A stretch of DNA of 53,262 bases from Acidimicrobiia bacterium (GTDB lineage Bacteria > Actinomycetota > Acidimicrobiia > Acidimicrobiales > AC-14), in NCBI GenBank assembly GCA_023265025.1, contig JAHFUP010000001.1, positions 93,792-147,053 on the forward strand. Direction: 5' to 3'. The position numbers and the translations under genes are program-made. Positions 1 through 53,262 of this stretch are shown here, in pieces. Under the pieces are notes generated by a model. It was not told where the DNA came from. It worked only from the letters and a program-made list of their open reading frames with translations, and ran no database searches. Every line of letters begins with the position of its first letter. Within the stretch, counting starts at the first letter, position 1.

Positions 1-121
1 GCTCGTTCCGGTTGAGGGCCTGGTGCTCGTCGGCGTCGTTGGTCGACGTCGGGCTGGTGGTGCTCGTTCCGGTTGAGGGCCTGGTGCTCGTCGGCGTCGT
101 TGGTCGACGTCGGGCTGGTGG
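1..121. repeat. Two direct copies of a 61-bp unit at the window edge
   Basis: Bases 1-60 recur at 62-121 with no mismatch that I can see, giving a period of 61 bp. More copies may lie to the left of the window. The period is not a multiple of three and the block sits just past the stop of the first leftward gene, so it is probably not coding. It could be a minisatellite, or an assembly effect at a contig end. Confidence 0.9.
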
Positions 122-122
122 C

Positions 123-494
123 TCAGGTGCCGTTGGTCAGGTCGTGCTGGATCGAACGCAAGAGCGTGTCACGACGACCGATCACCTGCGCTGCGAGGCC
201 GTACTTCGGAACGCCGAGGAAGCCTCCCAGCCCGGCGACCAGCAGCCGGAGTGACTCGGTGCGGAACGTGCGGGCGATGGCGGCCGGCTCGTCGCCGAGG
301 TACAGCAGGCGGTCGAGGAGCTGGGCCCGGGCCACGATCCGAGAAGCCACCGCCGGCTTGGGCCCGGTCTTGGCGACGCCGAGGGCAGAAGCCAGGCGGG
401 CGAGTCCGTCAGCCCGGCATCGGGCGACGAGCTGGCTCGGCTCGAGAGCGGCGAGCGCTTTGACGACTTCACGGCTCTCCGTGGGAACCGGCAC
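123..494 (-). CDS. Small hypothetical protein, last gene of the ParB/metallopeptidase operon
   Basis: A 123-residue protein that I do not recognise. It is soluble-looking and rich in Ala, Leu and Arg, with no signal peptide or membrane segment. The stretch around residues 25-52 (ARLASALGV then GPKPAVASRI) faintly resembles SAP-type helix-turn-helix motifs, in which a helix precedes a GxKxxLxxRI segment, so nucleic-acid binding is possible but unproven. It lies 69 bp downstream of the parB-like gene on the same strand and is probably co-transcribed with it. The ATG at 494 is the first start in the frame. Confidence 0.6.
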   Translation of the reverse strand: MPVPTESREVVKALAALEPSQLVARCRADGLARLASALGVAKTGPKPAVASRIVARAQLLDRLLYLGDEPAAIARTFRTESLRLLVAGLGGFLGVPKYGLAAQVIGRRDTLLRSIQHDLTNGT

Positions 495-563
495 GACACT
501 CCTTTGTGTGCGTCGATGGAGTGGGGAGGCAGGCCCGGCCCCGGCCTGCCAGGGGTTGACGAC

Positions 564-2072
564 TCAGGCCGCTGGCGGCTCGTCGTCGGGTGACGCTTCG
601 TCGTCCACGGTGGCGTCGTCCTCGTCGTCGAGGCCGCCCGGGTCGGTGCCGTCGTCGATCGCTGCGTCCTCGGCCACACGCTCGCGGGCGGCCGCCACCT
701 CGGCGTCCTCGAACGGGTCGGGCTCATAGCCGAGGCTGGTGAGGGCCTCGACGTAGCGGACGCCACCGTCGCCATACCCGCCGTAGGAACTGATGCGCTC
801 CTCGGCGCAGCTCGCGGCCATCGCCGTGGCCACGCGCAGCAGGTCGGCGCTGGAGCGGTCGGCCAGCTCGCGGATGGGCCGGTGCCAGTCCTTGCCGCCC
901 CAGCGGCTGGCGGCGGGCTCGACACCCAGCAGCGCCCCGGCGCGAGCCCAGGCGTTGCCGTTGGCCTGCTCCATGAGTGCGTGGAGGCAGAACGTCGTCG
1001 CATCGCGAGGCTTGGGCACGCTGCGGCGGGCGAGGGCCTCGGCCAGGAACTCGGCCCGGCGCCGAAGCACCCGCTTGCGCTCCGAGCGGCGCTCGCGGTC
1101 CTCGGGGCTCTGGCCGACGACGGTGGCCGCCGTCACCTGGAGCTCGGAGCGGCTGGCCGCACCTGCCTTCGCTGTGTGACGTCTCGGCTCGTCGCAAACC
1201 TCGACAACCTCGACGCCGCGCAGGTAGCGCTCGACCACGACCGCGTGGCACGGCTCGGCCTTGTGGTCGGCCACCTTGAAGCCGAGATCGCGGAGGCGCT
1301 TGGCCTTGGACTGGCTCACGCTGGTCGACTCGATGACGCGGTGGCCCTTGGCCTCCTGCTCGGCCACGGCCTCGGCGTAGGCCTCCTCCTGGCGGCGCTG
1401 GGCGATGCGGCGCTCGATGACCATGGCGATGTCGTGGCGGTTCCAGGCCGGCAGGGCCAGCACCTCCTCGATGAGCTCGGGCTGGTCCTTCACCTTGACC
1501 AGGGCGGCCACGTCGGTCATCGACAGCTCGCCGGTGTCAACCGCGAGCTGGGCACGCTCGGGCAGCTCCAGCAGGGCCATGTGCGCGCTCACGTGCTTGG
1601 CGCTGCGGCCGACCTTGGCCGCCAGGCGGCGCACGGTACAGCCGAGGGAGACCAGCCGGAGGTAGCCCGCGGCCCGCTCTGACGGACTCAGGGGCGTGCG
1701 GTCGTCGTCGTTCTCGGTCAGCATGATCTCGACCTGCTCGGCCTCGGTGAGGTTCTTGACCACACAGGGGGCGACGGCCAAGCGGGCGGCCCGAGCTGCG
1801 GTCAGTCGGCGCTCGCCCGCGGCCAGCAGGTAGGTGCCGTCCTCGGACGGGGTGACGATCAGGGGTACGACGATGCCGACCTCGGCGATCGACTTCGTCA
1901 GGGCCTTGATGTCGCCCACGCGGCGGCGAAGGTTCAGAGGGTTGGTCCTAAGCCGCTCCAGCGGGATCTCCACCAGCATCGCCTCGGCCTTCGCCTCCGT
2001 CGCCTCCGGTTCCATTGCTTCGATCGGGGCGTCCGTCGCCTCGGTCGTTGTCTCTGCGGTTGCTGTGCTCAT
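564..2072 (-). CDS. ParB-like partition/nucleoid-occlusion family DNA-binding protein
   Basis: A 502-residue protein with an N-terminal ParB/sulfiredoxin-fold domain (about residues 32-125) carrying the ParB boxes GERRLTAARAA and LTEN. A helix-turn-helix follows (RRLAAKVGRSAKHVSAHMAL, near 145-165), then a long C-terminal extension ending in an acidic, Asp/Glu-rich tail. ParB proteins bind centromere-like sites, and the N domain is a CTP switch in characterised members. I chose the ATG at 2072 because GAGAGGAGC lies just upstream and the frame further up is only Arg/Pro-rich shadow. No parA is adjacent. The preceding gene stops at 2075, so the two are probably co-translated. The context (ArdC-like peptidase, no chromosomal origin genes) suggests a plasmid or integrative-element ParB rather than the chromosomal one. 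Confidence 0.85.
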   Translation of the reverse strand: MSTATAETTTEATDAPIEAMEPEATEAKAEAMLVEIPLERLRTNPLNLRRRVGDIKALTKSIAEVGIVVPLIVTPSEDGTYLLAAGERRLTAARAARLAVAPCVVKNLTEAEQVEIMLTENDDDRTPLSPSERAAGYLRLVSLGCTVRRLAAKVGRSAKHVSAHMALLELPERAQLAVDTGELSMTDVAALVKVKDQPELIEEVLALPAWNRHDIAMVIERRIAQRRQEEAYAEAVAEQEAKGHRVIESTSVSQSKAKRLRDLGFKVADHKAEPCHAVVVERYLRGVEVVEVCDEPRRHTAKAGAASRSELQVTAATVVGQSPEDRERRSERKRVLRRRAEFLAEALARRSVPKPRDATTFCLHALMEQANGNAWARAGALLGVEPAASRWGGKDWHRPIRELADRSSADLLRVATAMAASCAEERISSYGGYGDGGVRYVEALTSLGYEPDPFEDAEVAAARERVAEDAAIDDGTDPGGLDDEDDATVDDEASPDDEPPAA

Positions 2073-2074
2073 CT

Positions 2075-2407
2075 TCAGTTGCTCCTCTCCAGGCCGTGCT
2101 TGGCCAGGATTCGTTGCGTGGTGGCAGGCCAGCCCGGCCCGCAAGGGAGAACTGAGAACCGCGTCCCGTCGTAGGTGACGCTCACCGCGTCGTCGTCGCT
2201 GGCCACGATCCACGCCCGGCCGTCGGCCATGGCCAGCGCCCGGGCCTGGCCGACGACCATCGCCAGGTGGCGGGTCGCCGCCTGGCGGGTACCGCCGGCG
2301 TCGACCACCCGCCACCAGCACGGCCCGGCGTCGACGGACGGGGCGAACAGCCGGCCCTGGTAGCCGGGGGCCAGGCCCGGGCGCACGCAAGCCTCAGCGC
2401 CGCTCAC
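2075..2407 (-). CDS. Hypothetical 110-aa protein of the ParB operon
   Basis: An unrecognised 110-residue protein. The start is GTG at 2407, overlapping the TGA of the metallopeptidase gene in a GTGA arrangement, which makes it clearly preferable to start codons further upstream. The C-terminal half (AWIVASDDDAVSVTYDGTRFSVLPCGPGW in part) looks like a small beta-rich domain, and the protein ends close to the ParB start (2 bp between stop and ATG). There are no membrane segments. Its place between peptidase and ParB genes suggests an accessory role in the same element. The function is unknown. Confidence 0.65.
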   Translation of the reverse strand: MSGAEACVRPGLAPGYQGRLFAPSVDAGPCWWRVVDAGGTRQAATRHLAMVVGQARALAMADGRAWIVASDDDAVSVTYDGTRFSVLPCGPGWPATTQRILAKHGLERSN

Positions 2408-3309
2408 GCGCTCGCCGCCAGGTCCTCGGCCCCGGCCGGGGCCATGGCCGCCAGCACGGCCTGGGCGGTGGTCACCACGCGCTCGGCCGTGCGCCTGATG
2501 CGCTCGACGCTTCCCCCCGACCATACCGCCACGTAGGCCAGGCTGTAAGAGGCGCTGTCGATGCCGAGGGCGTTGCACACGATGTAGGCCACGCTCTCGG
2601 CCTCGATCTCGGCCAGGTCCCGGTCGATCACCTCCTGGGTCTCGTGGTCGAGGAGCACGTGCCCCAGCTCGTGCGCGAGGGTCTTATCAGCCTGCCTACC
2701 GCTCAGGTGCTCGGCGACGACCACGGTGCGCTCGGCGAAGTTCGTGCACCCGTTTGCGCTGCCACAGCCGCCCCGGCTCACGGTGAACCCCGCCGCGGCG
2801 ACCTGGGCGGCCAGGGCGTCCCACAGTGCCCCCTCCCCCTCCAGGAGCACCGGGCGGACCTCGGGAAGAGACTCCCCGGTGGTGTCGCTCTGCGCGAACA
2901 CGTGCACCACCTTGAATCCGCGCAGCACCCGGGCGGCTCCTGCGCTCTCGGTCGTGCTGTCGGCCTGGTTGTCGGCCGGAGCGGTGGACGGGCCTGCCTC
3001 CCCCGCGCCACGGCGGCGGTAGACGCAGGGTGCGAGTATGGCGATGCCCTTGGACCCGGCTTGCACCTGTCGGCCGAGGCGCTTCCACGTCTGGTATCCA
3101 GCCACTCTGTCGCCGGTGGTGGCCAGATCGGGGCGTTGAGCCAGAATGAGCCACAGGTTGTTGGCCGAGTAGCTGTGGAACTGGGCGGCCACGCTCAGGT
3201 ACCGGGCCCAGTCCTCACCGGTCACCAGGGCCTCGACCTGGGCGACGAGGCGGTCGTGCAGCTCCCGGACCTTGTCGGCCTTGTCGGTGCTGGCCACGGC
3301 GGCGCTCAC
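2404..3309 (-). CDS. ArdC-like protein: N-terminal ssDNA-binding-type domain plus zinc metallopeptidase
   Basis: A 301-residue protein. Residues about 10-140 match the ArdC/DUF1738 pattern (FHSYSANNLWLILAQRP, GYQTWKRLGRQV, KGIAILAP). A zincin-like domain follows, with HELGH at about residues 213-217 and a downstream EAESVAY glutamate helix, as in ImmA/IrrE-type peptidases. ArdC proteins of conjugative plasmids protect incoming DNA from restriction, and this architecture is common on actinobacterial mobile elements. The start is GTG at 3309, overlapping the stop of the upstream gene (GTGA). Residues about 100-125 form a low-complexity linker between the domains. The role as an antirestriction protein is inferred. 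Confidence 0.8.
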   Translation of the reverse strand: MSAAVASTDKADKVRELHDRLVAQVEALVTGEDWARYLSVAAQFHSYSANNLWLILAQRPDLATTGDRVAGYQTWKRLGRQVQAGSKGIAILAPCVYRRRGAGEAGPSTAPADNQADSTTESAGAARVLRGFKVVHVFAQSDTTGESLPEVRPVLLEGEGALWDALAAQVAAAGFTVSRGGCGSANGCTNFAERTVVVAEHLSGRQADKTLAHELGHVLLDHETQEVIDRDLAEIEAESVAYIVCNALGIDSASYSLAYVAVWSGGSVERIRRTAERVVTTAQAVLAAMAPAGAEDLAASA

Positions 3310-3656
3310 GGCCGGGCCTGGGGCTGGAGTCGGGCGACGACGGGGTGCAGGTAGGCCTCCTGCTCGGGGCCGAGGCGCTCGGCGTGGCCATCGGCCCACA
3401 GCACCCGCACGGCGGCAACCTCGCCCGTGACCTCGGGGGCCGGGCCGTCAGGGTCGCACAGCCGGTAGAGGGCGTCGGTGCCATCGCTGCCGAATTCGTG
3501 GACGGCCAGGTCCCGGCACGGCGCACCCGGCTCGGGGTGGAGTTCACACGGCCGGGCCAGGCGGACCCACACCTGCACGCCGGCCAGGGGTCCTAGGTCG
3601 TCGACGCTGAGCCAGCCGGCCCGCAGTCCTTCATAAACCGTCGGGTAGATGCCCAT
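3306..3656 (-). CDS. Hypothetical 116-aa protein
   Basis: An unrecognised acidic protein of 116 residues starting at the ATG at 3656. It has three cysteines in its first two thirds (CELH, CRDL, CDPD) and a Val/Trp-rich middle, and no membrane segment. The upstream sequence has a purine-rich GAGGAGACGCGCT stretch that could serve as ribosome binding site. Its TGA overlaps the GTG of the metallopeptidase gene, so the two are translationally coupled and presumably act in the same process. I can offer no function. Confidence 0.65.
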   Translation of the reverse strand: MGIYPTVYEGLRAGWLSVDDLGPLAGVQVWVRLARPCELHPEPGAPCRDLAVHEFGSDGTDALYRLCDPDGPAPEVTGEVAAVRVLWADGHAERLGPEQEAYLHPVVARLQPQARP

Positions 3657-3717
3657 AGCGCGTCTCCTCGTGGCGTAGGGACGGGTTCCAGGGGAACAGG
3701 ACCAAGACGGGCGGGGC

Positions 3718-3750
3718 GGGGCGCCCCCTCTTCCCCAAGGAAGGCGCCCC
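3718..3750. other. Inverted repeat between operon genes (possible attenuator or weak terminator)
   Basis: GGGGCGCC at 3718-3725 pairs perfectly with GGCGCCCC at 3743-3750 around a 17-nt loop. It lies in the 108-bp gap between the first and second genes of the leftward operon. There is no clear T-run on either strand, so an attenuator or mRNA-processing hairpin is as likely as a terminator. Confidence 0.5.
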
Positions 3751-3764
3751 GTGATCCCCGCGAC

Positions 3765-4235
3765 CTATCCGCCCGGCGTGGCCTCGCCGGCCCGGAGCTG
3801 GGCCAGCAGCGTGGCGTGCACCCGCTGGAGGCGGGGGTTCAGGCGGTCGAGCTGGGAGCTGCGCAGCGGCGGAGCGGTACGCCGTACGACCAGGGTCCGG
3901 GGACCGCTCACCGCGGCCAGGCCGAAGCGGACGAGGCGCAGCAGGGTGCGGGACACCGGGGCGTTGGGGCTGACGCCCGCACCCAGGCCCAGCCAGTGGG
4001 CCAGCTCGGCCAGGTCCTGGTCATAGGCGCCCTTGTTGGCAGCCAGTGCCGAGACCAAGCGGCGGTAGGCCCAGGTCCCTGACGGCCCTACGACAGGCAG
4101 CCAGCACCACTCGACCATGGCGGAGTTGGCGGCAAAGCCGGAGGCGTCGGCCACCGGGTCGGGCCAGGCCACCACACGGATCGGTCCCTCGCCCTCGAAC
4201 AGAGCACTGGCGCGACCACCCACGGAATCAGTCAT
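3765..4235 (-). CDS. Hypothetical 156-aa protein, first gene of the leftward mobile-element operon
   Basis: A 156-residue soluble protein that I do not recognise. The ATG at 4235 is well supported by AAGGAGA 8 bases upstream and by a promoter about 80 bp further up. The middle holds AYRRLVSALAANKGAYD and the C-terminal half is Arg/Leu-rich with predicted helices. As the leading gene of an operon with ArdC-like and ParB-like proteins it may be a replication or transfer accessory factor, but no motif shows this. Confidence 0.65.
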   Translation of the reverse strand: MTDSVGGRASALFEGEGPIRVVAWPDPVADASGFAANSAMVEWCWLPVVGPSGTWAYRRLVSALAANKGAYDQDLAELAHWLGLGAGVSPNAPVSRTLLRLVRFGLAAVSGPRTLVVRRTAPPLRSSQLDRLNPRLQRVHATLLAQLRAGEATPGG

Positions 4236-4313
4236 AAAAGGTTCTCCTTCGACACGTAGTAACTGGGGTCACGGCCGCTGGGTTTCCCTTCCAGCGATTA
4301 CTGCCGTACCTGT

Positions 4314-4342
4314 ATTAAACCATATCGGGGGGGCGAATGCAA
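4314..4342 (-). promoter_or_regulatory. Sigma-70-type promoter of the leftward ParB/ArdC-like operon
   Basis: Read on the minus strand, TTGCAT (4342-4337) and TTTAAT (4319-4314) are separated by exactly 17 bp, close to the -35/-10 consensus, inside an AT-rich patch. Transcription would begin near 4307 and give a leader of about 70 nt before the ATG at 4235. Confidence 0.6.
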
Positions 4343-4445
4343 CCCCCTATTTAGTCAAATGGCGACCGCTGATTTACCCTTTACAGGACGCTGTGCCTCA
4401 CTGATACTTGCAGAACCGCTCGGCCCCGAAAGGTGGGCATGAGAA

Positions 4446-4509
4446 TGCCCCCGGCCCAAGTTGGGAAACAGGACCGGGGGCACAGTTGCTACGTGGAGGT
4501 GAGCCTCCA
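4446..4509. terminator. Two hairpins: long GC stem and adjacent small stem-loop
   Basis: TGCCCCCGG (4446-4454) pairs with CCGGGGGCA (4474-4482) around a 19-nt loop. TGGAGG (4494-4499) pairs with CCTCCA (4504-4509) around TGAG. They lie in the non-coding region between leftward genes and could terminate transcription arriving from the right. No long T-run follows. Confidence 0.45.
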
Positions 4510-4629
4510 TGCGGGCGTAACGTTACTACCGGCGCCGAGGTTCTGTGACGAGTTGCGATGATCCCGGTCGCCGGGTGGCACTCACGAACGTGTCATGGAG
4601 CCACTGCTGAGTTTCTTCCGCGACCCGGA

Positions 4630-4863
4630 TTAGAAACCGGCGGCGGCGACGGCTTCCCGGCGGGCGAGGGCCTCCGCCGTCTCGCTTTGGAGACCCAGAG
4701 TGGCAGCGAGGTCCCTGCTGACGAGCGCCACCGCCTGAGTGATGTTCGCTGGATCGACGCCCACGCTCCTAGTGTGTCGCGCCACTGAGGGGACCCGGCG
4801 AGTATTGGCTACGTCTCGCTCGTTAAGGTTCGGCGCCCGGTCGATATCGTTCCCGTGGTGCAA
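4630..4863 (-). CDS. Doubtful small hypothetical protein
   Basis: A 77-codon leftward frame. Its second half (from the internal GTG at about 4764, reading VGVDPANITQAVALVSRD onward) looks protein-like, with Ala/Leu/Glu helix character, but it has no clear ribosome binding site and no recognisable domain. It could be the remnant of a longer gene in this otherwise non-coding stretch, or chance. Confidence 0.25.
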   Translation of the reverse strand: MHHGNDIDRAPNLNERDVANTRRVPSVARHTRSVGVDPANITQAVALVSRDLAATLGLQSETAEALARREAVAAAGF

Positions 4864-5201
4864 TCCCGACTGCGGTCCACTATGCCCACCGGCCGGCGTT
4901 ACGTGGCGGTGCTGGTGCCATCCCGGGGTCGTCGTTCTGGGACACCTCTCGCAACCCTCCAGATCGATAGCTCCCGCGCTGTCGCGGGGCCAAGCGGGGC
5001 TGCATGGCGCTCTTCCTCGCGCTCCTCGCCGGCAGGGTGCCGTCGACGGTCACTTCGTCTGCGACGTGCTGGAGAGCGAGGGGGGAGTTGCACGGTGCGG
5101 GCGGTGACGCCGGGGGGCGACGAGGTGGAGGTGCGGCTCCTGCCGACAAGCGACCGGAGGCCGTGGACGGTCTCCCCGATAATCGCGTGAGGGACGGAGC
5201 C

Positions 5202-6536
5202 TCAGCGACCGAACCGCGCCGGCTGGATGCCGTAGGACAGGAACTCCCTGCCCGTCCACAGCAACGGCGTCTGGTAGGTGACGCCGGCGGGCGCTCGCTC
5301 GAGGCGGGTCCAGCGGTCAGCCGACGGGTCCCACGCCGCGGTGTCGCGGTCGTCCATCGGATCCGGGCCGGTCACGATGCTGTGGCTGAGGCTGAAGATG
5401 GCGGCCCCGGTCCAGTAGGACTCCGGCGGTCCGTCATCGAGTGGCCCGTGGCGCATCGGTGTGTAGGTGTCCGTGCCCGGGTCATAGCGCAGCCCGTAGC
5501 GGTCGAAGGCAGCCGGTCCGGAGGAAAACCCGCGAAAGACGCCGGCGGCCGGGATCAGGACTTCCTCGCCGGTCCAGTACGCGACCTTGACCCCGATGGG
5601 CTTTTCCCCCTGCCCGGGCCGCAGTGTCCACTGACCCGTGGCCAGATCGAGGCTGAAGAGGTCGATGCCCCAGGCGATCTTGCCGCTGCCGGTCACCGGA
5701 GAGATATCGCGGTGAGTCCACAGAGCCCAGGCCAGAAGCTGGCCGCCCGTCCAGACCGCGACGACGCTGACCAGCTCGCGCTCCGCCGCCTCGGGAATGG
5801 GCGACAAGGACCTCCACCGGTCGGTTGCCGGGTCGTAGGCCGCGACCGACCGCTCGGAGGTCACCACGATGGCCTCGCGACCAGTCCAGACCGCCGCCAG
5901 CACGCGCTCGGCGTCCGTAGGGCCGGCTGCCACGGGGCGCCAACGATCCGCCGCCGGGTCGTACGCACCGCCGCGCCCGGCCGGGGCCACTCCGTTGCGG
6001 GAGTTGGCATCCAGTGCAGTCTGGCCACCGACGACGAGCAGCTCCGCCCCTGTCCACAAGGACGTGGCGCCGTAGCGAACCGGCACGCCGATCGAGCCGG
6101 CGATAGGTCGCCACTGCGACCGGGTCGGATCGAAAGCGGCGCCGTCAGCGAGTATGTGTCCATCCCGGGTCACGCCACCCCAGACCACCATCTCGCGGCC
6201 GGTCCATACGAGGGCCGCCTGGTCCCGAGGGTCGATGGGGGCCACCGGCAGTTCGGACCATCGGTAGGCACTGAGGTCCTTCGCGGTGGCTCCGGTCCCC
6301 TGGGTGGTCGCCGGCGGCGCGGTCGTCAGTTCCCCGCGCCGCGCCGGCTCTCGCTGGATGGACACCGTGACGGTTCCGATGAGGGCGAGGACGGCGACGC
6401 CGACCCCGGCAGCCCGCTGGGCACCGCGGCGGCGCCTTGCCCGAGTCCTCAACGTGGCGGGATCAGGCGTAGTCGGGGGCTCGAACCCCTCGGCTGCGGC
6501 GTGTAGGAGGCTGGTGATCTTGACGGACTCACTCAC
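5202..6536 (-). CDS. Membrane-anchored kelch-like beta-propeller protein coupled to an ECF sigma factor
   Basis: A 444-residue protein. Residues 1-41 are cytoplasmic and basic near the end (RTRARRRRG). Residues about 42-60 form one membrane helix, and the rest should be extracytoplasmic. The outer part carries seven WTG-type repeats (WTGREMVVWGG, WTGAELLVVGG, WTGREAIVV, WTGGQLLAW, WTGEEVLI, WTGAAIFSL, WTGREFLSYG), each before a Tyr/Trp-rich D-x-x-x-x-x-W strand, fitting a seven-bladed kelch/galactose-oxidase-like propeller. The GTG at 6536 overlaps the TGA of the sigma gene. The cytoplasmic N-terminus may tether or inhibit the sigma factor, but it has no zinc anti-sigma (HxxxCxxC) motif, so this is inference. 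Confidence 0.8.
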   Translation of the reverse strand: MSESVKITSLLHAAAEGFEPPTTPDPATLRTRARRRRGAQRAAGVGVAVLALIGTVTVSIQREPARRGELTTAPPATTQGTGATAKDLSAYRWSELPVAPIDPRDQAALVWTGREMVVWGGVTRDGHILADGAAFDPTRSQWRPIAGSIGVPVRYGATSLWTGAELLVVGGQTALDANSRNGVAPAGRGGAYDPAADRWRPVAAGPTDAERVLAAVWTGREAIVVTSERSVAAYDPATDRWRSLSPIPEAAERELVSVVAVWTGGQLLAWALWTHRDISPVTGSGKIAWGIDLFSLDLATGQWTLRPGQGEKPIGVKVAYWTGEEVLIPAAGVFRGFSSGPAAFDRYGLRYDPGTDTYTPMRHGPLDDGPPESYWTGAAIFSLSHSIVTGPDPMDDRDTAAWDPSADRWTRLERAPAGVTYQTPLLWTGREFLSYGIQPARFGR

Positions 6537-7057
6537 GGAGAGACTCCTCGATAGGTGGAGGGTTCTGAACCGTCCTCATTCAAGAACCCTGCGGACCGGA
6601 GGGCAGCCAGCGCTCGAGCGGACCGACTCTTCACGGTGCCCGGCGAACAGCGGAGGATGGTGGCGATCTCGGCCTCGCTTCGATGCTCGAAGTAGCGCAG
6701 GACGAGCACAGCGCGCTGGGGGCCGGGAAGGGCGGCAAGGCAGCGCATGACCAGGTCGGCGTCGTCCACCGTCCCAGCGGCGTCGATCACCGCCACGCAA
6801 TCGAGATGTGCCGTCGCCTGTTCAGCGCGCCAGCGCCGCCGGCCCCAGCGAATCGCGAGGCGAGCCATGACGGTCCGGGTGTAGGTCTCGGCGGCCGCCG
6901 TGTCATGCAGCCGGCCCCAGGCTTGAAAGGTGCGGATGAGCGATGCCTGCGCCAGGTCCTCGGCGTGGCCTCGATCCGCGGTGAGGAGGAAGGCGGTCCG
7001 GACGAGCGCCCCATAACGGTCTGCCATGAAACGGGAGAACTCCTCGTCCTCAGCCAC
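6533..7057 (-). CDS. ECF-type RNA polymerase sigma factor (SigE-like family)
   Basis: A 174-residue protein with region 2 at about residues 12-75 (YGALVRTAFLLTADRGHAEDLAQASLIRTFQAW) and region 4 at about 105-160 (LPGPQRAVLVLRYFEHRSEAEIATILRCSPGTVKSRSARALAAL). This is the standard two-domain layout of extracytoplasmic-function sigma factors. The start is GTG at 7057. It is the first gene of a two-gene unit, overlapping the propeller-protein gene by GTGA, which implies co-translation and a signal-receiver partnership. No ECF-type autoregulatory promoter (AAC/CGT type) stood out upstream in 7058-7345. Confidence 0.88.
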   Translation of the reverse strand: MAEDEEFSRFMADRYGALVRTAFLLTADRGHAEDLAQASLIRTFQAWGRLHDTAAAETYTRTVMARLAIRWGRRRWRAEQATAHLDCVAVIDAAGTVDDADLVMRCLAALPGPQRAVLVLRYFEHRSEAEIATILRCSPGTVKSRSARALAALRSAGFLNEDGSEPSTYRGVSP

Positions 7058-7232
7058 TCTTGGTATAAGAGCACCTGGGCGCGCCGAAGGTTCCCCAGCG
7101 TGGCGCAGCTACATGCTCGAGGGGGCTGGGGTGTGCTTGCCAGGCGGCATCACTAGCCCGTCGGCGCACAGACAAGAGGCCAGTCAAGGCCGGCCGCCGG
7201 GAGAGGCGGGCCACATGCCGCCAGCAGCCGGA

Positions 7233-8172
7233 GTTGAGGGACGCGCCGTGCTCACGGACTCGGTGGGTTATTGGGACGCACCGTCGATGGCTCGGAGCGC
7301 CGAAAACGCTGGCACCCGACGGCCGGAACGGGAAAGGCTGGGGCCGTGCTGACTGAAGCAGAGATCGGACAGTTTGTCGCCGACGGTTTCGTGGCGATCC
7401 GCGACGCAGTACCCAAGCATGTCGCCGCCGCGTGCGTCGACGTCGTCTGGGCAGAGCTGGGCGAACTCGGAGTAGAGCGTGAGGACCGGGCGACGTGGAC
7501 GAGGCCGCTGGTGTGGATTCCTTGCCCGGAGGGTGGCCCCTTCGTCGAGGCAGGGACGTCGCCGGTGCTGTGGAATGCCTACGACCAGCTGATCGGCCCT
7601 GACCGGTGGCCGCCGAGGCAGGGCGTGGGTGGTCACATCCCCGTGCGGTTTCCCGCCGAGGTGGACCCCGGGTACGCGGGATGGCATTTCGATAGCGGCA
7701 CGCCTCGGGGAGACAAGACGTGGGCCAGCGTGCACTCGCCCACCCGGGCCCTGCTGTCGCTGTTCCTGTTCACTGATGTGGGCGAGGACGACTCGCCCAC
7801 CCTCCTCCTTCGAGGTAGTCACGTCGATGTGGCTTCGCTGCTCGGAGGAGCTGGGGACGAAGGGCTGGAGTGGTCCTCGCTCGAGTCGCTCCTGCCGCCG
7901 GCCGCCTTCGAGCGGGAGATCGTGGCGGCCACAGGACCGGCCGGCGACGTCTACCTCTGTCATCCATTCCTCGTGCACCGGGCGTCGTGGCCCCATCGCG
8001 GCCGGATCGCACGGATCATCGCCCAACCGAGCGTCTGGCTGAAGGAGCCGTATGCGCTCGTCGACCCGCCGGCAGCCTCCCCTGTGGAGCAGGCGATCCT
8101 GCGCGGCCTCGGCCGCCCGTTGAGCACAAGGACGGCGGAATGAGCGACTACGTCGCCGTGAACCGGGCGAAC
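7233..8172 (+). repeat. Segmental duplication, copy 1 (PhyH gene with flanks)
   Basis: This stretch corresponds almost gaplessly to 29566-30506. It covers about 110 bp of upstream sequence, the whole dioxygenase gene (798 bp in both copies) and the first codons of the following methyltransferase. The copies are clearly diverged but remain alignable by eye across coding and non-coding parts, so they descend from one duplicated block, not two independent acquisitions. Confidence 0.85.
7346..8143 (+). CDS. Phytanoyl-CoA dioxygenase (PhyH) family Fe(II)/2-oxoglutarate oxygenase, copy 1
   Basis: A 265-residue protein of the PhyH superfamily. The metal triad is visible as the HFD in WHFDSGTPRG (about residue 110) and the distal His in FLVHRASWPHRGR (about 210); an Arg nearby (RIIAQPSVW) would hold 2-oxoglutarate. 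The substrate is unknown; family members hydroxylate small molecules. I chose GTG at 7346, the start shared with the second copy (29680), instead of upstream codons that are not conserved. The stop overlaps the ATG of the methyltransferase (ATGA), so the pair is probably co-translated and may act on the same substrate. Confidence 0.85.
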   Translation: MLTEAEIGQFVADGFVAIRDAVPKHVAAACVDVVWAELGELGVEREDRATWTRPLVWIPCPEGGPFVEAGTSPVLWNAYDQLIGPDRWPPRQGVGGHIPVRFPAEVDPGYAGWHFDSGTPRGDKTWASVHSPTRALLSLFLFTDVGEDDSPTLLLRGSHVDVASLLGGAGDEGLEWSSLESLLPPAAFEREIVAATGPAGDVYLCHPFLVHRASWPHRGRIARIIAQPSVWLKEPYALVDPPAASPVEQAILRGLGRPLSTRTAE

Positions 8173-8961
8173 TGGGACAGCCGGGTACCCCACCACGTCG
8201 CCGCGTACGGGCTGGAGCTGTTCCGGGATGACCCTGAGCACCTATCGGGCGTGGTGCGGTTCGACAGGCCGCGGCTGGGCAGTGTCGAGGGGCTCGATGT
8301 GGTGCACCTTCAGTGCCACATCGGGACCGACACCGTGTCGCTGGCCCGGCTCGGGGCGCGGTCGGTGACGGGACTCGACTTCTCCGCTCCGGCTCTGGCC
8401 GCCGCCGCCGAGCTCGCCGCTATGGCCGGCGTCAACGTCGACTTCGTCGAGAGCGAGCTCTTCCGAGCAGTCGAGGCGCTCGGGGCCGGTCGGTTCGACC
8501 TGGTGTACACCGGGATCGGAGCACTGTGCTGGCTCCCCGACGTTCGGCGGTGGGCCGAGGTGGTGGCGGCGCTGCTTCGCCCCGGTGGTCGGCTGTTCAT
8601 GCGCGAGGGGCATCCGGTGCTGTGGGCGCTTGACGATCCCCGGGCTGACGGTCTCCTGGTGCTCGCCTACCCGTACTTCGAGACCGAAGGCGTTCCGTTC
8701 AGCGAGCCAGTGAGCTATGTCGAGCATGCCGGCACCCTTGCATCGCCGGACATCGTCCACTTCAACCACGGGCTCGCCGAGATCATCACCGCGGTGATGG
8801 ATGCTGGTCTACGCCTTGTGGCCATCGAGGAACACGATTCGGTTCCGTGGAATCCACTCGGCGTCGCCATGGAGGAGATCGGCGGTGGCGAGTACCGGCT
8901 TCGTGAGGCGCCGGCACGGCTACCGGTCACCTACACGCTCCAAGCCCTCAAGCCGGTGTGA
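8140..8961 (+). CDS. SAM-dependent class I methyltransferase
   Basis: A 273-residue protein with a Rossmann methyltransferase core. Motif I is DVVHLQCHIGTDTVSLARLG (about residues 52-71), followed by the acidic strand VTGLDFSAPAL and the post-III motif LRPGGRLFMREGHP (about 145-158). The CHIGTDT form is typical of a family of small-molecule methyltransferases. The substrate is unknown. The ATG at 8140 overlaps the dioxygenase stop. The second dioxygenase copy keeps only the first ten codons of this gene (30474-30506), so the pair was once duplicated together and then lost there. Confidence 0.85.
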   Translation: MSDYVAVNRANWDSRVPHHVAAYGLELFRDDPEHLSGVVRFDRPRLGSVEGLDVVHLQCHIGTDTVSLARLGARSVTGLDFSAPALAAAAELAAMAGVNVDFVESELFRAVEALGAGRFDLVYTGIGALCWLPDVRRWAEVVAALLRPGGRLFMREGHPVLWALDDPRADGLLVLAYPYFETEGVPFSEPVSYVEHAGTLASPDIVHFNHGLAEIITAVMDAGLRLVAIEEHDSVPWNPLGVAMEEIGGGEYRLREAPARLPVTYTLQALKPV

Positions 8962-9080
8962 TGCGCTTCGGCCGTTCCCGCACGCCACCGCTAGCCGAAT
9001 AGTCCGGGCTGTCGCTCCCGTCGATGCGCAGGGCGGCCCGCAGCTTGTGTCTGCGGAGTTCGTGATGGATCCTCGGTACA

Positions 9081-10103
9081 GTGACCGCGTTGGACGGTCC
9101 CCTCACGGCGCTGGAGCATCTGGACGGCCCTGGTGTCCTGGCCGCGGCCGGGATCATCGTCCCACCAGCGTCTGTCGTTGCACAGCCCATTCGGAGCGGC
9201 AATGTCGTGATCCGCCTGGACACGGACCAGGCCACCTTCTACCTGAAGGCGCCAGCGAAGGACCTGGAACCATGGGATGACAAGGTCGAAGGGGCGCGGG
9301 CCAAGGTCAGTCGGGAGGCTGCGGCCGCCGAGTGCCTGCGCCGCCGCGGGGTGGCATCGATGGATGTGCTCGCCGTCGAGACAGGCGAGGCGAACGTGCT
9401 TGGTCGGCCGTACCTTCTAACCCGGCGAGTTCCGGGCAGGCAATTCACAGAGATTGTCCCGCGTGGGACGCAGGCAGCGTGGGAGGAGCCGCTCGAAGCC
9501 GTTGGTGCCTACCTCGCGTCCGTACACCGCATCGAATTCGATGCGGCCGGTTACGTGGTGTCCGCCCACGGCCCTGCCGGACCCACCCCTCCGGCGCCCG
9601 TCCGCTCGGCCCACACGCCCGAGGCCGCCCAAGACGAAGCGCTGCAGGACCTGGAGCACTTGCACGGGCGAGTCGACATCGGGCTTCTGCTCGACCTCGA
9701 ACATCGCTTTTCCTCGATGGCCGATGCCATTCGCGAGGAGTACCACCCACCGCGGTTCGTGATCGGCGGCTTCCATCCCGACCACCCCTTCCTCGACCGG
9801 ATGTCCGATGGCTTGTCCGTGGTCGGGTGCGTGGATTTGGAGGTCGCGTCCGGCGGACGGACCCTCGACGACCTCGTGACCTTCTCGACGGGAATGATGT
9901 TCCGCTTTGACGGGACCGTCCCGTGGTGGGAGCCACTGTTCGACGGCTACGGGACCGAGCCCTCGATCGAGTCAGTCCGCACGGCCCTCCTGGCGAGCTG
10001 TACGTACCTTTTCGGCGACTTGGCGGGCCTGCAGGCGACATACAGGGCGCTCATCGAGTCCACGACCTGGGGGGAACTCTTCAACGCTCATCGTCGTCAA
10101 TAG
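9081..10103 (+). CDS. Aminoglycoside phosphotransferase-like kinase-fold protein with altered catalytic loop
   Basis: A 340-residue protein of the APH/choline-kinase fold. N-lobe strand and Lys: ATFYLKAPAKDLEPW; alpha-C Glu region: VSREAAAAECLRRRGV; hinge: YLLTRRVPGRQF. The usual catalytic HGDxxxxN loop is replaced by IGGFHPDHPFLD at about residues 230-241, and the metal-binding IDF/IDW becomes VGCVDLE. The HGD Asp appears to be missing, so it may be inactive as a kinase or act on a different principle. The start is GTG at 9081, and it stands alone downstream of the methyltransferase with a 119-bp gap. Confidence 0.7.
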   Translation: MTALDGPLTALEHLDGPGVLAAAGIIVPPASVVAQPIRSGNVVIRLDTDQATFYLKAPAKDLEPWDDKVEGARAKVSREAAAAECLRRRGVASMDVLAVETGEANVLGRPYLLTRRVPGRQFTEIVPRGTQAAWEEPLEAVGAYLASVHRIEFDAAGYVVSAHGPAGPTPPAPVRSAHTPEAAQDEALQDLEHLHGRVDIGLLLDLEHRFSSMADAIREEYHPPRFVIGGFHPDHPFLDRMSDGLSVVGCVDLEVASGGRTLDDLVTFSTGMMFRFDGTVPWWEPLFDGYGTEPSIESVRTALLASCTYLFGDLAGLQATYRALIESTTWGELFNAHRRQ

Positions 10104-10350
10104 CAGAAAGGGGTGAGGCTGCCGCCGGTCGGCACTCCGATCCGGCGATCAGGGCGACCTTGGTGGACCGGCGGCGCTCGTGATTAGGGGCTACCCGGTC
10201 TGCGGACCCAGGTCGTGTCGAACGCAACGTGAAGGTGACGCACCCGCGGTCGATCCGAGGGTGTCCCCGCTCGATGATGGGTTGTCGGCCAGCTAGGGAA
10301 ACAGCGGCCGCACCGTCCGGTCAGGAGCGATCAGCGAGACGACCCGGCTC

Positions 10351-11316
10351 CTAAATCCCTCGCTCCTCGTCGAGGATTTCCCTGCACAAGTCGACGCACT
10401 CGTTGCAGATCTTGACTGCAGACCCGGAGGCGATCCCCCCGACGTGGGCTCGCTTCTTGCCACAGAAGCTGCATTTCGTCTCGGCCTCAATCGATCCGAC
10501 CGGGACCAGCTGGACGCGGTCGTTGGCACACTGCTCACCGACGCTCAGGACCTCATCGCTCAGGTCGATGCAAAGGTCGCAGATGTAGACGCCGGGACCG
10601 GCGATCAGCTTGCAGCCCTTACGTTGAGCGCGGCTGCAGAAGGTGCACGTCAGATCCGCCCGCGTCCGACCGGTCGGTTCTGCCGTTCCGCCCTCGGAGT
10701 CCTTTGTTGCCTCGTCGGCAGCGTCAGCGAGTGTGCTGTCGGGGCCCGATCCGCCACTGCTGTCGATGCGGTCGACCGAACCTCCCGAGTTCGCGATCGC
10801 GCGACGAATGCCCCTGCGCACCCACCACCTGGCATAGGTTGAGAATCTGAAGCCCCTGCGCCAGTCGAACCTCTCGACCGCATGCATGAGGCCGAGGTTG
10901 CCTTCCTGCACCAGGTCGAGAATGGGTAGCCCCGTAGCTCGATACTCTTCAGCGATCGTCACGACCAGACGCAGGTTCGCCTGGATAAGGGTTCTGTTGG
11001 CCACAGCACCGGCTCGGGTGATGGCGCGAAGCTCGCTCAAACCCTCGGCGGGAGGGGCCGATCCTTTCCCGTCTAGTCTCAGGCGGGCTTCCTTCGAAGC
11101 CTCGATCGCCCTGCCCAGGCGTACTTCGTCATCTCTACTCAGGGTTGGGTACTGCTCGATGTCTGCCAGATAGTCCTGGTAGAGGTTCCCAGACATGACC
11201 CACGTCCCTTCGGCATCGCGCCGCACCGTCGGCGTCAGGGCAGCACGACCTCGGCGCCTACCGTTCAGGATCTGCTTGACGTCGACGGATGTCAAGGACG
11301 GCGATGCCTCAACCAT
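10351..11316 (-). CDS. Sigma-70 region 1.2-2 protein fused to two ClpX-type C4 zinc fingers
   Basis: A 321-residue protein. Residues 43-77 resemble sigma region 1.2 ([21 protein letters not shown]). Residues 108-175 are a complete sigma region 2 with the core-binding and -10-melting motifs ([60 protein letters not shown]). After a Ser/Gly/Asp-rich linker (178-222) there are no regions 3 or 4 but two ClpX zinc-binding domains: Cys224, 227, 246, 249 and Cys282, 285, 304, 307, each CxxC-18 residues-CxxC, with [20 protein letters not shown] and [16 protein letters not shown]. The ATG at 11196 (residue 41) is an alternative start. Without region 4 it cannot read a -35 box in the usual way; the fingers may bind a partner, DNA or a ClpXP component (inference). 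Confidence 0.85.
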
Positions 11317-11508
11317 CCCCTGAATCCGTCGTGAACGCCAACACAGCGGCGGCGCCCGTACTCGGCATCGGGAAGCCGGACCTGAGGTGCCTCACGATGC
11401 CGGCGTTGTGGGCGATGTGGCGGCGGCCGAACTGCCGTGATTATGGGACGTCGTCGTCGGGACTGCAGCTTCTGACCCCGCCGCTTGGGGGGGGGCGCTC
11501 GTTCGGGC

Positions 11509-12353
11509 TCAAGTGCCAGGAGCCGGGCGTCGGTTCCCGGGGCGGTTCGATTCTGCCCGGAGGACGTGGAGGTGGAACTCACCGTGCCGCCGCATCTCCG
11601 GAAAACGCGCCATCCCCCAGCACCACGTTGCGACCCGGGCACCGTTCAGGCGCCTGAGGCGCCGCAGCAGGTCGCCATCGACGTCGGAGAACCTCGAGCT
11701 GACCTCGGCGGACTGGAAGGCGAGGTCCCATTCGACGGGCCCGACACAGCAGCCCTCGAAGTCAATCCAGCGAACGCCCTGAGCGGTAAGGACTCGGTTG
11801 CCGTCGTGCGGCTCGCCGTGAAGTCGTTGGCGGTCGAGGTCGACTCCGTCGAGCTCAGCCAGGCCGGCGTCGTAGACAGCGCGGAGGAATCTCCGATCGG
11901 CCGGCGTGAGCGCGGCCATGACGGTGTCGTCGTCGAGCGCCAGTCGGGCCCGCAACAGGTCCGCCCGAAATGACGGCAGCTGCGTTCGGGTCCTTGCCAG
12001 CGCTGCGTGGAGTGCGGCCAGGGAGTGCGCCAGCGACGGGTCGGCCGCCGGTGCCTCCACGCGTTCGAGCCGCTCCCACAGGGTGACCACGAACCCGGTC
12101 GACAGGTGCTCGACTGGCTCCAGGCCCCGCAGGGGGACGGCGATGTCGGCTCCGAGGGTCGCCAGTTCGGACCCGAGGGCGTGCTCAAGTCGGACGCCGA
12201 GCTTCGAGGCGGTACGAGTTGCCACCTTGGCCACGACCGACGACGGCCGCAGCCAGACCACTGTGTTGTTCGTCTCCTGGAGAGCGCCGGCTCAGTCACC
12301 CGGATCCCGCAGGCCGTGCCCACCTCCACGGCAGCCTGCAGCGCTCGACTCAT
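11509..12353 (-). pseudogene. Aminoglycoside phosphotransferase-like gene with a frameshift near its 5' end
   Basis: The C-terminal 250 codons (from 12261) show the APH fold with an intact catalytic loop LHGEPHDGNRVL and the metal motif VRWIDFEGCCVGPVEWDLAF. The natural N-terminus (from ATG 12353, ALQAAVEVGTACGIRVTEPAL) lies in another frame. The two join if one C is restored near 12279-12284, giving EPALLQETNNTVVWL. So a single-base deletion separates start and body, unless the GTG at 12261 is used to make a shortened protein. It is convergent with nothing and stands alone on the minus strand. It could be a real mutation or a sequencing error. Confidence 0.7.
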
Positions 12354-12488
12354 TCACGAAGCGTCGCGCGGCACCGGTCGAAAACGCTGATCGGTCAGCC
12401 GGTGGGTCTGAATAGCTCGGCTCACCCATTTCGGGCATGTTCAAGACTGTCGTTGACGGCGGCATCCGGCCCAGGCGGAATGGAGCTG

Positions 12489-12519
12489 TTGACCTTGCCC
12501 AGGGGTGAGGCCTCATGAT
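12489..12519 (+). promoter_or_regulatory. MerR-type promoter with 19-bp spacer, copy 1
   Basis: TTGACC (12489-12494) and CATGAT (12514-12519) are 19 bp apart, the over-long spacing typical of MerR-activated promoters. The spacer (TTGCCCAGGGGTGAGGCCT) is nearly the same as that in front of the paralogue at 14154-14184. The inferred start site leaves a leader of about 10 nt before the ATGATG at 12536. Autoregulation is likely. Confidence 0.6.
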
Positions 12520-12535
12520 CGTCGTCGTGGACGAC

Positions 12536-13484
12536 ATGATGACGATCGGTGACTTTTCCAGTCGCTGTGGGCTCTCGCCCAAGGTGTTACGGACCTACGC
12601 AGAGGCGGGCGTACTCGTACCGGCGCTCGTCGATCCGACCTCTGGATACCGGTACTACGAGCTCGCCCAGCTCGACCAGGCCGACACCGTGCGCCTCTTG
12701 CGACGAGCCGGCGTCGGGCTGGCCGACATCGGCCAGTTCCTTGCCGAGCCGTCGGCCAACGCGGTGGACGGCTGGGAGCGCTCGCTGACTGCGGAGACCT
12801 TCAGCCGACGTGGGGCGCTGGCCGAGGTGCGCTGCCGTCTTGGTGTCGGTCCCGAGAAGATCAGGGGCGCCACGGCGATCGAGGTGCATGCCGTGCGCGA
12901 CCTCGCCGACCTGAGGTCCGCCTTCGACCTGGCCGGCGCGCAGCTGCCCGAGCCGATCGACAGCGGGGACCACCGCATCGACGATCTTGTCGAGCGTTTC
13001 GCGACCGACCAGCCGCTCATGGTCGTGGCCACCGTCGAGGGGAATGTGGTCGGTGGTGCGCTCGGGTTCCGCAACGACAACGGCACGGTGACGCTGCGCA
13101 TCATCGGCGTGGTCTCTGCGTTTCGTCACCGAGGCACAGGCCGTCGCCTCGTCGAGCGGGTCGAGGCGGAGGCCCGGGCTCGGCGCCCACTCCGTGGCAC
13201 TGGGCACCGACGAGGCCGTCGGGTTCTGGTACCACCTCGGCTATACCCCGAACCTGCTGTTCCAGTGGGTCTACGACGCCGATCTCTTCGAGACTGAGAC
13301 CGATGCGATGCTCAACGGGCCGCTCGCGGGCCTGCACTTCTGGCGCTCATCGTTCAACGGCATCCCCCAGCTGTTCGTCGAGCTCGATGAGCCTCGCCTC
13401 GATCTGCGCCACGAGGTCCGGGAGGCGGTCACCGGGTGCCACGTCGGCTTCATGATGTCCAAGAGGTTCACCGACCGGCGATGA
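12536..13484 (+). pseudogene. MerR-family regulator fused to GNAT acetyltransferase, copy 1, frameshifted
   Basis: An N-terminal MerR helix-turn-helix (IGDFSSRCGLSPKVLRTYAEAG, then SGYRYYELAQL) is followed by a GNAT domain (VVATVEGNVVGGAL, GVVSAFRHRGTGRRLVERVE). The frame breaks at GGG 13176-13178. Removing one G restores ARLGAHSVALGTDEAVGFWYHLGY and the rest up to the TGA at 13482-13484, matching the intact paralogue at 14201-15151. The usable start is the ATGATG at 12536; the ATG at 12515 lies inside the promoter -10 box and is not conserved. As read, the protein would lose the acetyl-CoA-side C-terminus. Confidence 0.8.
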
Positions 13485-13673
13485 CCTGGAAAGGATCACC
13501 CGCGTGACCGGCGAACAGGGAGAGGAGATGCCGCTGGAGGGACTGTGGTTATCGGACGGGCATTAGAGACAAGACCCGCCTCAGTGCGAGATGGTCGGTG
13601 GTCCGTCGGCGACGAGACTGGAGCAGGTCATCATCCCCTCGTCGGCGACAACCTCATCCCTTAGTCTTCGCGA

Positions 13674-14012
13674 ATGACGAGCGGCGTCCATCATCTGTAT
13701 GTCGAGACTCGCGATTGGGCTGGAAGCCTCGCCTTCTGGGAGGCACTCGGGTTCCGCCTTGACGAAGGGTGGGGCGTTCAGCAGCACGACGGCGTCCTCT
13801 CGCCAGTCGATGGCAGTGGCCCGTACGTGTTCCTTCGACAGGCTCCAGACGACCAGGACGATCTGGCGCTCCAAGTGGTCTTCGGTGCGCGGGACCTCGA
13901 TCTGGTTGTGGATGCTCAGGGAGTGCTCGTCGATCGTCCGCGCTATTCGAGCGGCTGGGGACCGGACCTCCTGGACGTCCGGGACCCGGACGGCCGGCTC
14001 CTCACGATTTGA
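13674..14012 (+). CDS. VOC-family (glyoxalase/bleomycin-resistance fold) protein
   Basis: A 112-residue protein with the paired beta-alpha-beta-beta-beta units of the vicinal-oxygen-chelate fold: VHHLYVETRDWAGSLAFWEALGF at the start and a C-terminal GWGPDLLDVRDPDGRLLTI, where DPDG is the usual turn before the last strand. His6 could be a metal ligand. Such proteins act as glyoxalases, thiol transferases or antibiotic-sequestering proteins; the ligand here is unknown. It sits between the two MerR-GNAT paralogues and may be a cargo gene of the same duplicated unit. The ATG at 13674 is the only sensible start. Confidence 0.82.
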   Translation: MTSGVHHLYVETRDWAGSLAFWEALGFRLDEGWGVQQHDGVLSPVDGSGPYVFLRQAPDDQDDLALQVVFGARDLDLVVDAQGVLVDRPRYSSGWGPDLLDVRDPDGRLLTI

Positions 14013-14153
14013 GAGGATCACGGCGGGTGAGGCGCCATTCGGTGAGGTCGTGCTCGGTGCACCCGTCACCGGCGGTAGATGACAGGCAGACCGTCAGAGC
14101 TCGTCCGGTCTTATGGGGCAGCAGGTGCGGGAAGGAGGGGTTTCGCCAAAGGC

Positions 14154-14184
14154 TTGACCTTGACCAGGGGTTAGACCTCATCAT
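14154..14184 (+). promoter_or_regulatory. MerR-type promoter with 19-bp spacer, copy 2
   Basis: TTGACC (14154-14159) and CATCAT (14179-14184) are separated by exactly 19 bp. The spacer TTGACCAGGGGTTAGACCT differs in only a few positions from that of copy 1, while the surrounding sequence is less conserved. The leader to ATG 14201 is about 10 nt. The spacing conservation argues that the MerR domain of the downstream protein binds here. Confidence 0.62.
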
Positions 14185-14200
14185 CGGTGTCGTGGACGAA

Positions 14201-15151
14201 ATGATGTCGATCGGCGAATTCTCGAGCCGCTGTGGGCTGTCACCGAAGGTGCTGCGCAGCTATGCCGAGGCCGGCGTGCTCGACCCGGCCGCAGTGGACC
14301 CGGCAACCGGCTACCGCTACTACGACGCCGCCCAGCTTGAAGAGGCGGAGACCGTGCGGTTGCTCCGACGAGCAGGAGTCGGCCTAGCCGAGATCGCTCG
14401 ATTTCTTGGTGCACCGACGCTCGACGCCCTCGACGGCTGGGAGCGCTCGCTGATCGCGGAGACGCTGAGCCGTCGTGAGGCGCTAGCGCAGATTCGGTGC
14501 CGCCTCGGTCCGGGGCCGATGCGAACGAGAGGAGCGACTGTGATCGAGCTTCGTCCGGTACGGGACCCTGAGGAGTTGGCGACGGCCTTCGATCTGCTTG
14601 GCGCGCAGCTTCCCCAGCCCATCGACTCCAACGATTGGCGGTTCGACGACCTTGCCGACCGCTTCCCGGCCGACCAACCGATCATGGTCCTGGCCGCGGC
14701 CGATGGCGACGTCGTTGGCGGAGCGCTGGCGTTCCGGGAGGACAACGGAGCGGTGGCCCTTCGTATCGTCGGGGTCGTCGAGTCGTTCCGCCACCGTGGC
14801 ATCGGCCGGCGCCTTGTCGAGCGGGTGGAGACAGGGGCCCGGCTCCTCGCCGCTCACACCATGGCATTGGGCACTGACGAGGCGATCGGCTTTTGGTATC
14901 ACCTCGGCTACACGCCGCACCTGATCCTCCAGTGGGCGTACGACCCCGATCTCTACGAAGCCGAGTCGGAAGCGGTGCTGAGCGGACCGCTGTCCGGGCT
15001 TCGGTTCTGGCGCTCATCGTTCAACCAGATTCCACAGCTCTTCGTGGAGCTCGATGAGCCCCGCCTGGATCTGCGCCGGACCGTTCAGGAGGCGGTAGCC
15101 GGCTGTCACGTGGGGTTCATGATGTCCAAGAAGTTCCCAGCCGCTTCTTGA
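14201..15151 (+). CDS. MerR-family transcriptional regulator fused to a GNAT acetyltransferase, intact copy
   Basis: A 316-residue protein. Residues 1-70 are a MerR DNA-binding domain (SIGEFSSRCGLSPKVLRSYAEAGVL, TGYRYYDAAQLEEAETVRLLRRAGVGL). Residues about 112-240 are a GNAT domain with the acetyl-CoA loop RHRGIGRRLVERV and the strand MALGTDEAIGFWYHLGYTPH. The remaining 60 residues are shared only with the paralogue at 12536. The effector of the regulator may be the acetylated substrate, or the acetyltransferase may be regulated by its own promoter (preceding feature). ATG 14201 or 14204 could be used; no ribosome binding site is evident in the very short leader. Confidence 0.85.
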   Translation: MMSIGEFSSRCGLSPKVLRSYAEAGVLDPAAVDPATGYRYYDAAQLEEAETVRLLRRAGVGLAEIARFLGAPTLDALDGWERSLIAETLSRREALAQIRCRLGPGPMRTRGATVIELRPVRDPEELATAFDLLGAQLPQPIDSNDWRFDDLADRFPADQPIMVLAAADGDVVGGALAFREDNGAVALRIVGVVESFRHRGIGRRLVERVETGARLLAAHTMALGTDEAIGFWYHLGYTPHLILQWAYDPDLYEAESEAVLSGPLSGLRFWRSSFNQIPQLFVELDEPRLDLRRTVQEAVAGCHVGFMMSKKFPAAS

Positions 15152-15412
15152 GTCGGCGCTGTTGAGGGTCGTAGTCGCAATGCTGATGACTCGACGGATG
15201 TCGTACTTACAGGCCAGCCATGGAAGGCCGCGTGGATCGCCTGGCACCTACGTCACCAAGGCCAAGATCGGGGAGACGAGGGATGAGCGCCGGCCGGGGG
15301 CGGACAGCCCGGAGCCGCTCCTCCATAGTTCCCCAGGGCGGCTTCGTGTTTGCACGTCCCAGTAGAACGACGCGGATGGACTCTGCCGAGAACGTGGCGC
15401 CGACCTGCCGAC

Positions 15413-16327
15413 TCACCGGCCCATCAGGCGAACCGCGAGCTCAGCATTGCGGCGTCCGAAGTCGGCGTATCCGGCCGGCGTTCTCTCGACGTGACTGCGT
15501 GCGCTGGCCTCCGAACACCGGCGCTGCTGCCAACTGCAGACGCGGCCCCGTCGCATCTCGAAGCTGACGAGCACATCGTCGGCCCATCCGCAGATGGTCA
15601 TGTCCAGAGGCTCCCGCATGGCCAGCTTCTGCTCGGCGACCACCCATTCGATGGCCGCCATCTCGGCGTGCAAGCGGGCGGCCCGCTCGAAGGCGTGGGC
15701 CTGCGCTGCCTCGTCTCGTCGGCGCTGAAGCGCGGAGCGTATCGATGCCACGGCAACAGGGTCCCTCTCCAGGACGGCGCCAAGAGACCGGAGAAGCGCT
15801 TCGCGGTCTCCAGGCTCGACCCCGAGAACGCGCGCCATATCCCGGCCTGAGCCGGCGAGCGCCTCGGACGCATACGCAACCGGCAGCATTCGTCGGAGGC
15901 CGGACACGGCCAGTCGGACCTTGGTACCGCCCAGATAGGGGCCGAAGTAGAGGGCATCGGAAGGTGGGGGTTCGTGCACCATCGTGACCCCCGGCGATCT
16001 CGGGCCGCAGTCCAGCTTGATGAAGACATGCACCTCCTGGCCACCGATCGCTCGGTTCCAGCGCGGTCGTCGGAACTCGAGGAGGTTCCGTTCCAGCCAG
16101 GCCGCTTCATGGGCAGAATCACAGGCAACCCCTCGATCCGCGCGATCTGGGGCACCATCCGACCCAGCCGCTTCCGATCGCCGAGGTTGCCCCAGTAGGA
16201 CGCGACACGGGAGCGGAGGTTTGGTGGCTCGACCGAGATAGAGGGTCGTGCCGTTCTCTCCCCGGAACCGGTAGACGCCAGGCCTGACCGGCAGGAGGGC
16301 GACGGCTGTCGGTGGCTTGGCGGTCAC
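15413..16327 (-). pseudogene. Short UvrC/Cho-like GIY-YIG nuclease with two compensating frameshifts
   Basis: A GIY-YIG domain at the N-terminus (PGVYRFRGENGTTLYLGRAT) and AWLERNLLEFRRPRWNR are followed by a UVR motif (HAFERAARLHAEMAAIEW). The RNase H-like and HhH parts of full UvrC are absent, as in short UvrC homologues. Inside the nuclease domain the proper sequence (RSRVASYWGNL then MVPQIARIEG) is in another frame between an extra A at 16220-16222 (AAA on the minus strand) and a missing G at 16129-16132. The frame reopens afterwards, so a protein of normal length but with about 30 wrong residues would be made. The start is taken as GTG 16327 (ATG 16393 also possible). Confidence 0.65.
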
Positions 16328-16634
16328 GAGTGGAGTGGTACGGGAACCTGCTGGCGGTTCCGCATCACGAGGTCGGCCGAGCCGGTCCGCCACCGGCCCG
16401 GTGCACCCGCGGTTCCGCAGGTCCCCGTCCCCGTCACCGCCAGCCGTCCCGGATCGGCGGAAGAGTTCTCGGACGTTTCGCCGAGCGCGATCGTTCCCGC
16501 CCCGACTGCGCAGATGGTGAGGAGGACGAAAACCGGCTTTGCACCGCCGCGTTCATCGCCAAATCATGCAGCGCGCGGCGCGCTGTCCGCTGGCGCGGTC
16601 CGCACGTCCAGAACTGACATGGAATGCTGAGGAG
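16328..16634. other. Divergent intergenic region
   Basis: About 300 bp between the leftward UvrC-like gene and the rightward NUDIX fusion. It should contain both promoters, but I could not pick out a convincing -35/-10 pair or a strong hairpin. The upstream codon run into the NUDIX gene (16539-16634) is open but not domain-like. Confidence 0.5.
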
Positions 16635-18113
16635 ATGGGCGGGGCGTCGGTCGGCAAGGTGGTGGCTTTCGTCACCAGGCACCGGCCGACCGGTGCGGAG
16701 CTGTTGGTCTTCGTTCATCCGAACGCCGGCGTGCAGGTGCCCGCCGGAACCCTCGAGACCGCCGAGGACCCCGTTGACGGAGCCCGGCGGGAGGCGTGGG
16801 AGGAGACCGGCCTGGACGACCTCCGTCTGGTCGCCCCGCTCGGCCAGTGCAACGACGGCCCGGGTGGCGAGACCGTGCGCTATTTCTTCCACTTCGTCAG
16901 CGAGGTGGAGACGGCTGCGGACTGGTGGGTTGTCACGCCTGACGGCGGTGGGCTCTGCTGGCACTGCCGCTGGGCGCCGTTGTCGGATGTGCGTCTGACA
17001 GCCGGCCAGCAGGAATGGCTGGACCCGGTCAGGGCAAGCCTGGCGGCGAGGTCTGCGAGACAGCCGCCGCCGCGTCCCCGCGTCGCCATCGACGCCCACC
17101 ATCGCAACTCCACGACCTGGGAGCTCTTCTGGGCGCCACCGTTCGGAGGACGCCGCACCCTGTGCAGCTGGCTGGGCCCGGGGGAGGTCGCGTCATCGGA
17201 CGTTATCGAGCGGGCCTTGGCCGTCTGCTTCACGGTGGACGGCCGCATCGTGCTCGTCTCGGGGGATGGCGGGATGCTCTGGAACCACCCGGGAGGCGCC
17301 CGGGACGCGGGAGAGTCGGTTGAGCAGACGATGCGCCGGCAGGTCTACGAGGAGGCGCGCTCCCACGTCCTGGCCAGCTCACTGGTCGGCTACGACCGCT
17401 TCGTCGAGATCGACGGCACCGACACCGTCTTGAGAATCAACCTCCAGGCCCGCTTCGCGGCCCGGGTCGCGCTCGAGCCGTTCATTGCCCGCCACGAGAC
17501 GGCCGGACGCACCGTGGTCGACTTCGACGCGGTGCCCGGGCTGCTTCCGACATGGCAGCCCGAGTCGCTGCGACGGCTGCTCGACCTCGCCGGCGAGGCC
17601 AGCGCGGGACCGGACTGGATCGTCGAGCTGGCCACGGCCCGGCAGGGTCTGAGCCTGCGGGAGCTAACGCCGGCCGACGCGGACGGCTACTTCGCTCTCA
17701 TCGACCGGAACCGCCTCCACCTGACCCGCCACGGTGACTACTCCGGCATGGCCACCATCACCTCGGCCCAGGTGCAAGCGTCACTGGCGAGACCCACCGA
17801 CGACAACACCCGCTTCGGGATCTGGCTCGACGGCCGCCTGGTAGGACGGGTCGACCTGAACCCGTACAACCCGCCGAACTATGTGCTCGGCGTCTGGCTC
17901 GACGAGGCAGTGACCGGCAAGGGCCACGCAACCCACGCCTGCCGGGCGGTCATCGCCTTCGCCCGGTCCCACCTTCGGGCCGGCGACATCTGGGCCGGCG
18001 TCACCCACCGCAACCACCGCAGCGTGGCCCTGCTCGGGCGACTCGGCTTCGAGCGGGTCGCCGAGTTGGAGCATCACAGCCGCTTCCGGCTCCCACAGCC
18101 GGCGGGCCCATGA
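16635..18113 (+). CDS. Triple fusion: NUDIX hydrolase, degenerate NUDIX, GNAT acetyltransferase
   Basis: A 492-residue protein. Residues 6-150 form a NUDIX domain with a perfect Nudix box at 38-60 (G-x5-E-x7-REAWEETGL). Residues about 165-320 form a second NUDIX-like domain, whose box at 220-242 deviates (RQVYEEARS instead of REUxEExG) and is probably weakly active or structural. Residues about 339-486 are a RimJ/RimL-type GNAT domain (YVLGVWLDEAVTGKGHATHACRAV, HRNHRSVALLGRLGFERV). ATG 16635 is preceded by GAGGAG very close by, so initiation is uncertain. The TGA overlaps the ATG of the next gene. It opens the eight-gene coupled cluster. NUDIX hydrolysis of a nucleotide-like conjugate combined with N-acetylation is plausible but inferred. 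Confidence 0.83.
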   Translation: MGGASVGKVVAFVTRHRPTGAELLVFVHPNAGVQVPAGTLETAEDPVDGARREAWEETGLDDLRLVAPLGQCNDGPGGETVRYFFHFVSEVETAADWWVVTPDGGGLCWHCRWAPLSDVRLTAGQQEWLDPVRASLAARSARQPPPRPRVAIDAHHRNSTTWELFWAPPFGGRRTLCSWLGPGEVASSDVIERALAVCFTVDGRIVLVSGDGGMLWNHPGGARDAGESVEQTMRRQVYEEARSHVLASSLVGYDRFVEIDGTDTVLRINLQARFAARVALEPFIARHETAGRTVVDFDAVPGLLPTWQPESLRRLLDLAGEASAGPDWIVELATARQGLSLRELTPADADGYFALIDRNRLHLTRHGDYSGMATITSAQVQASLARPTDDNTRFGIWLDGRLVGRVDLNPYNPPNYVLGVWLDEAVTGKGHATHACRAVIAFARSHLRAGDIWAGVTHRNHRSVALLGRLGFERVAELEHHSRFRLPQPAGP

Positions 18114-19015
18114 CCGGGCGGGAGCGGGTCTTCGTGGTCGTGTCCGGCGTGCCGGGCAGCGGCAAGACCACCCTGGCCCGCCCGCTGGCCCAGTCCCTGG
18201 GCCTGCCTCTCATCTCCAAGGACGTCATCAAGGAACGGCTCTCCGACGGGCTCGGCGTGGACGATCTGGAGTGGTCCCGCCGGCTGGGCCAGGCGTCGGT
18301 GAAGGTCCTCTTCGCCCTCGCCGCCGATGCGGGAGCGGCGGTCCTCGACAACGCCTGGAGTAGCGAGCACTCGCCGGCCGACCTGGCCGGGTTGGGCGCA
18401 CCGCTCGTCGAGGTCTTCTGCGACTGCCCGGCGGAACTCGCCTCATCTCGCTTCGAGGCGCGTCTCGCCACCCGCCATCCTGGCCACGTCGACGCCACGC
18501 GTGACCCGCGGGCTTCGTGGCCGGCGTCACGCCCGCTCGGCGTCGGTCCTCTGGTCGCAGTCGACACGACCGGCCCGGTCGACGTCGCCGGAGTGGCGGA
18601 CATGGTCCGGGCACAACCGGGCTGGCCGGGTGGGCGGCGGGAGACGGGCCCCGTCCTGCACAACCTCACCGTGCATGTCGCCCCCGACCGCCTCGAGGAG
18701 GTCCGGTCCTTCTATACCGAGGCCCTCGGGCTGGTGGCGGTGTTCGAGGACGCCGGCCACCTCTGCTGCCTGGACGCGTCGGGCGGCAGGGGCGGGATGG
18801 CCCTGTGCATCCATGAGGCGGAGCCGGCCCATCCCGCGGGCACCCGGGAGCTGTTCCTCTGGGTCGACGACACCGGTCCGTACCGGGCCCGAGCCGACCG
18901 CTCGGGCATCCCGGTCCGGACGGTCCTCCCCACTGACGGGGAGCCGGAGCTGGCGCTCACCGACCCGGTGGGCAACCAGGTCCGCATCCACCGACGCCGG
19001 GGGCAGCCCGCGTGA
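18110..19015 (+). CDS. P-loop small-molecule/nucleoside kinase fused to a VOC domain
   Basis: A 301-residue protein. Residues 1-175 are an AAA/zeta-toxin-like kinase with the Walker A GVPGSGKTT (13-21), ISKDVIKERL, and a lid region rich in Arg (SSRFEARLATRHPGH). From about residue 182 a VOC domain follows (LHNLTVHVAPDRLEEVRSFYTEALGLV, ending DPVGNQVRIHRR). A free-standing relative of the kinase half is encoded at 29001-29525. The ATG overlaps the previous stop (ATGA) and the TGA overlaps the next GTG, placing it firmly in the coupled cluster. A kinase joined to a small-molecule-binding fold fits an antibiotic-modifying or sequestering role, but this is inference. Confidence 0.83.
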   Translation: MTGRERVFVVVSGVPGSGKTTLARPLAQSLGLPLISKDVIKERLSDGLGVDDLEWSRRLGQASVKVLFALAADAGAAVLDNAWSSEHSPADLAGLGAPLVEVFCDCPAELASSRFEARLATRHPGHVDATRDPRASWPASRPLGVGPLVAVDTTGPVDVAGVADMVRAQPGWPGGRRETGPVLHNLTVHVAPDRLEEVRSFYTEALGLVAVFEDAGHLCCLDASGGRGGMALCIHEAEPAHPAGTRELFLWVDDTGPYRARADRSGIPVRTVLPTDGEPELALTDPVGNQVRIHRRRGQPA

Positions 19016-19740
19016 CACTGCGACAAGCGTGGGACGACGCCGCCGACGTCTAGGTCCGCTTCGCCCGGGACCCCGAGGCCGACCGGACCTTCTGGTCGTG
19101 GCACCTTCAGGCCTTTCTCACTTTCATCCCCGACCCGGGGCGGCTCACCCTTGACATCGGCTGCGGCGAGGGCCGCCTCGGAAGGGAGCTGGTCCGCCAC
19201 GGTCATCGGGTGGTGGGGCTGGACACCTCGACGCGCCTGGTCCATGCCGCGGCACAACACCGGGCCGCCGCGCCGGTCCTGGTCGCTGACGCCGCCTGCG
19301 TGCCTTTCGCCGACGCCATCGCCGACCTCGTCGTGCTCTTCATGGTGCTCCACGATGTCGACGATCTCGCCACGACCGTCGCCGAGGCGGCACGGGTCCT
19401 AGAGCCGGGAGGGCGACTCGCGGTCGCGATCGGGCACCCGATCCAGGGGATCGGGGACTTCTCCGGCGACGATCGCTCGGGGCCGTATGTCCTGGCGCGG
19501 CCCTATTTCGAGCCCCGACGCCTGACCTACTGGTGGGAGGGGAACGGCGTCCGCGTGCCGATGCACTTCCTCCACCGGCCTCTGGAGAGCTTCTTCGCCG
19601 CCATGACAGCCGCCGGCCTGCTGGTCGAGTCCCTGGCCGAGCCCTCCCCGGTCGCCACGGCCGCCACCATGAGTGCCGACGACGAACGCCGCCGGCAGGT
19701 ACCGTCCTTCGTCCACATCCGGGCGCTGAAGCCGGCGTGA
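19012..19740 (+). pseudogene. SAM-dependent methyltransferase with an in-frame TAG at codon 14
   Basis: From GTG 19012 (overlapping the previous stop) the frame reads TLRQAWDDAADV, then TAG at 19051-19053, then VRFARDPEADRTFW and a full methyltransferase: motif I LTLDIGCGEGRLGRELVRHG, HRVVGLDTS, and LEPGGRLAVAIGHP. The expected residue at the TAG is Trp (TGG), a one-base change. A shortened product could start at an internal GTG or ATG, e.g. 19210, but would lose motif I. Downstream and upstream overlaps with neighbours are intact, so the gene was part of the operon until recently. Confidence 0.78.
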
Positions 19741-20194
19741 CCACCTGCCGCACTTGCCTGCTCGTCGCCCGCCGCGACGCCGGCGGGGCGCCGCTCTGGG
19801 ATGGGATCCTCAGGACGCCGGGATGGACCTGGTCCACGCCTTCGGCACCGCGATCGAGGGATGGGTCGTCCTTGTGGTCCGCCGGCACATCGCCGCCGTG
19901 GCCGACCTCACCGACGAGGAGGCTCTCGAGCTCGGGCCGCCGGTCAAGGCCGTCTCCCAGGCGCTGCACGACACCGTCGGATGCGCCAAGACCTATGTGG
20001 CCCAGTTCGCCGAACATCCGGATCATCCGCACGTCCACGTGCACATCGTTCCCCGTGCCGCCGATCTCCCCGACGATCAGCGAGGTCCGAGCATCTTCAG
20101 CCAGCTCGGAGTCGAAGATGACCGCGCCGTGTCCGAGGCTCGCATGACCGAGCTCGCACGGCGCCTACGCGCCCGGCTCGATCGACCCAGGTGA
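19737..20194 (+). pseudogene. HIT-family nucleotide hydrolase/transferase with a frameshift
   Basis: The catalytic histidine triad HVHVHIVPR is intact near the C-terminus. The N-terminal zinc-knuckle-like part (TTCRTCLLVARRDAGGAPLWDGILRTPGW, from GTG 19737) is in another frame. Both join if one G is added at about 19825 (TGGGAC instead of TGGAC), giving GWDLVHAFGTAIEGW, as expected for this family. HIT proteins hydrolyse or transfer nucleotidyl groups. The GTG overlaps the methyltransferase stop and the TGA overlaps the next GTG. Initiation within the second frame could still give a near-complete HIT core from about 19823. Confidence 0.75.
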
Positions 20195-21132
20195 GTCTGG
20201 ACATCACCGCCGACGCAGTGGCTCGGCTCGTGGCCGCGCAGTTTCCTCAGTGGGCCCATCTGCCGGTGGCGGCGGTCTCCCATGGCGGCTGGGACAACCA
20301 CACCTTCCGGCTCGGCGACGAGCTGCTGGCACGCCTACCGAGCGTCGGTGCATACGTCGCCCAGGTCGAGAAGGAGCACCGTTGGCTTCCAGTCCTGGCT
20401 CGCCACCTTCCCCTGCCCATCCCCGAGCCGGTGGCGATGGGATCGCCCGACGACGGGTTCCCGTACCCCTGGTCGATCTACCGGTGGATCGACGGCCACC
20501 AAGCGGGCGGTGCGCAAATTTCGGACCTAACACACCTCGCCGGCGACCTCGCCGGGTTCCTGGGCGCGCTGTACGCCATCGACGCCAGCGACGGACCGAT
20601 CCCCGGGAAGCACAACTTCTTCCGGGGCGGACCGCTCGACACCTACGACGCCCAGGTACGGGAGTCGCTCAGCGCGTTGGCTGGTGAGATCGACGCCACA
20701 GCCGCCACCGCGACCTGGGATGCGGCCCTCGCCAGCACATGGGACGACCCGCCCGTGTGGGTGCACGGCGACGTCGCCCCGTCCAACCTGCTCGTCCTCG
20801 ACGGGCGTCTCCGGGCGGTGATCGACTTCGGCTGCACGGCCGTCGGCGACCCGGCCTGTGACCTGGTGATCGTCTGGACGTTCTTCGAAGGAGAGAGCCG
20901 GGACGTGTTCCGGCGGAGCCTGCCCTTCGACGACGCGACCTGGGCCCGTGGGCGGGGGTGGGCGCTGTGGAAGAGCCTGATCACCCTGGTCGAGGATCGG
21001 CAGGCACCGGCGAGCGCAGCTCATCGCTTTGGGTGGCGCAGCAGCTCCCGCGCCATCGTCGATGCCGTTGTGGCCGAGCATCGTCCGCTCGAGCTGACGC
21101 GTCGGTGCGCGAGTGTGTCCGGGTGGAGCTGA
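20191..21132 (+). CDS. Aminoglycoside phosphotransferase-family kinase
   Basis: A 313-residue APH-fold kinase, complete in one frame: N-lobe HGGWDNHTFRLGDELLARLPS, hinge YPWSIYRWIDGHQ, catalytic loop VWVHGDVAPSNLLV with the general-base Asp and the downstream Asn, and metal-binding AVIDFGCTAVGDPACDL. It should phosphorylate hydroxyl groups of aminoglycosides, macrolides or related small molecules; the substrate cannot be told from sequence. GTG 20191 overlaps the HIT stop. It is one of four APH-like genes in the accessory region and the only one with both an intact frame and intact catalytic motifs. Confidence 0.87.
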   Translation: MSLDITADAVARLVAAQFPQWAHLPVAAVSHGGWDNHTFRLGDELLARLPSVGAYVAQVEKEHRWLPVLARHLPLPIPEPVAMGSPDDGFPYPWSIYRWIDGHQAGGAQISDLTHLAGDLAGFLGALYAIDASDGPIPGKHNFFRGGPLDTYDAQVRESLSALAGEIDATAATATWDAALASTWDDPPVWVHGDVAPSNLLVLDGRLRAVIDFGCTAVGDPACDLVIVWTFFEGESRDVFRRSLPFDDATWARGRGWALWKSLITLVEDRQAPASAAHRFGWRSSSRAIVDAVVAEHRPLELTRRCASVSGWS

Positions 21133-21641
21133 GAGCACGGACGGACGACGATCTCGAAGCGTGCGAGCTGCTGGCCCGCGACGTCCACCATGTCGACGGG
21201 TACCCGCCACGGTTCGCCGACGACCTGCGTGGCTTCGTGTCCGCGCCGGGTGCGCTCGCCGCGTGGGTCGCCGCGTGGGACGGCGCCATCGTCGGGCATG
21301 TGGCGCTGCAGTCGACGAGCTCTCCGGCGGTCATGGAACTGGCCGGCGAGGCCACCGGCCGGGCGCGGGAGCGCCTCGGCGTCGTCGCCCGGCTGCTGGT
21401 CGCTCCCGCCCATCGCAGGAAGGGGCGCGGCGGGGCTCTCCTCGGTGTGGCGGCCCAGGCCGCGCACGACCGGGACCGGTGGCCGATCCTCGACGTGGCC
21501 ACGCACTTCGACGCCGCCATCGGTCTGTACGAGCGGGCCGGCTGGGTCCGCGCCGGCCGGGTGGACGTCCGCTTCCGAGACGCCGAGCCGTTGGCCGAGT
21601 ACGTCTACGTCGGCCCCCGCCCGCGGCAGGGGCAGCCCTGA
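21123..21641 (+). CDS. GNAT-family N-acetyltransferase
   Basis: A GNAT protein of about 172 residues: VELRARTDDDLEACELLARDVHHVDGYP opens the fold, ARLLVAPAHRRKGRGGALLGVAAQAA is the acetyl-CoA pyrophosphate loop (RRKGRG), and DAAIGLYERAGWVRAGRVDVRF is the C-terminal motif B. The substrate is unknown. The GTG at 21123 overlaps the APH gene by 10 nt; GTG 21105 is an in-frame alternative. It continues the coupled cluster (18 bp to the DinB gene). Confidence 0.82.
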   Translation: MELRARTDDDLEACELLARDVHHVDGYPPRFADDLRGFVSAPGALAAWVAAWDGAIVGHVALQSTSSPAVMELAGEATGRARERLGVVARLLVAPAHRRKGRGGALLGVAAQAAHDRDRWPILDVATHFDAAIGLYERAGWVRAGRVDVRFRDAEPLAEYVYVGPRPRQGQP

Positions 21642-21659
21642 CATCCTAGGCTCGGAGTC

Positions 21660-22240
21660 GTGGCGGGGCGGGACGTCCTGGGTGCGCTGGTGTTCCAGAT
21701 CGAGTACTGGTGGGTCGCGGGCTTCCGGCCCCGCCTGAACGGGCTGACAGACGAGGAGTACCTGTGGGAGCCGGTCGCCGGCTGCTGGACCCTCCACCCG
21801 AGCGAAGACGGCCAGGTCCTGTACGACCACGCGTGGCCGCCACCGCAGCCCAGCCCGTTCACGACCATCGCCTGGCGCCTGTGCCACATCGGCGTCGGCG
21901 CCTGGCCAACCGGGCGTCGCGGCTGTTCCCCGAGACGGCGCCGGCGCCGCTGACGGCTCGTATGTGGGAGGGGCCGCTCCCGTTCCCCATGACCGCCGAG
22001 GGCGCACTCGGCTTCCTCGACGAGTGGTGGGATGCCTGGCGCCGCGGTCTCCTCGCCGCCGGCGAGGACGCGCTGTGGGCGCCGATCGGCGATCGGGAGT
22101 GGGACATCCCGTCGATGCGGCTGGGCCGGTCCGACCCGGCGATCGGCCTGGTCCTGCACGTCCATCGCGAGGTCATGCACCACGGCGCCGAGGTCTGCCT
22201 GCTCCGGGACCTCTACCGGCACCTGCGTCACGCCTCGTGA
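21660..22240 (+). pseudogene. DinB-like (DinB_2) protein with a frameshift
   Basis: The first part (from GTG 21660: EYWWVAGFRPRLNGLTDEEYLWEPV) and the last part (RASRLFPETAPAPLT, then HVHREVMHHGAEVCLLRDLY) are halves of one four-helix DinB_2 protein in different frames. The junction is at about 21900-21902; one extra base there restores WRLCHIGVGALANRASRLF. The His in HIG and the final MHHGAE motif are the expected metal ligands. The actinobacterial members are thought to be thiol S-transferase-like. GTGA couples it to the following gene. A homopolymer-type one-base loss (C run) fits either mutation or sequencing error. Confidence 0.75.
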
Positions 22241-22632
22241 CCGCCAGCGAGCAGGCGTGGGACGAAGTGCGGGGGTTCGCTCTCGGGCTTCCGGCGGCGG
22301 AAAAGGACTTCCCCTGGGGCGAGACCGTGATCAAGGTCCGCCGCAAGCCCGGCATTCCGCCGTGGCGCAAGGAGGGCGTGCATGGCCCGATGTTCCTGTG
22401 GATGGGCCAGCGGGATGCCGACGTTCCGTCGGTGTGCGTGAAGCTGACCCGGGCCTACGAGGAGGCGGTGGCCGTCGCCGGCGCCACGCCGACCACGATC
22501 AGCGGCCTGGGCCAGTGGGGGTAGCTGACGGTGCGCCTGGGCGCAGTCGACGTCGCCCTCTTCTCCGACTGGGTGGAGGAGAGCTACCGCAACGTGGCGC
22601 CGAGGCGGTTCGTGGCCGAGCTCGACGCCCGA
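22237..22632 (+). pseudogene. MmcQ/YjbR-family protein with an in-frame TAG
   Basis: From GTG 22237 (overlapping the DinB-like stop) the frame encodes WDEVRGFALGLPAAEKDFPWGETVIKVRRK and the motif TTISGLGQWG, then TAG at 22522-22524, then continues in the same frame with VRLGAVDVALFSDWVEESYRNVAP. That continuation is the conserved C-terminus of the MmcQ/YjbR fold (a CyaY-like DNA-binding or small-molecule fold of unclear function). TGG to TAG would explain the stop. The original end is not clear because the frame runs on into the convergent VOC gene. Confidence 0.72.
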
Positions 22633-22636
22633 TCGC

Positions 22637-23026
22637 CTACGCGCCGGGTAAAAACAGACAGAGCGGGTGACCGGCCCAACATGATGCGGACGCGATCGCG
22701 GCTGCGGTCCGGTGGCTGCCACGGCGCCTCTGTGCCACCGCCCTCCAGCGCAATGCGACCGCGGCTTCGAGGTCGTCGACCTGGACCTCGAGATGGAGCA
22801 TCTTCGCCTGCTGACCCGGTTCCTCGGGCCACGTCGGCGGCTCGTACCAGGCCTCGCCCTGGATGTTCAGGTGCACGCCGCCGGCGGGGTCGAAGAGCTG
22901 GGCCCAGTTCGGCGGCGCGAACTCGCCCATCTCGAAGCCGAGCAGGCGTTCGTAGAAGCGGGCGACCGGTCCAGCGTCGGCGCAGTCGATGGCGACGCCG
23001 ACCCATCGGGTTCCTGCTGTGCGCAT
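22637..23026 (-). pseudogene. VOC-family protein with two compensating frameshifts
   Basis: From ATG 23026: VGVAIDCADAGPVARFYERLLGFEMGEF, HLNIQGEAWYEPP and MLHLEVQVDDLEAAVAL are typical of a VOC family in actinomycetes. At about 22752 a G seems to be missing. The next stretch makes sense only in another frame (LEGGGTEAPWQPPDRSRD), and near 22671-22682 a further indel returns to the first frame for GHPLCLFL and the stop. The read protein therefore has about 25 wrong residues. It converges on the MmcQ-like gene. Confidence 0.68.
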
Positions 23027-23095
23027 GCCGGCAGTCTTCCTCGCGTGGCGGATCAGGCGCTGACCAGCGCTGTCGGGCGCGGTGATCGTTGCGGC

Positions 23096-23857
23096 ATGAC
23101 GATCCGCAAATCCCCGGACGCCACGAGAACGATGTCGCCGTCGTCCCATCTAACCAGTTGCGAGCGCCATCAACGTGTGGTGAACAATGTCAGCCTGAAC
23201 GGCGATGGCATCCCCGCGAGTGCAGAGGCCCAGCGATCGCTGGTGCGTCGCGGCTATGACGCCATCTCCGTCGCCTACCGAGACGACGACGGGCTCAGCG
23301 GCCACGACCACCTGGATCACCGGGGTCAGTATCGAGGGTGGATCGACGAGCTGGCGAGCCGGCTGCCCAGGGCCGCTCGGGTTCTGGACCTGGGATGCGG
23401 ATGCGGCGTCCCGGCCACCCGTGCGCTGGCCGACCACGGACTCGACGTCGTCGGCCTCGACTTCTCTGCGACACAGGTCGCGCGGGCTCGCCAGCTCGTG
23501 CCGGCGGCCACCTTCGTCCACGACGACATGGCCACCTGGGAGGCGAACCCGTCGTCCTTTGACGCGGTGACTTCGTTCTACGCGCTGATCCACGTCCCGC
23601 TGGCCGACCAGCGTCGCCTCCTCACCCGCATGGCCGTCTGGCTCCGCCCCGGAGGCTGGGCCCTGCTCATCGTCGGATCAGGCCGGTGGCGAGCAGTGGA
23701 GGACTTCCTCGGCACGCCGATGTTCTGGGACCATGCCGACCGGGACACCTACCTGCGCTGGTTGCGAGAGGACGGGCTCGAGGTGATCTGGGACCGCTTC
23801 ATCCCCGAGGGCGACTGTGGCCACGTGCTCGTCCTGGCCCGAAAGCCTGAGGAATGA
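23096..23857 (+). CDS. SAM-dependent methyltransferase
   Basis: The motifs are ARVLDLGCGCGVPATRALADHG (motif I), VVGLDFSATQV, TFVHDDMATW, FDAVTSFYALIHVP and the post-III LRPGGWALLIVG. The ATG at 23096 is the furthest reasonable start (253 residues), but the double GTG at 23177/23180 (VVNNVSLNGDGIPASAE) fits the usual length of the family and may be the real start. The substrate is unknown. It is followed by another methyltransferase 18 bp later on the same strand, so both probably belong to one transcript. Confidence 0.8.
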   Translation: MTIRKSPDATRTMSPSSHLTSCERHQRVVNNVSLNGDGIPASAEAQRSLVRRGYDAISVAYRDDDGLSGHDHLDHRGQYRGWIDELASRLPRAARVLDLGCGCGVPATRALADHGLDVVGLDFSATQVARARQLVPAATFVHDDMATWEANPSSFDAVTSFYALIHVPLADQRRLLTRMAVWLRPGGWALLIVGSGRWRAVEDFLGTPMFWDHADRDTYLRWLREDGLEVIWDRFIPEGDCGHVLVLARKPEE

Positions 23858-23875
23858 CCAGCGCTGTTCGTTCCC

Positions 23876-24676
23876 ATGGCCCCCGACGTGCGTGAGCAGC
23901 GGCTGGTCTTCGGCGAGGACGCCGAGCTCTACGACAAGGCCCGCGCCGCCTACCCGGAGAGCCTCGTCGACGATGTGCTGGCGTTCGTGGGCGTCGAGGC
24001 CTCGCAGGTGCGGGCGCTGGAGCTGGGGGCCGGCACCGGGAAAGCCACGAGGTCCTTCGCCCGTCGGGGCGTCGAAATCGTCGCCCTGGAGCCCAGCGCG
24101 GCCATGGCCGCGGTGGCCAGGGGCAACTGCGAGGGGTTCGCCAACGTCCGGGTCGAGGTCACCTCCTTCGAAGACTGGCCACTGGAGGCCGCGGCCTTCC
24201 ATCTCGTCTTCGCCGCCCAATCCTGGCACTGGGTCGACCGGGAGGTCCGCAGCGCCAAGGCCACGGACGCGCTCGTCCAGGGCGGAACCCTCGCCTTGTT
24301 CTGGCACCGGACCGACTGGCATGGCGAACCCGTGCGAGATGACCTCGAGGAGCTCTACCGACGCATGGTCCCCGAGCTGCACGCCCGGGCTCCGGGGTTT
24401 CCAGGGTTGAGCCCGACGCGCTCGGACGAGGAGCATTCCGCCGAGATCGCCACGTCACCGCGCTTCACCGACGTCGTCACCCGCACCCACCGATGGTCGG
24501 CGACGCTGACGGCCGACGCGTTCGTCGAGCTTCTCCTCACCCAGTCAGACCACCGCCTGCTCCCCGAGGAAACCCGAGCGGAGCTCCTCGGTGCAGTCAG
24601 GCACCTCATCGCCGACCACGGTGGTCGGATCATGGTCCCCCACGCCACGTTTCTGATCCTCGCTCACTCGCGATGA
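23876..24676 (+). CDS. SAM-dependent class I methyltransferase
   Basis: A 266-residue protein of the UbiE/COQ5-related group: REQRLVFGEDAELYDKARAAYPESLVDDV at the N-terminus, VRALELGAGTGKATRSFARRG (motif I), IVALEPSAAMAAVA, and FHLVFAAQSWHWVD. The QSWHWVD motif is characteristic of a family of small-molecule methyltransferases with unknown substrate. The frame is intact. It lies 18 bp after the preceding methyltransferase and 64 bp before the GNAT pseudogene, all rightward. Confidence 0.85.
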   Translation: MAPDVREQRLVFGEDAELYDKARAAYPESLVDDVLAFVGVEASQVRALELGAGTGKATRSFARRGVEIVALEPSAAMAAVARGNCEGFANVRVEVTSFEDWPLEAAAFHLVFAAQSWHWVDREVRSAKATDALVQGGTLALFWHRTDWHGEPVRDDLEELYRRMVPELHARAPGFPGLSPTRSDEEHSAEIATSPRFTDVVTRTHRWSATLTADAFVELLLTQSDHRLLPEETRAELLGAVRHLIADHGGRIMVPHATFLILAHSR

Positions 24677-24740
24677 TCCTTCATTGGTCGTGGTGAGGGG
24701 GCGGCGGGGACGACGACTGCCCGTCGGCGACGATGGGGCG

Positions 24741-25156
24741 GTGACTCTCGACTATCAGTGGCGTGGCGACATCAACGACGAGGAGCTGTTCTTGCTCACG
24801 CAGTCGCACGGCGGGCGCCCGTCAGTCGGCTGGTGGGACCGGATTCGCCCGTACAGCCTCGGCTGGATCTGTGCGAGGCAGGGCGACGGGTCGCTGATCG
24901 GCTTCGTCAACGTCGCATGGGACGGGTGCGACCATGCCTCCTGCTCGATCCAAAGGTGCGGCCCGATCACCAGCATGGCGGCGTCGGCACTGAACTCGTA
25001 CGACGTGCTGCTGTCTGCGCCAAGGGAGCCGGCTGTGAGTGGCTGCATGTGGACTTCGACGACGACCTCGCTCCGTTCTACTTCAACGCCTGCGGCTTCC
25101 AGCCGACCCGGGCGGGCCTGATCCACCTGCCGGGAATGGTGAGCAAGGTCGATTGA
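24741..25156 (+). pseudogene. GNAT-family acetyltransferase with a frameshift
   Basis: From GTG 24741: DYQWRGDINDEELFLLTQSHGGRP and SLGWICARQGDGSLIGFVNVAWDGCDHA. The rest (LLLDPKVRPDHQHGGVGTELVRRAA, CEWLHVDFDDDLAPFYFNACGFQPTRAGL) is in another frame. One T added near 24938-24941 joins them to CDHAFLLDPKV, the normal GNAT sequence with the acetyl-CoA loop HQHGGVG. As read, the product stops making sense before the cofactor site. Confidence 0.77.
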
Positions 25157-25241
25157 GGGCCCCGCTCAGCAGGCACGGCGGCCGGAGAGCAGCCGTCGCA
25201 ATTGTCAAGCGACGGAGAGCGGGCGGCACCAAGCTGGGTTG

Positions 25242-26162
25242 ATGGGTTCAACGCGTCCTCGGGTGGCGATCGCGGCATGCCGAGCCTTCGACGGCGCCGA
25301 GGCGACGGACATCTATCCCGATCCAGACTGGCCACTGTTCGCTGCCGCCCTTGCGGAGGCCGGAGTCGATGCGACCTCGATCTCGTGGGATCACGAGGAC
25401 CTCGACTGGCAGCGCTTCGACCTCGTGGTCACGGACAGCACGTGGGACTCCGTCGATCGACCGCAGGACTTCCTCGCATGGGCTCGCCGCACGGCGCGAA
25501 TCACGACCCTGATGAACCCCCTTCCGGCCATCGAGTGGAACATCGACAAGACCTACCTGCGGGCCTTGGCCTCACGGGGCGTTCCGATCGTGCCAACGGA
25601 GTGGGTCGTTGACGCAGAGCGATGGGCGCCGCCGCCGTATGAGTTCGTCGTCAAGCCGTCGATCTCCGCCGGCGGCCGCCAGACCGCCCGGTACTCGCCG
25701 GAGCAGCACTCTGCGGCCGTCGCTCACGTTCGGCGTCTTGTCGATCAGGGCCAGACCGTCATGGTCCAGCCGTACATCGCCAGTGTCGACAGCGAGGGCG
25801 AGACGAAGCTCGTGTTCATCGAGGGCGACTTCAGCCACGCTGTACGGATCGGCCCCCTGCTCGACGCCGGAGCTGGCGTGATCGAGCGGCTCTGGGAGAA
25901 GGCGGTGGCCATGGAGATCACTGCGCCGACCGGCGCTCAGCTCGACACGGCTCGTGACGTCCTGGCCGCCGTGCAGGCCGAGGTGCCCGAGGCGCTGCTC
26001 TACGCCCGAGTCGATCTCGTCACAGGTGCTACCGGGGAACCCCTTCTGGGCGAGGTCGAGCTCGTCGATCCCTCCCTCCTCCTACGACTCGCCAATCCTG
26101 CCGCCGGCCGCCTGGCTGCGGCCATCGCCGCGCGGGCCCGAGGGTGCATGCGCCGCGCCTGA
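25242..26162 (+). CDS. ATP-grasp family ligase
   Basis: A 306-residue protein with an ATP-grasp layout: a Rossmann-like N-terminal part (RVAIAACRAFDGAEATDIYPDPDW, LVVTDSTWD), the ATP-binding Lys strand FVVKPSISAGGRQTARY, the hinge VMVQPYIASVDSEGETKLVFIEG, and the metal-binding VELVDPSLLLRLANP with the final acidic/Asn ligands. Related proteins join carboxylates to amines or thiols in small-molecule synthesis; the specific substrate is unknown. ATG 25242 follows an in-frame TTG. It has no close partner: the nearest genes are a GNAT pseudogene upstream and a convergent APH pseudogene downstream. Confidence 0.8.
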   Translation: MGSTRPRVAIAACRAFDGAEATDIYPDPDWPLFAAALAEAGVDATSISWDHEDLDWQRFDLVVTDSTWDSVDRPQDFLAWARRTARITTLMNPLPAIEWNIDKTYLRALASRGVPIVPTEWVVDAERWAPPPYEFVVKPSISAGGRQTARYSPEQHSAAVAHVRRLVDQGQTVMVQPYIASVDSEGETKLVFIEGDFSHAVRIGPLLDAGAGVIERLWEKAVAMEITAPTGAQLDTARDVLAAVQAEVPEALLYARVDLVTGATGEPLLGEVELVDPSLLLRLANPAAGRLAAAIAARARGCMRRA

Positions 26163-26283
26163 CCTGACCGCAGACCGGCGCACAAGGGATAGGGCCGCGT
26201 GAGGGGAGGAGCACGTTGTCATGGGCGACCGTGACCTGTTCCGTCTGTCTCTGGCCGACCGTCCTAGCAGGTCCTGCCGGCCG

Positions 26284-27226
26284 TCAACCCAAGTTCAACT
26301 GCGCCAGCACGACCTCGAGCAGATCAACGTAGGTCGTGGCGGTGCCGCCTCCCGGCAGCGCGACCCCGGCCTCGGTTCGCCACAGGGCGTCGCCCAGCGC
26401 CGTGAGGATGTGCCACGCCATGACTCGTTCGATCGCGAGGCGTTGCCCGGAGAGCCGCTCGTAGGCGTCCATGACGGCGAGCACGAGCTCGGGGCGCCGG
26501 GCGTTGCTCGGCAGATAGCGAAAGTCGAAGTGACGGTCGGCGACGCCGCTCTCCTCGAAGTCGACGACCGCCAGCAGCGAGGCTGACGCCGAATCCCACA
26601 CTTGGTTGTAGCCATGAAGGTCGCCGTGGACGAAGACCTCAGATGGGGCCGGTCCGCCAAGCACACCATCGACCCAGTCGCACCACCTCGTCACCGACGC
26701 GGCACGGCCATAGTCGACGAGGCGAGGAAAGCGCCGACGGAGGCTCTGGGTGTCGGCCTGAGCCGTCGGGTGAACCTCGGGGAGATCGCCGACAACACAG
26801 GAGATGTCCGCAGCATGGAGGGCCACGAGGAAGGCGGCGATCTGTCGCGCCACCTCTGTCGTCTCACGGGCGCCGAGGCCGATCGCCCAGTCCCAGCCCA
26901 GTGGGACACCTGCCACCCGGCGGGTCACCACGAGAGCCGGATCCTTGCTGGACCACCAGCTCCGGAACAGGCAGGGACGGCTCAAGGGTCCGCAGCCGCT
27001 CCAGCACCATCCCCTCCCGCCACAGCCGTATCGCCCGGACCTCCGACCACGCGAACTTGACGACGAAGCGGTCGTCGACCACCGCGCTCGACGACCACCA
27101 CAGCGGATCCGACTGCGCATGCCGGGCGTTGATCCTGATCGGCAGGCCGGCGAGGCCCGGCGCGCACCGGGCCATCGCCGCTCGCAGCGACTGTTCGGTT
27201 CCATCCTCAAGCCAGCCGACCGCCAT
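26284..27226 (-). pseudogene. Aminoglycoside phosphotransferase-like gene with a frameshift in the middle
   Basis: The N-lobe (from ATG 27226: AVGWLEDGTEQSLRAAMARC, DRFVVKFAWSEVRAIRLWREGMVLERL) and C-lobe (ALVVTRRVAGVPLGWDWAIG, VHGDLHGYNQVWD, LAVVDFEESGVADRHFDFRYL) are in different frames. Removing one base in the CC pair near 26951-26956 joins them as PELVVSKDPALVVTRR. The catalytic HGDLHGYN and metal-binding VDFE motifs are intact, so it was a functional kinase until the indel. It lies downstream of the nucleotidyltransferase on the same strand. Confidence 0.77.
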
Positions 27227-27353
27227 GGCCTGTCAGTCTCGCGTTGCGAGCGGCTGGCGCGATGTCCCTGGCCTCGTTCGCTACCGGTGGCGCGATGCAC
27301 ACCAGTGGCCAGCTGGGTTTCGGTCCGTAGACGGCGTGCATCCGGGAGCAGGC

Positions 27354-28136
27354 TCAGCCGTTGCCCAGGCGGTGGGCGTCGTCGATGAGCCACCTCGCCA
27401 GGGCCACGGCGTCGGCGACCAATGTCTCAGGCTCCTTCGGGAGGTGTGCCTCCCGGTCGACCCGTAGGGCCATGGCCGCTCGCACGACGTCGTGCCAGTA
27501 CTCGTCGGTGATGTCGAGGGCGTAGGCGCCGGCCGCGCTCTTGGAGATGACCTCGTTGGTGACAATGGTGTGGTGAAGGCGTGGGATGCCGAGCACGACC
27601 CACTGCAGCCCGGACTCCCATCGGGCCCAGAACTCCGGCCGCACCCGCTCGGCCTCGCCGGCCTTGGCGACCCAGTAGTCATCAAGGTTGGCCAGGTTCC
27701 AGCGCCGCAGGGCGTCGGCGTCGAACCAGATCGTCGCCGCATCGAGTGGCCCACCTCGCACGGCGACGGCCTTGGTGGCCAGGGTGCGCCACTCCACCGG
27801 GTTGGCGGCGAACGCGTCGGTGGGCTTGAACTCGCCCTGGATCGAGCACGGGAGTGAGAGCGTGCGGGGATCGGCCGCTAGGTCCTCGGCAGTGACGTAG
27901 AGCACGTCCACCTTGGGCCCCTCCGTGTGGAGCTGGGCCAACGCCCGGCACTCGCCGGCGTCCGGCCGTCCACTGCACACGGCGACAGCGTCGATGTCAC
28001 TGATGGCGGGTTGGTAGTCGTCGAGGGCGATCGATCCGGTGACGTAGAGCCCGGTGACGAGGCCCGGCACTGCATTGTCCACGGCATCGAGGTAGTCGTC
28101 GATCCTCGGCACGACCGCCGGTGGCAGAGAACTCAC
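27354..28136 (-). CDS. Nucleotidyltransferase of the aadA/ANT(3'')-like type
   Basis: A 260-residue protein with the polymerase-beta-type nucleotidyltransferase motif GSIALDDYQPAISDIDAVAV (catalytic GS and D-x-D, about residues 34-53), then KVDVLYVTAEDL with a third acidic residue. A helical C-terminal domain (DUF4111-like) ends in EPETLVADAVALARWLIDDA. Aminoglycoside adenylyltransferases have this layout, but resistance cannot be claimed from sequence. The start is GTG 28136 (SSLPPAVVPRIDDYLDAV); the upstream in-frame residues are Arg-rich shadow. It shares a strand with the following APH pseudogene, 127 bp apart. Confidence 0.82.
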   Translation of the reverse strand: MSSLPPAVVPRIDDYLDAVDNAVPGLVTGLYVTGSIALDDYQPAISDIDAVAVCSGRPDAGECRALAQLHTEGPKVDVLYVTAEDLAADPRTLSLPCSIQGEFKPTDAFAANPVEWRTLATKAVAVRGGPLDAATIWFDADALRRWNLANLDDYWVAKAGEAERVRPEFWARWESGLQWVVLGIPRLHHTIVTNEVISKSAAGAYALDITDEYWHDVVRAAMALRVDREAHLPKEPETLVADAVALARWLIDDAHRLGNG

Positions 28137-28404
28137 GCCATCATCCTGTCCAGTTCTCGTGGTTTGGTGTGTGCCTCCGGGCCGGCGTTGTCGGCGCCGG
28201 TGCCGTACCCGCGGCACTCGTCGTTAGGGGCGTCCCATCCTCGCAATCAACATCATCCGGACCAGCGCCGGTCTCGACGCTCACGCCGGGACTGACGAGC
28301 AGCATCCGAGCGACGCGGGCATGAGGGAAGACCCGTCATCTACATCATGCGACGATGGACCCGATGCGATCGGCGGCCGGACCATCCGGATTGTTTCGGG
28401 TGAC

Positions 28405-28935
28405 ATGAGACGCTTCGTTGGTCTCGCTGGCGTCGCTGTTGCCGTCTTGGTGTTGGTCACCGCGCGCCTCTTCGTTTGGCCGTCCGCTGGTTCGCCCACG
28501 AGCGCCGATGCCGTGGTCATCTTCGCAGGCGGCCGCGGTGAGCGGCTTGCACGTGCTCAGCAACTCATGGCTGACGGGCTTGCCTCGAACCTCGTCATCC
28601 CCAACGGGACGGCGCCCGAATGGCCTGCTGGAAACGCCGCCTGTCGCGAGGACCGGCCATACGCGGTGTTCTGCCCTGTGCCCGACCCGGACACCACCCA
28701 AGGGGAGGCCCGCGCCATCGCCGGCCTTGCCCAAACCAGGGGTTGGAGTCGAGTGATCCTCGTGACCTCCACCTATCAGGCCACGCGCGCAGATCTGCTT
28801 CTCGGGCGATGCTTCGAGGGGGACATTCAGCGAGTGCGCGCCCACCCCGGGCTCTCGGCGTTCGCCTGGGCCCAGCGCGTCGCGCACGAGTTGCTCGCGT
28901 GGACCCACGCCATGACGATCGAACGCGGTTGCTGA
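28405..28935 (+). CDS. YdcF/SanA-like DUF218 membrane-anchored protein
   Basis: A 176-residue protein. An N-terminal signal-anchor helix (FVGLAGVAVAVLVLVTARLFVW) is followed by a DUF218 domain: ADAVVIFAGGRGERLARAQQLMADGLASNLVIPN, QGEARAIAGLAQTRGWSRVILVTSTYQATRADLLLGRCF. The acidic residue after TQGE and the TSTYQ motif are hallmarks of the family, whose members act in envelope processes. ATG 28405 begins just before the helix; an in-frame ATG at 28321 would add 28 residues without structure. It is divergent from the nucleotidyltransferase gene. Confidence 0.78.
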   Translation: MRRFVGLAGVAVAVLVLVTARLFVWPSAGSPTSADAVVIFAGGRGERLARAQQLMADGLASNLVIPNGTAPEWPAGNAACREDRPYAVFCPVPDPDTTQGEARAIAGLAQTRGWSRVILVTSTYQATRADLLLGRCFEGDIQRVRAHPGLSAFAWAQRVAHELLAWTHAMTIERGC

Positions 28936-29000
28936 TCCGGCGTTGTGGGGCTGTCGAAGCGTGCTGACGACGACGTCGTTCTGGGACAGCTATGGGGCTT

Positions 29001-29525
29001 CTACAGAACGGCGTCGCGGACGAAGGCCACAACCCCTGCTACATCCACGGGCTGGGCGCTGTTCACCTCGAGCAGAGGCCAGCCAGCGGCAACGGGCTCG
29101 GCAACCTCGTCATTCCAGAGTTCGTCGATGTCGCGGTCATCGTCGAAGTGCCCAGCGTGGCGACTTCCGGAGCGGGCCCGGTACCGCTCTAGTGCGATCG
29201 CCTTCGGGCACCGGCAGAAGACTTCGACAACTTGCCCGGGTAGCTCCCGAAGGCTTTGAGCGGCCACGGACCGGTAGAAGTTGCTCTCGATCACCGCACC
29301 AATCGACGACTCGGCCGCAACAGCGAGCATCGCGGCAACAGCGCCCCGCCCAAGCTGTCTGGAGGCCTCGACATCGGGAACCCGGAGCACTGACATGAGC
29401 GCGTCCTTGATGGTGTCCTTGGCCAGCAGCGGTAGTCCCAGCTCGCTGGCAAGAAAAGGGGCAAGGGTCGACTTCCCGCTTGCGGGAGGACCCGACACGA
29501 CGACGTAGACCGCCTTGGGCGCCAC
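29001..29525 (-). CDS. AAA/zeta-toxin-like P-loop kinase
   Basis: A 174-residue protein with Walker A SGPPASGKSTLAPFLASELGLPLLAKDTIKDAL near the N-terminus, an internal VFCRCPKAIALERYRARSGSRHAGHF lid, and a C-terminal strand VNSAQPVDVAGVVAFV. It clearly resembles the N-terminal half of the kinase-VOC fusion at 18110 (same SGxPxSGK, KDxIK, EVFC-CP and PVDVAGV patterns) but lacks the VOC domain. It probably phosphorylates a small molecule. The start is GTG 29525. It ends close to the converging DUF218 gene and is divergent from the second dioxygenase. Confidence 0.82.
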   Translation of the reverse strand: MAPKAVYVVVSGPPASGKSTLAPFLASELGLPLLAKDTIKDALMSVLRVPDVEASRQLGRGAVAAMLAVAAESSIGAVIESNFYRSVAAQSLRELPGQVVEVFCRCPKAIALERYRARSGSRHAGHFDDDRDIDELWNDEVAEPVAAGWPLLEVNSAQPVDVAGVVAFVRDAVL

Positions 29526-29679
29526 GACACATGGTCGACCCGGAGAACCGCGACTGCAAGCCAGCGTTGAGGGACGCGCTGTGCTTCTAGAGCGGGCGGG
29601 TTATTGAGACGCCGGCCGATTGGCGCTGAGCGCCGGAAGACGGTGGCGCCCGACGGCCGCAACGGGAAAGGCTGGAGCC

Positions 29680-30477
29680 GTGCTCACCGAAGCAGAGATC
29701 GAACAGTTCGTCACCGACGGTTTCGTGGCGATACGGGGAGCGGTACCCAAGCAGGTCTCCGCCGCGTGCGTCGACGTCGTCTGGGCCGAGCTGGACCAGC
29801 TCGGGGTGGGGCGCGAGGACCCAGCGACCTGGACAAGGCCCCTGGTATGGATTCCATGCCCGGAGGGTGGCCCCTTCGTCGAGGCAGGGACGGCGCCGGA
29901 GCTCTGGGCGGCCTACGACCAGCTGATTGGACCTGGCCGGTGGCCGCCGAGGCAGGGCGTTGGTGGTCACATCCCCGTGCGCTTCCCCGCCGAGGTGGAC
30001 CCGGGGTACGCCGGGTGGCACTTCGACAGCGGCACACCTCGGGGAGACAAGCTGTTGTCCAGCGTGCACTCGCCCACCCGGGCGCTGCTCTCGCTGTTCC
30101 TGTTCACCGATGTGGGCCACGACGACTCGCCCACCCTTCTGCTTCGAGGTAGCCACATGGACGTCGCTGCGGTGCTCGGAGGAGCTGGCGACGAAGGGCT
30201 GGAGTGGTCGTCGCTGGAGTCGCTCCTGCCGGCGGCCGCCTTCGAGAGGGAGGTTGTACCGGCCACGGGAGCCGCCGGCGACGTCTACCTCTGTCACCCA
30301 TTCCTTGTGCACCGAGCGTCGTGGCCCCACCGCGGCCGGAGCCCACGGATCATCGCCCAACCGAGCGTCTGGCTGAAGGAGCCATACGCGCTCATCGACC
30401 GGGAGGCAGCCCTCCCTGTGGAGCAGGCGATCCTTCGCGGCCTCGGCAGCCCGTTGAGCACAAGGACGGCGGAATGA
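29680..30477 (+). CDS. Phytanoyl-CoA dioxygenase (PhyH) family oxygenase, copy 2
   Basis: A 265-residue protein, the same length as copy 1 and very similar throughout (by eye about nine residues in ten identical over most of the length). Both metal-binding elements are conserved (WHFDSGTPRG and VHRASWPHRGR). Differences are scattered and mostly conservative, which argues that it is still under selection although its methyltransferase partner is gone. GTG 29680 corresponds to the start of copy 1. Its stop overlaps the ATG of the remnant at 30474 (ATGA), exactly as in copy 1. Confidence 0.85.
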   Translation: MLTEAEIEQFVTDGFVAIRGAVPKQVSAACVDVVWAELDQLGVGREDPATWTRPLVWIPCPEGGPFVEAGTAPELWAAYDQLIGPGRWPPRQGVGGHIPVRFPAEVDPGYAGWHFDSGTPRGDKLLSSVHSPTRALLSLFLFTDVGHDDSPTLLLRGSHMDVAAVLGGAGDEGLEWSSLESLLPAAAFEREVVPATGAAGDVYLCHPFLVHRASWPHRGRSPRIIAQPSVWLKEPYALIDREAALPVEQAILRGLGSPLSTRTAE

Positions 30478-30506
30478 GCAACTACATGGATGTGAACCGG
30501 CGGTAG
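30474..30506 (+). pseudogene. Ten-codon remnant of the PhyH-linked methyltransferase
   Basis: The frame reads MSNYMDVNRR and stops, against MSDYVAVNRANWDSR at 8140. The rest of the methyltransferase is absent; unrelated sequence and a uridine-kinase-like gene follow. This marks the right end of the duplicated block. Confidence 0.75.
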
Positions 30507-30606
30507 AGGACGGTCCGGCAGGTCGATGGTCGACCGCGATTCAGGGACACCTGCGCGACGCCATGCAAAGCCGGCCTGGCCTCAGCCAGTGCGGGATACT
30601 GGCGAT

Positions 30607-31269
30607 GTGTCGGCACTGGTCGGTCGCATCGCCGCCGCTGTCGACCAGCTTCTACAAGTGCGCCCTCGCGTTCTTGTTGGGATCGATGGTCCGGACGCCG
30701 CAGGGAAGACCACCTTCGCGGACCGACTGTCTGTCGCACTCGGCGGCGATGCGGTCCGGGCATCGACCGATGCCTTTCACAACCCGGTCGTCGTCCGTCG
30801 ACGCCGCGGTGAGTTCTCACCGGACGGCTACTACCGGGATGCCTTCGACTACATGGCAATCGTCGACGAGCTGCTGGAGCCGTTCAGGGCCGGACGGACA
30901 CGAGTCGCAACCTGCCGGTACGACTACCGAAGGGAAGCACCCGTCCAACTTGACGTCGCCGTGCCCACTCATTCCGTGCTCGTGTTCGACGGCGTCTTCC
31001 TGCTACGGGAGGAGCTCCGTCACTTCTGGACGCTCAGTGTCTATATCAGCGTGTCTCCCAAGGAGAGCCTTCGACGCGGCGCTGCCAGGGACGCCGATCT
31101 GTTTGGCTCCGAGGCCGAAGCGCAGCGTCGCTACGCCGCGCGTTACCTCCCCGCTCAGACGCTCTACCGAGGCGAGGTTGATCCGGAAGGACTGGCGAAT
31201 GTTGTCGTGGACAACACCGAGCCCGCCGATCCCATCCTGCTTCGCTGGTCACCGCCAAGAAGTCCGTGA
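30607..31269 (+). CDS. Uridine kinase-like P-loop phosphotransferase
   Basis: A 220-residue protein of the uridine/phosphoribulokinase superfamily: Walker A VGIDGPDAAGKTTFADRLSVALGG, the substrate-binding ASTDAFHNPVVVRRRRG, YYRDAFDYMAIVDELLEPF, VLVFDGVFLLREELRHFW (Walker B-like), and the lid RRGAARDADLFGSEAEAQRRYAARYLPAQTLY. The substrate may be uridine or another nucleoside or sugar. GTG 30607 is the best start; ATG/GTG codons upstream add unstructured residues. It stands alone, 100 bp after the duplicated block. Confidence 0.82.
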   Translation: MSALVGRIAAAVDQLLQVRPRVLVGIDGPDAAGKTTFADRLSVALGGDAVRASTDAFHNPVVVRRRRGEFSPDGYYRDAFDYMAIVDELLEPFRAGRTRVATCRYDYRREAPVQLDVAVPTHSVLVFDGVFLLREELRHFWTLSVYISVSPKESLRRGAARDADLFGSEAEAQRRYAARYLPAQTLYRGEVDPEGLANVVVDNTEPADPILLRWSPPRSP

Positions 31270-31499
31270 TTTCAGCGACGCTCCCGTCTCAGCAGCGGAC
31301 CCAGCGAGGAGTCGCGGCCACGGCGCGCACTGCCGGCGTTCAGGGATACCCCCTCGCCCGCGTCACCCCCGCCTGTTCTAGGACACCGCTTGCTCGATCT
31401 CGCCTCTAGCAGATCGCCTCTGGTCGGGCCGCTCGGAGGGCACGGTGTGGTCGGGGCTGCTGCTCAGGCGGTGTTCGGATCGGTAGACTGTGGCGGACG

Positions 31500-31886
31500 A
31501 TGATGGAGGAAGAGCGGCCAGGGGTGGTCCTCCGAGGGCCTGGTGACGGCGACTCAATCGTGCTCACCATGGGCCAGCACCGCGCGCACATCACGAGGAA
31601 AGCTGCCCGCACCGAAACCGGCGGGCACTGGGCTCTGGGCGAGGCATGGCAAGACCCCGGCTTCGACAACCCTCCTCACACTCACGACGAGGCAGAGGCG
31701 TTCTACGTGCTCGAAGGGAGGTACACCTTCTACACCGACTCTGAACCCGTGGAGGAAGTAGGTCCGCGCACATTCGTCTTCATTCCGCCCGGAGCCGTCC
31801 ACGGCTTTCGGACTGGACCCCAAGGCGGCAAGCTCATCTGCCTTTGGCCTTCGACGGTCGAGGCCGCGTTCTTCAACGACACGTAG
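31500..31886 (+). CDS. Cupin-2 domain protein
   Basis: A 128-residue single cupin. Motif 1 is PPHTHDEAEAFYVLEGRYTFYTD (the pattern G(X)5HXH(X)3-4E(X)6G, with His-x-His and Glu as metal ligands) and motif 2 is GPRTFVFIPPGAVHGFRTGP (G(X)5PXG(X)2H(X)3N region). Small cupins of this type bind a metal and may be isomerases, dioxygenases or sensors; the role is unknown. The start is ATGATG at 31500/31503. It is convergent with the methyltransferase at 32148, with about 260 bp of non-coding sequence between. Confidence 0.82.
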   Translation: MMEEERPGVVLRGPGDGDSIVLTMGQHRAHITRKAARTETGGHWALGEAWQDPGFDNPPHTHDEAEAFYVLEGRYTFYTDSEPVEEVGPRTFVFIPPGAVHGFRTGPQGGKLICLWPSTVEAAFFNDT

Positions 31887-32147
31887 GGCGGCGGCTCTCG
31901 TGAGCTATAACCGCTCAACGCCACCCTCCGCCGGGAGCGAGGAGCGAACCGCAGCGGGCCTTATGCGAGGTCTACCGAAGCGGCATTGGGAGGCGCAGCG
32001 CTCGCCAGCGCCGGCGTACTTATCGACGGCTACGAGTGCGCGTCCACTCGTCTTGGTCGCGCCAGTCGGCGGCCCGAGCTTAGGTTCTCCGACTCAATGC
32101 ACCGTCCCCGAACTCGTTGTCCGGCTGGCTCTTGGGTCTGCGGTGTG

Positions 32148-32984
32148 TTACGTGGGCTTGACGGCCGCGGCTACCAGCACCTCCGTAGGGGCCACGAATC
32201 CCGTTGGCGCTTCGAAGGTCCTCAGCGTCTCTGCTACCTCAACCCAGGCCGCCGCCTGCACAGCTTCTGGACAGTCGCCAATGACCGCTCTATACGCACC
32301 GAACGCCTCTTTCATCATCGTCAAGGTCTCCGCCGCCGAGGACATGTGTAGAGGGACCTCCACGAGGCGCTGCTCGACGTCGACGAAACCACTGTCCGCC
32401 AGCAACCGCTCGAGGACCCCGGGGGGGCCGAGGGAGAAGATTCCGGGTTGCCCCGGCGACGGCGGCGTCTTCCCCGCGTGATGAAGCAGGATCTGCATCG
32501 GCTTCGCCATGAACGGGTTCCTCGCCGGCGTGGTGAAGACCACAACCGCGACCTTGGATTGGGGTCGCAGGGCACGCCGCACCGCTGCAAGGGCTCGCGC
32601 CGGCTCGACAAAGAGCATCAGGCCGAGCCGACAGATGACAGCGTCAAAGCTGTCCGCTGCGATGTCCAGGTCCTCGGCGGCGCCGGCCAAGGTCGCGACA
32701 TTGGCGAGTCCAGCGACTCGGGCGTTGTCGCGCACGTGCTGGAGCATCGTGTCGGAGATGTCGCCCGCGACCACGGAGCCCTGTGGTCCAACCCGACGGG
32801 CAGCGTCTAACGTCTGGCTGCCGGCGCCGCAGGCGAGGTCGAGCACCCGCGCACCTTCGTCAACGGCGGCCATGGCGAGCATCGCCTTAGTCGCCGGGTC
32901 CATCCACGCAGCGATCGTCGGCTCCCAACGTGCCCAACCGGGAGCTGCCCCCTCCCACTGCTGTCGGATTTCCGCCTGCTGCAT
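32148..32984 (-). CDS. SAM-dependent UbiE-type methyltransferase
   Basis: A 278-residue protein: QQWEGAAPGWARWEPTIAAWMDPATKAMLAMAAVDEGARVLDLACGAGSQTLDAARRV (motif I within), VAGDISDTMLQHVRDNARVAGL, TLAGAAEDLDIAADSFDAVICRLGLMLFVEPARALAAVRRALRP, and the C-terminal VEVAETLRTFEAP. This is a common family of class I methyltransferases with unknown substrates. The start is taken at ATG 32984 (QQAEIRQQWEG); ATG 33038 would add 18 residues. The frame is intact. Confidence 0.83.
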   Translation of the reverse strand: MQQAEIRQQWEGAAPGWARWEPTIAAWMDPATKAMLAMAAVDEGARVLDLACGAGSQTLDAARRVGPQGSVVAGDISDTMLQHVRDNARVAGLANVATLAGAAEDLDIAADSFDAVICRLGLMLFVEPARALAAVRRALRPQSKVAVVVFTTPARNPFMAKPMQILLHHAGKTPPSPGQPGIFSLGPPGVLERLLADSGFVDVEQRLVEVPLHMSSAAETLTMMKEAFGAYRAVIGDCPEAVQAAAWVEVAETLRTFEAPTGFVAPTEVLVAAAVKPT

Positions 32985-33466
32985 GGCGCCTGCCTCCCGC
33001 TCGAACCGGTGCCGTGACCGACCGTCTACCGAGCCCACGCAGCCAACCGGCCCCGCAGGCCGCCAAGAGCATCGCGAACCGGGCGGGGTGACGCAACCGA
33101 TCGACGGCTCGGCGTGCGCTCGATCACGTTCCCGGTGTCTCAGAACGCGCGCCCCAGAACGGGCCAGGGTCAGCCGACCGGAGCATCCCCGACGTGCCGT
33201 TCAGGGCGACCCTTACGGGTTATCCACGTCGCCCCTCCACGGGTCCCGCAGGAGGAACGACGACCGGGGTCCCGCAGGAGGAACGACAATGGAGACGCGA
33301 TTCGGTGCCTGGACGGCCAGGTGCACCAGGCGGGGGGGCCGGTCCCGTAAGACTGGTCCGGTGCATCGTCCCAGTGACGGAGGCCCATGCGGTGCATGCC
33401 CTCGGAGGCGATTGACGCCTGCGGGTTCCGAACGTATGTTTGGCGCCCGTGGTCAGGGGTTCGCAC
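32985..33466. other. Intergenic region upstream of the recombinase locus
   Basis: About 480 bp without a convincing gene. It contains one short direct repeat (listed separately) and otherwise normal-GC sequence. It probably includes the promoter of the leftward methyltransferase and that of the small-ORF/recombinase pair, but no clear boxes were found. Confidence 0.5.
33241..33287. repeat. 21-bp direct repeat, period 26 bp
   Basis: GGGTCCCGCAGGAGGAACGAC occurs at 33241-33261 and again, without mismatch, at 33267-33287. It lies in the non-coding stretch upstream of the recombinase. A binding site for an element regulator, or a small local duplication, are both possible. Confidence 0.8.
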
Positions 33467-33631
33467 ATGCCCGAGGAAAGGTTGACTTCCCTCTACGACG
33501 CCGACGGGTTCGGTGGCGAGAAGACGATGCGCGCCAAGGTGATCCGCGAGCTGATCGATGAAATCAGGCTGCTACGACGCGAGCTTGCCCAGGCCCGGGG
33601 GCAGGCGCCGGCGTCTCGCCGCGAACCCTGA
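33467..33631 (+). CDS. Small basic helical protein upstream of the recombinase
   Basis: A 54-residue protein (ATG 33467) with PEERLTSLYDADGFGGEKTMRAKVIRELIDEI followed by a charged helix (RLLRRELAQARG). It is not a recognisable excisionase, but its position 115 bp before the recombinase start, its size and its basic C-terminus are compatible with a recombination directionality factor or a small regulator. Low similarity evidence; the start has no strong ribosome binding site. Confidence 0.45.
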   Translation: MPEERLTSLYDADGFGGEKTMRAKVIRELIDEIRLLRRELAQARGQAPASRREP

Positions 33632-33745
33632 CGTCAACTCGGCGGAGACCGCACAAGCCGTCGGATGACCAAGCGCTCGACGCATCGGTCGCCTCGGGAA
33701 TGTACCGTCGTCGACGCCCTGCTAGGCGAGAGAACGGGGGGCGAG

Positions 33746-34903
33746 ATGAAGCGCAGAGTGGCCGGAAGTGTGAGACGACGGGACTCCGGACGCTGGCAGG
33801 CCCGGATCCGAGACCCGATGAGCGGCCGGCTCGTCGGGCTCGGGACCTTCGCCACGAAGGGTGCCGCCGACAAGGCCTTAGCCCTTGCCCTCGCCGACCA
33901 GACGCGGGGCGGCTGGGTCGATCCCGCTCGAGGTCGGGTCACGCTGGCCGACTATTCCAGTTCCTGGTTGGACGACCGCCGGCTGCGGCCGCGGACCCAG
34001 GAGCTCTACGAAGGACTGGTGCGACTACACATCGTTCCCGCCCTTGGCGAACTTGAACTTGGCAGGCTCACACCGTCGATCATCCGACGGTGGCACTCCC
34101 GGATGATCGATGTCGAGGGCGTGGGAGTATCGACGGCGGCCAAGGCCTACCGGCTTCTCCATGCCATCCTCGCCACCGCCACCGTGGATGAGCTGCTCGC
34201 CCGCAACCCTTGCGTGGTCAAAGGGGCGGGCACCGAGCATGCCCCCGAGCGGCCCGTGATCTCGGTCTCTGATGTATGGGCCTTCGCCGACATCGTGGCC
34301 CCGCGTTACCGGACACTCGTCCTCATGGCGGCATTCCTGGGCCTGCGCCGAGGAGAGCTTTTCGGGCTGACGAGGTCCCGCATCGATTTGCTGCACAACA
34401 CGGTGACCGTTGTGGACCAACGCCAGCAGCTCAAGGACGGCACCGTCTTCACCGGCGAACCCAAGACCGACGCCGGGCGACGAACCATTTCGATCCCGGT
34501 GCAGCTGATCCCGGAGATCGAGACCCACCTGGCTCAATTCGCCCAGCCCGGCCCTGACGGCGTGGTGTTCTGTGGTGAGCGGGGCGGCCCGCTACGCAAC
34601 CACGTCTGGCAGGCCAAGTGGGCGAAGGCACGAGCCCAGATGGGGATGCCCGAGCTCCACTTCCATGACCTGCGCCATGTCGCGAACACCCTCACAGCCG
34701 CCTCCGGGGCGAGCACGAAGGAGCTCATGCACCGAATGGGTCACGCCTCGCCGGAGGCGGCACTGCGCTACCAGCATGCGACCCGGGACCGCGACGCGGC
34801 CATCGCGGCCGTCCTGGGCACGATGATCGACCGCCAGCCCGCACCCGTGGTCGAGTTGCGGCCCGGCGCCCAAGGTGCCGGCGAGGGCTCGCGAGACCGT
34901 TGA
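33746..34903 (+). CDS. Tyrosine recombinase / integrase
   Basis: A 385-residue phage/ICE-type integrase. The N-terminal arm-binding domain (GSVRRRDSGRWQARIRDPMSGR) is followed by a core-binding SAM-like domain (TLADYSSSWLDDRRLRPRTQELYEGL) and a catalytic domain with the expected residues: Arg in LGLRRGELFGL, Lys region in KTDAGRRTI, HxxR in FHDLRHVANTL, His in MHRMGHASPEAALRY and the nucleophile Tyr in that same RYQHAT. The ATG at 33746 gives the normal N-terminus; ATG 33665 adds 27 residues. The gene ends 126 bp from the 3' end of a tRNA-Gly, so this tRNA is the likely attachment site. Confidence 0.92.
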   Translation: MKRRVAGSVRRRDSGRWQARIRDPMSGRLVGLGTFATKGAADKALALALADQTRGGWVDPARGRVTLADYSSSWLDDRRLRPRTQELYEGLVRLHIVPALGELELGRLTPSIIRRWHSRMIDVEGVGVSTAAKAYRLLHAILATATVDELLARNPCVVKGAGTEHAPERPVISVSDVWAFADIVAPRYRTLVLMAAFLGLRRGELFGLTRSRIDLLHNTVTVVDQRQQLKDGTVFTGEPKTDAGRRTISIPVQLIPEIETHLAQFAQPGPDGVVFCGERGGPLRNHVWQAKWAKARAQMGMPELHFHDLRHVANTLTAASGASTKELMHRMGHASPEAALRYQHATRDRDAAIAAVLGTMIDRQPAPVVELRPGAQGAGEGSRDR

Positions 34904-34920
34904 ACATAACGCCCCTTCGG

Positions 34921-34960
34921 TGGCCCGTTGTGGCCCGTTGTGGCCCACTTGTGGCCCAAA
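34921..34960. repeat. Four tandem TGGCCC repeats between recombinase and tRNA (possible arm-type sites)
   Basis: TGGCCCGTTG is repeated twice (34921-34940), then TGGCCCACTTG (34941-34951) and TGGCCCAAA (34952-34960), a phase of 10-11 bp, about one helical turn. Their place between int and the tRNA 3' end is where arm-type integrase sites usually lie. Confidence 0.6.
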
Positions 34961-35029
34961 TGGCATGTCGCCCCGGATCAAGGCAGCTTTGGGACGGACC
35001 ATATGCCCTCTGACCTGGGCTTTTGTGAG

Positions 35030-35100
35030 AGCGGGCGACGAGAATCGAACTCGCGTTCTCAGCTTGGGAAGCTGATGTTCTGCCTCTGAACTACGCCCGC
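35030..35100 (-). tRNA. tRNA-Gly (anticodon CCC)
   Basis: On the minus strand GCGGGCG (35100-35094) pairs with CGCCCGC (35037-35031) as acceptor stem, with the discriminator base at 35030. The anticodon stem TCAGC/GCTGA holds the loop TTCCCAA, so the anticodon is CCC. The T-arm contains GTTCGATTC. Its length is 71 nt without an encoded CCA. The 3' end faces the recombinase gene, so the terminal part is the presumed attB/attL core. Confidence 0.95.
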
Positions 35101-35203
35101 AGGGCGCCGCCAGCTTACTGCCGGCCCGGCCGCTGGCGGCGAACTCAGGTAGTTCACCCCCGCGAAACACCGCTGCAATGTTGCGTCTCTATGGTCGTCA
35201 GCG

Positions 35204-35731
35204 ATGGACGTCACCATGCTCAGGTGGCCGGAGGAGGAGAGCCGGCGGTCGCGCATCAGCCTTGCGGGTGAGCCCCGGCTGCTTCTCGTGCCGGATGGAC
35301 AGGAGCCACCGCCGGTCGTCGACTGTCTCGAGGACTGGATCCGGGTTCCCGCAGCCGAAAACGAGGTGCGGGCGAGGGTCGACGCCCTGGCGGTGCGCAG
35401 CCAGGTCCACCACACCACGGACGGCCACAACGGGTCGAACGGCGACCCGCCGCCCGGGCCCCTCCTCGACGACTTCGGCGTGCTGCGGGTCAACGGGGCG
35501 TGGGTGGCGCTGCCGCCCCTGGAGGCCCGCCTGGCCGAGGCCCTGCTAGAGCGTCTGGGTGCGGTGACCAGCCGGGAGCTGCTCATCCGAGCCGGCTGGC
35601 CGACCGGGGCGCCGGGCCGCAACGCCCTTGACGTGCACGTCCTTCGCCTGCGCCGGCGCCTCACACCCGTAGGCTTGGCCATCCGCACCGTCCGGTCCCG
35701 CGGCTACCTGATGGAGCCCGCACCGGCCTGA
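35204..35731 (+). CDS. Winged-helix DNA-binding protein (OmpR/PhoB C-terminal type) without a receiver domain
   Basis: A 175-residue protein. The first 90 residues are variable, with no receiver or membrane domain. Residues about 95-170 form a Trans_reg_C winged helix (LRVNGAWVALPPLEARLAEALLERLGAVTSRELLIRAGW, NALDVHVLRLRRRLTPVGLAIRTVRSRGYLM). An orphan regulator of this sort could be constitutive or be controlled through its N-terminus. It is the first core-side gene after the tRNA and the first of a rightward pair with the phosphoglycerate mutase, 43 bp apart. Confidence 0.8.
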   Translation: MDVTMLRWPEEESRRSRISLAGEPRLLLVPDGQEPPPVVDCLEDWIRVPAAENEVRARVDALAVRSQVHHTTDGHNGSNGDPPPGPLLDDFGVLRVNGAWVALPPLEARLAEALLERLGAVTSRELLIRAGWPTGAPGRNALDVHVLRLRRRLTPVGLAIRTVRSRGYLMEPAPA

Positions 35732-35774
35732 GGCAATCGGGGCCGTGCCGCCGACGCCGTACGCTGGAGGCACT

Positions 35775-36974
35775 ATGACGTTCGATCTGGCCACCCTTGT
35801 CCAACCTGCGACCAGCAAGATCCTGCTGGTCGTCCTCGACGGCCTCGCCGGCTACACCACGGACGAGCGGGGCACCGAGCTGGAAGAGGCCGAGACCCCC
35901 AACCTCGACGCGCTGGCCGCCGCCGGCATCACCGGCCTGCTCGACCCGGTCGGTCCCGGCATCACCCCGGGCTCCGGGCCGGCGCACCTGTCGCTGTTCG
36001 GCTACGACCCGTTCGACTACCACCTGGGCCGCGGCGCCCTCTCGGCCGCCGGCCTCGACGTCCACCTCAATCCCGGCGACGTGGCCGCCCGCGGCAACCT
36101 GGCCACCATCGACGAGCAGGGCATCGTCACCGACCGTCGCGCCGGTCGGCTCCCCGACCTGGAGGCCCTCGAAGTCGTCCGCCTGCTCAACGAGGGCGTC
36201 CGCATCCCCGAGGTCGACATTCAGTTCGTCCACGAGGCCCAGCACCGGGTGCTGGTCGTGATGCGGGGCGCCGACCTCGACCCCCACGTCGACGACACCG
36301 ACCCCCAGGTCACGGGCGTCGAACCGCTTCACCCCATGGCCCAGGCCCGCTCCGCTACCCACACCGCCGAGGTGGTGGCCGAGCTCGACCGCCAGGCCCG
36401 GGCCATTCTCGCCGAGCAGCCCAAGGCCAACTGCATCCTGCTGCGCGGCCTCGACTCCCAGCGCCAGCTCCCCACCGTCCAGGAGCGCTACGGCCTGCGG
36501 GCCGCGGCGGTTGCGATCTACCCGATGTACCGCGGCATCGGCCGCCTGGTGGGCATGGACGTCGTCGGCCCGCCGACCACCATCGACGAACAGATCCTGC
36601 TCCTCAAGGAGCACTGGGACGACTACGACCTGTTCTTCTTCCACCACAAGCCGGCGGACTCCGCCGGCGAGGACGGGAACTTCGACGCCAAGGTCGCCGC
36701 CATCGAAGCGCTCGACGTCGTGGTCCCCCAGCTGATGGCCATGGGCCCGGACGTGGTGGCTGTCACCGGCGACCACGCCACCCCGAGCCAGATGGCCGCC
36801 CACTCGTGGCACCCCGTGCCCGTGCTGCTCCACGGCGAGCGGGTCGGCCGGGACCCCGTGACGAAGTTCGGCGAGCGCGACTGCCTCCATGGCGCCCTCG
36901 GCCGGCGCCCGGCCCGGGAGCTCATGCCGATCATGCTCAACGTCGCCGGCCGCCTGGCCAAGTACGGCGCCTGA
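35775..36974 (+). CDS. apgM: 2,3-bisphosphoglycerate-independent phosphoglycerate mutase, archaeal (ApgM) type
   Basis: A 399-residue enzyme interconverting 3- and 2-phosphoglycerate in glycolysis. Alkaline-phosphatase-superfamily metal sites are visible: ILLVVLDGLAGY at the N-terminus, the Ser region TPGSGPAHLSLFGYDP, FFHHKPADSAGEDGNFDAK and VTGDHATPSQMAAHSWHPVPVLLHG with the final Asp/His ligands. The short, archaeal-type version is common in actinomycetes. ATG 35775 has GGAGG five bases upstream, so the GTG at 35745 is not needed. A strong hairpin follows the stop. Confidence 0.93.
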   Translation: MTFDLATLVQPATSKILLVVLDGLAGYTTDERGTELEEAETPNLDALAAAGITGLLDPVGPGITPGSGPAHLSLFGYDPFDYHLGRGALSAAGLDVHLNPGDVAARGNLATIDEQGIVTDRRAGRLPDLEALEVVRLLNEGVRIPEVDIQFVHEAQHRVLVVMRGADLDPHVDDTDPQVTGVEPLHPMAQARSATHTAEVVAELDRQARAILAEQPKANCILLRGLDSQRQLPTVQERYGLRAAAVAIYPMYRGIGRLVGMDVVGPPTTIDEQILLLKEHWDDYDLFFFHHKPADSAGEDGNFDAKVAAIEALDVVVPQLMAMGPDVVAVTGDHATPSQMAAHSWHPVPVLLHGERVGRDPVTKFGERDCLHGALGRRPARELMPIMLNVAGRLAKYGA

Positions 36975-36987
36975 GGCCTGCCGAACT

Positions 36988-37025
36988 GGCTGCACTGACG
37001 TGCCTATAGGCACGTAGGTGCAGCC
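36988..37025. terminator. Bidirectional terminator hairpin between convergent genes
   Basis: GGCTGCACTGACGTGCC and GGCACGTAGGTGCAGCC form a 17-bp, nearly perfect stem with a TATA loop, between the stops of apgM (36974) and larE (37041). The symmetry lets it act in both directions. Confidence 0.8.
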
Positions 37026-37040
37026 AAATCGGGCGGGGCG

Positions 37041-37823
37041 CTAGGGGTTGAGGTTGCCGGAGCGGAAGCCCTCGAGGTCGAGGGCGACCCACCGGTAGCC
37101 GGCGCCCTTGACTGCGGCGACGATCTCGTCGCGCCGGCGCACGGCGGCGTCGAGGTCGGCGAGCTCCAGCTCGACCCTGGCCACCTCGCCGTGGTGGCGC
37201 ACCCGGACCTGGCGGAACCCGAGGCGGTGCAGCGCCGCCTCGGCCCGGCCCACGCCGTCCAGCCGGGCCAGGGTCACGGGCGTGCCGTAGGGAATCCGGG
37301 AGGCCAGACAGGCCGCCGCCGGCTTGTCCCAGGTGCGCAGGCCGAGCTCCCGGGAGGCGTCCCGCACCGCGGCCTTGGTGAAGCCGGCGTCGACGAGGGG
37401 GAAGACGGCCCCCCGGTCACCGGCCGCCTGCTGCCCGGGGCGGTGGTCGCCGAGGTCGTCGACGTTGACGCCCAGCACGACGGTGGCGCCCTCGCCGGCG
37501 GCCAGCGGCACCATGACGTCCATCAGCTCGGCCTTGCAGTGGAAGCAGCGGTCGGTGCCGTTGGCGACGTAGTCGGGCCGGTCGAGCTCAGACGTGGGCA
37601 CCGGCGACCAGCGCAGGCCCCACTCCTCGGCCAAGGCCGCGCAGTCGGCGGCCTCGTCGGCAGCCAGCGACGGCGACACCGCGGTCACGGCGAGCACGCG
37701 GTCGGCCCCGAGCGTGTCGTTCGCCACCCACGCCAGGAAGGCGGAGTCGGCGCCGCCGCTGAAGGCCACAGCCACCCGGTCGAGCTCGTGCAGGCGGGTG
37801 CGAAGGGCGGCCAGGTCAGACAT
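37041..37823 (-). CDS. larE: LarE-like ATP-dependent sulfur transferase (PP-loop)
   Basis: A 260-residue PP-loop enzyme: pyrophosphate loop VAVAFSGGADSAFLAW, RCFHCKAELMDVM, GVNVDDLGDHRPGQQAA and the Cys motif KPAAACLASRIPYGTPVTLARL. In lactobacilli LarE donates a sulfur from such a Cys to build the nickel-pincer cofactor of lactate racemase. No larA, larB or larC is nearby, so in this organism it may serve another Ni-pincer enzyme or a related sulfur transfer. The start is ATG 37823; divergent from the DsbA-like gene. Confidence 0.85.
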   Translation of the reverse strand: MSDLAALRTRLHELDRVAVAFSGGADSAFLAWVANDTLGADRVLAVTAVSPSLAADEAADCAALAEEWGLRWSPVPTSELDRPDYVANGTDRCFHCKAELMDVMVPLAAGEGATVVLGVNVDDLGDHRPGQQAAGDRGAVFPLVDAGFTKAAVRDASRELGLRTWDKPAAACLASRIPYGTPVTLARLDGVGRAEAALHRLGFRQVRVRHHGEVARVELELADLDAAVRRRDEIVAAVKGAGYRWVALDLEGFRSGNLNP

Positions 37824-37842
37824 TCCCTCCTACCGTACTGGG

Positions 37843-38427
37843 ATGACGCTGGACTTCTTCTTCGACCCCGGCTGTCCCTGGACATGGAGGGCGTCGCGGT
37901 GGGTCGTCGAGGTGGCGCCCCACCGGGACGTCGCCGTCCGCTGGCGGGCCTACAGCCCGGACATCAAGAACGACCTTCCGCCCTCGACGGCCCAGGGGGC
38001 CCTGCGCATCGTCGAGGCCGTCTGGGCCGATCATGGCGACGAGCCGATCGGCCGGCTGTACACCGAGGTCGGCACCCGATTCCACGCCGGCGAGGACTCT
38101 TCGGCGAACGCCCTCGCCGGCGCCTTGGAGGCCGCGGGGCTCGCCGCCGGCTACGTGGCCGCCGCCGCCGATGTCCGATGGGACGCCGAGATCCGGTGGT
38201 CGATGAACGAGGCCATGGGGGTGGTGGGCGACAAGGTCGGCGTGCCCATCCTGGTCTTCGACGGCACCGTCGGCCTCTGCGGCCCGGTCGTGTCGCCGGT
38301 GCCGACCGGCGATGCCGCCCTCGACCTCTGGGACCGCGTCGTGGGCCTGGCCTCGACGCCCGGCTTCTTCGAACTCAAGCGGACGCGCCAGTTCGAGCTG
38401 CCGAGCCGCCGGGACACTCCGCTCTAG
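37843..38427 (+). CDS. DsbA-family (thioredoxin-fold) protein with a single active-site Cys
   Basis: A 194-residue protein with the DsbA/FrnE fold: DFFFDPGCPWTWRASRWVVEVAP at the N-terminus, a helical insertion, and GVPILVFDGTVGLCGPVVSPVP containing the cis-Pro (VPI). The usual CPWC or CPFC motif is CPWT here, so it cannot do ordinary dithiol exchange; monothiol or mycothiol/GST-like activity is more likely, as in actinobacterial nitroreductase-like members. The start is ATG 37843, 19 bp from the divergent larE start, with GTACTGGG before it. It converges with chdC: their stop codons are adjacent. Confidence 0.82.
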   Translation: MTLDFFFDPGCPWTWRASRWVVEVAPHRDVAVRWRAYSPDIKNDLPPSTAQGALRIVEAVWADHGDEPIGRLYTEVGTRFHAGEDSSANALAGALEAAGLAAGYVAAAADVRWDAEIRWSMNEAMGVVGDKVGVPILVFDGTVGLCGPVVSPVPTGDAALDLWDRVVGLASTPGFFELKRTRQFELPSRRDTPL

Positions 38428-39135
38428 CTAGGAAGGCGTGACCTCGGCCAAGACGTCCTCGACCGGGGCGATGAGGCCGGTGACGAACGTCCCGAACTCG
38501 GCGTAGACCGCGGAGGCGGGGTCGAAGCGCATCTCGTAGACGCACGCCTTGAGATCGGCGGGGTCGGCAGCGAAGAGGGTGACGCCCCACTCCCAGTCGT
38601 CGAGGCCGGTGGAGCCGGTGACCAGCTGGACGACCCGGCCGGCGAACTCGCGGCCTTTGCGGCCATGGCTCTCCATCAGGTCGCGGCGCTCCTCGTAGGG
38701 GAGCATGTACCAGTTGCCGGCCACGCTGCGCCGCTTGGACATCGGGTAGAAGCAGATGACCCGCTTGCCTTCGGGTGGCAGGCGGGGATGCAACCGGGGC
38801 TCGAGACGCTCCTGCGGCACGCCCTGGGCGTACTCGGACACCTCGGTCATCGACAGGTAGGAGTCGGCGACGGTGAGGCCGGCGGCGGTCAGGTCGGCCT
38901 GGAACCGGCGCAGGCGCCACAGGTCGGGGCCGAGGGCCAGGAACCCGACCTCGGCCTTGTGGCCCAGCACGGCGAAGGTGACGACCTGGTGGTCGCCCCC
39001 CTGGGCCGCCTTCACCGCCCCGACAACCGCCTCCCGGTCAGTCGACGGGCCGAGGTTGCAGAACAGGTGCAGCACACCCCATCCCGCCGCCGAGGTGACA
39101 GGCTCAGAGGGGACGGGCACACTCCACCATGCCAT
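38428..39135 (-). CDS. chdC: Coproheme decarboxylase ChdC (HemQ), chlorite-dismutase family
   Basis: A 235-residue enzyme of the coproporphyrin-dependent haem pathway: it converts coproheme III to haem b. The diagnostic stretch GNWYMLPYEERRDLMESHGRKGREF (conserved Tyr, and His as haem ligand region) and VICFYPMSKRR (catalytic Tyr) are present, then DDWEWGVTLFAADPADLKACVYEMRFD. The start at ATG 39135 overlaps the upstream lipoprotein gene by 32 nt; the GTG at 39120 is an alternative. The gene stops with TAG. Confidence 0.9.
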   Translation of the reverse strand: MAWWSVPVPSEPVTSAAGWGVLHLFCNLGPSTDREAVVGAVKAAQGGDHQVVTFAVLGHKAEVGFLALGPDLWRLRRFQADLTAAGLTVADSYLSMTEVSEYAQGVPQERLEPRLHPRLPPEGKRVICFYPMSKRRSVAGNWYMLPYEERRDLMESHGRKGREFAGRVVQLVTGSTGLDDWEWGVTLFAADPADLKACVYEMRFDPASAVYAEFGTFVTGLIAPVEDVLAEVTPS

Positions 39136-39568
39136 AGGACTTGGCCGCCTTGGCCGCGTTCTCGTTGTTGGCCACGGCGCCGTCGAGCGCCTTGGCCGCC
39201 CGGGGCTGGTCGTTCACCTTGCGGGACTGGTCGACGTCCTGGAGCGACAGGTACACGTTCTGCATGGCGGCGATGTAGAGCTTGGCCCGCTGCTCGTCGT
39301 TGTTGGGCACCGGGACGGCCATCATCCGGTTCACCGCCTCCTGGACCTCGGCCGCCTGCTTCCCCGGATCCTGGCCGAGCTCTCCGATCTTGCCCTGCAA
39401 CTCCGTGCAGATCGGGTCGAGTTGGGCGGCGTACGCGCCCTTCGACCCGGTGAGGCGACCATCGTCGCCCCCTGACCCACAGGCACCTACGGCGAGGGCG
39501 GCGAAGACTGCGACGGCACAAACGCGAGCTCTGGTGGCGGTCACGGCCGGACTGTAGTCGTTCGTCAT
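39104..39568 (-). CDS. Putative lipoprotein
   Basis: A 154-residue protein starting at ATG 39568. The signal peptide ends in the lipobox LAVGAC (ARVCAVAVFAALAVGAC), so it should be a diacylglyceryl lipoprotein outside the membrane. The mature part is helical and rich in Ala, Gln and Asn (DPICTELQGKIGELGQD, EVQEAVNRMMAVPVPNN), with two further Cys (one near the end) that could pair. The function is unknown. It overlaps chdC by 32 nt and lies just after the groL terminator. Confidence 0.8.
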   Translation of the reverse strand: MTNDYSPAVTATRARVCAVAVFAALAVGACGSGGDDGRLTGSKGAYAAQLDPICTELQGKIGELGQDPGKQAAEVQEAVNRMMAVPVPNNDEQRAKLYIAAMQNVYLSLQDVDQSRKVNDQPRAAKALDGAVANNENAAKAAKSYGMVECARPL

Positions 39569-39584
39569 AGAGCGGGAAAGGGGC

Positions 39585-39610
39585 AGCCCCGGCCCTTTCG
39601 GGCCGGGGCT
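39585..39610. terminator. Rho-independent-type terminator of groL
   Basis: AGCCCCGGCCC (39585-39595), TTTC, GGGCCGGGGCT (39600-39610): an 11-bp perfect stem with a tetraloop, 25 bp past the groL stop. Few T residues follow on the minus strand. Confidence 0.8.
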
Positions 39611-39635
39611 GTGAGTACCGCTGGAGCGAGGCTGA

Positions 39636-41312
<1,677 letters not shown>

Positions 41313-41339
41313 TTAGCACTCTCTACTGTCGAGTGCTAA
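41313..41339 (-). promoter_or_regulatory. CIRCE operator (HrcA binding site)
   Basis: TTAGCACTC (41313-41321), 9-bp spacer, GAGTGCTAA (41331-41339): a perfect match to the CIRCE consensus, 40 bp upstream of groL. HrcA should repress here under non-stress conditions. Confidence 0.97.
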
Positions 41340-41432
41340 CAGCAAACCACGCGCGGCGAGCCTGTGCAACCGGGGGCGTGCTCTGACCTAGATCCGTGAG
41401 TTAGCCGGGGGCTGGAGAAGCTCGGCGCCAAC

Positions 41433-41630
41433 GTGGCCGAGCTCACGGCCCGGCTCGACGCCTCCGGGAAGGAGGTCGACAGCATCCGGGAGGCGGCCAC
41501 CGGCGGCGTGGCCGCGGTCAACGGGTTCAATGAGCAGCTGGACGACGTGAAGCTGGAGATCGAGCGGTTGCGCCAAGCGGTCGTCGCCCTCGGCGACGAG
41601 CTCCGCGACCTACGCAGCCAGGGTCAGTGA
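41433..41630 (+). CDS. Small coiled-coil hypothetical protein
   Basis: A 65-residue Ala/Glu/Leu-rich protein (GTG 41433: AELTARLDASGKEVDSIREAA, then QLDDVKLEIERLRQAVVALGDELRDL) with heptad character, probably a short coiled coil. It overlaps the 3' part of the leftward gene at 41527-41874 by about 100 bp, which makes one of the two suspect. Its codon positions are well protein-like, so I keep it with moderate confidence. Confidence 0.5.
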   Translation: MAELTARLDASGKEVDSIREAATGGVAAVNGFNEQLDDVKLEIERLRQAVVALGDELRDLRSQGQ

Positions 41631-41874
41631 CCGGCCCTGCGAGCGTCTTGGCAATCTCCCGGACGTCGGCCAAGTTCTGATCGAAGGTGGCGCGATCCAA
41701 GGCCACGAAGCCGTTCGTCGAGCTCGCCGGCGCCGGCGGCCGCTCTAAGAGCTCGGTTGCCCTCGCCAGCAGCGCCTTGATGCGCTCGGACTCCGAGTTG
41801 CCGTTGCTGCGCTCGGCGGCGCGCCGCGCCAGGATCTGACGCACCGGCTCAAGGGCGGCGTCGAGGTCGCTCAT
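41527..41874 (-). CDS. Hypothetical protein, 3' part doubtful
   Basis: A 115-codon leftward frame (ATG 41874). Residues 1-85 look real (DLDAALEPVRQILARRAAERSNG, SERIKALLARATELLERPP, FDQNLADVREIAKTLAGP) and helical. After about residue 87 the Arg/Gly-rich sequence looks like shadow of the opposite small gene. Perhaps a stop codon was lost, or the real protein ends elsewhere. The function is unknown. Confidence 0.5.
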   Translation of the reverse strand: MSDLDAALEPVRQILARRAAERSNGNSESERIKALLARATELLERPPAPASSTNGFVALDRATFDQNLADVREIAKTLAGPVTDPGCVGRGARRRGRRPLGATARSPASRRPAAH

Positions 41875-41902
41875 AGCCGAATTGTACGCCTGCCGTGTGG
41901 GT

Positions 41903-42175
41903 TCAGCCTCCGGCGACGGCCGGGATGATCGACACGGTCTGGCCCGGCTCGACCAGGGTCGCCAGCCCGTCGGCGAAGCGGACGTCCTCGTCGGCGACGA
42001 ACACGTTCACGAACCGGCGCAGCCCGCCGGCGTCGTCGAACAGGCGCCCGGCGAAGCCGGGATGGGCGGCGTCGAGCGCCTTCAGCACCTCGCCGACGGT
42101 GGCGCCGTCGACGTCGACCTCGGCCGCGCCTTCGCACAGGGTGCGCAACTGGGTGGGGATGCGGACGATCGGCAT
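41903..42175 (-). CDS. MoaD/ThiS-family sulfur-carrier protein linked to threonine synthase
   Basis: A 90-residue ubiquitin-fold sulfur carrier: PIVRIPTQLRTLCEGAAEVDVDGATVGEVLKALDAAHPG, and the C-terminal Gly-Gly (IIPAVAGG) that is adenylated and thiocarboxylated in MoaD, ThiS and CysO. It begins 3 bp after the threonine synthase stop, so it is co-translated with it. CysO works with a PLP cysteine synthase (CysM); this carrier next to a different PLP enzyme suggests a comparable thiocarboxylate-dependent reaction, which is inference. Confidence 0.9.
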   Translation of the reverse strand: MPIVRIPTQLRTLCEGAAEVDVDGATVGEVLKALDAAHPGFAGRLFDDAGGLRRFVNVFVADEDVRFADGLATLVEPGQTVSIIPAVAGG

Positions 42176-42178
42176 GAG

Positions 42179-43417
42179 CTAGCCCTCAACTCCTTCGAAA
42201 GCGGCGGCGAACGCGTCCATGGTGGGGGCGATGGTGGCGGTGGGACGGCACACCGGCGCCACCGCCTCGATGGTCTTCAGGCCGGCGCCGGTGATGTAGG
42301 CCACCACCCTCTCGTCGGAGCGGACGACGCCCTTGGCCGCCAGCCGGGCGAGGGTGGCGATGGTCACCCCGCCGGCGGTCTCGGCGAAGATGCCCTCGGT
42401 GCGGGCCAGGAGGAGCATGGAGTCGACGATCTCGGAGTCGGACACCGCTTCGAGGCCGCCGCCGCTGCGCTTGACCTCGTCGAGGGCGTAGGGCCCGTCA
42501 GCCGGGTTGCCGATGGCGAGGGACTTGGCGATGGTCTTCGGCTTCACCGGGCGGATGTAGTCGTGGCCCTCGTTGAACGCGGTGGCGACTGGCGAGCAGC
42601 CCTCGGCCTGGGCGCCGGAGATGCGGACGTGGGGCTCCTCGTCGAGCAGGCCGACCTTGTACAGCTCACGGAAGCCCCGGGCGATCTTGGTGAGCTGGGA
42701 GCCGGAGCCGACCGGCACGACGACGTGGTCGGGAGCCTCCCAGCCGAGCTGCTCGGCGGTCTCGAAGGCCAGGGTCTTGGAGCCTTCGGCGTAGTAGGTG
42801 CGGAGGTTGACGTTGACGAACGCCCATGTCGGCTGTTCCGAGGCCAGCTCGGCGCACAGGCGATTGACATCGTCATAGCTGCCGTCGACCGCGATCAGGG
42901 TCGGGCCGTAGACCGCGGTGGTGACGACTTTGCCGGCCTCGAGGTCGGCGGGGATGAACACGACGTGGCGCATCCCGGCGCGCGCCGCGTGGGCGGCGAC
43001 CGAGTTGGCCAGGTTGCCGGTGGACGCGCACGCCGCCACCTTGAAGCCCATGGCCCGGGCCCTTGCCAGCGCCACCGACACGACCCGGTCCTTGAACGAG
43101 CCCGTCGGGTTGAGGGTGTCGTTCTTCAGCCACAGCTCGCCGAGGCCGAGTTCGGCGGCCAGCCGGTCGGCCCGGACCAGCGGGGTGAAGCCGGCGCCCA
43201 GGTCGACGGCGCCGTCGTTGACCGCCGGCAGCAGGTTGGCATAGCGCCAGATGGACGGCGGGCCGGCGGCGATCGTCTCCCGGGACGTGGCCCCGGCGAT
43301 GGCCTCGTAGTCGTAGACGACCTCGAGGGGGCCGAAGCACCACTCACAGACATGGAGCGCCTCGGCCGGGAAGGCGTGGTGGCATTCCCGACACTTCAGG
43401 CCTTGCACGAAGCTCAC
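42179..43417 (-). CDS. thrC: Threonine synthase
   Basis: A 412-residue PLP-dependent enzyme (fold type II) converting O-phosphohomoserine to threonine. An N-terminal zinc-ribbon-like element (LKCRECHHAFPAEALHVCEWCFGPLEVVYDY) is followed by the PLP-Lys motif LNPTGSFKDRVVSVALARA and ACASTGNLANSVAAHAARAG, then the phosphate-binding VPVGSGSQLTKIARGF. GTG 43417 has GAGGAGG upstream; in-frame codons further up are not conserved-looking. The partner MoaD-like gene follows by 3 bp. Because of that partner, a sulfur-related side activity (homocysteine or similar) is an alternative. Confidence 0.9.
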   Translation of the reverse strand: MSFVQGLKCRECHHAFPAEALHVCEWCFGPLEVVYDYEAIAGATSRETIAAGPPSIWRYANLLPAVNDGAVDLGAGFTPLVRADRLAAELGLGELWLKNDTLNPTGSFKDRVVSVALARARAMGFKVAACASTGNLANSVAAHAARAGMRHVVFIPADLEAGKVVTTAVYGPTLIAVDGSYDDVNRLCAELASEQPTWAFVNVNLRTYYAEGSKTLAFETAEQLGWEAPDHVVVPVGSGSQLTKIARGFRELYKVGLLDEEPHVRISGAQAEGCSPVATAFNEGHDYIRPVKPKTIAKSLAIGNPADGPYALDEVKRSGGGLEAVSDSEIVDSMLLLARTEGIFAETAGGVTIATLARLAAKGVVRSDERVVAYITGAGLKTIEAVAPVCRPTATIAPTMDAFAAAFEGVEG

Positions 43418-43543
43418 TGTTGTTGCCTCCTCATCGCTCCGGGCATTGGCACCTGGTCGCCTCCGAACCTCGGTGACGGCTGGTTGTCGCGGTTTCTGCG
43501 GGCCCGGTCCCTCGACCGCTCTGGATGAAGGTCCCATGATACG

Positions 43544-44554
43544 TCAACCGGCGGGGGAGGTCAGGTGGGTTCCGACCACCTCCTCGACGCAGCCGGCGGG
43601 GTCGGCGAGCGCCCGCTCACGGCCGAATCGGGCGACGAGGGAGACCACCACCACCGACGCCGGCAGCGCGGGCAGCTCGTCCGCCAGAACGTCGCCGGCG
43701 ACCACGAGCACCGGCACGCCGGCGGCCCGCGCCAGGTCGACCACGCCACCGGTGGCCTTGCCCTCGAACGACTCGGCGTCGAGGGTGCCCTCCCCGGTGA
43801 CGACCAGATCGGCGCCGGCGATGCGCTCCGCAAGCGACAGGGCCTCGGCCACCAGCTCGAAGCCACCGACGAGCAGGGCGCCGGCCGCGGCCAGCCCGCC
43901 GGCCAAGCCGCCGGCGGCCCCGGAGCCGGGCAGCTCGGTGACGTCGACGCCGTAGTCCCGCACGTAGATGTGGGCCAGCCGCTCTAGGCGCCGGCGCAGG
44001 AGGGCGACCTGGGCCGGCGTCGCCCCCTTCTGGGGCGCGAAGACCTCGGCGGCGTCGACGAAGAGGGTCTCCACGTCGCACGCCACGAGCAGCTCGACGC
44101 CGGCGTGGAGCCGGCGACGGGGGTTCAGGGCCGTCAGGGCCGCCAGCCCGCCGTCGGTCGACGCCGACCCGCCCACACCGACGACGACGCGTCGGGCGCC
44201 GGCGTCGAGGGCGGCGGCGATCAGCTCGCCGGTGCCGGCGGTCGACGCCCGCAACGGGTCGTTGCCCTCGGGCCCGCCGGCGAGCGTCAGCCCCGAGGCC
44301 CTGGCCATCTCCACCACCGCGGTGCCGTCGGGCTGCAGGCGCCATTCGGCCTCCACCGGGTCGCCCAGCGGGCCCCGCACCGTGGTCACCCGCCGGGCGC
44401 CCCCGATCGCTTCGAGGGTGCCCTCGCCGCCGTCGGCCACGGGCGCCACGTCACACGTCCCGCCGGCGGCGGCGACGGCCCGGGCGATCGCCGCGGCCAC
44501 CTCGCCGGCGGTCGCCGTCCCGCGGAACTTGTCGGGGGCGGCGACGACGAGCAC
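43544..44554 (-). CDS. Glycerate 2-kinase (GckA/GlxK type)
   Basis: A 336-residue glycerate kinase of the GckA/GlxK family: VLVVAAPDKFRGTATAGEVAAAIA at the N-terminus, APVADGGEGTLEAIGGARR, RRVVVGVGGSASTDGGLAALTALN, PGSGAAGGLAGGLAAAGA, and IAGADLVVTGEGTLDAESFEGKATGGVVDLARAAGVP. It phosphorylates D-glycerate to 2-phosphoglycerate, feeding lower glycolysis. The start is GTG 44554, only 7 bp from the divergent trehalose-phosphate synthase ATG, so promoters must overlap the coding starts. Confidence 0.9.
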   Translation of the reverse strand: MLVVAAPDKFRGTATAGEVAAAIARAVAAAGGTCDVAPVADGGEGTLEAIGGARRVTTVRGPLGDPVEAEWRLQPDGTAVVEMARASGLTLAGGPEGNDPLRASTAGTGELIAAALDAGARRVVVGVGGSASTDGGLAALTALNPRRRLHAGVELLVACDVETLFVDAAEVFAPQKGATPAQVALLRRRLERLAHIYVRDYGVDVTELPGSGAAGGLAGGLAAAGALLVGGFELVAEALSLAERIAGADLVVTGEGTLDAESFEGKATGGVVDLARAAGVPVLVVAGDVLADELPALPASVVVVSLVARFGRERALADPAGCVEEVVGTHLTSPAG

Positions 44555-44561
44555 GCCGGTT

Positions 44562-45992
44562 ATGTTGACCCAGGTGGGTGCGCCTCCGGTCCTCGTCATC
44601 TCGAACCGGGGCCCGATCTCGTTCTCCTTCGGGGACGATGGCGGCCTGGTGGCCAAGCGGGGCGGAGGCGGGCTCGTGTCCAGCCTCGGTCCGCTTGTGC
44701 GTGACATCGGGGCCACCTGGATGGCCGCGGCCAGCACGGAGGCGGACGTGGCCGCCGCCGCCGAGGGCGTCATCGACGCCGAGGGCTTCAAGTTCCGCTC
44801 GCTCGCCGTCGACCCCGCCGCCTACCAGATGGCCTACGACGTGGTGTCGAACGCCACCCTCTGGTTCCTCCACCACGGCCTGTTCGACCTGACCCGCCGG
44901 CCCCGGCTCGACCGCCGCTGGCGGGAGGCCTGGGACGCCTACCGCGACGTCAACCACACCTTCGCCCAGGCCGTCATCGACGAGGCGCCGGAGGGCGCCA
45001 TCGTGCTGGTCCAGGACTACCACCTGGCGCTCGTCGGCACCTGGCTGGCCCAGGACCGGCGCGACCTGCGGGCCGTCCACTTCAGCCACATCCCGTTCTG
45101 CGAGCCGGGCGCGCTGCGGGTGCTGCCGTCGGACGTGGCCGAGGAGTTGCTGGTTGGGATGGGCAGCCACGCGTCGTGCGGGTTCCACGCCCGGCGCTGG
45201 GCGGCCAACTACGAGGCCTGCTGCATGGAGGTGCTCGGCTTCGAGCCGGCGACGTTCGTCGCGCCCCTGAGCCCCCACTACGACGACATTGCCGCCTTGG
45301 CCGCCCGCGACGACTGCATCCGCGAGCTGGACTGGGTCGACCAGATGAGGGGCGACCGCCAGCTCATCGTCCGGGTGGACCGGATCGAGCCCTCGAAGAA
45401 CCTGCTCCGGGGGTTCTGGGCCTTCGACGACCTGTTGCGCACCCGGACCGAGTGGCGGGGCCGGGTGGTGTTCGTCGCCCTCATCTACCCGTCGCGGGAG
45501 GGTCTGCCCGAGTACCTGGCCTACCGCCAGGAGGTGGAGTCGGTGACCAAGGTCATCAACGACCGGTGGGCCACGCCGGGGTGGACACCGATCGTCCTCG
45601 ACACATCCGACAACTTCCCGCGGTCGGTCGCCGCCCTGGTGCGCTACGACGTCCTGCTCGTCAACCCGGTGCGGGACGGGCTGAACCTCGTCGCCAAGGA
45701 GGGGCCGGTCGTCAACACCAACAACGGCGTGCTGGCCCTGAGCCGGGAGGCCGGCGCCTGGGACGAGCTGGGCGCCGTCGCCCTGGAGGTCAACCCCTTC
45801 GACGTCGCCGGCACCGCCGACGTGCTGGCCGCCGCCCTGACCATGTCCGCCGGCGAGCGCAAGGCCCACGCGGTGGCTCTGGCCACGATGGCCGCGGCGC
45901 GGACACCCCGCGACTGGTTCGACGACATGATGAGTGTCGCCGGCTCGGCTAGGGGTCTTCCAGACCCTCCAACAAGGCGTTCAGGAACCTAA
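44562..45992 (+). CDS. otsA: Trehalose-6-phosphate synthase (GT20)
   Basis: A 476-residue glycosyltransferase family 20 enzyme: VLVISNRGPISFSF, WFLHHGLFDLTRRP, VLVQDYHLALVGTWLAQ, HFSHIPFCEPGALRVLPSDVAEELLVG, VRVDRIEPSKNLLRGFWAF (nucleotide-sugar and phosphate binding) and LVNPVRDGLNLVAKEGPVVN near the end. It makes trehalose-6-phosphate from UDP-/GDP-glucose and glucose-6-phosphate. The HIPFCEP variant of the usual HIPFP motif is noteworthy. Start ATG 44562 (GTG 44574 possible). Its 3' end overlaps the convergent otsB by 44 bp. Confidence 0.9.
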   Translation: MLTQVGAPPVLVISNRGPISFSFGDDGGLVAKRGGGGLVSSLGPLVRDIGATWMAAASTEADVAAAAEGVIDAEGFKFRSLAVDPAAYQMAYDVVSNATLWFLHHGLFDLTRRPRLDRRWREAWDAYRDVNHTFAQAVIDEAPEGAIVLVQDYHLALVGTWLAQDRRDLRAVHFSHIPFCEPGALRVLPSDVAEELLVGMGSHASCGFHARRWAANYEACCMEVLGFEPATFVAPLSPHYDDIAALAARDDCIRELDWVDQMRGDRQLIVRVDRIEPSKNLLRGFWAFDDLLRTRTEWRGRVVFVALIYPSREGLPEYLAYRQEVESVTKVINDRWATPGWTPIVLDTSDNFPRSVAALVRYDVLLVNPVRDGLNLVAKEGPVVNTNNGVLALSREAGAWDELGAVALEVNPFDVAGTADVLAAALTMSAGERKAHAVALATMAAARTPRDWFDDMMSVAGSARGLPDPPTRRSGT

Positions 45993-46737
45993 GCGATCCC
46001 TCCGGGCCGTCGACCACCACGTCGGCCCGTTCGAGGATTTCCGCCGGCGCCTCCTCGCTCTGCACGCCGACCCTGATCACGGCACGGCCCTCGCCGGCGG
46101 CGCGGTCGAGGGCGTCGAAGGCCGAGAGGTCGCCGCGGTCGTCGCCCAGGAAGCACACGTTGCGGCCCTCGCCGGCGGCGGCCACCGCACTCCCCTTGTC
46201 GCATTCGAGGGGCGGGCGCAGCTCGTAGGACATCCGGCCGGGGTGGACGACCAGCCCGGAGACCTCGGCCCGAGCGGTCACCCACGCTTCGGCGGCCCGG
46301 GCCAGGGACGGGTCGCGGCGGAAGTGGACCGCCACCGTCAGGCCCTTGCGCTCGACGGAGACGCCCGGCGGCAGGGCCGCCTCGCCGGCGGCCGCCGCCT
46401 CCTCGACCACCTCGACCCACGGGGCGGCCTCGCGCACCACCTCGATCTCGCCGGCCGGCGTCACCAGCTCCAGGCCGTACAGGCCGGAGAGGAACAGTCC
46501 CCGGCCGCCCAGGTGGTCGCGCAGGAAGGTGGCGGGGCGGCCGGAGACCACGCCGACGATGCCGCAGCGGCCGGCGAGGGCGTCGAGCACGTCGACCACG
46601 CCGGCCAGCGGACGGGCCTCGGCGGGGTCGTCGACGATGGGGGCGAGGGTGCCGTCGAAGTCCGAGAACACGGCCGACCCGAGGGGATCGGCGCGGAAAG
46701 GGGCGACCAGCTCGACGACCGACAGTGGGGAGACCAA
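45949..46737 (-). CDS. otsB: Trehalose-6-phosphate phosphatase (HAD superfamily)
   Basis: A HAD phosphatase of about 262 residues: SAVFSDFDGTLAPIVDDPAEARPL (nucleophile Asp in DFDGT), GIVGVVSGRPATFL, GLYGLELVTPAGEI, the Lys motif CDKGSAV and the C-terminal NVCFLGDDRGDLSAFDAL. It removes phosphate from trehalose-6-phosphate made by the neighbouring synthase. The start is uncertain: TTG 46737 gives the natural N-terminus, ATG 46815 would overlap the divergent lipoprotein gene. Stop and otsA stop overlap on opposite strands. Confidence 0.88.
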   Translation of the reverse strand: MVSPLSVVELVAPFRADPLGSAVFSDFDGTLAPIVDDPAEARPLAGVVDVLDALAGRCGIVGVVSGRPATFLRDHLGGRGLFLSGLYGLELVTPAGEIEVVREAAPWVEVVEEAAAAGEAALPPGVSVERKGLTVAVHFRRDPSLARAAEAWVTARAEVSGLVVHPGRMSYELRPPLECDKGSAVAAAGEGRNVCFLGDDRGDLSAFDALDRAAGEGRAVIRVGVQSEEAPAEILERADVVVDGPEGSLRFLNALLEGLEDP

Positions 46738-46789
46738 CTCGGCGCGAGACCCTATCGCCGTGGCAGGTGCCCCTGTACGCTCCCGGTAC

Positions 46790-47587
46790 GTGCGTCCGTT
46801 GGTCCTGCTGCTCATGCCCGCGCTGGCCGCCAGCGCCCTCACCGCTTGCAGCAAGGACGAGTCCGTCCACGTCGGCTTCCGGCCCGAGGCCGGCGCCACC
46901 TACCGGTACGAGATCAAGGTCCAGTCGATCACCATGACGACCCTGGGCGACGAGGCGCCCGAGCGCGCCGTCGACGAGGTGACCCTGGAGTCGACCGACA
47001 CAGTGCTCTCCGCCGGCCCGGAGGAGGTGCGGGTCCAGGTGCAGCTACGCCGGGCCGGGTCACCCGATCGCACCTTCAGCGTGCGGTTCGACCGGGGCGC
47101 GCAGCTGGCCGGCGTCGACGCCGTCGACGGCCTGCCGCCGGCGGTGCTCGGGCCCGCGGGGCTCCCGGAGTTCCTGCCCGCGGCGGCCACCGCCCCGCCC
47201 GACAGGCCCCTGTCGCCGGGCGAGAAGTGGAAGATCGACGCCGGCGCCCAATCGGTACGGCTAGAGGGGACGGGCCGCCTCGTGAAGGTCACCAGCGCCG
47301 GCGGCCGCAAGGTGGCATCGATCAAGGCCGAGACCCGCGTGCCGTTGTCGAGCACGAGCCGGGTGGGAGACGCCACCCTCACCATCTCGGGGATGGAGAC
47401 GACCGAGAGCACGGCCACCCGGGCCCTCGCCGACGGTGTGGTGGAGGACGCCAGCTCGGTGACCCGCGGCACCTACCGGCTGGTGCTCTCGCCGGCGGGC
47501 AGCACGGCGACGCCGCTGACCGGCAGCATGACGGTGGAGATCCGCTCCCAGACCCGCCGGCTCCCCGACGTGGTCAAGAAGAGCTAG
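46790..47587 (+). CDS. Putative lipoprotein (DUF6263-like)
   Basis: A 265-residue protein starting at GTG 46790, with a short signal peptide and lipobox (RPLVLLLMPALAASALTAC), so anchored outside the membrane. The mature part is a beta-rich domain (GATYRYEIKVQSITMTTLG, VQVQLRRAGSPDRTFSVRFD, GEKWKIDAGA, ATLTISGMETTESTATRAL), reminiscent of DUF6263 proteins. The function is unknown. It is divergent from otsB and convergent with the LytR_C gene. Confidence 0.8.
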   Translation: MRPLVLLLMPALAASALTACSKDESVHVGFRPEAGATYRYEIKVQSITMTTLGDEAPERAVDEVTLESTDTVLSAGPEEVRVQVQLRRAGSPDRTFSVRFDRGAQLAGVDAVDGLPPAVLGPAGLPEFLPAAATAPPDRPLSPGEKWKIDAGAQSVRLEGTGRLVKVTSAGGRKVASIKAETRVPLSSTSRVGDATLTISGMETTESTATRALADGVVEDASSVTRGTYRLVLSPAGSTATPLTGSMTVEIRSQTRRLPDVVKKS

Positions 47588-47674
47588 TGCCTCGACTCCG
47601 CGGCCGGAGGGGCCGCCTTCGGCGGCGACGGCGGCCACGGACGGGAAACCCCACGAACGCGGCGAACGTTTGTG

Positions 47675-47698
47675 GTCAGGGCACGAGCGCCCCCTGAC
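47675..47698. terminator. Hairpin between convergent lipoprotein and LytR_C genes
   Basis: GTCAGGG (47675-47681) and CCCTGAC (47692-47698) form a 7-bp perfect stem with a 10-nt loop directly before the LytR_C stop. Some further small GC hairpins lie upstream (e.g. 47612-47626). Confidence 0.6.
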
Positions 47699-48337
47699 TT
47701 ACGGCCGGCGGGTGGTGGTGGTGGTGGTGCCGCCGATCACGGCGGCGGTGGTCGTGGTCGACACGTCGACGCCCAGGATGACCACGACGTGGGCGCCCTC
47801 GATGTTGGCCGCCGCGATCGGTGGCGAGGCCAGCTTGGTGACCGATGTGGCCGGTTGGTTGAGGGCCGCCGCCACCTCCTTCGCCTCCGCCTCGTAGCCC
47901 TCGACGAACTGGATGCTGGTCTTGTCCAGGTTGCCGCCAGTGACGTCGGTGGCCCCCAGCGTGGCGTAGCCGAGGCCCTTGAGCGCGTCGGTGGTCAACC
48001 CGGCCAGGCCCCGGACGCCGGCGCCGTTGGCCACGACGACCTTCACGTCGCCCTTGGCCCGGGTGCGGGCGGTGGTGGTCGGTGTGGTCGCGACCGTCGT
48101 CAGGCCCACCCGCCGGGTGGTGCTGGTGGCGTCGCCGCTGGCGATGGTGGTGTTCGGGCCGGACCCGGCGTTGACCGTGCCGCCGTCGGTGTCGAACTTC
48201 TGGAGCAGGACGATGCCGAGGATGACGGCCACCCCGAGCAGCAGGGCGCCCCGGGCGCCGGCGCTGGTGCCGGAGCTGGGTGGCCCCGCGGGGGGTCGCC
48301 GGTTCGGACGCGCTCCGGGGAGCCGGCGTTGGCTCAC
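47699..48337 (-). CDS. LytR C-terminal-domain membrane protein
   Basis: A 212-residue protein: a basic, Pro-rich cytoplasmic N-terminus, one membrane helix (GALLLGVAVILGIVLL, residues about 32-47), a Thr-rich linker, then a LytR_C domain (VKVVVANGAGVRGLAGLTTDALKGLGYATLGATDVTGG, SIQFVEGYEAEAKEVAAAL) and a Thr-rich tail. The LytR_C fold is found in cell-wall-linked proteins. GTG 48337 overlaps the DUF3263 stop (GTGA). The pair is conserved in actinomycetes and probably acts in envelope biogenesis. Confidence 0.88.
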   Translation of the reverse strand: MSQRRLPGARPNRRPPAGPPSSGTSAGARGALLLGVAVILGIVLLQKFDTDGGTVNAGSGPNTTIASGDATSTTRRVGLTTVATTPTTTARTRAKGDVKVVVANGAGVRGLAGLTTDALKGLGYATLGATDVTGGNLDKTSIQFVEGYEAEAKEVAAALNQPATSVTKLASPPIAAANIEGAHVVVILGVDVSTTTTAAVIGGTTTTTTRRP

Positions 48338-48594
48338 CGGCCGGGGGGCTGCGCTATGCGGCCGCCCTCGATCCGGGCCCGCCGGCGGTTGCGCTGGAGC
48401 TTGCGGAGGCGACGGACGACCAGCGGGTCGTACGCCGCGGCCTCCGCGGAGCTGATGAGCCCGGCCAGGATTTGGTAGTACCGGGCCGGCGACACGCCGA
48501 TCTGGGACTGGATGGCCGCTGCCTTCGAGCCCGGCTGCGACCACCAGGTGCGCTCGAAGTCGAGGATCGCACGGTCGCGATCGGTGAGAGGCAT
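48334..48594 (-). CDS. DUF3263 family protein
   Basis: An 86-residue protein of the actinobacterial DUF3263 family: PLTDRDRAILDFERTWWSQPGSKAAAIQSQIGVSPARYYQILAGLI, followed by a basic tail (RRLRKLQRNRRRARIEGG). The helix-turn-helix-like centre suggests DNA binding. ATG 48594 fits the family start; the ATG at 48630 does not. It is coupled to the LytR_C gene by GTGA and begins 63 bp from the tRNA-Thr. Confidence 0.9.
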   Translation of the reverse strand: MPLTDRDRAILDFERTWWSQPGSKAAAIQSQIGVSPARYYQILAGLISSAEAAAYDPLVVRRLRKLQRNRRRARIEGGRIAQPPGR

Positions 48595-48656
48595 CTGCGC
48601 CAGGCTGCCCGCAACTGGCACGCAGGTCAAGGACCCCCGGCTACCGTGGGGTCAAC

Positions 48657-48733
48657 GCCGGTGTGGCGCAGTCCGGTAGCGCAGGCGACTTGTAATCGTC
48701 AGGCCGTCGGTTCGAATCCGACCACCGGCTCCA
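48657..48733 (+). tRNA. tRNA-Thr (anticodon TGT) with encoded CCA
   Basis: GCCGGTG (48657-48663) pairs with CACCGGC (48723-48729), discriminator T, CCA encoded at 48731-48733. The anticodon loop CTTGTAA gives anticodon TGT (reads ACA), with stem GGCGA/TCGTC including one G-U pair. The T-arm contains GTTCGAATC. Length 77 nt. Confidence 0.96.
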
Positions 48734-48759
48734 TCGCCCCCCCGAAGTCCATGTGGAGG

Positions 48760-49392
48760 TCAGGCCGCGGGCGTCACCGCGATCAGGTGCACCTCCAGTT
48801 TCCGCTTGATGCGCTGGAGGGCGTTGTCCACCGCCTTGGTGTGGCGGCCGAGACGGATGCTGATCTCCTGGTACGAGCAGCCGTCGAGGTGGAGGCGGAG
48901 GACGTCGACCTCCAGGGTGGAGAGCAGCTCGGCCAGGGCGTTTCGCATGGCGGCCTGGCCCTCGAGGCTCACGACCTCGTCGGCCGGGTCGGGCATCCGC
49001 TGGTCGAACAACTCCTCGATGAGGCGCTCGGACGGGTCGTCGATCACCCGCAGGCCGGACAGGGAGACGTAGCGGTTCAGGGGCTGGTGCTTCTGGCGGC
49101 AGGCGATCTTGATGGCCGTCATGATCTGGCGGGTGACGCACAGCTCGGCGAAGGCCCGGAACGACGACTGGCCGTGGCGGAAGTCACGGATGGCCTTGAA
49201 GAGGCCGATCATCCCTTCCTGCTCGATGTCGTCAGTGTCGCCGCCGGCCAGGAAGTAGCCCCGGGCCTTGACCCGCGCAAAGCGGCGGTACCTCATCAGC
49301 AGCAGGTCGAGCGCAGCCAGGTCGCCCTCGTGGAAGAGGCGCACCAGCATCTCGTCGGAAAGGTGGGATGCGGCTTCCGTGGACTGGGGCAA
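48760..49392 (-). CDS. SigH-like (Spo0H/SigH type) sigma-70 family factor
   Basis: A 210-residue two-domain sigma factor: region 2 ALDLLLMRYRRFARVKARGYFLAGGDTDDIEQEGMIGLFKAIRDF (core-binding and -10 recognition) and region 4 LSTLEVDVLRLHLDGCSYQEISIRLGRHTKAVDNALQRIKRKLE. The GGDTDDIEQEGMIGLFKAIRDF form is that of the SigH/Spo0H group, larger than ECF factors. It stands alone, 26 bp past the tRNA-Thr on the opposite strand. ATG 49392; no anti-sigma neighbour. Confidence 0.9.
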   Translation of the reverse strand: MPQSTEAASHLSDEMLVRLFHEGDLAALDLLLMRYRRFARVKARGYFLAGGDTDDIEQEGMIGLFKAIRDFRHGQSSFRAFAELCVTRQIMTAIKIACRQKHQPLNRYVSLSGLRVIDDPSERLIEELFDQRMPDPADEVVSLEGQAAMRNALAELLSTLEVDVLRLHLDGCSYQEISIRLGRHTKAVDNALQRIKRKLEVHLIAVTPAA

Positions 49393-49514
49393 TCCAGGCT
49401 CCTGGCTACTGCGACATCTGGGACGGCGGTAGATGAGAATTGACTACAGCGAGATGCCACTTTCTAGTCAGCCTGGCCCGGCGTGTCAACGGTCGCGGGG
49501 GGAGATATCGCCTC

Positions 49515-50240
49515 TTAGCGTCGCCGGCTGACCTCGAAGAGCGCGACTGCGCCGGCCGCGCTCACGTTGAGTGACCCCAGGCCGCCGCGCATGGGGATGC
49601 GCACCACGACGTCACAGCGGGCGCGGGCCAGCCGGGACAGACCGGCGCCCTCGGCCCCTACGACCAGCACGATGGCCTCGTCGGCGACGGCCAGCCCGTC
49701 GAACAGCGACTGCTCGCCGTCACCGGCCAGGCCGACCACCCAACACTCAAGCTCCTTGGCCCGGGCCAGGGCGGCGGGCATGCCGGCGACGACGGCGATG
49801 GGCACGTGCTCCACCGCGCCGGCGGCGGCTTTGGCCACGGTGGGGGTGACGTGGACGGCCCGGTGGCGGGCGAGGACGGCGCCGGTGGCGCCGGCGGCGT
49901 CGGCGCTGCGGAGGAGGGCGCCCAGGTTGTGGGGATCGGTGACGCCGTCCACCGCGAGCAGGAAGGGTTTGGGGCTGCTTGCCGGCGGGCGACAGAGGTC
50001 GTCGAGGGCGGCCTCCGGCAGCGGCCGGGCGTGGGCCAGCACGCCCTGAGGGGCGTCGGTGGCGGCGGCGGCGTCGAGGCGGGTCCGGCTGACCCGTTTC
50101 AGGGGCACCCGGGCCTCGTTGGCCAGCGTCTCGATGCGGTCGAGGATCGGTGCCGGCTCGAGCTCGGAGGCCATCCAGACGTCGGTGACCTGGCGCCGGC
50201 GAGCGGCCAGCAGCTCGGCGACCGCTTGGCGGCCCTCCAC
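49515..50240 (-). CDS. rlmB: 23S rRNA (guanosine-2'-O-)-methyltransferase RlmB (SpoU/TrmH family)
   Basis: A SPOUT methyltransferase of about 241 residues: VEGRQAVAELLAARR at the start (L30e-like substrate-binding N domain), LAVDGVTDPHNLGALLRSADAAGATGAV (motif 1), and VVGAEGAGLSRLARARCDVVVRIPMRGGLGSLNVSAAGAVALFE (motifs 2 and 3, the knot). It 2'-O-methylates a ribose in 23S rRNA (or acts on a tRNA in relatives). I take GTG 50240; the frame further up has GTA at 50279 and no start codon between. Last gene of the carD-ispD-ispF-rlmB set. Confidence 0.88.
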   Translation of the reverse strand: MEGRQAVAELLAARRRQVTDVWMASELEPAPILDRIETLANEARVPLKRVSRTRLDAAAATDAPQGVLAHARPLPEAALDDLCRPPASSPKPFLLAVDGVTDPHNLGALLRSADAAGATGAVLARHRAVHVTPTVAKAAAGAVEHVPIAVVAGMPAALARAKELECWVVGLAGDGEQSLFDGLAVADEAIVLVVGAEGAGLSRLARARCDVVVRIPMRGGLGSLNVSAAGAVALFEVSRRR

Positions 50241-50275
50241 CTGCTCGCCGCCCAGCCCCCGCTTCGCCTCCCGAC

Positions 50276-50761
50276 CTACGTGCGGCCCCGCTCGATGAGG
50301 GCGACCGCCCAACACGCCACCCCCTCTCCCCTTCCGATGGCGCCCAGGCCCTCGGCCCGGGTGGCCTTGATGCTCACGTCGGCGTTCACCGCTCTGCTGA
50401 GCTTGTCCCGCATCGCCGCCCGGTGGGGCGCCAGCTTCGGCGCCTCCAGCAGGACGGTGCAGTCGACGTTGCCGGTGGTCCACCCTGCCTCGGCCGCCAG
50501 TGCGACCACGCCGGCCAGGATGGACAGGCTGTCGGCCCCGGCCCACTGCGGGTCGGTGTCGGGAAAGTGCTCGCCGAGGTCACCCAGTCCGCACGCCCCG
50601 AGGAGGGCGTCGGCCACCGCGTGGGCGACGACGTCGGCGTCGCTATGGCCGTTGAGGCCCCGCTCCCCCGGGAGGTGGACGCCGGCCAGCACCAGCCGGC
50701 GGGACGGGTCGTCGGAGAAGGCGTGCACGTCGAAGCCGAGCCCGACGCGGATCTCAGCCAA
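50276..50761 (-). CDS. ispF: 2-C-methyl-D-erythritol 2,4-cyclodiphosphate synthase
   Basis: A 161-residue enzyme of the MEP isoprenoid pathway: GLGFDVHAF (metal-binding DVH), ERGLNGHSDADVVAHAVADALLGACGLGD and LGEHFPDTDPQW, typical of IspF. It cyclises CDP-ME 2-phosphate. The ATG at 50761 overlaps the ispD 3' end by 8 bp, as in many actinomycetes. Confidence 0.95.
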   Translation of the reverse strand: MAEIRVGLGFDVHAFSDDPSRRLVLAGVHLPGERGLNGHSDADVVAHAVADALLGACGLGDLGEHFPDTDPQWAGADSLSILAGVVALAAEAGWTTGNVDCTVLLEAPKLAPHRAAMRDKLSRAVNADVSIKATRAEGLGAIGRGEGVACWAVALIERGRT

Positions 50762-51344
50762 GGTCGGCGCGCAGGGTGATCTTGGTGTTGGCCGGGTCGC
50801 CGGGGACGACGACCACCCGGCCGCCGCGCGCCTCGACGAGGGCGGCGTCGTCGGTGGCCTCGCCGGCGGTGGCGTGGGCGTCGCGCAGAGCGACCGCGGT
50901 GAAGGCCTGCGGGGTCTGCACGGCCACCAGGCTGTCCCGGTCGAGGGTGGCCACCACCCGGCCGCCGGCGACCTGCTTGATCGTGTCGGTCACCGGCACG
51001 CCGGGTACGGCGCCGTCGGCGCCGGCGGCGACGGCGTCCACCACGGCGTGGAACAGCGCCGGCGCCGCGAACGGGCGGGCCGCATCGTGCACGATCACGA
51101 TGCCGGCGTGGGCGGGGACGGCGGCCAGACCGGCGCGGACGGAGTCCGAGCGGGTGGCGCCGCCGACCACCACCGCGTCGGCGATGAGCGGGTCGGCGGC
51201 GGCGTGGTCGGCGGGAACGACGAGGACCACGCCCTCGGCGACGGACCGGCTGGCGACGAGGGCCCAGTCGACGACGCGACGGCCTTCCAACTCCTCGAAC
51301 TGCTTCTGCCCGCCGAATCTCGCCCCACTGCCTGCGGCCACCAC
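50754..51344 (-). CDS. ispD: 2-C-methyl-D-erythritol 4-phosphate cytidylyltransferase
   Basis: A 196-residue cytidylyltransferase, on the short side for IspD. The CTP loop VAAGSGARFGGQKQF (usual PKQ is QKQ here), VIVHDAARPF and TPQAF are the key motifs. It makes CDP-ME in the MEP pathway. The start is uncertain: GTG 51344 is the first legal start, while the conserved N-terminus (PIWAIVVAAG) begins a few codons earlier with no ATG/GTG, so a few residues might be missing or a rare start is used. It lies 17 bp from the carD stop and overlaps ispF. Confidence 0.9.
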   Translation of the reverse strand: MVAAGSGARFGGQKQFEELEGRRVVDWALVASRSVAEGVVLVVPADHAAADPLIADAVVVGGATRSDSVRAGLAAVPAHAGIVIVHDAARPFAAPALFHAVVDAVAAGADGAVPGVPVTDTIKQVAGGRVVATLDRDSLVAVQTPQAFTAVALRDAHATAGEATDDAALVEARGGRVVVVPGDPANTKITLRADLG

Positions 51345-51361
51345 GATGGCCCAGATGGGAT

Positions 51362-51841
51362 CTACGGCAAAGCCTCGTCGAGCTTCTTCTCGGCCTCTTC
51401 CTCGGTGACGCTCAGGGCGAAGGTCAGCTCGGACACCAGGATCTGGCGGGCCTTGGTGAGCATGCGCTTCTCGCCGGCGGAGAGCCCCTTGTCCTTCTCG
51501 CGGATGGAGAGGTTCCGGACCACTTCAGCCACCTGGTAGATGTCGCCCGACTTCAGCTTCTCCACGTGGTTCTTGAAGCGGCGCGACCAGTTGGTCGGCA
51601 TGCGCGCCTCCTTCTTGCGAAGGACGGCGAAGACCTCCTCGACCTCTTCGTCGTTGATGACCTCCCGCAACCCCACCTCGTCGGTGTTGTCCGCCGGCAC
51701 CATGAGGGTGAGGTCGCCATAGGCCAAGCGAAGCACGAGGTACTCACGGTCGGCGCCGAAGGCGTCCCGCCGCTCCCGCCGCTCGATGACCGCCGCTCCG
51801 TGATGGGGGTAGACGACCTTGTCACCTACATCGAAGGCCAT
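51362..51841 (-). CDS. carD: CarD-family RNA polymerase-binding regulator
   Basis: A 159-residue CarD: the N-terminal RNAP-interacting (RID/Tudor-like) domain MAFDVGDKVVYPHHGAAVIERRERR and the C-terminal helical DNA-binding domain (VEEVFAVLRKKEARMPTNWSRRFKNHVEKLKSGD, with the Trp that intrudes into the minor groove). It stabilises the open complex at rRNA and other promoters. First gene of carD-ispD-ispF-rlmB, the usual actinobacterial order. ATG 51841. Confidence 0.96.
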   Translation of the reverse strand: MAFDVGDKVVYPHHGAAVIERRERRDAFGADREYLVLRLAYGDLTLMVPADNTDEVGLREVINDEEVEEVFAVLRKKEARMPTNWSRRFKNHVEKLKSGDIYQVAEVVRNLSIREKDKGLSAGEKRMLTKARQILVSELTFALSVTEEEAEKKLDEALP

Positions 51842-52025
51842 TTAACTCCCGGAATAGAACGGACGAAGGAACTACTCCAGAGTGCCAGGAATCCGACGGC
51901 TGTGCCAGAGGCCGGTTCCGTCAAGGACCATCCGCGTACTCGGGACGGGATGGATCGGGCCCATGTCACTGTCGGCTCCTCGTCAGCTCGCTCATCCCCG
52001 ACCCTCCGACCAACCGACGACCCTC

Positions 52026-52568
52026 TCAAACACCGAGGTCACACCCGACGAGGGAGTAGACGAATACGTCGTCCCGCCCTCCGAGGTAGGACCGGAGGAG
52101 ACCCTCCTTGCGGAAGCCGCACGCTTCGAGCGACCGAGTAGACGGATGGTTCTCCGGCACGACGATCGCCTCGACTCGCCTGATCGGGGTGCCAGTCAAC
52201 AGCCATACCGAAAGGAGTCCGATCGCTTTGCGGGCGTAGTTCCGACCGCGCTCAGTCGGCACCACCCAGTAGCCCAGACCGACGACGCCCGGCTGAGAGC
52301 GAAACAGCGCCGCGAGCAGCCCGACGGCCCGAGATGCGGCCACCGACTCGATAGCGAGTGACAGACCTTCGCAGTTCTCTCGACGCTGACGCTGCCTCTG
52401 GAGGAAAGCGAGGCCCTCCGTCTCGGTGTAGACGGCGGGGACCGAAGTGCCCCGTGGAATCCGCGGATCGGTGGCTGCAAGCCGGACGCACTCCAGATCC
52501 CTCTCGTCCCACGCCCGCAGTCGGACGACACCGTCGCACAGGTCGGGCGACGGGTACTCCAGTTGCAT
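52026..52568 (-). CDS. GNAT-family N-acetyltransferase (RimJ/RimL type)
   Basis: A 180-residue GNAT protein: VRLRAWDERDLECVRLAATDP, GLGYWVVPTERGRNYARKAIGLLSVWL (acetyl-CoA site with R-G-R-N-Y-A) and IVVPENHPSTRSLEACGFRKEGLLRSYL. Members acetylate protein N-termini or small molecules. The ATG at 52568 is divergent from the membrane-protein gene at 52603. Frame intact. Confidence 0.85.
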   Translation of the reverse strand: MQLEYPSPDLCDGVVRLRAWDERDLECVRLAATDPRIPRGTSVPAVYTETEGLAFLQRQRQRRENCEGLSLAIESVAASRAVGLLAALFRSQPGVVGLGYWVVPTERGRNYARKAIGLLSVWLLTGTPIRRVEAIVVPENHPSTRSLEACGFRKEGLLRSYLGGRDDVFVYSLVGCDLGV

Positions 52569-52602
52569 GAGTGGAAGTCAAGCACCTACAGGCACTTCCT
52601 AC

Positions 52603-53139
52603 ATGTCTCAGGACGTTCGTAGAGTCGGTTTCGTGGCGCTACCGCACGGCGATCCGGAGGGGTACAAGCTCGCATACGACGAGGGCAAGAAGGCTGTCTC
52701 GGAGCTGGGCGAGACCCTCAAAGAGACCCGTGATCGGGTCGGGGCATTGGTCTCGGCAGCGGCTGTCGTCGCCGGGCTCGCCGGCGCCCTGGCCTTCGAC
52801 GACGGCCGTGTGGCGCGGCTCGACGCATGGGGCGCGGCGGCAACCGTCGCAGCAGTTGTGGGTTTCGCGACCATCGCCGTCGCCTCGGTCATGATCTGGC
52901 GGCCGTTCCCGGGGACGTTCAGCCTGGACTCAGGGATGATCGTCGGGTCGTACGTCGAGTGGGAAGCGCCCGCATCCTTGGCCGAGATCCATAGGGAGCT
53001 CGCGCTTCACCTCGGCACCCACGCCGTGTACAACCGCAACCTGATCGGCCACCGGCTTGTGTGGTTCGTCGTAGCATTGCTGTCGTTCCTCCTCGAGATC
53101 GGAGGTCTCATGCTCGTCCTCTGGGATATCGCGTCGTGA
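52603..53139 (+). CDS. Multi-pass membrane protein (SLATT-like appearance)
   Basis: A 178-residue protein: a soluble N-terminal part (EGYKLAYDEGKKAVSELGETLKETRDRVGALVSA) leads into two membrane helices (about AAAVVAGLAGALAF and AATVAAVVGFATIAVASVMIW), a conserved-looking loop with SLAEIHRELALHLGTHAVYNRN, and a C-terminal helix (FVVALLSFLLEIGGLMLVLW). The layout resembles the small SLATT-type or related effector membrane proteins but I cannot name a family. ATG 52603 is preferred over ATG 52567, which would overlap the divergent GNAT start. The TGA overlaps the next GTG. Confidence 0.75.
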   Translation: MSQDVRRVGFVALPHGDPEGYKLAYDEGKKAVSELGETLKETRDRVGALVSAAAVVAGLAGALAFDDGRVARLDAWGAAATVAAVVGFATIAVASVMIWRPFPGTFSLDSGMIVGSYVEWEAPASLAEIHRELALHLGTHAVYNRNLIGHRLVWFVVALLSFLLEIGGLMLVLWDIAS

Positions 53140-53246
53140 CGAACCCGCCAGCCCCGCCACCCCCGCCCCCGCCGGCAACATCCCGACCCGACCCGGGCAT
53201 CACCGAGAAGAGAGGCGCGCCGCTACCGTCGCGGCCGCCCAAGTAG
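53136..53246 (+). CDS. Short proline-rich peptide coupled to the membrane protein
   Basis: A 36-residue peptide starting with GTG at 53136, overlapping the TGA of the membrane-protein gene (GTGA). The sequence is NPPAPPPPPPPATSRPDPGITEKRG, then a Pro-rich end before TAG. It is too short for a domain, but the tight coupling implies it is translated. Poly-proline should need EF-P. Unknown role, perhaps a partner or modulator of the membrane protein. Confidence 0.6.
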   Translation: MTNPPAPPPPPPPATSRPDPGITEKRGAPLPSRPPK

Positions 53247-53262
53247 GTCGCGACGTCGCTAG

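Follow-up and report, generated by a model that had tools for sequence, protein, structure and literature searches.

Sigma-70 regions 1.2 and 2 joined to a pair of ClpX-type zinc fingers in an Acidimicrobiia bacterium, probably carried by mobile elements

Introduction

What could be the task of a protein that begins as a sigma-70 factor and ends in two zinc fingers of the ClpX type? Such a gene is found in the stretch of 53,262 nucleotides analysed here, which in the following we will simply call the window. The initial annotation, made from the letters alone, described a sigma region 1.2 to 2.4 followed by a linker and two CxxC-18-CxxC fingers, without regions 3 and 4. It suggested that this protein may be a core-binding factor steered by its fingers to DNA, a partner or ClpXP, which would make it a new kind of regulator. 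Here we describe the gene, its second copy, its distribution and its surroundings, and weigh the possible explanations of this architecture.

Results

Domain make-up and fusion point

The open reading frame 10351-11316 on the minus strand consists of 321 codons and is free of internal stops. Pfam matches comprise Sigma70_r1_2, Sigma70_r2 and two stretches of zf-C4_ClpX (9.3e-24 for the whole protein), and the pattern C-X2-C-X18-C-X2-C occurs twice (Table 1). This architecture of sigma part and fingers is far beyond chance. Thus, Pfam and the cysteine spacing confirm the anatomy that had been annotated. Neither Sigma70_r3 nor Sigma70_r4 was present among the Pfam matches to E 0.1, and no AAA family was among the Pfam matches that could indicate an AAA+ ATPase domain.

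For comparison at the residue level, a panel of 21 sigma factors was used, 19 from the best loci of relatives and two from the own genome. The motif RTIRLPVH at the opening of region 3 was seen in 19 of these 21 (of the exceptions, one reads RSIRLPVH and one ends at a contig edge). It is lost from both sigma-finger copies of the genome, the window gene and the paralogue described below, which places the fusion point at the 2.4/3.0 border. Together with the Pfam result, this loss agrees with the annotated lack of regions 3 and 4.

Table 1. Features of the sigma-finger gene, of its surroundings and of related double-finger proteins. Positions are those of the window unless a locus is named; residues are numbered in the 321-codon frame.
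Feature	Position	Strand	Basis and remarks
ParB-like partition gene of a probable mobile element	564..2390	-	Pfam ParB_N, HTH_ParB
ArdC-like antirestriction gene	2404..3399	-	Pfam ArdcN, Peptidase_M78; 48% relative near paralogue
Small gene, 156 aa	3765..4235	-	No Pfam match; 43% relative adjoins ArdC-like gene near paralogue
Sigma2-finger-finger protein, probable true CDS	10351..11196	-	281 aa, ATG at 11196
Sigma-70 region 1.2, residues 47-76	11089..11178	-	Pfam PF00140, E 1.4e-05; dN/dS 0.09 (residues 41-80)
Sigma-70 region 2, residues 110-175	10792..10989	-	Pfam PF04542, E 7.4e-19; dN/dS 0.16 (residues 106-181); carries DLVQEGN
Variable linker, probably disordered, residues 182-219, in the place of region 3	10660..10773	-	dN/dS 0.48; pLDDT mostly <50
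ClpX-type zinc finger 1, residues 220-262	10531..10659	-	Pfam PF06689; C224 C227 C246 C249; dN/dS 0.37
ClpX-type zinc finger 2, residues 277-321	10354..10488	-	Pfam PF06689; C282 C285 C304 C307; dN/dS 0.11
GAAGGGACGTGG, probable ribosome-binding region	11200..11211	-	Sequence comparison; identical in both copies
Conserved upstream block (TTGACATCCGTCG block)	11264..11296	-	Starts TTGACA, holds TTGAC-N10-GTCAA; possible operator or -35-type element
Double-finger-type proteins	L061:754-1803; L062:1069-1809; L063:1384-2181 (-); L026:1-777; L032:1033-2031 (-)		Helix-turn-helix-like region, 1-4 fingers, sometimes Clp_N

A second copy under selection

The genome carries a paralogue (G000:C164, L021:7301-8158). 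It is an intact ORF, 71% identical to the window gene, with all eight of the eight cysteines and equal Pfam domains. When 99 related genomes were searched with the whole protein, sigma-type matches were obtained in 99/99; among the matches listed, the sigma part and the fingers were both covered at two places only, both in the own genome.

Between the two copies, dN/dS was 0.27 over 281 aligned codons (Nei-Gojobori script), an estimate that, like those by segment, comes from the single pair of window gene and paralogue. By segment, the values were lowest in region 1.2 and highest at residues 81-105 (0.63), with the others as in Table 1. The low values in the four domains imply that sigma part and fingers have both been retained since the copies diverged; both are under purifying selection. 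The conservation of the architecture refers to these two paralogues only, as the fusion was not found in further species. A missed frame joining two separate genes had been considered in the initial annotation. No such artefact was seen: there are two diverged copies with a common architecture, and both of their parts are selected. A frameshift or chimera was likewise rejected on account of the second intact copy, 71% identical and of equal architecture.

Translation start and upstream block

Translation probably starts at ATG 11196, residue 41 of the 321-codon frame, giving a protein of 281 aa, because the stretch upstream appears conserved as DNA and not as protein. The sequence GAAGGGACGTGG lies immediately 5' of this ATG and of the corresponding GTG of the paralogue. 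According to blastn, the DNA likeness between the two genes stops at window position 11211. Beyond it there is a single common block of 33 bp, identical at 31/33 positions (window 11264-11296 vs L021 7157-7189), and blastn gave no other upstream similarity between the copies. The spacing from block to gene is unequal. In the case of the paralogue, the block is out of frame with the gene and a stop intervenes in the frame of the gene, which argues for conservation as DNA. A 24-base pattern taken from the block, with up to 3 mismatches allowed, had two sites in the own genome, one before each sigma-finger gene. A complete sigma-70 -10/-35 promoter pattern was not found near the gene. We read the block as a candidate operator or -35-type element of this two-copy family; alternatively, it may be left over from the duplication.

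Distribution of the architecture

The initial annotation had proposed to look for the sigma and finger profiles in one protein across genomes. Two fusion copies were found in the own genome and none elsewhere among the matches listed for the genomes searched. The finger-pair profile matched in 353 of 395 genomes of the class set and in 367 of 396 of the phylum set, two overlapping sets for which up to 12 candidates per genome were scored. Judged by match range, the listed matches were mostly single ClpX-type fingers, and among those listed only the two own copies scored above 86 bits. The whole protein matched at E <=1e-49 in 39 of 397 genomes of the order, with up to six candidates scored per genome; besides the two own copies, every listed place ends by query residue 141 of 281.

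In the genome contig collection there were 23 loci, none spanning both sigma part and fingers. Eight of these were read, one being a sigma factor and seven ClpX, some with a small one-finger gene ahead; the other 15 were judged by match range. On viral contigs, the whole protein gave 33 stretches and 0 relatives, the paralogue alignment gave no match past query residue 215 among the best 80 of 149 (by match range), and the finger pair gave 3 loci, all with ClpX-like proteins. The plasmid search gave 332 records, with no fusion among the 15 matches listed (by match range, with one protein, H1 below, also read). With the finger pair, 8 plasmid records were obtained: five annotated clpX, two unannotated single-finger records and H18, which is described below, again with no fusion. 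Six unannotated phage records matched the finger pair, none over more than 69% of the query. The viral, plasmid, phage and genome-contig collections to which these counts refer may lack the species of the window. The finger pair (window 10354-10665, minus strand) also matches phrog_6797 of PHROGs (107 positions, unknown function) at 3.3e-20. To judge from this match, two-finger proteins of a similar type may be present in phages.

Some candidates were followed up and rejected. The listed matches past residue 200 in G032, G066 and G006 are ordinary sigma factors without CxxC. A sigma factor on a Leptolyngbya plasmid (H1, with H2 at the corresponding place of a second strain) spans 88% of the query. 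It was rejected as a full-length relative because its translation continues past region 2 as an ordinary sigma and lacks CxxC pairs.

Other finger-bearing genes were observed on the way. On IMG/VR viral contigs, ClpX-like proteins of 420-432 residues from stop to stop are located at L168:5509-6771, L169:1442-2704 and L170:5962-7260. A small one-finger ClpX-type gene lies directly ahead of clpX at L187:7788-8162 and in L188, L189, L190 and L192, contigs mostly labelled Dormibacterota.

The sigma part

Among the matches listed, sigma factors from the same order come closest, with 58-62% identity over residues 45-181. A sigma factor of the same genome (G000:C103, L194) is 59% identical over query residues 44-181, but continues beyond region 2 with RTIRLPVH and more sigma sequence and has no fingers. 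In the panel of 21, 128 columns are conserved at 80% or more; the window copy matches 79 of these and the paralogue 82. Both copies retain DLVQEGN and FRFSTYA.WW, and with them the core-binding motif and the region 2 aromatics are kept. Together with the missing region 4, this bears out the sequence side of the annotated core-binding factor.

Four replacements stand out. K123E, K124E and T171R are found in both copies and Q168R in the window copy only, and the residues replaced occur in 20 or 21 of the 21 sigma factors. We take Q168 and T171 to be the -12-reading Q437 and T440 in E. coli numbering. As these four changes depart from the sigma consensus, DNA reading is perhaps altered or lost.

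The AlphaFold model is confident for the sigma part up to about residue 140 of 281, with a disordered linker. The top four Foldseek matches were mycobacterial SigA chains from initiation complexes (rmsd 1.4-2.4 Å over 136-147 columns). Taq sigma domain 2 with -10 ssDNA was also matched, with rmsd of 7.4 Å for 3ugo and 3.1 Å for 3ugp. Docking of this part on RNA polymerase is a prediction well supported by the sequence. The MZA anti-phage sigma factor MzaA was the top NCBIfam match and was rejected as an identity of the protein. Its model covers region 2 only (residues 100-177; 141.3 bits vs a cut-off of 800), and the PADLOC match covers residues 66-137 of 281.

The ClpX-type fingers and their relatives

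In a search of the sequences of solved structures (PDB), the seven best matches of the fingers were ClpX chains, so that their annotated membership of the ClpX family holds. Compared singly (pairwise BLOSUM), the paralogue's fingers came first, followed by those of ClpX. A finger tree weakly placed finger 1 next to a first finger from the helix-turn-helix-like proteins and finger 2 among their second fingers. This grouping is suggestive; the segments are short, the supports are low, and the second fingers of the two sigma-finger copies are not a clean pair. The AlphaFold model of the fingers is poor (mean pLDDT 52.6).

The helix-turn-helix-like double-finger proteins (Table 1) deserve a closer description. 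L061 carries Clp_N and two fingers after a helix-turn-helix-like region, with no AAA+ in Pfam; it is 46% identical (46/99 columns) to our finger pair, which has PVG in its inter-finger linker. Two fingers are also present in L062 and in L064, and four in L026. In L063, one finger passes the 1e-3 threshold and a second, longer one is visible by eye only. In L032, a helix-turn-helix-finger frame adjoins a finger-Clp_N frame, and L027 consists of Clp_N and one finger. The name helix-turn-helix-like is based on matches of the N-terminal region to several helix-turn-helix families and to Sigma70_r4, all below the curated cut-offs; the Sigma70_r4 matches, found in four of five proteins, had E values of 0.0024 to 0.04. 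Where these proteins have the helix-turn-helix-like region, the sigma-finger protein has regions 1.2 and 2 instead. No description of such actinobacterial proteins was found in the open-licence PMC text.

A stand-alone version is H18, from a linear plasmid of Actinacidiphila glaucinigra. Its CDS of 363 bp (120 aa), annotated 'ClpX C4-type zinc finger protein', aligns to the finger pair with 93% coverage and 35% identity, and the sigma part is absent.

Clp_N stands alongside ClpX-type fingers in L061, L027 and L032, all without an AAA+ domain. The two receptor modules of Clp are thus not restricted to unfoldases. Finger pairs without Clp_N are found in L062, L063, L064 and the 120-aa plasmid protein, so that a finger pair does not always point to a Clp link. 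Consequently, the fingers do not compel the annotated reading as a sign of the ClpXP protease, as similar pairs exist without AAA+, behind helix-turn-helix-like regions or alone. From these comparisons, we read the finger pair as a putative portable Clp receptor cassette.

Genomic setting

Next to the window gene lie genes of ordinary kinds: an APH-type gene, a methyltransferase, MerR-GNAT genes and an ECF sigma with a kelch-type gene. The two adjacent MerR-GNAT fusion proteins (12515-13297 and 13769-15151, plus strand) look tandem-duplicated. The ECF sigma gene (6533-7057) carries both r2 and r4. No region-4-only partner gene was present among the 10 window proteins and 9 other proteins that were scanned.

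Mobile-element genes are located about 6-11 kb from the window gene (Table 1). Beyond the ParB-like gene there is a TrwC-type relaxase-helicase. A type I restriction gene and a gene for a type IV coupling protein follow at a greater distance on the contig. In the case of the paralogue, two Pfam-confirmed tyrosine recombinases, an ArdC-like gene and an SSB adjoin within about 10 kb; the ORF between the two recombinases has no Pfam match. Type I restriction genes are present on the paralogue's contig as well. Judging by gene content, the sigma-finger gene likely resides on a mobile element, more so for the paralogue.

Two further features were seen in these surroundings. Just downstream of the paralogue, at L021:8198-11915 on the minus strand, adjacent ORFs resemble a recombinase trio. 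Both sigma-finger contigs also encode a type I restriction R-type protein that carries a Schlafen/AlbA_2 domain at its C-terminus (L205:6892-10725 and L203:52-3486, both on the minus strand).

Discussion

The sigma-finger fusion is real, selected and rare, and has partial precedents. It joins sigma-70 regions 1.2 and 2 to a cassette of two ClpX-type fingers and is probably carried by mobile elements. In the open-licence PMC text, a related combination was described in one paper only, PMC11119718. In the parts of that paper used here, zf-C4_ClpX makes up 6.29% of the accessory domains in cyanobacterial sigma-70 homologues, which thus combine sigma-70 domain(s) and zf-C4_ClpX in one chain like our protein, as far as a comparison by domain catalogue goes. 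The same parts describe a clan H of sigma proteins with r2, taken here to be without r4; r1_2 is associated in the Discussion with families A.1, A.5 and B.1.

Other precedents concern single parts. According to the sections of PMC2988020 consulted, domain 2 is the only part in which T4 gp55 is like sigma-70, and gp55 supports basal transcription that is accurate. The likeness of the sigma-finger protein is similarly limited, to domain 2 and region 1.2, and gp55 too has a C-terminal partner-binding part on a variable connector. Its partner motif, however, is a short sliding-clamp epitope, and zinc fingers are not mentioned in those sections (PMC2988020). In Bacillus subtilis, sigma4 and sigma2 reside on two proteins, SigO and RsoA (PMC8103513, in part). 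RsoA, like the sigma-finger protein, is a sigma2 part without sigma4, but SigO-RsoA is a pair, whereas a region-4 partner was not seen among the scanned neighbours of our gene. To our knowledge, RsoA has no fingers. The anti-sigma factor CsfB (Gin) links a ClpX-finger-like treble clef to sigma factors, but as a stand-alone homodimer. The excerpts of PMC5890618 used here describe it as a dimeric treble clef with a fold closest to the ClpX N-terminal domain that binds sigma-G at 2.1 and sigma-E at 2.2-2.3; its authors doubt shared ancestry with ClpX. In sequence, no such likeness was detected for our protein, with no Gin in Pfam to E 0.1 and no CsfB chain among PDB sequences to E 10. Given the cyanobacterial sigma-70 proteins with zf-C4_ClpX, gp55 and CsfB as precedents for its parts, the claim of a new kind of regulator finds no support as it was worded.

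RssB delivers RpoS to ClpXP. Binding to the ClpX finger domain has been described for the adaptors SspB and RssB (PMC7804408, in part), and the ECF sigma AntA is degraded by ClpXP (PMC8999054, in part). We tentatively prefer a reading in which the protein docks on RNA polymerase by its sigma domain 2 and uses its fingers as a Clp-type receptor, although we hold it to be somewhat short of probable. Sigma domain 2 would dock on the beta-prime clamp helices and may still read or open the -10 element. The two fingers would offer the surface by which ClpX binds adaptors and substrates, and could bring or sense a partner at RNA polymerase, be it an adaptor, a tagged protein or ClpX itself; this partner is a guess from the family of the fingers. 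The fusion would in this way couple the transcription of a few promoters to Clp proteolysis.

Alternatively, the protein could be an alternative sigma in the manner of gp55. Its domain 2 would then suffice to guide RNA polymerase to -10-type promoters, possibly those of the mobile element, and the fingers would take the place of region 4 in anchoring the protein to DNA, the RNAP flap or an activator. The retained regions 1.2 and 2 with their aromatics would suit this, as would the accurate basal transcription by gp55 (PMC2988020) and the split of sigma4 and sigma2 in SigO-RsoA (PMC8103513), as described in the parts of both papers used. The changes Q168R, T171R, K123E and K124E speak against it, as does the lack of a region-4-only gene among the neighbours scanned. 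Moreover, ClpX-type fingers bind protein and are not known to bind DNA, and a regulon is not seen because the upstream block occurs before the two sigma-finger genes only. Overall, we regard such a sigma as doubtful. A decoy that occupies the beta-prime clamp helices without initiating and damps host transcription, e.g. when the element enters a new cell, appears unlikely. It would fit the retained core-binding motif, the missing regions 3 and 4, the altered region 2.4 and the related ArdC-like antirestriction genes near both copies. However, region 1.2 contacts DNA and is the most constrained segment (dN/dS 0.09), which a mere decoy would not need, and the two conserved fingers would be left unexplained.

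A little less probable still is a self-inhibited factor whose fingers fold onto its own region 2 as CsfB binds its targets, with release on zinc loss or oxidation. The ClpX-like treble-clef dimer of CsfB and its binding at sigma-G 2.1 and sigma-E 2.2-2.3 (PMC5890618, in part) would make this conceivable, and the linker is long and variable. Such a factor is difficult to reconcile with the missing sequence likeness to Gin and CsfB in Pfam and PDB searches, with the doubts of the CsfB authors about common descent with ClpX (PMC5890618, in part) and with similar finger pairs in proteins lacking sigma region 2. Finally, the fusion was found in one genome only, a draft of 185 contigs, and could be a functionless relic or an artefact of the assembly. 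This is very improbable, as the genome has two diverged copies, on separate contigs, of equal architecture and with a common upstream block, and dN/dS is 0.09-0.37 across the four domains.

Returning to the Clp receptor reading, a wider version can be imagined. Mobile elements would carry a Clp receptor docked on RNA polymerase that recruits ClpX, its adaptors or tagged proteins to the start of transcription and so lets proteolysis act directly on the choice of promoters. In the same wider class of Clp-reading regulators, the promoter-bound counterparts would be the helix-turn-helix-like, Clp_N and double-finger proteins. As a whole, we consider this rather unlikely.

If the sigma-finger protein binds RNA polymerase, it would be a sigma relative that occurs naturally in bacteria and works although regions 3 and 4 are missing. 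The fusion also raises the question of what role the adaptor-binding module of ClpX plays when it is cut from the ATPase and placed on the transcription machinery. Seen alongside the helix-turn-helix-like versions, the fusion suggests that there is a group of regulators, so far unstudied, which might read adaptors or substrates of Clp.
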